Assembly (NCBI GenBank): GCA_903930515.1
Contig: CAIYYW010000283.1
Coordinates: forward strand, 1 to 26,895
From: an uncultured delta proteobacterium
GTDB lineage: Bacteria; RBG-13-61-14; DRUE01
Length of the DNA: 26,895 nucleotides
Direction of reading: 5' to 3'
Shown in pieces: positions 1 to 26,895 of the stretch. Positions within the stretch are counted from its first letter, which is position 1. Every line of letters begins with the position of its first letter. Position numbers and translations under genes: made by a program. Under the pieces are notes generated by a model. That model worked only from the letters and a program-made list of their open reading frames with translations, ran no database searches and was not told the origin of the DNA.

Positions 1-169
1 AAACCCGGTTAGGGCGGTATAAGTCGAGCCGGATCCTGAATACTCCTCCAGAGTGCCATTCAGCGTCAACATTGCCTCTACTTGATCGCCCTGGCGCCTG
101 GGCAAAAAAAATAGTTGCCCTTGAAACAGCAAAAGGGAAATTGAAGGGAGAGGTGTATTCAAAGAAATC

Positions 170-293
170 GCAGACAAGAGTGTCTGCACCCCAGAGGAGT
201 GTTCAGAGCTATCGCGCCTGAAGGCGCTCGCACATTCAAAGCAGCACGCAGGCAAGAGTGTCTGCGCCACGAATCTATCGCGACTAAAGTCGC
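170..293. repeat. Two alternating pairs of small palindromic repeats (A-B-A-B)
   Basis: Element A is a hairpin with a 7-bp stem and an AGAG loop: GCAGACA-AGAG-TGTCTGC at 170-187 (perfect) and a copy at 248-265 with one G-T pair. Element B is a hairpin with a 6-bp stem and a 2-base loop: GCGCCT-GA-AGGCGC at 214-227 and GCGACT-AA-AGTCGC at 280-293. Both B copies are preceded by CTATC and followed by YCGC. The stems differ in sequence but keep complementarity, which suggests selection on the fold. They resemble REP-type dispersed intergenic palindromes; that class assignment is inference. Confidence 0.7.
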
Positions 294-323
294 CCGCGGG
301 GTCCGGCCCCCAGGAAATGGGAT

Positions 324-353
324 TTGCTTTTATGGATGGGAGTTTGGTAGAAT
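324..353 (+). promoter_or_regulatory. Candidate sigma70-type promoter for the GH2 gene
   Basis: TTGCTT (324-329) and TAGAAT (348-353) are separated by 18 bases, a reasonable -35/-10 pair. It lies 45 bases upstream of the chosen GH2 start. A third copy of repeat A would fall in the resulting leader. Pattern match only. Confidence 0.4.
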
Positions 354-364
354 TTGATTGTGAT

Positions 365-380
365 CAGGCAAGAGTGCCTG
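365..380. repeat. Third copy of palindromic repeat A, in the GH2 leader
   Basis: CAGGCA-AGAG-TGCCTG is a perfect 6-bp stem with the same AGAG loop as the copies at 170-187 and 248-265. It ends 6 bases before the Shine-Dalgarno sequence of the GH2 gene (GGAGGAGG, about 387-394), so the RNA hairpin could affect translation of that gene. Confidence 0.65.
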
Positions 381-398
381 CTCCACGGAGGAGGAGAG

Positions 399-2696
399 AT
401 GGGAAGAAAGGCGATTTTAATAGGGTTGGTTTTAGCGCTGGCGCCGCTGTCGGCTTTTGCCGGGCATCAAGAACGGAAGTCTGCAAGCGAGCTGAACAAG
501 TTTAAGTTTATTCAGGTGGACCCGAAGAGCGGATCTGAGAAGGGGACCTGGATGGAGGGCAAGGTTCCGGGGGATGTGATCACGGATTTAGTGAAGGCGG
601 GCAAGCTAGCGCATCCGTATTATGATTTCAACTCCAAGGACGCGCTCTGGGTGAATAATTTTAATTGGAGGTATCAGACCGAATTCAGGGCCGAGCCCGA
701 CCAGGACCAGCGGGTCTGGATTTTGTTTCACGGGATTGATTATAAGAGTCGCGGGAGTTTGAACGGCAGGGAAATCTTCAATCATACCGGGATGTTTTCG
801 AGGGTATTTGTGGATGCCACTCCGCTTTTGAAAAAGGGGGAGGAGAACCAGTTGGAGGTTCAACTGGAGGGCTTGGGCAACCTGATCAACAGCGGTTCCT
901 ACACCGTTGACGAAATCCTTGAGCAATGGAATAGACGACACACCACCAAGACCCAGATGAGTTATGGCTGGGATTTTGCGCCGGAGTTGATCGGCGCCGG
1001 GATCTGGGACAAGGTGGAATTATTCAAGACCGGCCCGGCATTGATTGAGGAGCTTGGGATCAAGACCAGGAATTCCGGCGAGGTCGGCATTGAGCTTTCA
1101 GTTGATTCAAATCAAGACGGCCCGGCGGTCCTGAAAATCTCGGTCCTTCCCGAAAACTTCGGAGACCAAAAACCGGTTTTGCAACAAGAATTTCCGGTTG
1201 AATTGAAGCGGGGTAAATCAATCCATAATTCAGGATTCACAATTTATAATCCCAAATTATGGTGGAGCTGGGATTTGGGCGATCCGAATTTATACCGGGT
1301 CCAGGCCGAGCTGATCGTTAATGGCCAGACCAGCGACCGGCTGGAGGAGACCTTCGGGTTCCGGGAGATTGTCTGGGAACAAAACCCGGGCGCGCCCGAG
1401 GGCTGGAAATGGGTGTTGAGATTGAACGGCAAACGGATATTCCTTCGCGGCGCGAACTGGGTTCCGCCGGAAGCCTTGTTCGGGCAACTCACCGACGAGC
1501 GGTATGATAAATTGCTCGGGCTGGCGCGCGAGGCCCACATCAACATCTTCCGGATCTGGGGCGGGGGCAACCGGGAACGGGATTATTTTTATGATTCCGC
1601 GGACCGGCTGGGCATTATGCTCTGGCAGGAATTTCCGCTCGCCTGCATTTTTATCCCGACCTTCCCAACCGACGAAAAATTCCTCTCCCTGGTGGAGCGG
1701 GAATCCGGCGAGATCATCCGGGCGATCCGGAACCATCCGAGCGTGATCCTTTACAGCGGCGGGAACGAGTTTGATGTTAAGAAGAACGCGGCGGTGGTGG
1801 CTCGGATGAGGAAAGCGGTCCAGGAGACGGACCCGGATCGGAGGTTCATTGCGGCGTCCCCGGCCGAGGGCGACAGCCATAACTGGGCGGTCTGGCACCG
1901 GTTCGGGAACCTGCTGGACTATTATTCCGATGAGCATGTATTGATGAGCGAGTTCGGCTTGCAGTCGTTCCCGAGCGTCAGCGCCCTGGAGAAATATATT
2001 TCCCGAAAACTGCTCTGGCCGATGGGCAAGGTTTACGAGTTCCACAACCTGGGCCGGTCCAAGATGATGAAATACCTCTCCGCTCTCCCGCATGAGGACA
2101 GTTTGGATGGGTATGTGGAGGCCAGCCAGAAGATGCAGGCCTATTATTACCAGCGCTCCACCGAGCACTGGCGGATCCGCAAGTACCGTTACAGCGGTAC
2201 TTTGTTCTGGCAGTTCAACGAGCCCTGGCCGGCGATCTGCTGGTCGGTGATAGATTACGAGCTTGTCCCCAAGCTCGCCTACGAGCGGATCAAGGACAGC
2301 TACAACCCGCTCCTGATCGCCGCGGACCTGGCGGTTCGGGGATGGAAACCCGGGGATGATCTTTCCACCGACCTTTTCCTGGTCAATGACTACGACCGGA
2401 AATTTTCCAATTTGAAAATACAGGCCTTTGCCGGCGGCAAGCTGGTCGGGACCTGGCTGGATAACGCGGAGCCGGACTCGAGCAAAAAAATCGCCACCCT
2501 CAACGCCAGGTTGTCACCGGACATTGCGGCGACTTTGGAGCTGTTTGTCTGGGACAAGGACAAATTGGTTTCTCAGAATTTTTATGACCTGGAGGTTTAT
2601 GATCCGAAGCCTTCGGACGCGATGATGCGCGCGGTGGATAAGGTTGTCAATCAGGTCGGCTTTGGGGAGAAGCAGCCGGAAAAGGAAAAGGATTAG
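399..2696 (+). CDS. Secreted GH2-family beta-mannosidase-like glycoside hydrolase
   Basis: Predicted exo-glycosidase of family GH2, most like beta-mannosidases that remove terminal beta-mannose from mannans or N-glycan-type chains. The start at 399 follows a strong GGAGGAGG and gives a signal peptide ending in Ala-Phe-Ala (MGRKAILIG...PLSAFA), so the protein is exported. A frame open from 354 would spoil the signal peptide. An N-terminal jelly-roll sugar-binding domain is followed by an Ig-like domain and the TIM barrel. The acid/base Glu is probably E457 (SGGNEFD) and the nucleophile E518 (SEFGLQS), both as in GH2 mannosidases. FRIWGGG near residue 390 is another barrel signature. At 765 residues it has the usual family length. 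It stands alone, tail to tail with the LysW-like gene, with only 2 bases between stop codons. The exact sugar specificity is not certain. Confidence 0.88.
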   Translation: MGRKAILIGLVLALAPLSAFAGHQERKSASELNKFKFIQVDPKSGSEKGTWMEGKVPGDVITDLVKAGKLAHPYYDFNSKDALWVNNFNWRYQTEFRAEPDQDQRVWILFHGIDYKSRGSLNGREIFNHTGMFSRVFVDATPLLKKGEENQLEVQLEGLGNLINSGSYTVDEILEQWNRRHTTKTQMSYGWDFAPELIGAGIWDKVELFKTGPALIEELGIKTRNSGEVGIELSVDSNQDGPAVLKISVLPENFGDQKPVLQQEFPVELKRGKSIHNSGFTIYNPKLWWSWDLGDPNLYRVQAELIVNGQTSDRLEETFGFREIVWEQNPGAPEGWKWVLRLNGKRIFLRGANWVPPEALFGQLTDERYDKLLGLAREAHINIFRIWGGGNRERDYFYDSADRLGIMLWQEFPLACIFIPTFPTDEKFLSLVERESGEIIRAIRNHPSVILYSGGNEFDVKKNAAVVARMRKAVQETDPDRRFIAASPAEGDSHNWAVWHRFGNLLDYYSDEHVLMSEFGLQSFPSVSALEKYISRKLLWPMGKVYEFHNLGRSKMMKYLSALPHEDSLDGYVEASQKMQAYYYQRSTEHWRIRKYRYSGTLFWQFNEPWPAICWSVIDYELVPKLAYERIKDSYNPLLIAADLAVRGWKPGDDLSTDLFLVNDYDRKFSNLKIQAFAGGKLVGTWLDNAEPDSSKKIATLNARLSPDIAATLELFVWDKDKLVSQNFYDLEVYDPKPSDAMMRAVDKVVNQVGFGEKQPEKEKD

Positions 2697-2698
2697 GA

Positions 2699-2887
2699 TT
2701 AGGGCTTTCTGTGGCCGTAATCCCCCCAGTCCTCTTCAACTTCAACTTCTTTGCCCTTTTCTTCCGGCTCCTTCTTGATCATGAGCTGGGTTCCGCAACA
2801 GGAGCAATACACAAAATTGCCGACCCGGTCATCGGCATTGAGCGGGATGTTTGCCGTGCATACCGGGCAAGAGGTTTCTCTTGACAT
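2699..2887 (-). CDS. LysW-like small zinc-ribbon protein with C-terminal extension
   Basis: A 62-residue acidic protein with two CxxC pairs (CPVC near residue 8 and CSCC near 29) forming a single zinc ribbon, followed by a Glu-rich tail with EDWGD. This matches LysW/amino-group carrier proteins, whose C-terminal EDWGE carries the substrate on its last Glu during lysine or arginine synthesis. Here the motif is EDWGD and six further residues (YGHRKP) follow, so the terminal carboxyl used by true LysW is not available. No lysX/argX-type ligase or other amino-acid genes are nearby. The ATG at 2887 is chosen because AAAGGAGA sits 7 bases upstream; an upstream ATG at 2908 lacks that signal. It may be a carrier protein with altered chemistry or only a structural relative. 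Confidence 0.7.
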   Translation of the reverse strand: MSRETSCPVCTANIPLNADDRVGNFVYCSCCGTQLMIKKEPEEKGKEVEVEEDWGDYGHRKP

Positions 2888-2917
2888 TTTGTTCTCCTTT
2901 CCAGGCAACCCTGGGCA

Positions 2918-2945
2918 TTGAAGAATAATCCTATTCTGCTAGAAT
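2918..2945 (+). promoter_or_regulatory. Candidate promoter of the tol-pal operon
   Basis: TTGAAG (2918-2923) and TAGAAT (2940-2945) are 16 bases apart, 37 bases before the tolQ start. The -10 overlaps a small inverted repeat, TATTCT-GCT-AGAATA (2932-2946). The region also serves the divergent LysW-like gene, so the two may share control. Pattern match only. Confidence 0.4.
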
Positions 2946-2982
2946 ATAGGGATAAGATAGCAGGGTTAATCGGGAAAAGAAA

Positions 2983-3774
2983 GTGGCGGGATATATATCA
3001 ACGATTATATTGGTTTCAGGGCCGGGATCGCTGAGCGTGTGGAAGCTGATCAACGACGCGGGCCTGATGGTCAAGATGATTATGGTCCTGCTGATGTTCT
3101 TCTCCGTGCTCTCCTGGGCGATCATCCTGTGGAAATTCTTCCAGCTCCGCCGCGCGCGGCGGGCTTCGGAGAAATTCATTGACCGGTTCTGGAAGGCGGA
3201 CAGCCTGGACAAGGCCTTCCAGGAGACGGGTAAATTCCAGGAAAGCCCGTTGGCGAGGGTTTTTTTAGCCGGGTATCAGGAATTGAACCGGGTGCGGGAG
3301 CGGCGCAAGCAATTGGAAGAAACGGACCCGGAGTTCAAGTTCCCGGTCCGGAGGGAGTTGATCGGGGTGGAGAATGTGCAGCGGGCGATGAACCAGGAGA
3401 CCAGCAAGGAAATGATCCGGCTGGGAAGGTTCCTGTCCTTCCTCGCCACCTGCGGGTCCACCGCCCCCTTTATCGGACTGTTCGGCACGGTCTGGGGAAT
3501 TATGAACAGCTTCCGCCGTCTCGCGATCCTGCAAAGCGCGGGACTGGCCGTGGTGGCTCCCGGGATCAGCGAGGCCTTGGTCGCGACCGCGGCCGGCTTG
3601 TTCGCGGCGATCCCCGCGGTGATTTTTTACAATTTTTACCTGAGCCAGCTCCGCTATCTGGAGAGCGAGTTGGAGAACTTTTGCAGCGAGTTCATCAATA
3701 TCATCGAGCGGCACTATCTGAAGAAGCTCAAGCTGAAGATGGAAGGGATTGACGCGGAGCCGGAGTTGAGATGA
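2983..3774 (+). CDS. tolQ: TolQ proton channel subunit (MotA/TolQ/ExbB family)
   Basis: Inner-membrane subunit that with TolR forms the proton-driven motor energising TolA during envelope constriction and outer-membrane maintenance. The first membrane helix (about residues 28-50) is followed by a cytoplasmic loop and two C-terminal helices (about 148-170 and 185-212) containing the conserved GLFGTVWGIM and ALVATAAGLFAAIPA segments. The start is a GTG at 2983 with a weak ribosome site; an in-frame GTG at 3037 is the alternative and would shorten only the periplasmic N-terminus. The identity as TolQ rather than ExbB rests on the downstream tolR-tolA-tolB-pal-cpoB genes. The stop overlaps the tolR start by 4 bases (ATGA). 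Confidence 0.93.
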   Translation: MAGYISTIILVSGPGSLSVWKLINDAGLMVKMIMVLLMFFSVLSWAIILWKFFQLRRARRASEKFIDRFWKADSLDKAFQETGKFQESPLARVFLAGYQELNRVRERRKQLEETDPEFKFPVRRELIGVENVQRAMNQETSKEMIRLGRFLSFLATCGSTAPFIGLFGTVWGIMNSFRRLAILQSAGLAVVAPGISEALVATAAGLFAAIPAVIFYNFYLSQLRYLESELENFCSEFINIIERHYLKKLKLKMEGIDAEPELR

Positions 3775-4184
3775 ATCTTGAATCTAAATCGCGGCTGCCG
3801 ATGTCGGAGATCAATGTCACCCCGTTCGTGGATGTGATGCTGGTGCTGCTGGTGATCTTTATGATCACGGCCCCGCAGTTGGAGCAGGGAGTGGCGGTGA
3901 ACCTTCCCGAAGTCACCACCAACGCGCTCCCGGGCCAGAGCCAGGAACTGGTGGTGACGGTCACCGCGGGGCGGGAGATTTTCATCAACCGCTACCCGGT
4001 GAAGCTGGAGCAGTTGGGGCCGAAGATCAAAGAAATACTTTCCCAGCGGCCGGAAAAGGACCTGTTCCTGCGCGCGGACCAGGGCGTGCCTTACGGGTTC
4101 GTGGTCCAGGTGATGTCGGTCTTGCGGGAGAATGACGCCAAGGGGATCGGGCTGGTGACCGAGCCGGAGCGGATTAAGCAATGA
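3771..4184 (+). CDS. tolR: TolR/ExbD-family motor subunit
   Basis: A 137-residue protein with a short cytoplasmic N-terminus, one membrane helix (about residues 18-36) carrying the conserved Asp of the proton path in PFVDVMLVLLVIFM, and a periplasmic domain. This is the TolR/ExbD layout. It partners TolQ and couples proton flow to movement of TolA. Starts inside the tolQ stop and ends overlapping the next start by 4 bases, so translation of the three genes is probably coupled. Confidence 0.94.
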   Translation: MNLESKSRLPMSEINVTPFVDVMLVLLVIFMITAPQLEQGVAVNLPEVTTNALPGQSQELVVTVTAGREIFINRYPVKLEQLGPKIKEILSQRPEKDLFLRADQGVPYGFVVQVMSVLRENDAKGIGLVTEPERIKQ

Positions 4185-4966
4185 AGGGAAAGCCGATCCG
4201 GAAGAAAAGCCCCGATTCAAAATTCGGTCTGTTCATAATTGTGTCAATAATTTTCCACCTCGGATTCCTGATCAGCGCGATGCTCGGGTCCAGCCGCAGC
4301 GCCCGAGCCGACCTGTCAATGCTCAACCCGATGTTCGTGCAGTTGTATCAGCCGCAGGATTTCCCCGCCTTTGACCAGGCCGCCGGCCCCAAGCCGGAAG
4401 ACGGCACGGTTCAAGCCCAGCCTTCTGAAAAAAACCCGGCCCCGGCGCCAACCCCGGCCCCGGCGCAAAAGGCTCCGGAAAAGGCGGTCCTGCCCAAGGA
4501 CGCCACCAAGGAGGAATTGAAGAAGGACACCGGGTCAACCGTTTCCAACCAGTTGACCGACGAGGATAAAAAACGGGTGAGTGACGCGATCTCCGCGATC
4601 AAGCGCGAGGTGAACAAGGGAGAGGCCTCGGGCGCCGAGGCGGAATGGCGGGATGTGGTTGGAGGGATAAACGCGGACATCGAAAAGCGGGCATATTTCA
4701 GCAGGGCCAGCGAGGTTTATACCCGGAGCTGGGTGGTTCCCTCGAGCGTTCCGCAAGACCCCAGCCTGCGGGTGAGGGTGATCATCAGGATCGGCAGCGC
4801 CGGCGAGGTGATAGACTATCAGGTATTGAGTTGGAGCGGGAACCAATCCCTGGATCGTTCAGTCCAAAAAGTATTAGAGTTGGTCAAGGAACTTCCGGCG
4901 CCGCCCCTTTTAGGGGCGCAGTGGCTGAGCATCGGGATCGAGTTCCGTCCGTACCAGGAGGAGTGA
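4181..4966 (+). CDS. tolA: TolA-like envelope-spanning protein with TonB-type C-terminus
   Basis: A 261-residue protein with a basic N-terminus, one membrane helix (about 15-36, SKFGLFIIVSIIFHLGFLIS), a Pro/Ala-rich stretch of repeated PAPAPTP-type sequence (about 65-110), a charged helical part, and a C-terminal TonB/TolA_C-like domain (about 185-261, with VRVIIRIGSAGEV). TolA links the TolQR motor to Pal and TolB in the outer membrane. It is shorter than E. coli TolA and lacks its long Ala/Lys helix. The TonB-type end is common outside Gammaproteobacteria. Position between tolR and tolB decides the name. Stop and tolB start overlap as TGATG. Confidence 0.88.
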   Translation: MKGKPIRKKSPDSKFGLFIIVSIIFHLGFLISAMLGSSRSARADLSMLNPMFVQLYQPQDFPAFDQAAGPKPEDGTVQAQPSEKNPAPAPTPAPAQKAPEKAVLPKDATKEELKKDTGSTVSNQLTDEDKKRVSDAISAIKREVNKGEASGAEAEWRDVVGGINADIEKRAYFSRASEVYTRSWVVPSSVPQDPSLRVRVIIRIGSAGEVIDYQVLSWSGNQSLDRSVQKVLELVKELPAPPLLGAQWLSIGIEFRPYQEE

Positions 4967-6312
4967 TGTTGAAAAAGATTTGGCTGGGATTGGTTTTGAT
5001 CTTGATCTCCGGGGTGATCCTGGCGCAGGGCTCCGGCCAGCCCCAATTCATCATCATCAGCAAGGCCCCGAAAAAGGCCCGGGTCGCGATCCCGGTGTTC
5101 AAGGTCAAGGCGCTTTCCACGGATAGCTTTGTTTTAGGCGAGGAGTTGTCCGGGGTATTGTCAAAGGACCTGGCCAAGAGCGGGCTGTTTGAGCTGATCC
5201 CGCGCGAGAGCTATCTCCGATCCAGCCAGATCGCTCCGGAGGTGGAAGACTGGCAGGCCTGGAGCATTTTGGGCGGACAGGCATTGGTCCGGGGAGAAAT
5301 CACCGAAGTCAGCGCCGGCCAGTTTGAGATTACGCTCAAGCTGCTTGATGTCGCGGTTCAGAAGCTCTCGGTGGGCAAGGTCTATAAGGGAAACAAGTCG
5401 AGCCTGAGAAGGATGATGCACCGGTTCTCGGACGAGACTATTGATTGGCTGACCGGGACCAGGGGCGGGTTTGAGAGCCGGATCGCCTTGGTTTCGGACA
5501 AGGCCGGCCGGAAGGAAATCTTTATCGCGGACTCGGACGGGTTCAACCCGATCCAGATCACGGCGAGCAAGAAGCTGAACCTTGATCCGGCCTGGCTGAA
5601 CGGGAACAGTCTTTATTATCTGGGCTACGACCGGATCAACCCGGATTTATATTTGATGGATATTATCACCAAACAGAAAACCCTGATCTCGGCCCAGCCC
5701 GGACTAAATATGTCGCCTGCGGCCGGGCCCTCCGGCAAGAAGCTGGCGTTCGCGATGGAAAGTCCGGGGAACAATCTGGATATTTATATCAGCAACCCGG
5801 ACGGGACCAAGGCTCAGCGGCTCACCTATAACCCGGCCAATGACCTGGAGCCGACCTGGAGCCCGGACGGTCATTATTTGGCGTTCGTGTCCGACCGGAC
5901 CGGGTCTCCCCAAATATATATGATGGACCTTTATCAGGGCGCGGAGGCGGAGGGGAACCGGCCGATCCGGCTGAGCGCGACCGGAAGCTATAACACTTCC
6001 CCGGCCTGGAGCCCGGACGGAAGATATGTCGCGTACAGCAGGAGGATCGGAAATCAGTTCGACCTGTTCCTGATTGACTTCGCCTCCCCGAATAAGCGCA
6101 CCGAGGTACAGCTTACCGACACGGCCTCCAACGAGCAAGACCCGTGCTGGGGACCGGACAGCCGGATGCTTCTTTACAGCGCGAACCCGAGCGGTAATTA
6201 TGATATATATATGATCAGCATTTACAGTAAGGAGCCGGCGCGGGTCACGGATTGGCCCAGCAACGAGACCCAGCCTGGCTGGTCTCAAAATTTATTTCAA
6301 GAAGGAGGATAA
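4966..6312 (+). CDS. tolB: TolB periplasmic beta-propeller protein
   Basis: Periplasmic partner of Pal that is released when TolA pulls on the complex. The start at 4966 overlaps the tolA stop and has CAGGAGGAG just upstream. The much longer open frame from 4645 lies inside tolA and is not used. The signal peptide ends near LISGVILAQG. An N-terminal alpha/beta domain (about residues 35-145) precedes six WD40-like (PD40) blades, recognisable by repeated SPDG, DLYLMD and DIYMIS segments up to the C-terminus. At 448 residues it has the normal length. The stop lies within the Shine-Dalgarno region of pal, 2 bases before its start. Confidence 0.96.
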   Translation: MLKKIWLGLVLILISGVILAQGSGQPQFIIISKAPKKARVAIPVFKVKALSTDSFVLGEELSGVLSKDLAKSGLFELIPRESYLRSSQIAPEVEDWQAWSILGGQALVRGEITEVSAGQFEITLKLLDVAVQKLSVGKVYKGNKSSLRRMMHRFSDETIDWLTGTRGGFESRIALVSDKAGRKEIFIADSDGFNPIQITASKKLNLDPAWLNGNSLYYLGYDRINPDLYLMDIITKQKTLISAQPGLNMSPAAGPSGKKLAFAMESPGNNLDIYISNPDGTKAQRLTYNPANDLEPTWSPDGHYLAFVSDRTGSPQIYMMDLYQGAEAEGNRPIRLSATGSYNTSPAWSPDGRYVAYSRRIGNQFDLFLIDFASPNKRTEVQLTDTASNEQDPCWGPDSRMLLYSANPSGNYDIYMISIYSKEPARVTDWPSNETQPGWSQNLFQEGG

Positions 6313-6314
6313 AA

Positions 6315-7037
6315 ATGATCAGAAAAGTCGGAGTGTCGATGTTGATGTCGTTGGCCCTGATCCTGGCGGTGTCCTGCGGCAAGGACGCGAAAAAAGCGAT
6401 TGACGACGCGCAATTGTCGCTGACCCAGGCCCAGGACGCGGGCGCGGACCAATACGCGCCGGATGAATACAAGAGCGCGGAGGGTCTTTTGAGCAAGGCC
6501 CGGGATGAATATTCCGGCCGCGATTACAAGCAGTCCCAGGCCGACGCGGTGAGCAGCAAGGAGCAATCGGACCTAGCCCTGAAGCGGTCGCAGGACCGGA
6601 AGGCCGAAGGGGCGAAGGCCAAAGCGGCTCAACCGGAAACCACGGTCGCGTACAATGTCTCAACCCTGGGCGAGGAGACGGTCCCGATTGAGGATCAGGC
6701 CAAAGCCGCGCTCAAGGATATCAATTTCTCCTTTGACGCCACGGACCTGGATGACGCGGCCAAGGAGATTTTGGTCGCGAACGCCAAGTGGCTTGCGGAT
6801 CATCCGGACCTGAAAATCCAGGTAGAGGGACATTGCGACGAGCGCGGGTCCGAGGACTACAATTTGGCCCTGGGCGAGAAACGGGCCAAGGCGGTTCGGG
6901 ATTACCTGGTCAGCCTGGGCATTTCACCCGCCGGACTCAGCATCATCAGCTACGGGAAAACCATGCCCCTGGATCCCGGACATACCGAGGATGCCTGGTT
7001 CCAAAACCGACGGGCGCATTTCGCGATTCAGAAATAA
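6315..7037 (+). CDS. pal: Pal peptidoglycan-associated outer-membrane lipoprotein
   Basis: The signal peptide ends in a lipobox with Cys21 (LAVSC), so the mature protein is a lipoprotein. Residues 25-115 are Ala/Lys/Asp-rich and helical, an insertion absent from E. coli Pal. The C-terminal OmpA-like domain (about 135-240) has the peptidoglycan-binding pattern GHCDERGSEDYN...LGEKRA and a final NRRAHFAI. Pal anchors the outer membrane to the cell wall and binds TolB and TolA. The start at 6315 is chosen over an upstream frame because it has GAAGGAGG upstream and gives a lipoprotein signal. A 24-base gap with GGAGAG leads to cpoB. Confidence 0.95.
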   Translation: MIRKVGVSMLMSLALILAVSCGKDAKKAIDDAQLSLTQAQDAGADQYAPDEYKSAEGLLSKARDEYSGRDYKQSQADAVSSKEQSDLALKRSQDRKAEGAKAKAAQPETTVAYNVSTLGEETVPIEDQAKAALKDINFSFDATDLDDAAKEILVANAKWLADHPDLKIQVEGHCDERGSEDYNLALGEKRAKAVRDYLVSLGISPAGLSIISYGKTMPLDPGHTEDAWFQNRRAHFAIQK

Positions 7038-7061
7038 ATTTTCCGGACAAGGAGAGAGAAA

Positions 7062-7853
7062 ATGAGCCGAATCATTCGGACGGGATTGGTTTTGGCTGTT
7101 GGTCTGGTTTTGATCGCAAGCTCGGCCCGGGCTTGGAAGATTTCCGATCTGGAGGCCGAGATCGCGGCGCTGAAGAGCCGGATCGGTCAGGTGGAGGAGC
7201 GCGAGGAAAAATACCGGAAGCAAGTTGATGCCGCCAAACAGGCGAGCCAGGACCAGGTGATGCAGGTTAGGAAAGACCAGGCGGACCTGAAGCTGGAGAT
7301 AGAGCGGCTCAAGTCGCAAATGGATCAGCTCCAAGAAACGGTCGGGGACCTGAATCAAAAAATCACCGCCCTGGAAACCCAGGTCCAATCCCAGGCCCAA
7401 ACCCTGGCCCAGCAATCCGCCACTGCCCAGGCCGAGCCGACTTCCGAGACCAAGGAATCCGGACCCGGAACTGACATCTACAACCTGGCCCTGGATTACT
7501 TCAAAAAAGGAAAATATGACATCGCCCGCGACCAGTTCCAAGCCTTCCTTTCCGCCAATCCCAAGGATTCCTATTCCGACAACGCCCAGTTCTGGATTGG
7601 GGAGACTTATTTCCAGCAGAAAAATTTCAAATACGCCATTAACGAATATGCCAAGGTCTCGGAAAAATATCCCAAAGCAAACAAGGTTCCGGCCTCTCTT
7701 TACAAGATCGGGGTCTGCTTTGAAAGCCTGGGCAAGAAGCCCGAGGCCCAGGCGCTCTACAAGCAGGTGATGGATGCTTACCCTAATTCCGACGAAGCCG
7801 CCAAGGCCAAGGATAAACTGGATAAATTGCAGAAATCAGAAAAGCCGAAATGA
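7062..7853 (+). CDS. cpoB: CpoB/YbgF Tol-Pal accessory protein
   Basis: Periplasmic protein that links Tol-Pal with peptidoglycan synthesis in E. coli. A signal peptide (residues 1-24, ending SSARA) is followed by a long coiled coil (about 28-120) that trimerises known homologues, a Gln/Ala-rich linker and a C-terminal TPR domain (about 140-263; YNLALDYFKKGKYD, DNAQFWIGETYFQ and SLYKIGVCF motifs). Last gene of the operon; its C-terminus is Lys-rich. The 88-base gap to the convergent YraN gene holds only a weak 4-bp hairpin (7899-7912) before a short T run, not enough to call a terminator. Confidence 0.94.
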   Translation: MSRIIRTGLVLAVGLVLIASSARAWKISDLEAEIAALKSRIGQVEEREEKYRKQVDAAKQASQDQVMQVRKDQADLKLEIERLKSQMDQLQETVGDLNQKITALETQVQSQAQTLAQQSATAQAEPTSETKESGPGTDIYNLALDYFKKGKYDIARDQFQAFLSANPKDSYSDNAQFWIGETYFQQKNFKYAINEYAKVSEKYPKANKVPASLYKIGVCFESLGKKPEAQALYKQVMDAYPNSDEAAKAKDKLDKLQKSEKPK

Positions 7854-7941
7854 TAAAGTATCACCGCCGAGGCACGGGGAATTTCCAATTGGGCGAGCGG
7901 CTTTATCCGCGATTCCTTTTTGCAGCGCTGAAATATTTTTA

Positions 7942-8313
7942 TCAGAGATCAAAACGGGAAGAGAAGGCCGCGGGATAGTGGACGATCCGGGGAGGCTTTT
8001 CCGATAAGTCCACGGTGATGATGTCAAAGCGGACAGAGTAGTTCAGGAGCTTTTTTTGGATCAGCCAGGATTTGGCGGATTTGACGAGATGGTCAATCTT
8101 TTTCTGGATCAGGCTTTCTTCCGGGTGAAAGCCTGACTCGCTCTCAACGCTTCTGACTTCCACGAACACCAGCTCCCGTCCCTTGCGGCAGATTAGGTCC
8201 AGCTCTCCGTATTTGGTCCAGCGCCGCTCCTCAATAATCCGATATCCGAGTTGGCGGAGGAATTTTCCGGCCAGTTGTTCCGCTTCCAGGCCGGGGGCTT
8301 TTTTCAGATCCAT
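7942..8313 (-). CDS. YraN/UPF0102 family nuclease-fold protein
   Basis: A 123-residue member of the UPF0102 (YraN) family, which has a Holliday-junction-resolvase-like nuclease fold; its cellular role is still unsettled. The core motifs are visible: an N-terminal G-x-x-x-E-x-x-A helix (GLEAEQLAGKFL), GELDLI near residue 37 (Glu/Asp of the active site) and VFVEVRS near residue 49, where most members have VEVK. The start ATG lies inside the end of the PilZ gene (10-base overlap), which suggests translational coupling. It is last in the minus-strand run and convergent with cpoB. Confidence 0.9.
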   Translation of the reverse strand: MDLKKAPGLEAEQLAGKFLRQLGYRIIEERRWTKYGELDLICRKGRELVFVEVRSVESESGFHPEESLIQKKIDHLVKSAKSWLIQKKLLNYSVRFDIITVDLSEKPPRIVHYPAAFSSRFDL

Positions 8314-8798
8314 ACCGGGGGTTTAGACCATTTTTTCAGCCGTTTATTGATGAACTGGTCCAGCTTGTCCTTCAACTCCAAGTCCATCTCCTTGAAAATC
8401 ACGGCCATCCCGCTCACCAACCCCTGCTGGTTGGCTTCTTCCGGTTCAATCTTGTGGACCACCTTGGCCAAAGACCGGATCAGATTGGGATGCCCCGGGA
8501 TAATAAAACTGATCTCAATCTCGGAATCAATCTCCGCCGGGGAAGGCGTCTTGATGAACATCCCCTCCCGGCTCAGGGTATAGGTGTTGCCCTGCCGAAT
8601 CTCTTTTCCAAAACTCCAGATCAAAGACAGGTTCACCGCGATCCGGGGGTTCTTGCGGAGCACCGCGGCCTCATCCCCGAAAAGCAACTCGTTCAGCTTG
8701 AACAAGATCTCCTCCGGCTCTTTCGAGGAAAGAAAATACCGGTCAATCGCGATCTTGGTCTTGCCCGACCCTTTTTTGCGGCCTCGTTGGTTGGTCAT
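8304..8798 (-). CDS. PilZ-like domain protein
   Basis: A 164-residue soluble protein. A basic N-terminus and short helical part (residues 1-60) precede a PilZ-type beta barrel (about 65-150) with TLSREGMFIKTPSP, which fits the second PilZ motif ([D/N]-x-S-x-x-G) and resembles the Myxococcus-type PilZ subgroup. The first motif, RxxxR, which binds cyclic di-GMP, is not seen; the segment reads NPRIAVN. Cyclic di-GMP binding is therefore doubtful. The start at 8798 is chosen because the upstream Cys gene ends 2 bases before it; the frame extended to 8951 would run backwards through that gene. Overlaps yraN by 10 bases. Confidence 0.75.
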   Translation of the reverse strand: MTNQRGRKKGSGKTKIAIDRYFLSSKEPEEILFKLNELLFGDEAAVLRKNPRIAVNLSLIWSFGKEIRQGNTYTLSREGMFIKTPSPAEIDSEIEISFIIPGHPNLIRSLAKVVHKIEPEEANQQGLVSGMAVIFKEMDLELKDKLDQFINKRLKKWSKPPVWI

Positions 8799-8800
8799 TG

Positions 8801-8968
8801 CTATTTGCCTTTCTCTTCGGCGGCCTGTTCCTCTTCCTGCCCCTGGTCCTCTTTTATGCTCAAATCCCTGGAAAATTCCGGGCAATACCGGGCGTGTTTG
8901 GAGATGCTGAACTTCCTCTGGCAATCCCCCCGCCAGGCGCACACCAGGCATATCCTCGCGTCAGCCAT
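8801..8968 (-). CDS. Small cysteine-rich protein, 55 residues
   Basis: Direct translation of the minus strand from an ATG at 8968 gives 55 residues. The N-terminal half has CLVC at residues 7-10, Cys16 and Cys29 in the pattern CLVCAWRGDC...YCPEFSRDLSI, so four Cys could bind zinc or a small iron-sulfur site. The C-terminal half is a Glu/Gln/Lys-rich tail. Stop TAG is 2 bases before the PilZ start, a typical coupled arrangement, which supports it as real. I cannot name a function. There is no Shine-Dalgarno sequence and an upstream in-frame TGA excludes a longer start. Confidence 0.7.
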   Translation of the reverse strand: MADARICLVCAWRGDCQRKFSISKHARYCPEFSRDLSIKEDQGQEEEQAAEEKGK

Positions 8969-8974
8969 ATCTAT

Positions 8975-9003
8975 ATTATTAACACATCAGGGCTGAATTG
9001 CAA
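8975..9003 (-). promoter_or_regulatory. Candidate promoter giving a leaderless transcript
   Basis: Read on the minus strand, TTGCAA (9003-8998) and AATAAT (8980-8975) are 17 bases apart. The -10 ends only 6 bases before the ATG at 8968, so transcription would begin at or next to the start codon. This agrees with the lack of a ribosome binding site there. Pattern match only. Confidence 0.4.
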
Positions 9004-9027
9004 AAAATTCGGTAATACAGTTTTTTT

Positions 9028-9483
9028 TCAAAAAACCGGCTTAAAATATTTTATGTTCAGGATTCCGGCCTTGGGCTGATCGGCAAAGACCGGCTCAACC
9101 TCCATCCCGATCTTCACCTTTTGCGGGTCAATCTCTCCGATCAGATGGGTCAAATCGGAATCCGCTCCCGAAAGCCGGATCAAGGCCATCACATAGGGCG
9201 GCTCCATCGGAAGATAGGGCTCTTTATATCTGACGATGCAAAAGCTGGTCACTTTACCCTTCGGGCCTACTTCCACCCAGTCCTGGATTTTGACAAAGCA
9301 TTGCTCGCAATTGGACCGCGGTGGGATGAAGACCTTGTTGCAGGCCGGGCATTTGGAGCCGAGGATTTTCTTCTCATCCCGGAGGGTGGTCAAAAACCTG
9401 GAGCCGCACTCTCCGGCAAAATACCGATAGGGGACTTCCAGCTTGCCCGGAACCTCGTAACACCATTTGTCTTGTTCGCTCAT
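9028..9483 (-). CDS. DUF35 zinc-ribbon/OB-fold acyl-CoA-binding protein (first of two)
   Basis: A 151-residue DUF35 protein: an N-terminal helix, a rubredoxin-like zinc ribbon (CPACNKVFIPPRSNCEQC, residues about 45-62) and an OB-fold (about 65-150). Proteins of this family bind the acyl-CoA and bridge active sites in thiolase-fold complexes, such as archaeal thiolase/HMG-CoA synthase, BbsAB and the Ltp2-ChsH2 steroid aldolase. It is the last gene of the operon that carries two thiolase-like genes and a second DUF35 gene, so it probably binds one of them. ATG at 9483 is preceded by CGGAGGAGCGAAA. Its 3' end is A/T-rich without a GC hairpin. Confidence 0.88.
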   Translation of the reverse strand: MSEQDKWCYEVPGKLEVPYRYFAGECGSRFLTTLRDEKKILGSKCPACNKVFIPPRSNCEQCFVKIQDWVEVGPKGKVTSFCIVRYKEPYLPMEPPYVMALIRLSGADSDLTHLIGEIDPQKVKIGMEVEPVFADQPKAGILNIKYFKPVF

Positions 9484-9538
9484 TTTCGCTCCTCCGTGGC
9501 GCGGATATTCCGGTCCGCGCGCAATTTCTTTTCCGCGC

Positions 9539-10018
9539 TCATTCCGTGATCACCCGGAAATAAAGGATGTCGGTCACCCGTCCCTCCCGCTCTCCGTCCG
9601 GCCGGAACACCGCCTCGCATCTCATTCCCATTTTCAGCTTCTTGGGATCGGTCAGATCCAGGTAATGCATAATGGTGGTGTCCCCTCCGTCCAAAAGAAT
9701 GCTGGCGGTGGTATAAGGCACCTCGCGCATCTTGCCGGTGAGCGGGTTCAGGGTCGGCACATAAGTGACATCGTAGCTCATCACCTCGCCGGTGTTCTTG
9801 AGCTCAATCCAGTCGTCCACCTGGCAATGGCAGGCCGCGCACACGATCCTGGGCGGAAGCTGGGTCCGGCCGCATTGCGGACATTTATTCGCCATAATCC
9901 GCTTGTTGTCCCGGATCTCGGAAAGGAACCTGCCCATGGTCGGCCCGGTGGAGAACTTATGCGGAACGCTCACCAGCTCGGTGATCTCCACCAGTTCCTG
10001 TTTTTTCTCTTCAGCCAT
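9539..10018 (-). CDS. DUF35 zinc-ribbon/OB-fold acyl-CoA-binding protein (second of two)
   Basis: A 159-residue DUF35 protein with helix, zinc ribbon (CPQCGRTQLPPRIVCAACH, about residues 47-65) and OB-fold. It differs clearly from its neighbour at 9028-9483 in the OB-fold, so the two are not a recent duplication; each may match one of the two thiolase-like proteins. GGAGGGAAAAA precedes the ATG. It lies 52 bases after the Lys-rich end of the thiolase-like gene. Confidence 0.88.
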   Translation of the reverse strand: MAEEKKQELVEITELVSVPHKFSTGPTMGRFLSEIRDNKRIMANKCPQCGRTQLPPRIVCAACHCQVDDWIELKNTGEVMSYDVTYVPTLNPLTGKMREVPYTTASILLDGGDTTIMHYLDLTDPKKLKMGMRCEAVFRPDGEREGRVTDILYFRVITE

Positions 10019-10070
10019 TTTTTCCCTCCTGAATATTTCAGTATGACCGGCTCAAGCGCCGTCCCGGCGG

Positions 10071-11420
10071 TTATCTTTTCTTGCCCTTTTTCACCTTGAT
10101 CTTGACCGCCTTGGATTTCTTGGCTTTGATCTTGATTTTCATCTTTGCTTTTTTCTCTTTCTTTTTATCGGGTTTTGCCCTTTTAACTTTTTTACTTTTT
10201 GGCTTTTTAACCGTCTTAGCCTTAATTGCGGGAACCGCAACTTTGACCGAATTCATTCCATCCAGGTTTTTCTTGAGAAGAGTGAGCACGGTCCAGAAGG
10301 TTCCGCCGAACCCGCTCGCCATTGCCACCTTGATCTCCCCCGGAACCTGGTGCTCGCCGGCGTCTCCTCTGATTTGCAGGCCGGCCTCAGCCACCCGGAT
10401 CAGCGCGGAGGCCCCGATCGGGTTGGTGCTCACCACCCCGCCGCTCGGGTTGATCGGGAATTCGCCCTCAATATTGAACGCTCCCCGCTCCACCATCTCC
10501 AGCACGGTCTTGCGGTCCAGGAGCAGGAAATTGACGATCCAGTCAATCAGCCACCAGGAGGACGGGTCATACATTTCAAACACGCCGATTTCCTTGAGCG
10601 GGTTCTTGATCCCGGTCTTCTTAAACAGCCTCCTTGCCGCGATCTCCTGCGTGAGCGGGTCTTTCCTCGGACCGCCCCGGAAAAAGGTTTCTTCCCGATG
10701 CATCGTGATATGGTCCCAGACCCAGACCGGCTTTTGCGGAAATTTCCTCGCCAGATCCTCGCTGGCGAAAATCACCGCGCAGGCCCCGTTGGATTCCGGG
10801 CACATATGCAACAGCCGGAGCGGATATGCCAACAGCCTGGAATTCATCACTTCCTTCTCGGTAATGTTGATCCGGAGATGCGCCTTGGGGTTGCGCCGGG
10901 CGTTGTCCGCCATCAAGACCCGGAGCTTGGCCGCGGCCCATTCCGCGCGCTCTCCGAACTCGTTGACCCATTCCAGGCCGGTGGACCCGGTGATCGCCCC
11001 GGTCTGAATCTCTCTCATCCAGAGCGGGTCCGCCATATTGGTGATCCCGGTGGTGGTATGTCCCTCTTCCTGCTTCTCAAAACCGAGCGCCATCACCACA
11101 TTATAAAAACCGCTCGCGACCAGATTGTCCGCGGCGCAGGCGATGGTTGCTCCGGTGGTTCCGCCGGTGGTGATCCGGAAGCCGCTTTTGAGGAACGCGC
11201 CGTCCCCGAGGGTGTGCCACATATCCGGCTGATGGATTCCCTCAAACAGCTCCATATCGCCGTGGACCACGCAGTCAATATCCTTGAGCGACAAGCCGGA
11301 ATCTCGGAGCGCGTCTTCCACCGCCTCCCGCACCAGCTCGGCCTGATTGATATCCGGCCGATGCCCGCGGTGCTTGCTCTGACCGATCCCGACGATCGCT
11401 ACCTGCCTATTTTTCGCCAT
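10071..11420 (-). CDS. SCP2/thiolase-fold protein without canonical Cys/His, with Lys-rich tail
   Basis: Residues 1-390 are a thiolase-superfamily protein of the SCP-x/lipid-transfer type (MALGFEK near 110, NPSGG near 324). Aligned by VASG and its fixed distance to the catalytic site, the nucleophilic Cys position is Gly87 (TTGGTTG), and the GHP His motif is replaced by STNP (Asn333, one residue shorter). The usual Claisen/thiolysis chemistry is therefore unlikely. The DUF35 neighbours recall the Ltp2-ChsH2 aldolase, another thiolase-fold enzyme without these residues. The last 58 residues form a histone-like tail with 28 Lys, odd for this family. The start at 11420 (GAGGAGGAGAG upstream) is chosen over the open frame to 11558, which overlaps the previous gene. 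It lies 11 bases after that gene. Confidence 0.85.
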   Translation of the reverse strand: MAKNRQVAIVGIGQSKHRGHRPDINQAELVREAVEDALRDSGLSLKDIDCVVHGDMELFEGIHQPDMWHTLGDGAFLKSGFRITTGGTTGATIACAADNLVASGFYNVVMALGFEKQEEGHTTTGITNMADPLWMREIQTGAITGSTGLEWVNEFGERAEWAAAKLRVLMADNARRNPKAHLRINITEKEVMNSRLLAYPLRLLHMCPESNGACAVIFASEDLARKFPQKPVWVWDHITMHREETFFRGGPRKDPLTQEIAARRLFKKTGIKNPLKEIGVFEMYDPSSWWLIDWIVNFLLLDRKTVLEMVERGAFNIEGEFPINPSGGVVSTNPIGASALIRVAEAGLQIRGDAGEHQVPGEIKVAMASGFGGTFWTVLTLLKKNLDGMNSVKVAVPAIKAKTVKKPKSKKVKRAKPDKKKEKKAKMKIKIKAKKSKAVKIKVKKGKKR

Positions 11421-11431
11421 TTCTCTCCTCC

Positions 11432-12586
11432 TCACTGATTGGAAAGGATCATCACGCAATGGTGCTGGCCGGCCGGGCCGGTTGCTCCGTGCGCCAGCGC
11501 GACTTTGGCGCCATTGACCTGGCGCTTTCCGGCCTCGCCTTTGAGTTGAATCACGCACTCAGCCGCGCGCGCCATCCCGGCAATCATCAAGGGATTCCCG
11601 CTCAACATCCCGCCCGAAGTATTGACCGGAAGCTCTCCTCCCAGATCAGTCGCTCCGCTCATCACAAAATCTCCGGCCTTGCCCGGAGCGCAAATCCCGA
11701 GGGATTCCAGGAATAAAAGCTCCTCGTAGGAATATCCTGCGCTGATCTCCAGCAGGTCCAGTTCCTTTTTCGCGTTCCGGATCCCGGCCATCTGGTAGGC
11801 CCGCTTGGCCGCCAGCTTCAAGCTCGCGGATTCCCAGAGCTTGCGGTCGCCAAGATAGTAAGCGTCATAACAATTGCCCGCGCCCAAAATCCAGACCGGC
11901 TTCTCGCAGAGCTTCTTCGCCCGGCTTTCCTTCGCCACGATGAACGCCACGGCCCCGTCGCTGACCGGATAAATCTCCATCTCCCGCAAGGGATCGCAAA
12001 CCATCGGCGAATTCAAGACCTGATCCACCGTGACCTCTTTCCGGAGTTGCGCCTTGGGATTCAGCGTCGCGTTCTTCCGGTCCCGGACCACCGCCCTTGC
12101 AACCGCCTCCGGCTTCACCCCAAAACATTCATAATACAGACGCGCCTGGAGCGCCGCGGCATTGAGATAGTCCAGCCCGACCTGGCGGGAAAAAATCGGA
12201 TCAAACGCGCAATGCGTGATCATATTGCGGCTCGCGCATTGGCTTTCCTTGCAATGCCCGGCCACAATCGTGATCTCGGAATGACCCGAAGCCACGCAGG
12301 CCGCGGCGTAAAAAAGACCCTGAATCCCGTCCTGCGCCGCCTTTTCCTCCGAGCCGTAATGCGCGCCCACCAGGTCCCCGATCGGCGCGTCGGAAATGGT
12401 CCGGCAGTCAAAGAAATCGTCCGAGCAGGTCACCGCATTGTCAATCTGACCCGGGCCGAAGCTTAAATTAACCTGGCCGCGCGCCTCTTTGATCGCCTCC
12501 CAGATCATCTCCTGGAACCGCTGGTTCCGCTTATGCGGCTCAAACCGGGTCTGAGCCATCGCGATTATTGCTATCCGTTCCGCCAT
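11432..12586 (-). CDS. Second SCP2/thiolase-fold protein without canonical Cys/His
   Basis: A 384-residue thiolase-fold protein, first gene of the operon. The start at 12586 has an excellent AAGGAGGT 8 bases upstream. The Cys position aligns with Ala in KAAQDGIQG, and the GHP His motif reads SGNPLM (NTSGGMLSGNP), so both canonical residues are missing, as in its neighbour. The C-terminal VALAHGATGP is the usual HG-x-GG-like loop in altered form. It shares the superfamily with the downstream protein but little close sequence, so the two probably form a heteromer, completed by the two DUF35 proteins. The substrate is unknown; an acyl-CoA thioester is likely from the family. Ordinary acetyl-CoA acetyltransferase annotation would be misleading. 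Confidence 0.85.
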   Translation of the reverse strand: MAERIAIIAMAQTRFEPHKRNQRFQEMIWEAIKEARGQVNLSFGPGQIDNAVTCSDDFFDCRTISDAPIGDLVGAHYGSEEKAAQDGIQGLFYAAACVASGHSEITIVAGHCKESQCASRNMITHCAFDPIFSRQVGLDYLNAAALQARLYYECFGVKPEAVARAVVRDRKNATLNPKAQLRKEVTVDQVLNSPMVCDPLREMEIYPVSDGAVAFIVAKESRAKKLCEKPVWILGAGNCYDAYYLGDRKLWESASLKLAAKRAYQMAGIRNAKKELDLLEISAGYSYEELLFLESLGICAPGKAGDFVMSGATDLGGELPVNTSGGMLSGNPLMIAGMARAAECVIQLKGEAGKRQVNGAKVALAHGATGPAGQHHCVMILSNQ

Positions 12587-12606
12587 TGTGGATACCTCCT
12601 TGAATC

Positions 12607-12642
12607 CCTGGTCGGGCAACCATAGGGATCACCCAGACCAGG
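12607..12642 (-). promoter_or_regulatory. Stem-loop/operator-like inverted repeat at the thiolase-operon transcription start
   Basis: CCTGGTC (12607-12613) pairs with GACCAGG (12636-12642), a 7-bp stem that can extend by 3 G-C pairs past a bulged A. It begins directly next to the -10 box and ends 20 bases before the start codon, covering nearly the whole leader. It could be an RNA stem-loop near the 5' end or a repressor site. No cognate regulator gene is present in the window. Confidence 0.5.
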
Positions 12643-12671
12643 ATTGTAGCCAACTCCCGGAAGCTTGTAAA
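12643..12671 (-). promoter_or_regulatory. Sigma70-type promoter of the thiolase/DUF35 operon
   Basis: Minus strand: TTTACA (12671-12666), 17 bases, TACAAT (12648-12643); each box matches the consensus at five of six positions with ideal spacing. It lies 57 bases upstream of the first gene. The rest of the gap up to 12798 shows no clear terminator for the preceding glycosidase gene. Confidence 0.6.
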
Positions 12672-12798
12672 GAATTTTCAAGCCCGGTTTTCTCTGTCCA
12701 TCCCAGCCTGGTTCGGGCCTCCGGTCGCGCTTGGGCCGGTCTCGGCGAGATTATGACGCGATACCAGGATTAGCAACGACCAGGGCGTAGCCTTTATT

Positions 12799-14763
12799 TT
12801 AAAGACTAATCTCTAATTTTATCACGCTCACCTGGAAGGGTTTGAGGGAGATGGTGAGGCCGGCGGGATTCAGGTTGGAGGCGGTGGGGTAGAGTTGGGA
12901 GGCGGCGGAGATATTTTTTAGGCCGAGTTTAGTGGGGGAGAGGGTGAGGGATTGGGGCTGGCCGGAGGGGTTTCGGAGGACCAGGAGGGCTTGAGCGTCT
13001 TTCTGGTGCAAGTATCCGTATATTTCCAATTGGTTCGGATTGCCGAGGACCATTTGGGTGTTCTGGAGGATAGCCCGGTTTTCTTTTGCCCAATTGATCC
13101 ATTGGGCAAGCGCGGCCCATTCCTGATCGGTGAGCAGGTCGGGCGAGATGTATAGTTCCCACATTGAGACGCCTCTTCCGAGATACATAATCAGATCGCG
13201 CTCGAATTCGGCAATCGGTCCGGGGTCCTTGAAATTGGAATTGGCTCGGATGATTCCGTGGGTCATCAGGCCGTTGAAGGGGACCTGGAGATTGGGCTGT
13301 TTCAAATAATGATAGATGTTCTGATCGCGATAGGTGATGGACTTTTCTCGGGCCGAGCCCGGCCCCTGGAACCCGTAATCCATTCCGCCGAGCCAGACGC
13401 AATCGGCCCATAACAGCCAGAAGGGGCTGAGCCAGGTTCCGACCGTTATGTTGAAGAAGGCGTCGGGGTTGATCTGATGGGAGGCATTGATGGTCTGGAT
13501 CAGGGCGTCGGTGACCGCGGTTTGGGAGGCCTCGGGAAGCGGGTGGCTGTGCCAAGGAACTCTGCAGGCGGCGCCGATATTGTCCAGCTTGAAATAGGAC
13601 ACGCCGGCCCGGGTCGCGGTGACGATTTGTTTCTGAAATTCCTGGTGGTATTTCTCTCCGGCAGGACAGAAGCCATTGGCGATGATATTGGCTGAGATCC
13701 AATTTTTTTCATAGCCCTGTCCGAGGGTCCAAAGGAGGCGCTTGAGTTTCCGGTTGCCGTATCCTCCGGCCGGGCTGAACCACATCCCGGGTTGGGCGCC
13801 GACGGCTTCCGCGCTTTTTTTGACGGCCGCGATTCCCTGGGGGAATTTTTCCGGATGGAACTGCCATAGTTTGGAGAAATTGTCCCAGCCGTCATCAATC
13901 ACCACCGCGTCCAGCTTGATCCCGTAAGGGTCGGAAAGATGATCTTTCAGTCCCTGGATGGAATTGATCAGGCCGGTTTGGTTGACCGACCCGGGCATAT
14001 CATACCAGGAATTATAGAGAAGGTAGGGCGCGGGCCGACGGTGTCTTTTTTCGTCCAGATATTTGAAGAACCACTTGCCGGTTTGATCCGGCTCCGAGAC
14101 CCCGAGCACGGCCGGGTAGGCCTGAAAAAGCTCCGGGGTGATCCATTGGCCGGGCTGGTAGCAGATGGAAATATTCCGGCCGGAAATTTTGGCCTCGGTC
14201 AGCGGATAGGCGACGGCGAAAAAGAGGTTCCCCGCATAGACCGGCTGACCGGGGGAGGGAAAAGTTATGGCGGTTCCGGTTCTGCCCGCCTGGGAGTCAA
14301 CCAGGCAGATTTTTTCCAGGAACTTTTTATCCCGCTCGGTTCTGAGCAGCAAAGTTTTCTCCACTGCGATTCCGGATTCGGAGATTTGAAAATCTAGCCG
14401 GCCGGCCAGGCCGTCCCCATCGTCCTTGAGATAAAAGCTCAACCTTCCCGGCGTTTTTTCCGCCCGATCCACCAGGAATTCAGAGGCCTGGACGGTTTTT
14501 CCGCGGAAGTAAAGGATAAATTGCTCGCCCTCCAGGGAACTGGTTTGATGGATGATCCGATTGCTGACCGCCAGATGATAAAGATGTTTTTCCTGGACGC
14601 CGATGGTGAAGACGAGCAGGGGGCTTTGCAACTCATACAGGTCCAGGTCCAGGCTGGTTTCCTTTTTCAAGCCGGTCGGCTGAGTTTGAGCCGGCACCCA
14701 GCCGGCCAGGGCGAGGATCAGGATCAGAAATCCGGCCGCGCTGAAAAAGGTTTTTTTATACAA
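12799..14763 (-). CDS. Secreted GH36-type (alpha-galactosidase clan) glycoside hydrolase
   Basis: A 654-residue protein with a signal peptide (YKKTFFSAAGFLILILALAG...PAQ). An N-terminal beta-sandwich is followed by a TIM barrel with DAVVIDDGWDNF near residue 290 and the GH-D-clan nucleophile motif FKLDNIG (Asp394). The acid/base is probably Asp454 or Asp462 (WADCVWLGGMD). A beta-sandwich closes the C-terminus. Best described as GH36/GH27-like, acting on alpha-galactosides or a related sugar. The start is uncertain: a TTG at 14763, four bases after the SDR stop and 9 bases behind AGGGAG, gives a clean signal peptide. The ATG at 14796 overlaps the SDR gene and adds 11 acidic/basic residues before the signal. 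Third gene of the Gfo/SDR operon. Confidence 0.82.
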   Translation of the reverse strand: MYKKTFFSAAGFLILILALAGWVPAQTQPTGLKKETSLDLDLYELQSPLLVFTIGVQEKHLYHLAVSNRIIHQTSSLEGEQFILYFRGKTVQASEFLVDRAEKTPGRLSFYLKDDGDGLAGRLDFQISESGIAVEKTLLLRTERDKKFLEKICLVDSQAGRTGTAITFPSPGQPVYAGNLFFAVAYPLTEAKISGRNISICYQPGQWITPELFQAYPAVLGVSEPDQTGKWFFKYLDEKRHRRPAPYLLYNSWYDMPGSVNQTGLINSIQGLKDHLSDPYGIKLDAVVIDDGWDNFSKLWQFHPEKFPQGIAAVKKSAEAVGAQPGMWFSPAGGYGNRKLKRLLWTLGQGYEKNWISANIIANGFCPAGEKYHQEFQKQIVTATRAGVSYFKLDNIGAACRVPWHSHPLPEASQTAVTDALIQTINASHQINPDAFFNITVGTWLSPFWLLWADCVWLGGMDYGFQGPGSAREKSITYRDQNIYHYLKQPNLQVPFNGLMTHGIIRANSNFKDPGPIAEFERDLIMYLGRGVSMWELYISPDLLTDQEWAALAQWINWAKENRAILQNTQMVLGNPNQLEIYGYLHQKDAQALLVLRNPSGQPQSLTLSPTKLGLKNISAASQLYPTASNLNPAGLTISLKPFQVSVIKLEISL

Positions 14764-14767
14764 AAAT

Positions 14768-15541
14768 TTAAGCTCCCTTGAGACCGGTTCCTCCATCCAC
14801 CACGATCATCTGGCCGGTGATATATTTGGCGGCCGGGCCGGCCAGGAACACCACCGCCCCGACCACATCGTCCGGCTCGCCGAGCCGGCCCAGGGCGCTG
14901 GATTGCTCCACCACCTTGCGGATGAAATCGTTTTTCCAGATCGCCTCGCTGAATTTGGTCTTGATCACCCCGGGCGCCACCGCGTTCACGCGGATGCCCT
15001 TTTCTCCCAGCTCCGCGGCGAGCACGCGGGTAAGCATCAGCAGTCCGGCCTTGGAGATGCTGTAAACCCCCAGTCCCATCATCGGCTTGAGGCCGGCCAC
15101 GCTCGCGACATTGACAATCGCCCCTCCGCCCTTCTCCGCCATTTTTGCCGCAACCAGCTTGGAAAGAAAAAATGGCCCCTTCAGGTTGACTTCAAAAATT
15201 TTGTCCCAGGCGCCCTCGTCGGTGTTGATGGCCGGCCCGAACACCGGGTTGGTCGCGGCGTTATTGACCAGCACATCTATTTTCCCGAACTGCTGGATCA
15301 CCTGGTCCACTAACTTCTTCCGGTCCTCTTCCTTGCCCACATGACAGGCAATCGCGCAGGCCTTCCCGGACTTGCCCTGCAGATTGCAGGCCACCTTGTC
15401 CAAAGCGTCCTGCTTGCGGCTGGTCAAAACCACACTGGCGCCCAAATCGCAAAAAGCCCCGGCCACCGACTCGCCGATCCCTCGGCTGGCCCCGGTGATC
15501 AGGACCACCTTTCCGGAAAAATCAAACCACTCCTTAATCAT
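14768..15541 (-). CDS. Short-chain dehydrogenase/reductase (FabG-like SDR)
   Basis: A 257-residue classical SDR with all catalytic elements: NAD(P)-binding TGASRGIG (residues 16-23), NNAA (93-96), Asn119, Ser147, Tyr160 and Lys164 (YSISK), and a C-terminal VDGGTGL. It oxidises or reduces a hydroxyl/keto group. FabG-type acyl chemistry is possible, but the neighbours (Gfo/Idh oxidoreductase upstream, GH36-type glycosidase downstream) favour a sugar or polyol substrate. Ser41-Arg42 after the second beta strand (LTSRKQ) suggests NADPH preference, which is inference. An 18-base gap separates it from the Gfo gene. Confidence 0.9.
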   Translation of the reverse strand: MIKEWFDFSGKVVLITGASRGIGESVAGAFCDLGASVVLTSRKQDALDKVACNLQGKSGKACAIACHVGKEEDRKKLVDQVIQQFGKIDVLVNNAATNPVFGPAINTDEGAWDKIFEVNLKGPFFLSKLVAAKMAEKGGGAIVNVASVAGLKPMMGLGVYSISKAGLLMLTRVLAAELGEKGIRVNAVAPGVIKTKFSEAIWKNDFIRKVVEQSSALGRLGEPDDVVGAVVFLAGPAAKYITGQMIVVDGGTGLKGA

Positions 15542-15559
15542 TTTGTCCTCCGTTAAAAT

Positions 15560-16597
15560 TTATTCCCGATCTTGATAGCGGGGCGCGGACACCCGCTGGA
15601 TTTCTCCCACCTTGACCACTCTTCCTTTTTTCAACGAGGCGATCCCGGCGCAACAGGCTTCCACCACCGGGTAACATTCCTCGGCCGCGGGCGGAAAATC
15701 TCCTTTGCCCAAAACCGCCCGGTTGAAATTCTCCGCCAGAATTTTGTATAAATCAACCGGCTCGTATCGCTTCTCCTCGCCCCGGCCGCCCGAACGCCGG
15801 ATCAGCTTGAAGGTTCCGTCCCCGTCCGGCCAGTTGATCTGCGCCTGGATTTGTTTCCCGGTCCCCTGGATCAAAAGGAAATTGGTCTCCCCGGCCGAGA
15901 TATTATTGGAAGAGGCGATGCCGGTGGCGCCGCCCTCGAAGTTGATGGAAACGCTCACCGCGGTGTTGACGCAGTCGTCGCTCTGACCGCCTGTTCCCAG
16001 GGCGGAAACCTCGCGGGCCCTTTTCCCGATCATCCAGAACAACAGGTCCAGCCCCTGCAACCCCAGGTCCATCATACACATCGGCCCGGAATGGAATTGG
16101 TCCCGCCACCAGGCCTGCTCCGGGGCCTTGCCCCGGCTCAGGTAAACATATGCCTGGATCAATTCCCCCAACTCCCCCCGGCTTAGGTCGTCCTTCAATT
16201 CCTTCAAAGCCGGATGATGCCGGAGCGGGAAGCAGGTCCCCAACCGAACTTCTTTCCTGGCCGCAGCCTCCGCCAATTTATGCGCGCCGTCAACGCTCAA
16301 TGCGATCGGTTTTTCCACCAAAACATTCTTGCCCGCCTCCAGCGCCTTGAAGGCCTGCGGGGTATGGAGATGGTGCGGGGTGGAGATGTAAACCACCTGG
16401 GCCTCCGGGTCGTCCAGGAAATCGCTGAACTTGCCGAACCCCTTGACCCCCAGCTCCTGCTCCGCTTCTGCGACGCGCTCGGGGCAGGAACAGCAGACCG
16501 AGACGATCTCAATCTCTTTGATCTTTTTCAGGGCCGGGACCATCCTTTTGCGCGCCTGCTCGCCCAGGCCCACGATCCCCCATTTCACCGCGTTCAT
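15560..16597 (-). CDS. Gfo/Idh/MocA-family oxidoreductase
   Basis: A 345-residue NAD(P)-dependent sugar or cyclitol dehydrogenase-like protein. Rossmann motif GIVGLGEQ (residues 7-14), STPHHLH (72-78) and the family signature EKP (95-97) are intact. The C-terminal domain has DLGLQGLD at 177-184 where most members have D-x-G-x-H-x-x-D; the catalytic His is Gln181. It may have an altered reaction or be a binding protein. First gene of an apparent operon with SDR and GH36-type genes. Its ATG overlaps the stop of a doubtful 69-codon open frame (TAATG), and GGAAG lies upstream. Confidence 0.87.
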   Translation of the reverse strand: MNAVKWGIVGLGEQARKRMVPALKKIKEIEIVSVCCSCPERVAEAEQELGVKGFGKFSDFLDDPEAQVVYISTPHHLHTPQAFKALEAGKNVLVEKPIALSVDGAHKLAEAAARKEVRLGTCFPLRHHPALKELKDDLSRGELGELIQAYVYLSRGKAPEQAWWRDQFHSGPMCMMDLGLQGLDLLFWMIGKRAREVSALGTGGQSDDCVNTAVSVSINFEGGATGIASSNNISAGETNFLLIQGTGKQIQAQINWPDGDGTFKLIRRSGGRGEEKRYEPVDLYKILAENFNRAVLGKGDFPPAAEECYPVVEACCAGIASLKKGRVVKVGEIQRVSAPRYQDRE

Positions 16598-16806
16598 TAT
16601 GCCGCTTCCTTTGGTTGAGTAATTGACTCCGCAACCCGACGATCCTCATTGGAATTGCCCGCTGGTTTGGAAAACCGCCCGGGATCAATGCCTCTCTCGG
16701 AGAGGGCGGTTGCCCCGCGACTGGGCGATGCCAAAAGCCCCGGAGAAGCTTGCAGGGGAACTCCCGGTTGGAACTGCCGGGCCGTTTGATCTGGAAGAAT
16801 TGCCAT
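16597..16806 (-). CDS. Doubtful 69-codon open frame ahead of the Gfo gene
   Basis: An open frame from an ATG at 16806 ends with TAA overlapping the Gfo start (TAATG). The product would be Pro/Gly/Ser/Arg-rich with no recognised domain, signal peptide or membrane helix. AGG lies only 2 bases before the ATG, too close for a normal ribosome site. The DNA also holds a long hairpin: AACCGCCC (16673-16680) pairs with GGGCGGTT (16704-16711) around an alternative inner stem CCTCTC/GAGAGG (16691-16705). It could instead be a structured leader of the Gfo operon. I see no known riboswitch pattern. Confidence 0.25.
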   Translation of the reverse strand: MAILPDQTARQFQPGVPLQASPGLLASPSRGATALSERGIDPGRFSKPAGNSNEDRRVAESITQPKEAA

Positions 16807-16864
16807 CACCTTTAAAACACCCCGGGAATGAGTTTAGCACCAAAAATAAAAATAGAAAATCCAG

Positions 16865-16970
16865 ACCGCCTTCCTGTCCGCCGTAGCCTTTGCTTGCTCG
16901 GACAATCTGTTTCATCCTTCTAAGCAGCAGTAAACTGCTGCTGCTACGGAGAACGGACGGCGGAGGCGGT
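16865..16970. repeat. Nested inverted-repeat element (MITE/REP-like) with CAGCAGT-AA-ACTGCTG core
   Basis: Core: an 8-bp stem with a 2-base loop, GCAGCAGT-AA-ACTGCTGC (16924-16941). Around it lie three further pairs of matching arms in order: CCGTAGC/GCTACGG (16881-16887 and 16943-16949), GTCCG/CGGAC (16876-16880 and 16954-16958) and ACCGCCT/AGGCGGT (16865-16871 and 16964-16970). The core has the same build as element B near 214-293 (stem, RA loop, stem). The outer arm ends exactly at the stop codon of the molybdopterin oxidoreductase gene, so it may also end its transcript. Confidence 0.65.
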
Positions 16971-19103
16971 TCAATATTTATTGATTCGGACCGGGATGCC
17001 GTCCAGGATGGAGATTCCGGAAAAGACATCGTAGAGTTTCTCGTCGGTCACCTCGTTCACATTCACCCCGGCGTGTTCTTTTGCGACCCGCAGTTTTACG
17101 CCTTCCTGGTTATGACCCCATCCGAAGGGCATACTGACCACGCCCGGCATAATGTCGTCGGTGATTTCCACCGGCACTTTGATCTCGCCGATCTGGGTGG
17201 ATACCCGCGCCAATTGTCCGTCCATTAGGCCCAATCGCCCGGCATCGCCCTTGTTTATGATCAAGGTGCAGTCTGGTTTGCCCTTGACCAGGCGGGGGCT
17301 GTTGTGCATCCAGGAGTTGTTGCTTCTTAAAGAGCGCCGGCTGACCAGAAGAAATTCATCCTTGTTCGGCGATGACCATTGCTCAATCCTTCCTTCCAGC
17401 CGGGTCAGGTCCTTGACCAGTTTTTCCGGGACCAGGTTGATCTTTTGGTCTTTGGTGGAAATGATTTTATCCAGCCTGGGCTCAAGCGGTCCGAGGTCAA
17501 TGCCGTGCGGCTCTGCCATAAGCTTCTTGAGCGAGAGCTTATGCGGCCCGAGCTTTAAGAGCAGGTTCAACTGACGGTCGGGTCGGAGCCAATAAAGCGC
17601 TTTGCGCTTGAGCCATCCGAGGGCAAAAGTCGCGGCGCCGGAATGTTTTTCCAGATGATATAACAGGTCAAGCATAATCTCCCAGTTGTGTTTGGCGCCC
17701 GCGGGTTTCGGGAACAGGGCCGGGGTGTAATGGACGAAGTTTCGGACCGACATATTGTATTCCAGGATCGGGTAATGGTCATTTTCCATCGGGCCGGTCG
17801 GGGGCAGGATCAGGTTTGCATAACGGCTGGTCTCGTTGATGTAGAAGTCTATGGACACCATAAACTCCAGGCTCTTGAGCGCCTGTTCTATCCGCCTGGT
17901 GTTCGGCAGAGAGAGCGCGGGGTTCCCGGCCATTGTGATCAGGCCGCGGATTTGTCCCGGACCCGAAGTCAGGATTTCTTCGGCGAACACGGCCGCGGGA
18001 AACTCTCCGTTGAACTCGGGCAGTCCGGAGACGCGGCTTTTCCAACGATCAAAGAATCCGGGCTGGCGGAGGAGTTTGGCCAGTCCGACCAGGTCCACCG
18101 CGGGCGTGGTGAACATAGCGCCCCCGGGCCGGTCAACATTCCCGGTGATGATGTTCAGCGCGTCGCAGAGCCAGGTGGCGAGGGTCCCGAACTCCTGGGT
18201 GGAAATCCCCCTTCGGCCGTAGCAGACCGCTTTCTTGGCCGAGGCAAAATCCGTAGCAATGGTCTGGAGGTCTTTCTCCGACAGCCCGGTGGCTTTGGTC
18301 ACGCGCGAGGGCGGGAAATTTTTTGCGATCTCCTTCAACCGGTCAAGCCCTTTGATCTTTTTTCTGAGATCGCCCGGATCGGCAAGTCCTTGCGCGAATA
18401 TGACATTGATCATTGAAAGCAGGAACAGGGCGTCGGAGCCGGGCCTGATGAAATAATGCGCGTCCGCGATTTCAGCGGTCTCGTTCCTCCGCGGGTCAAC
18501 CACCACGATCTTGGCTCCGCGCTTTCGCATCTCCAGCAGGCGGTTCTTGCAATCGGAGGCGGTCATAATGCTTCCGTTTGATACCACCGGGTTGGCTCCG
18601 AGGATCAGGAAGTAGTCGGTGCGCTCAATGTCGGGGATGGGCAGGATGGCCTGGTTGCCGAAAACCAGCAAAGACACCAAGGTCCGGGTGAGCTGATCCA
18701 CCGAGGTCGCCGAGAACACATTTTTGGTCTTGAAACCTTTCACGAACGGCACCAGGCACAAGAGCGAGCCGTAGTTGTGGCCGATCGGATTCCCGTAATA
18801 AAGAGCGAGCGCGTCCCGGCCGTATTTCCGCTGGATTTCGGACAGTCTGCTTCCAGCCTCCTCCAGGGCATCCTCCCAGGAGACCTCTTCCCACTCGCCC
18901 CCCTTTTTCCGAACCGGAGCGCGCAGCCGGTCCGGGTCATAATGGAGGTCCTGATGGGCGATGCCCTTGGGGCAGATGTGTCCGCGGCTGAAGCCGTGCT
19001 CTTGATCTCCCCGGATGGAGATGATCCTTCCGGCCGCGCTCTCTATTTCCAGGCCGCAGGCGGAGTCGCAGAAGTCACAAATCCCAAAGTGTATGCTTGC
19101 CAT
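16971..19103 (-). CDS. Stand-alone molybdopterin oxidoreductase with N-terminal 4Fe-4S site
   Basis: A 710-residue member of the Mo/W-bis-MGD oxidoreductase family (formate dehydrogenase, polysulfide/thiosulfate reductase type). The 4Fe-4S ligands are Cys9, Cys12, Cys16 and Cys44. MGD-binding segments include LILGANPVVS and VVDPRRNETAEIADAHYF, and the C-terminal domain begins near residue 590. Where formate dehydrogenase has Sec/Cys as metal ligand, this protein reads NVFSATSVDQ (128-137) with no Cys, so Ser131, Ser134 or Asp136 may bind the metal. No Tat signal is seen, so it is probably cytoplasmic. No ferredoxin-type or membrane subunit is adjacent. The ATG at 19103 is favoured (AAGGGG upstream); a GTG at 19115 is possible. 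Substrate unknown. Confidence 0.85.
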   Translation of the reverse strand: MASIHFGICDFCDSACGLEIESAAGRIISIRGDQEHGFSRGHICPKGIAHQDLHYDPDRLRAPVRKKGGEWEEVSWEDALEEAGSRLSEIQRKYGRDALALYYGNPIGHNYGSLLCLVPFVKGFKTKNVFSATSVDQLTRTLVSLLVFGNQAILPIPDIERTDYFLILGANPVVSNGSIMTASDCKNRLLEMRKRGAKIVVVDPRRNETAEIADAHYFIRPGSDALFLLSMINVIFAQGLADPGDLRKKIKGLDRLKEIAKNFPPSRVTKATGLSEKDLQTIATDFASAKKAVCYGRRGISTQEFGTLATWLCDALNIITGNVDRPGGAMFTTPAVDLVGLAKLLRQPGFFDRWKSRVSGLPEFNGEFPAAVFAEEILTSGPGQIRGLITMAGNPALSLPNTRRIEQALKSLEFMVSIDFYINETSRYANLILPPTGPMENDHYPILEYNMSVRNFVHYTPALFPKPAGAKHNWEIMLDLLYHLEKHSGAATFALGWLKRKALYWLRPDRQLNLLLKLGPHKLSLKKLMAEPHGIDLGPLEPRLDKIISTKDQKINLVPEKLVKDLTRLEGRIEQWSSPNKDEFLLVSRRSLRSNNSWMHNSPRLVKGKPDCTLIINKGDAGRLGLMDGQLARVSTQIGEIKVPVEITDDIMPGVVSMPFGWGHNQEGVKLRVAKEHAGVNVNEVTDEKLYDVFSGISILDGIPVRINKY

Positions 19104-19168
19104 TACGACCGACACCCCTTGGCTTATGTTTGAAAGTCAATTGTCTTGCCGGCAAAAATCGCTCTCCA

Positions 19169-19208
19169 ATCCGGAGACCCGGATGAGCCGGCTGAATTTT
19201 TCAGCCGG
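19169..19208 (-). terminator. Double hairpin at the end of the SPFH gene
   Basis: On the minus strand a perfect 9-bp stem with a 3-base loop (CCGGCTGAA-AAA-TTCAGCCGG, 19208-19188) contains the SPFH stop codon TGA in its first arm. Four bases later comes a second perfect stem, ATCCGG-GTCT-CCGGAT (19184-19169). There is no long T run, so it may stop transcription weakly or protect the mRNA end. It separates the SPFH module from the oxidoreductase gene. Confidence 0.5.
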
Positions 19209-20319
19209 TCTTATTCCCGCAATTGGGGCAAAATTTTGCGCCCGGGGCAAGGTCTGCCTGGCACTTGGGGCATTTGCCGGCTGAGAGCGATTGTCCGCAA
19301 TTGGGGCAGAACTTGGGCGAGCCATCCACCGCATTGCCGCATTTGGGGCATTTGGTTGTTTGCGTGAGTTGGCCTCCGCAGTTGCCGCAGAACTTGGTCC
19401 CGGCCGGCTGTTCCGCCTGGCAGCTCGGGCATTTTATTTTAGGCCCGGCCTGTGCTCCAGCCGTGGCTCCCATAATCATCCCCGGCATCATCATTCCCAA
19501 GCCGGCGCCCACCCCGACTCCCATTCCGGCCCCGGCCATCCCGCCTCCGCCTTCCTGCTTGGCCGCGTCACCCATGGCCTTGGCGGCCTTGAACTGCATA
19601 AATTTTCCCATATCCCCGACCGCTCCCATCGCCGAACGGTCGTCAATAATTTTCTGAACTTCTTCCGGAGGGGTGATGCTCTGGATGAAGAAGTCAATCA
19701 CCTCCAGGCCGTATTTCTCAAAATCGCCCATCACCCGGGTCTTGGCCGCCACCCCCAGTTCGTCATAAACCTTGGCCAGGTCCAGCAAGGTTTCCAACTG
19801 TTCCCCGAGCAAATCGTTTAGCCGCGACACGATCACATCTTTCAGATACTCGTGGATCTGCTCGCTTCGGTAAATCCCCTGGGTGCCCACGATGGTGTTG
19901 ACGAACAGGAGCGGCTGTTTCACCTTCAGCGTGTAATTGCCGAACGCCCTGAGCCGGACCATCCCCAGCTCCTTGTCGCGGAAGACCACCGGCTCGCTGG
20001 TCCCCCATCTCAGCTTGGTGAACACCTTCATATTCACGAAACACACTTCCACCCGGAACGGACTCTTTTGCCCGAACCCGACCATACTGGTCATAAACTT
20101 GGTCAGGAACGGGATGTTCTGGGTGGACAGGGTGTGCCGGCCGGCGCCGATCACATCATAGGCTTTGCCGTCCCGGAAAAACACCGCGGTCTGGCTCTCC
20201 CGAACCACCAGTTGCGAACCGAACTTGGTCTCGGCCGAACCTTCCTCCGGAATCCGGTGAACCAGTTCCTCTCCAGTCTGGTCAAAATATTCAATCACAT
20301 CCAAAAATTGCGCAGCCAT
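19201..20319 (-). CDS. SPFH-domain protein with three C-terminal double zinc ribbons (YdjI-like)
   Basis: A 372-residue protein. Residues 1-235 form an SPFH/band-7 type domain of the 'virion core protein' subgroup, like Bacillus YdjI, which recruits a PspA-type protein to stressed membranes. A Gly/Met-rich flexible stretch (about 250-290) follows, then three CxxC-x(n)-CxxC zinc ribbons (297-372), each about 20-25 residues. No membrane helix is visible, so it is likely soluble and membrane-recruited. It is preceded, 27 bases away, by a helical protein gene and then a four-helix membrane protein gene, all on one strand behind one promoter. A membrane-stress role is inference from family and context. 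Confidence 0.85.
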   Translation of the reverse strand: MAAQFLDVIEYFDQTGEELVHRIPEEGSAETKFGSQLVVRESQTAVFFRDGKAYDVIGAGRHTLSTQNIPFLTKFMTSMVGFGQKSPFRVEVCFVNMKVFTKLRWGTSEPVVFRDKELGMVRLRAFGNYTLKVKQPLLFVNTIVGTQGIYRSEQIHEYLKDVIVSRLNDLLGEQLETLLDLAKVYDELGVAAKTRVMGDFEKYGLEVIDFFIQSITPPEEVQKIIDDRSAMGAVGDMGKFMQFKAAKAMGDAAKQEGGGGMAGAGMGVGVGAGLGMMMPGMIMGATAGAQAGPKIKCPSCQAEQPAGTKFCGNCGGQLTQTTKCPKCGNAVDGSPKFCPNCGQSLSAGKCPKCQADLAPGAKFCPNCGNKTG

Positions 20320-20346
20320 TTTTGTTCTCCTTTCAATGATTCGGTT

Positions 20347-20856
20347 TTACTTCCCGGCCTGACGCTCCCGGGCGTAGGCGTCCCGCTGATCCAGCTTGGT
20401 CTCAAAGTCCTTGATCTTCTGGTCCAAAGCGGACAGGCTGGTCTTAAGCTCGGCCGCGGGCTTGGAAAGTGTCTCGCTCAAGCCGCTCTCCAGGCCCGAA
20501 ATCTGGTCAAACAGGCTCTGGTCAAAATCCAAAAGCCGCTTCAGTTGGTCGTCCCCCATCACCTCCAGGTCAAACACCCCGCTATATCCGCGCGCCGCGA
20601 ACTTGATGCTGTCCCTGATTTTATCCAGCTTGCGGGTGGACCGGTCCAGTAAATCCAGCCCGGTCAAAACTTTGTTTTCCACCAAAGTTTGCTTGGCGCC
20701 GTTGATCCGGTCAATCAGCCCCTGGATCTTATTCACCAGTTCGTCCCGGATCACCTTGTCCAGGTCCCGGGTTTCCTCCCGTTGAAGATAGGTCCGCAGA
20801 AGCGGGACATACTTCTTCCCGAAATCCTCCAATCGCTTCGGATAGGTCTTCGGCAT
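20347..20856 (-). CDS. Uncharacterised helical protein of the SPFH module
   Basis: A 169-residue, highly charged, apparently all-helical protein. Heptad-like segments occur at about 25-65 and 120-160 (DQKIKDFETKLDQ). There is no signal peptide, membrane helix or cysteine. I do not recognise a named family. It sits between a membrane protein and the SPFH/zinc-ribbon gene with short gaps (47 and 27 bases) and good ribosome sites (AGAGGGAGGTAAAG upstream). A function analogous to PspA/coiled-coil partners of SPFH proteins is possible but not shown by sequence. Confidence 0.7.
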   Translation of the reverse strand: MPKTYPKRLEDFGKKYVPLLRTYLQREETRDLDKVIRDELVNKIQGLIDRINGAKQTLVENKVLTGLDLLDRSTRKLDKIRDSIKFAARGYSGVFDLEVMGDDQLKRLLDFDQSLFDQISGLESGLSETLSKPAAELKTSLSALDQKIKDFETKLDQRDAYARERQAGK

Positions 20857-20903
20857 CTTTACCTCCCTCTAAAATTCTCTTTCAATATTCTAGCCGGATA
20901 TTT

Positions 20904-21341
20904 CTAAAAAGCCATAAACAAATCCGTGCCCGCCGTTTGGAGAAAAAGGATCAAGGTGATGATAAACAACGGCCCGTCCGTGAGCGCGCCCACCAGGTAG
21001 GCGAAATGTTTGTGCCGCGCGAAAAGCGTCAGGTAAAGCAGGGTGGAACAGATTTTACTCGCCAGCACAATCAGCGTCATTTCCAGGTATGCCACCGGGT
21101 TCAGCGCGACAAAAATACAGAGCAACACCAGCATCAGCATCATGGAAGTGGTCAGGGCCAGCCAGAATTTCTCGGTGGAAAGAGGGATGGGAGGGAACCG
21201 GTCCTTGAACAATTTGGCCGAAACCGTGTTCATCTGCTCCAGCAGGCGGTTCTGCAGGAACAGGAAAAACAACATTGCGGTGAAATACATTACCGCGGAA
21301 ATCGCCATCCAATACTTGAGATAGACTAAACCGTTTCCCAT
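20904..21341 (-). CDS. Uncharacterised four-helix membrane protein
   Basis: A 145-residue integral membrane protein with four likely membrane helices (about 8-28, 60-80, 84-104 and 117-140) and a cytoplasmic or periplasmic basic loop after the first (NRLLEQMNTVSAKLFKDRF). The start at 21341 is chosen for the strong AGGAGGAGG upstream; the frame open to 21440 has no such signal and runs through the promoter. First gene of the three-gene SPFH module. No family recognised. Confidence 0.75.
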   Translation of the reverse strand: MGNGLVYLKYWMAISAVMYFTAMLFFLFLQNRLLEQMNTVSAKLFKDRFPPIPLSTEKFWLALTTSMMLMLVLLCIFVALNPVAYLEMTLIVLASKICSTLLYLTLFARHKHFAYLVGALTDGPLFIITLILFLQTAGTDLFMAF

Positions 21342-21372
21342 TTCAGCCCTCCTCCTGCGCGGTTCTGGCTTA

Positions 21373-21401
21373 AGTATATTTGATCCGGATGGAACTGGCA
21401 A
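21373..21401 (-). promoter_or_regulatory. Sigma70-type promoter of the SPFH module
   Basis: Minus strand: TTGCCA (21401-21396), 17 bases, TATACT (21378-21373), both near consensus with ideal spacing. The start codon at 21341 lies 31 bases downstream of the -10. Confidence 0.6.
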
Positions 21402-21434
21402 ATGCCGGGCTGTTCGCGCAATCTTGCGCAAGCC

Positions 21435-21478
21435 TTGCAAATTCCCGATTTTTCCTTATCAATAATAATTATTAGTAT
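21435..21478 (+). promoter_or_regulatory. Promoter with Fur/PerR-box-like palindrome ahead of the oxygen-defence cluster
   Basis: The palindrome TAATAATTATTA (21463-21474, perfect 12 bp) lies in an AT-rich island and resembles Fur/PerR-family operators (two ATAAT-type half sites). A possible promoter, TTGCAA (21435-21440) with TATCAA (21457-21462) at 16-base spacing, overlaps it, so a bound repressor would block transcription to the right. It lies 33 bases before the broken Fur/PerR-like gene. Operator identity is inference from pattern and position. Confidence 0.55.
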
Positions 21479-21506
21479 TAGCAGAAACCGAATCCGGGCC
21501 GGGGGA

Positions 21507-21746
21507 ATGAATCAAAAAATGACCGGGATGACTGGACAACGGAAGGCGGTCCTGTCCGCGCTCCAGGGATTGACCGATCATCGGAGCGCGGGCCAGGTTT
21601 TCCAGGCGGCGCGCAAGTAGCCGCCCCGGGTGAGTTTGTCCACGGTTTACCGGAACCCGGAAAAGATGGCCGGGGCCGGATTGGTCCGGCGTCTGGAATT
21701 TTTGGGATATTGTCCGAATTGTCAAGGGAAGAGGGAAAAACTTTAG
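21507..21746 (+). pseudogene. Broken Fur/PerR-family regulator gene (in-frame TAG, missing C-terminal domain)
   Basis: Translation from the ATG at 21507 gives a Fur-family winged-helix start (MTGQRKAVLSALQG, then HRSAGQVFQAARK). A TAG at 21618-21620 follows, where relatives usually have Glu. The same frame then continues with PRVSLSTVYRNPEKM and GLVRRLEF, the DNA-recognition helix and wing. After that it jumps to CPNCQGKREKL and stops at 21744. The metal-binding/dimerisation domain (about 60 residues, with HHxH and the second CxxC) is absent. Two independent lesions argue for a pseudogene. TAG ends other genes here (2696, 8801, 26003), so it is not recoded. The position in front of rubrerythrin is the classic place for PerR. 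Confidence 0.8.
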
Positions 21747-21762
21747 AGGAGGTAAGGAAACG

Positions 21763-22335
21763 ATGACGATCAAAGGAAGCAAGACCGAGAAGAATCTGTT
21801 AAAGGCCTTTGCCGGGGAGTCTCAGGCCCGGAACCGCTACACCTATTTCGCGGGCCAGGCGCGTAAGGAAGGGCTGGAGCAGGTCGGTTTCATTTTTGAG
21901 GAAACCGCGAACCAGGAAAAGGAGCACGCCAAGAGGTTCTTCAGCTACCTGGAAGGGGGCGAGTTGGAAATACAGGCCGCGTATCCCGCGGGAAAAGTAG
22001 GGGCGACGCTGGACAACCTGAAGGCCGCGGCAGCCGGCGAAAATTTTGAGCACACCAAGCTCTACCCGGAATTTGCCCAGGTGGCCAAGCAGGAGGGGTT
22101 TGACGAAGTCGCGGAACTGTTCGTGCGGGTGTCGGTGGCGGAAAAATATCACGAGAAGCGCTACCGCGATTTTGCCGCGAACCTGGAATCCGGCCGGGTG
22201 TTCAAGCGCGATCAGAAAGTGGTCTGGCGCTGCCGGAATTGCGGATATTTGCACGAGGGTAAGGAAGCGCCGGAGATTTGCCCGGCCTGCAAACATCCCC
22301 AGGCCTATTTTGAGTTGAAGGGGGAAAACTGGTGA
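21763..22335 (+). CDS. rbr: Rubrerythrin (diiron peroxidase with rubredoxin domain)
   Basis: A 190-residue rubrerythrin that reduces hydrogen peroxide in the cytoplasm of anaerobes with electrons from rubredoxin. The diiron four-helix bundle has GESQARNRY (Glu near 19), ETANQEKEHAKRF (ExxH near 50) and VAEKYHEKRY (ExxH near 127). The C-terminal rubredoxin-like domain has CRNCGY and CPACK (about 157-180). Strong TTAGAGGAGGTAAGG upstream; the start is 16 bases after the pseudogene's last stop. First intact gene of the oxygen-defence series. Confidence 0.96.
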   Translation: MTIKGSKTEKNLLKAFAGESQARNRYTYFAGQARKEGLEQVGFIFEETANQEKEHAKRFFSYLEGGELEIQAAYPAGKVGATLDNLKAAAAGENFEHTKLYPEFAQVAKQEGFDEVAELFVRVSVAEKYHEKRYRDFAANLESGRVFKRDQKVVWRCRNCGYLHEGKEAPEICPACKHPQAYFELKGENW

Positions 22336-22352
22336 TTGAATGCGATAAACGG

Positions 22353-22386
22353 TTAAGGCCGCCGATGAATCGGTCTTGTGCCTTAA
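22353..22386 (+). promoter_or_regulatory. Two-part stem-loop between the rubrerythrin genes
   Basis: Outer stem TTAAGGC (22353-22359) with GCCTTAA (22380-22386); inner stem CCGAT (22362-22366) with ATCGG (22369-22373) and a GA loop. It lies 29 bases before the next start. There is no T run, so it is more likely an mRNA processing or stabilising element than a terminator. Confidence 0.45.
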
Positions 22387-22415
22387 GCCGTGCACCGGAA
22401 AAGGGGAGGGAATAA

Positions 22416-22910
22416 ATGGCCGACAAACTCAACGAGGCTTTTTATCAGGCCTATGAGGGGGAATCCAAGGCCGCGCTGAGGCTGAAGATTTATGCCAAGA
22501 AGGCGGAGCAGGAGGGGTATCCTCAGATGGCCAAATTGTTCCGGGTGATCGCGCTATCGGAGGAAGTGCACGGGGAGCGGAGTTTAAGGATGCTCCGGGA
22601 GATCAAGGGGACAGAGGACAATTTAAAATCAAGCTTTGAATCGGAAGCCAACATTGCGGGCGTGGCCTATGATCAATTCTTCAAGCTGGCCGCGGAGAAT
22701 GGGAATGCGGGGGCGGGAACCATTTTCAGTCAGAGCCGGGATGTGGAAGGGGGCCACGCCAAGCTCTACAAGGAGGCGATGTCTCACCTGATGGAGGAAC
22801 GGGAGACCACCTATTATATCTGCCAGGTCTGCGGGTATGTTTCGGACGGGATCTTGCCGGAGCAATGCCCGGTCTGCCAGGCGCCGAAAGAGCAATTTGT
22901 GAAGTATTGA
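22416..22910 (+). CDS. Second rubrerythrin-family protein
   Basis: A 164-residue protein with a shorter diiron bundle (GESKAALRLKIY; LSEEVHGERSL with ExxH; DVEGGHAKLY with ExxH) and a C-terminal rubredoxin domain (CQVCGYVSDG, CPVC). The bundle resembles the rubrerythrin variants that pair with the classical one in anaerobes. It probably also reduces peroxide. GGGGAGGGAAT precedes the ATG. It is clearly diverged from the gene at 21763-22335, so not a recent copy. 36 bases to the desulfoferrodoxin gene. Confidence 0.93.
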   Translation: MADKLNEAFYQAYEGESKAALRLKIYAKKAEQEGYPQMAKLFRVIALSEEVHGERSLRMLREIKGTEDNLKSSFESEANIAGVAYDQFFKLAAENGNAGAGTIFSQSRDVEGGHAKLYKEAMSHLMEERETTYYICQVCGYVSDGILPEQCPVCQAPKEQFVKY

Positions 22911-22946
22911 GTTGGGAAAATAAAACAACCGATAAAGGAGGGAAAA

Positions 22947-23321
22947 ATGGCGAAACGGCTGGAAATTTACAAATGCGATATTTGCGGGAACATCGTGGAG
23001 GTTCTGGACGGCGGGAAGGGGGAATTGGTTTGTTGCGGGGAGCCGATGACCCTGATGACCGAAAACACGGTTGACGCATCCAAAGAAAAGCACCTCCCGG
23101 TGATAGAGAAAGTGGAGGGCGGGATCAAGGTGAAAGTGGGGAGCGTTCCTCATCCGATGGAAGAGAAACATTATATTGAATGGATCGAGCTGATCGCGGA
23201 CGGGAAGGCCTACCGGGAATTCTTGAAGCCGGGAATGGCTCCCGAGGCCTTTTTCTGCGTCAAGGCCGAGAAGGTCTCGGCCCGGGAATACTGTAACCTT
23301 CACGGATTATGGAAGGGGTGA
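22947..23321 (+). CDS. dfx: Desulfoferrodoxin (superoxide reductase, class I)
   Basis: A 124-residue enzyme reducing superoxide to hydrogen peroxide without making oxygen. The N-terminal desulforedoxin domain has the Fe(Cys)4 ligands Cys10, Cys13, Cys29 and Cys30. The catalytic domain has the EKH-x-P motif (Glu47, Lys48, His49) and iron ligands His69, His75, Cys116 and His119 (YCNLHGLW). All active-site residues are intact. AAAGGAGG lies upstream, and the ferritin gene follows after 4 bases. Its product, peroxide, would be consumed by the adjacent rubrerythrins. Confidence 0.96.
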
Positions 23322-23325
23322 GAGG

Positions 23326-23880
23326 ATGTTGAACCAGAAGATAGAAGAGGCCTTTAACCAGCAGATCAACGCCGAGCTGTATTCCGCCTACCTCTATCTC
23401 TCAATGGCGGCCTATTGTGAATCCATCAACCTGCCCGGGTTCGCCCTCTGGCTCAAGGTGCAGACCCAGGAAGAGATCACCCACGGCCTAAGGCTTTACA
23501 ATTTCATCAATGACCGGAACGGAAGGGTGCGCCTGACCGCGATCGGCGCGCCTCCCAAGGAATGGGCCGGCCCGCAGAACGCTTTTGAGGAAGCCTATAA
23601 ACACGAGCAGATGGTCACCGGCCTGATCAACAGCCTGATGGACCTGGCCGACCAGGAACGCGATCATACCAGCTCGGTTTTCCTGCAATGGTTCGTAAAC
23701 GAGCAGGTGGAGGAAGAGGCGAATACGCTCAAGGTGGTTCAGAAACTCAAGCTGGCCAAAGATAATTCCAGCGCGATCCTGATGCTGGACCAGGAGATGG
23801 GGACCCGAACCTTTGTGATGGACCCGCTTCTGGGGCCGACCGTCGGGTTCGGAGGAGCCGGAGCAGGCGCCGGGGCCTGA
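23326..23880 (+). CDS. ftn: Ferritin (iron storage)
   Basis: A 184-residue non-haem ferritin of the FtnA type. Ferroxidase residues are visible: Glu17 (NAELYSAYLYLSM), Glu50 and His53 (QEEITHGLRLY), then Glu near 94 and QERDHTSSVFLQWFV near 122-135. It stores iron released or imported, limiting Fenton chemistry. The last 15 residues are Gly/Ala-rich (VGFGGAGAGAGA), unusual for ferritin. GAGAGG overlaps the end of dfx, so they are probably co-transcribed. An A/T-rich hairpin follows. Confidence 0.93.
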   Translation: MLNQKIEEAFNQQINAELYSAYLYLSMAAYCESINLPGFALWLKVQTQEEITHGLRLYNFINDRNGRVRLTAIGAPPKEWAGPQNAFEEAYKHEQMVTGLINSLMDLADQERDHTSSVFLQWFVNEQVEEEANTLKVVQKLKLAKDNSSAILMLDQEMGTRTFVMDPLLGPTVGFGGAGAGAGA

Positions 23881-23882
23881 GC

Positions 23883-23906
23883 AAAAGCCGGCTTTTTGGG
23901 CTTTTT
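23883..23906 (+). terminator. Candidate intrinsic terminator after ferritin
   Basis: AAAAGCC (23883-23889) pairs with GGCTTTT (23899-23905) around a 9-base loop that itself holds an alternative GGCTTTTT; both are followed by T runs. It may end or weaken transcription before the ferritin-like gene. It lies directly after the ferritin stop. Confidence 0.5.
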
Positions 23907-23951
23907 GAACCCGCGGGAGTCGGGGCAAAATTTTCTCTAAAGGAGATGACA

Positions 23952-24485
23952 ATGGGCGAGCGAGAAGAGCAGATGTTGAAAGTGTTCCGGATTGCCCTGG
24001 AGATTGAGGAAAAGGGAAGGGCCTTTTATCAGGGCGTGGCCGAGACCACCCAAAATTCCCTGGGCAAGAAGGTGTTCAAGATGCTGATGTCGGACGAGTC
24101 GGTCCACAAGAAGCGGATCACGATGGTTTATCAATCGCTGAGCCGGAATCAAGTCTGGTCCGAGGACTGGAAACAACAAAAGGTGGATCAGGGAGGCCCG
24201 CAAAAGATTTTCCGGGAACTGGGCAAGAAGCAATCGCAAAACCTGGAAACGGACGCCTCGGATTTGGCCGCTTTGGAAGTGGGGATCGGGCTGGAATTCG
24301 CTTCAATCAGCTTCTACCAGGAGCGGCTGAACCAGACCAAGGAAAAAATGGAAAAGGAATTCCTGGGACAGATGATCCAGGAAGAAAAAAACCACCACCA
24401 ACTGCTGGCGGATATGAAACTGTATCTCAACGACCCCTCGGCCTGGTTCATTGAAAAAGAGCGCCACGGCCTGGACGGCGTCTGA
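23952..24485 (+). CDS. Ferritin-like/rubrerythrin-type diiron protein without rubredoxin domain
   Basis: A 177-residue two-repeat ferritin-like protein. The first half has EIEEKGRAFYQ and SDESVHKKR, the second half GLEFASISFYQ and IQEEKNHHQL, each providing Glu and ExxH ligands for a diiron site. There is no C-terminal rubredoxin domain. It belongs to the 'rubrerythrin/YciF-like ferritin-like' group of unknown exact role, probably peroxide or iron handling. The start at 23952 is chosen because AAAGGAG lies 6 bases upstream; an ATG at 23946 touches the Shine-Dalgarno. Confidence 0.85.
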   Translation: MGEREEQMLKVFRIALEIEEKGRAFYQGVAETTQNSLGKKVFKMLMSDESVHKKRITMVYQSLSRNQVWSEDWKQQKVDQGGPQKIFRELGKKQSQNLETDASDLAALEVGIGLEFASISFYQERLNQTKEKMEKEFLGQMIQEEKNHHQLLADMKLYLNDPSAWFIEKERHGLDGV

Positions 24486-24544
24486 AAGCAAAAAGCTCAG
24501 CCAGGCGATAGGTCAACGCCGAACCGAATAAAAAGGAGGTCTTG

Positions 24545-25747
24545 ATGAATCAGCATTTGAAAGCGGTGAAAATTTCGGACAAGGTTTACTGGGTGGGAGC
24601 GATTGACTGGACGATGAGGGATTTCCACGGCTACCAAACCCAGCGCGGCTCAACCTATAACGCCTTTCTGGTGATCGGGGAAAAGCCGATCCTGATTGAT
24701 ACGGTCAAGGCCCAGTTCCGGGACGAGCTGCTCGCCAGGATCAGCTCGGTGATGGACCCGAAACGGATCCAAATCATCATCTCCAACCATACCGAGATGG
24801 ACCATTCCGGCTGTCTCCCTGACCTGATTGAGCTCGCCAAGCCGGAAAAGGTGTTCGCCTCTCCCAACGGCGCCGAGGCCCTGAATGAGCATTTCAAGAT
24901 CAGTCAGGAGATCATCCCGGTCAAGGACGGAGAAACCATGGACCTGGCCGGATTGAAATTCACCTTCCTGGAAGCCCGGATGCTGCACTGGCCCGATTCC
25001 ATGTTCAGCTACCTCAATGACGAAAAAATACTGTTTTCCTCCGATGCCTTCGGGATGCATCTGGCCAGCTCCGAACGCTTTGACGACGAGCTGGATCAGC
25101 CCGTCCTGGAATACGAGGCCGCCAAGTATTACGCCAACATCATCACGCTTTATTCCCCGATCGTGCTCAAGGCTCTGGAGCGGGTGTCCAAAATGGGCAT
25201 TGAGCTGAAAATGATCGCCCCGGACCACGGCCCGATCTGGCGCAAGAACATCAAGCGCGTCCTGGAACTGTATAAAAAATGGGCCGAGCAAAGGCCGACT
25301 AAAAAAGCCGTGGTGGTCTATGACACAATGTGGAACAGCACCGGCAAAATGGCCAAAGCCATCTCGGACGGACTAACCTCGGCCGGGATCAGCGTCAAGG
25401 TGATGAAGCTCCGCGATGATCACCGCTCCGATGTGGCCACCGAATTGCTGGACGCCTGCGCGCTCCTGGTCGGGTCCCCCACTTTGAACAACGGCCTGTT
25501 CCCGACTATGTCCGACTTGCTAACCTATTTAAAAGGATTGAGGTTCAAGAACAAAATCGGAGCCGTGTTCGGCTCTTACGGCTGGAGCGGAGAAGCGAAC
25601 CGGATTTTGAAAGAAAATCTGGAAGGAATGAAAATACCGGTCACGGCTGAAATCCAGAGCAAGTTTGTCCCGACCCAGGAAATGCTGGATCAATGCTTCG
25701 CTCTGGGGGGGCAGGTTGCGGAAAGGATCAAGGAAGTTGTTAAATAA
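24545..25747 (+). CDS. Flavodiiron protein (rubredoxin:oxygen oxidoreductase/FprA type)
   Basis: A 400-residue enzyme reducing O2 to water, or NO to N2O, with electrons from rubredoxin. The N-terminal metallo-beta-lactamase-like domain carries diiron ligands His82, Glu84, Asp86, His87 (NHTEMDHSG), His148 (MLHWPDS), Asp167 (SSDAFG) and His228 (APDHGP), all intact. A C-terminal flavodoxin domain (about 253-395) has the FMN phosphate loop YDTMWNSTGKMA. Start ATG at 24545, 4 bases after AAAGGAGGT, one codon downstream of a TTG. The rubredoxin gene follows, its natural electron donor. Confidence 0.95.
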   Translation: MNQHLKAVKISDKVYWVGAIDWTMRDFHGYQTQRGSTYNAFLVIGEKPILIDTVKAQFRDELLARISSVMDPKRIQIIISNHTEMDHSGCLPDLIELAKPEKVFASPNGAEALNEHFKISQEIIPVKDGETMDLAGLKFTFLEARMLHWPDSMFSYLNDEKILFSSDAFGMHLASSERFDDELDQPVLEYEAAKYYANIITLYSPIVLKALERVSKMGIELKMIAPDHGPIWRKNIKRVLELYKKWAEQRPTKKAVVVYDTMWNSTGKMAKAISDGLTSAGISVKVMKLRDDHRSDVATELLDACALLVGSPTLNNGLFPTMSDLLTYLKGLRFKNKIGAVFGSYGWSGEANRILKENLEGMKIPVTAEIQSKFVPTQEMLDQCFALGGQVAERIKEVVK

Positions 25748-25841
25748 TAATGGAAAGCAAGGCCTTCGGGGTCTCCATTCCCGCTTATATTGCCCCGCCG
25801 GCCCGGCAAGGAATTCAAATTTAAGCAGGAGGATATAAAAG

Positions 25842-26003
25842 ATGAAGAAGTATCAATGCGCTGTCTGCGGATATATTTATGACCCGGCCAAGGGAGACCC
25901 CAAGCACGGCCAAAAGCCCGGAACCGCTTTTGAAGCATTGCCCGACGATTGGACCTGCCCGGTCTGCGGCGCCGCTAAAGATCAGTTCGAGCCGCTCGGA
26001 TAG
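25842..26003 (+). CDS. Rubredoxin
   Basis: A 53-residue rubredoxin read directly from the sequence: Cys6 and Cys9 ([10 protein letters not shown]), Cys39 and Cys42 ([14 protein letters not shown]), aromatic core residues, no extra domain. Cytoplasmic one-electron carrier, very likely donating to the flavodiiron protein, rubrerythrins and desulfoferrodoxin encoded just upstream. GCAGGAGGAT precedes the ATG. The 94-base gap from the flavodiiron gene holds only a 5-bp inverted repeat around CCGGCC. Confidence 0.96.
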
Positions 26004-26012
26004 TATTATATT

Positions 26013-26039
26013 TTTGCCGCAGAGGCGCCGCTCCGCAAA
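26013..26039. terminator. Candidate bidirectional terminator between rubredoxin and the permease gene
   Basis: TTTGC (26013-26017) pairs with GCAAA (26035-26039), with GAG/CTC inside (26022-26024, 26031-26033) and small bulges, flanked by T runs on one side and A/T on the other. It lies between convergent genes. Confidence 0.3.
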
Positions 26040-26077
26040 TTCTGCCACCAATCCCTTGATCCGGTGGATTCTTACGC

Positions 26078-26895
26078 TTATTTTTCCGGCGGCTTCTGGA
26101 GGAAGAATTTGGAATGGCGATATTGTTGGAGGGCGTCCTTGATGAAGACATTGAGGACTGCGGCTGCGGGGACGGCGACCAGGATTCCGAAAAAGCCGAG
26201 CAGGTCCACCCCGATCAGGATGGCCAGGATCACCGCGACCGGGCTTAAGCCGACCTTTTTTCCCACGATCTTTGGGGTGATGAAATAGCTCTCAATAGTT
26301 TGGGCCACCGCGAACACAACCCAGACCCCGACCAGTTGCCAGGAAAACCCGTTTTCCAAAAGCGACATAATGCTTCCGGCCACGATCCCGACCGCAGTCC
26401 CGAAGTAGGGTATGATCAGGGCCAGGCCCGATACCATCCCGATCACCACGGCCATGTTCACTCCGACCATGAGCAGGCCGATGCTGTAAAGCAGGCCGAG
26501 GATGATGCACACGGTCAGTTGTCCCCGGATGAACGCGGCCAGGACCTCGTCAACCTGTTGGAATTTTTCCAGCAGATAGTCGCGATAGGCGAGCGGGAAA
26601 TAGGACGCCGCGCGCTCCTTGAGCGATTCCCAGTCGCGGAGGAAATAAATCAGGAGCACCGGGACTATTAACAGGCCGAAAAACCACAAGAACAGCGTCA
26701 GTCCCTTGGAGCTGATTTTTTTAGCGAAATCGGTCACCGGCTTGAGGGAGGAAGCGTCCATTTTTAAAATCTGGTTCTTGGCCTCGTCCATCCATTCCGT
26801 GAAATTGCGCGGGAGGTCTATCTTCAAATACTTGAGCGCGAGCGGCTCGGCCTTTTCCTGGACCCGGGCCAAATATTGCGGAAGGTTTTCTGTCA
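26078..26895 (-). CDS. AI-2E/PerM-family membrane permease, N-terminus cut by window edge
   Basis: The frame is open to the window end, so at least 272 C-terminal residues are seen; the family usually has about 350. An extracytoplasmic helical segment with MDASSLKPV comes first. The following helices (LFLWFFGLLIVPVLLIYFL, the pair from LTVCIILGLLYSIG, MAVVIGMVSGLALIIPYFGTAVG, then the last ones before SPVAVILAILIGVDLLGFFGILVAVPAAAVL) match the AI-2E transporter/PerM fold. Substrate unknown: relatives export AI-2 or ions such as Na+/H+. A TTG at 26872 is only an internal codon. It is convergent with the oxygen-defence cluster and probably unrelated to it. Confidence 0.9.
   Translation of the reverse strand, partial: TENLPQYLARVQEKAEPLALKYLKIDLPRNFTEWMDEAKNQILKMDASSLKPVTDFAKKISSKGLTLFLWFFGLLIVPVLLIYFLRDWESLKERAASYFPLAYRDYLLEKFQQVDEVLAAFIRGQLTVCIILGLLYSIGLLMVGVNMAVVIGMVSGLALIIPYFGTAVGIVAGSIMSLLENGFSWQLVGVWVVFAVAQTIESYFITPKIVGKKVGLSPVAVILAILIGVDLLGFFGILVAVPAAAVLNVFIKDALQQYRHSKFFLQKPPEK

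Follow-up and report, generated by a model that had tools for sequence, protein, structure and literature searches.

A conserved block of two Cys-less thiolase-fold genes and two DUF35 genes may encode a heteromeric acyl-CoA retro-aldolase related to Ltp3-Ltp4

What is the function of two adjacent thiolase-like proteins that both lack the catalytic residues of a thiolase? This question is raised by four minus-strand genes, here called A, B, C, and D, each with a good ribosome-binding site (Table 1). They lie in the window, which is the whole 26,895-nucleotide stretch analysed here, from an uncultured delta proteobacterium. The original prediction described the block as an operon for a noncanonical, four-subunit enzyme acting on an acyl-CoA.

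Table 1. Genes and key residues of the A-B-C-D block
Feature	Position	Strand	Description
Gene A	12586..11432	-	384 aa; thiolase fold, probable partner subunit; relative of PRK07937/Ltp4-type proteins
Gene B	11420..10071	-	449 aa; thiolase fold with aldolase-type Tyr; probable catalytic subunit
Gene C	10018..9539	-	159 aa; DUF35 lineage d1; zinc ribbon and OB fold; groups with other first DUF35 genes
Gene D	9483..9028	-	151 aa; DUF35 lineage d2; zinc ribbon and OB fold; groups with other second DUF35 genes
B Gly87	11160..11162	-	Nucleophilic-Cys position of thiolase, within TTGGTTG; Gly in 53/53 B proteins
B Tyr284	10569..10571	-	HDCF-His position (Ltp2 Tyr294, CtSal Tyr302); Tyr in 52/53 B proteins
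B Asn333	10422..10424	-	GHP-His position (Ltp2 Tyr344, CtSal Gln352); Asn in 53/53 B proteins
A residues 55-65	12392..12424	-	Private motif SxDFLDGRTIS; window copy SDDFFDCRTIS
A residues 80-87	12326..12349	-	EEKAAQDG; DG in place of the thiolase Cys loop; D86 in 52/55 A proteins
A Asn331	11594..11596	-	GHP-His position; Asp in 22/55, Asn in 16/55, His in 5/55 A proteins

Pfam Thiolase_C_1 (PF22691) matched both A (8.6e-36) and B (9.9e-20), and Thiolase_N matched both weakly. The last part of B, starting at about residue 390, is a Lys-rich tail. An upstream GTG at 11558 was rejected as its start because it is too early. C and D were above the Pfam cut-offs for both OB_ChsH2_C and zf-ChsH2 (PF01796, 2.9e-11, and PF12172, 1.4e-6, for C; PF01796, 1.9e-15, and PF12172, 1.2e-6, for D). 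All four zinc Cys are present in each. Therefore, C and D are complete zinc-ribbon/OB (DUF35) proteins, as had been predicted. No NCBIfam model reached its cut-off for A or B. The best for B was PRK08313 (298.7 bits versus a cut-off of 514), and PRK07937 gave 163.9 bits on A (versus 419). BbsB (116.6 bits for A and 89.2 for B versus 750) and BbsA (17 and 23.7 versus 250 bits) were also below cut-off. This bears out the suspicion that such genes are poorly annotated. A- and B-type genes carry only names such as thiolase domain or lipid-transfer proteins, and thiolases may therefore be overcounted in reconstructions of Dehalococcoidia, Archaeoglobi, and sediment metagenome-assembled genomes (MAGs).

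Single-chain AF2 predictions placed A and B, over their whole lengths, in the SCP2-type branch of the thiolase fold. The A model (pLDDT 85, pTM 0.89) matched thiolase 7yvy with a Z score of 51.1 (rmsd 1.6 over 355), and the B model matched 6esq with a Z score of 49.4 (rmsd 2.6 over 369). Z scores to common thiolases were lower, at about 36. Some conserved motifs fall in low-confidence loops (61-67 and 118-138 in A; 58-69 and 119-139 in B). These might be interface loops, but the alignment behind the models was shallow (32 rows), which would also fit, so we gave them no weight.

Alignment with solved thiolases confirmed that the catalytic Cys and His are absent from both proteins. Neither has the C-x-S-G nucleophile loop, the HDCF (or NEAF) motif, or the GHP motif of canonical and SCP2 thiolases. 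At the Cys, HDCF-His, and GHP-His positions, canonical thiolases have C/H/H, the aldolases Ltp2 and Sal have G/Y/Y and G/Y/Q, and B has G/Y/N. The original prediction of Gly or Ala at the Cys position was right about the missing Cys but not about Ala, because the residue is Gly87 in both B and A (in A, within AAQDG). Asn-Pro does replace Gly-His-Pro in the window (TNP in B and GNP in A), but among the 55 A and 53 B proteins that we aligned for residue counts, only the B family has this Asn without exception. A further change is that the HDCF His is also replaced, by Tyr284 in B and Ser282 in A. In Ltp2 and Sal, the Tyr found here acts as the catalytic base (PMC12329534), which makes B look like the aldolase. 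However, B lacks the general acids of both, with Pro286 where Sal has Cys304 and Asn333 where Ltp2 has Tyr344. This is a point against a retro-aldolase.

The two thiolase-like subunits had been treated as equivalent, but only B carries the aldolase-type Tyr. The HDCF-His position is Ser in 36 of the 55 A proteins and Tyr in 6. Conservation in A is found instead in its private motif (D57 in 52/55, R62 in 48/55, and S65 in 52/55). H111 is kept in 42/55 and has no nameable thiolase counterpart. This residue pattern suggests that A is probably an obligate partner of B, either noncatalytic or contributing a half-site.

A search for the same block elsewhere yielded 50 nonredundant adjacent A-B pairs in Bacteria and Archaea, mostly with two DUF35 genes. 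They occur in Chloroflexota, deltaproteobacterial MAGs (three of the pairs are in the source genome), Archaeoglobi, Methanolliviera, and Acidobacteriota, and also in Cupriavidus (open reading frames in the Cupriavidus, Natrinema, and Nocardia records were called by script). Recurrence in dozens of genomes puts the block far beyond chance. A and B are also conserved there with new invariant residues, which rules out gene decay or an artefact. The one long candidate for a natural A-B fusion (L076:1-2088) was rejected because it consists of a canonical thiolase and, upstream of it, an unrelated reading.

Phylogeny separated A and B into distinct clades (99% support for A) with mirrored histories. 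Their distance matrices were correlated (r = 0.919), a value reached in 0 of 2000 permutations, and the three paralogous pairs of the source genome sit in matching clades of the two trees. Each block has one d1 and one d2 DUF35, even in archaea where d2 has moved ahead of A. In Streptomyces, Tsukamurella, and Nocardia, d1 and d2 are fused into one protein; the A proteins of these genera fall inside the A clade (99%), and their B proteins fall inside the B clade (81% to 98%). Ltp2 and Sal form a 99% clade of their own in which B is not nested, and the Tyr that they share with B may be convergence. The recurring blocks and mirrored A and B distances support the idea that the four subunits act together, and A to D probably form one protein complex.

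Acyl-CoA genes flank 35 of the 50 A-B loci. Neighbours of the relatives are catabolic (ligase, dehydrogenases, hydratase, and beta-keto-acid cleavage enzyme), but they vary between loci, and in several cases the block is solitary, with no dehydrogenase, hydratase, or beta-keto-acid cleavage gene beside it. There are no catabolic neighbours at the window operon or at its same-genus copy, which is another point against a retro-aldolase. No beta-keto-acid cleavage enzyme gene is near the window block. The source genome has two, one adjoining the C127 paralogue and the other adjoining a radical-SAM gene that, by eye, resembles one for lysine 2,3-aminomutase.

On balance, we lean toward A, B, C, and D being one heteromeric acyl-CoA retro-aldolase, a divergent form of the Ltp3-Ltp4 type. 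The non-thiolase, Ltp2-like chemistry originally predicted is supported at the sequence level by the conservation of Gly87 and Tyr284. The prediction had left open a C-C lyase or ligase; the evidence fits a lyase, and a ligase found no specific support. A and B would make up a thiolase-fold core, most simply a heterodimer. C and D, one DUF35 from each lineage, would flank it and shape the CoA and substrate clefts as in Ltp2-ChsH2 and Sal-Shy. B would be the catalytic half, with Tyr284 deprotonating the beta-hydroxyl group of a 3-hydroxyacyl-CoA. Cleavage of the C2-C3 bond would follow, with the enolate stabilised by Asn333 and backbone amides, giving a carbonyl compound and acetyl-CoA (or propionyl-CoA). 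A, its own site lost, would serve structurally or supply a half-site by way of DFLDGRTIS and DG, the motifs private to it. Such chemistry would suit tertiary beta-hydroxyacyl-CoAs, which a dehydrogenase and thiolase cannot process. What we observed directly are the four genes with their folds, residues, and conservation, the joint inheritance of A and B, and the surroundings of the related loci; the subunit stoichiometry, the chemistry, and the substrate are inferred.

The genes might instead encode two enzymes for consecutive substrates. Each would be homodimeric, as Ltp2-ChsH2 and Sal-Shy are, and one DUF35 would serve A while the other served B. Solved DUF35 aldolases do have homodimeric cores with two identical DUF35s (PMC12329534), and the block has two distinct DUF35 lineages. 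However, A has no recognisable active site and in most members lacks the catalytic Tyr, it is inherited with B, and actinobacteria carry the two DUF35s as one fused protein, which together make separate enzymes unlikely. It is also quite unlikely that one complex forms C-C bonds or acts as a decarboxylase, in the manner of PhlABC or the archaeal thiolase/HMG-CoA synthase assembly. The AF2 models do have PhlC, MucABC, and the thiolase/HMG-CoA synthase complex among their fold neighbours, and a multicomponent architecture with an inactive partner is shared with PhlABC. Even so, archaeal thiolase and PhlC retain Cys catalysis, and the neighbours of the relatives are catabolic.

Loss of the Cys and both His, together with variable neighbours, could also mean that neither A nor B is catalytic and that both form a scaffold that binds acyl-CoA for dehydrogenase, hydratase, or beta-keto-acid cleavage enzymes encoded nearby, with the strongly conserved noncanonical motifs serving as an interface. 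We judge this improbable. The near-invariant Gly, Tyr, and Asn of B lie at exactly the three active-site positions, as expected for an active site that is changed rather than lost, and the solitary copies have no such enzymes beside them. Finally, B would still be a thiolase if its catalytic residues had relocated, but the check for a shifted Cys or His was negative. B has a single near-invariant Cys, C207 (52/53), which could serve as the nucleophile, and H181 is near-invariant too. C207 is at what we take to be the position of Zoogloea Ser247, near the pantetheine. Relocation was rejected because both positions are occupied likewise in some Cys-bearing thiolases; ordinary Cys-nucleophile SCP2 thiolases have Cys at the C207 position (CCPTSDGA in 6hsj). 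Also, both activating His are absent, and the source genome has separate canonical thiolases. A Cys207 thiolase is therefore very improbable.

If the block does encode a retro-aldolase, it could belong to an undescribed anaerobic C-C cleavage route, although we regard this extension as doubtful. An acyl-CoA dehydrogenase and a MaoC hydratase would produce a tertiary 3-hydroxyacyl-CoA with a carboxymethyl branch. The A-B-C-D complex would split it, much as HMG-CoA lyase does, into a beta-keto acid and acetyl-CoA. The beta-keto-acid cleavage enzyme encoded alongside would convert these to a shortened acyl-CoA and acetoacetate, and a CoA-transferase would recover the acetoacetate. By such a route, anaerobes and Archaeoglobi could degrade branched, isoprenoid, and sterol-like chains without oxygen or thiolysis. 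A sterol review notes that a step handling the carboxylate left after aldol cleavage must exist but assigns it no enzyme; the recurrent beta-keto-acid cleavage enzyme suggests one means by which this carboxylate could re-enter acyl-CoA. The retro-aldolase reading would also add to the few thiolase-fold aldolases a widespread, asymmetric form with two different subunits and two DUF35s, present in anaerobes and archaea. It offers testable residues (Gly87, Tyr284, and Asn333 of B and DFLDGRTIS of A) and a concrete proposed mechanism for Ltp3-Ltp4.

The system had been called possibly undescribed, but its Ltp3-Ltp4 counterpart is known genetically. Reviews propose that Ltp3-Ltp4 acts on C24-branched sterols as a heteromeric aldol lyase, with roles that rest on gene deletions. 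However, the literature that we found does not discuss its DUF35s or residues. None of the papers searched describes a complex of DUF35 with Ltp3/Ltp4, covers the Archaeoglobus genes, or reports an activity for a close relative of A-B.

Among known systems, PhlABC and the archaeal thiolase-HMG-CoA synthase are likewise multicomponent thiolase-fold assemblies tied by DUF35, with PhlA an inactive partner, but they keep Cys catalysis and have a KAS III-type partner and one DUF35 type. BbsAB, the benzoylsuccinyl-CoA thiolase (7pxp) of anaerobes, also combines an SCP2-type fold with a zinc-ribbon DUF35, but it is a true CoA-dependent thiolase with one gene for each. The Ltp2-ChsH2 aldolase (6ok1), which catalyses a steroid acyl-CoA retro-aldol reaction with a DUF35 partner, shares the thiolase fold, the Gly, and the catalytic Tyr with B. 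It differs in its homodimeric core, its Tyr rather than Asn at the GHP-His position, its DUF35 fused to a hydratase, and its separate clade. Sal-Shy (9myr) has the same Gly and Tyr, and its GHP-His position is likewise held by an amide residue (Gln), but it is homodimeric, falls in a separate clade, and depends on Cys304 in YDCY, where B has Pro. The closest likeness is to Ltp3-Ltp4 (Rv3523/Rv3522 with Rv3521), an adjacent Cys-less thiolase-fold pair with two DUF35 domains, to which the block is linked through Nocardia synteny. In Nocardia farcinica, mce and acyl-CoA genes are followed by an Rv3520c-type F420 gene (TIGR03559, 508 bits), a double DUF35, PRK07937 (A type), and PRK08313 (B type), in agreement with the order Rv3520c-Rv3521-ltp4-ltp3. 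The actinobacterial relatives thus lie at a locus for sterol degradation. The Nocardia and Streptomyces proteins pass the PRK07937 and PRK08313 cut-offs, unlike A and B of the window, to which the actinobacterial proteins are about 30-38% identical. Their A is about 30 aa shorter, and their fused DUF35s, separate genes in the window, have partly lost the zinc Cys. Even so, their B has the same Tyr and Asn, and their A has SSDYLAGRAFS and DG or DA.

Four minus-strand genes of the window form one block that encodes two SCP2-type thiolase-fold proteins (A and B) and two DUF35 proteins with a zinc ribbon and an OB fold (C and D). The genes are separated by 11 (A-B), 52 (B-C), and 55 (C-D) bases, and all have purine-rich ribosome-binding sites. 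No NCBIfam model matched A or B at its cut-off; A scored best with PRK06066 and B with PRK08313.

Genes of the A-B-C-D block, with window coordinates and Pfam matches
Gene	Coordinates	Strand	Pfam
A	12586..11432	minus	Thiolase_C_1
B	11420..10071	minus	Thiolase_C_1
C	10018..9539	minus	zf-ChsH2 + OB_ChsH2_C (DUF35)
D	9483..9028	minus	zf-ChsH2 + OB_ChsH2_C (DUF35)

Elsewhere in the window, the 665-aa product of positions 12799-14796 looks by eye like a GH36/GH27 alpha-galactosidase (NSWYDMPG..VIDDGW), although it had no Pfam match at 1e-5. Positions 21763-25747 hold an apparent anaerobe oxidative-stress cluster (rubrerythrin-like, desulfoferrodoxin-like, and ferritin-like proteins and an FprA-type flavoprotein).

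The original prediction proposed a search for the block in other genomes, and this yielded 50 nonredundant A-B pairs from Bacteria and Archaea. Scanning named genomes produced 40 loci, from deltaproteobacterial MAGs, Dehalococcoidia and other Chloroflexota, Archaeoglobus, Methanolliviera, Acidobacteriota, and others. The window's genome has three A-B blocks (the window and contigs C127 and C156). Gene order is either A-B-d-d (d, DUF35 gene) or, as in Archaeoglobi and some others, d-A-B-d. The DUF35 proteins fall into two lineages, d1 (C) and d2 (D), with one of each per block; the archaeal DUF35 ahead of A belongs to d2. The A-B-C-D block is real, conserved, and multi-subunit.

In the tree, A formed a clade (99%) and B a group (81%), with canonical thiolases and the thiolase-fold aldolases Ltp2 and Sal placed apart from both. 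A and B distances were correlated (r = 0.919, reached by 0 of 2,000 permutations), to which shared species history contributes. The three paralogous pairs of one genome fell in matching clades of A and B. Furthermore, a single fused protein carries both DUF35s in Streptomyces clavuligerus, Tsukamurella, and Nocardia. Paired inheritance and this fusion are good evidence that A, B, and the DUF35s form one complex, although they do not prove its stoichiometry.

AlphaFold2 gave a pLDDT of 85 and pTM of 0.89 for A, and 77.6 and 0.78 for B, the B scores being pulled down by its tail. This Lys-rich extension past about residue 390 is absent from nearly all relatives. (It spans window positions 10071-10250, with approximately 60 extremely Lys/Ala/Val-rich residues after the thiolase fold, and a similar tail occurs in the nearest relatives only.) VIA-align matched both models to SCP2-type thiolases, PhlC, BbsB, Ltp2, and Sal with Z scores of ~40 to 51, versus ~35 to 36 for ordinary thiolases. 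The fold does not distinguish a thiolase from an aldolase.

Residue positions were read from two kinds of alignment: profile alignments against thiolases of known structure, and a joint alignment of 130 proteins. As originally predicted, both proteins lack the nucleophilic Cys, the alignments placing Gly87 there in B and Gly87, preceded by Asp86, in A. The predicted replacement of the GHP-motif His by Asn also held in both window proteins (Asn333 in B and Asn331 in A). The same alignments place Tyr284 of B and Ser282 of A at the HDCF-motif His. Across the B family, the Cys, HDCF-His, and GHP-His positions are Gly (53/53), Tyr (52/53), and Asn (53/53). In the A family (n = 55), both His positions are variable, and conservation lies in D57, S65, D86, and R248 (52/55 each), E280 (54/55), and Q374 (53/55). 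The joint alignment reads C/H/H for canonical thiolases, G/Y/Y for Ltp2 (6ok1), and G/Y/Q for Sal (9myr); Ltp2 Tyr294/Tyr344 and Sal Tyr302/Gln352, whose roles are set out in PMC12329534, occupy the two His positions. Thus, in place of a thiolase site B now has the aldolase-type Tyr together with an amide residue, and A has lost a recognizable site but gained private motifs.

A further Cys-less thiolase-like type, distinct from A and B, was seen at L048:14392-15762 (DUF35 at 15774-16271), L034:6404-7702, and L035:7617-8876. It has TGGATGG at the Cys loop, retains HDAF and a GHP-type His (GHAVG; MHAVG in L048), and has one DUF35 each.

Acyl-CoA genes lie within 8 kb at 35 of the 50 loci, including acyl-CoA dehydrogenase (22), beta-keto-acid cleavage enzyme (PF05853; 16), MaoC (9), and CoA-transferase (up to 7). 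Because the window's genome (3.65 Mb) has only two cleavage-enzyme genes, one of them at the C127 block, the recurrence of this gene beside A-B in several clades, including Archaeoglobus, is far above chance, although the loci are not independent. (The second, L087:4907-5782 on contig C194, directly follows a gene for a radical-SAM protein similar to lysine 2,3-aminomutase, which suggests lysine fermentation.) A typical Dehalococcoidia set comprises an ADP-forming CoA ligase, three dehydrogenases, MaoC, A, B, d, d, cleavage enzyme, and CoA-transferase. Catabolic neighbors of this kind are absent around the window block and around its same-genus copy, and therefore the window's pathway is inferred from relatives. 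Cupriavidus pBB1 carries, near A-B-d-d, not only two ligases and a hydratase but also a canonical SCP2 thiolase as a separate gene, showing that the block is no substitute for a thiolase. At three Chloroflexota loci, a 321-aa protein recalling CrtC/AttH-type carotenoid hydratases is encoded directly upstream of A (L047:6949-7914, L040, and L042; no Pfam match at 1e-5), which may hint at an isoprenoid-like substrate.

We infer that A-B-C-D works in the manner of Ltp2 and Sal. Most likely, Tyr284 of B would take a proton from the beta-hydroxyl, the C2-C3 bond would then be cleaved, and Asn333 and backbone amides would stabilize the enolate. The Sal Cys and the second Ltp2 Tyr have no counterpart in B, so the analogy does not specify its general acid. 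A would be an obligate partner, and C and D would be scaffolds that shape clefts, as the DUF35 protein does in Sal-Shy (PMC12329534).

By clade and synteny rather than by name model, with actinobacterial relatives standing in for the Ltp3 and Ltp4 sequences, the A-B block is probably kin to Ltp3-Ltp4, the actinobacterial Cys-less pair at the sterol-degradation locus. The Nocardia farcinica locus begins with mce genes, followed in order by two acyl-CoA dehydrogenases, acyl-CoA ligases, an F420 oxidoreductase of the Rv3520c type (TIGR03559, 508 bits), a double DUF35, PRK07937 (584.6 bits), and PRK08313 (750.4 bits). This agrees with the order Rv3520c, Rv3521, ltp4 (Rv3522), and ltp3 (Rv3523) listed in PMC6429209. 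Ltp3 and Ltp4 are reported, in Wilbrink 2012 as cited in PMC6593523, to be essential for degradation of C24-branched sterol side chains. A heteromeric aldol lyase that acts once the branch is carboxylated and hydrated, and leaves a carboxylate needing re-thioesterification, has been described (PMC6678751).
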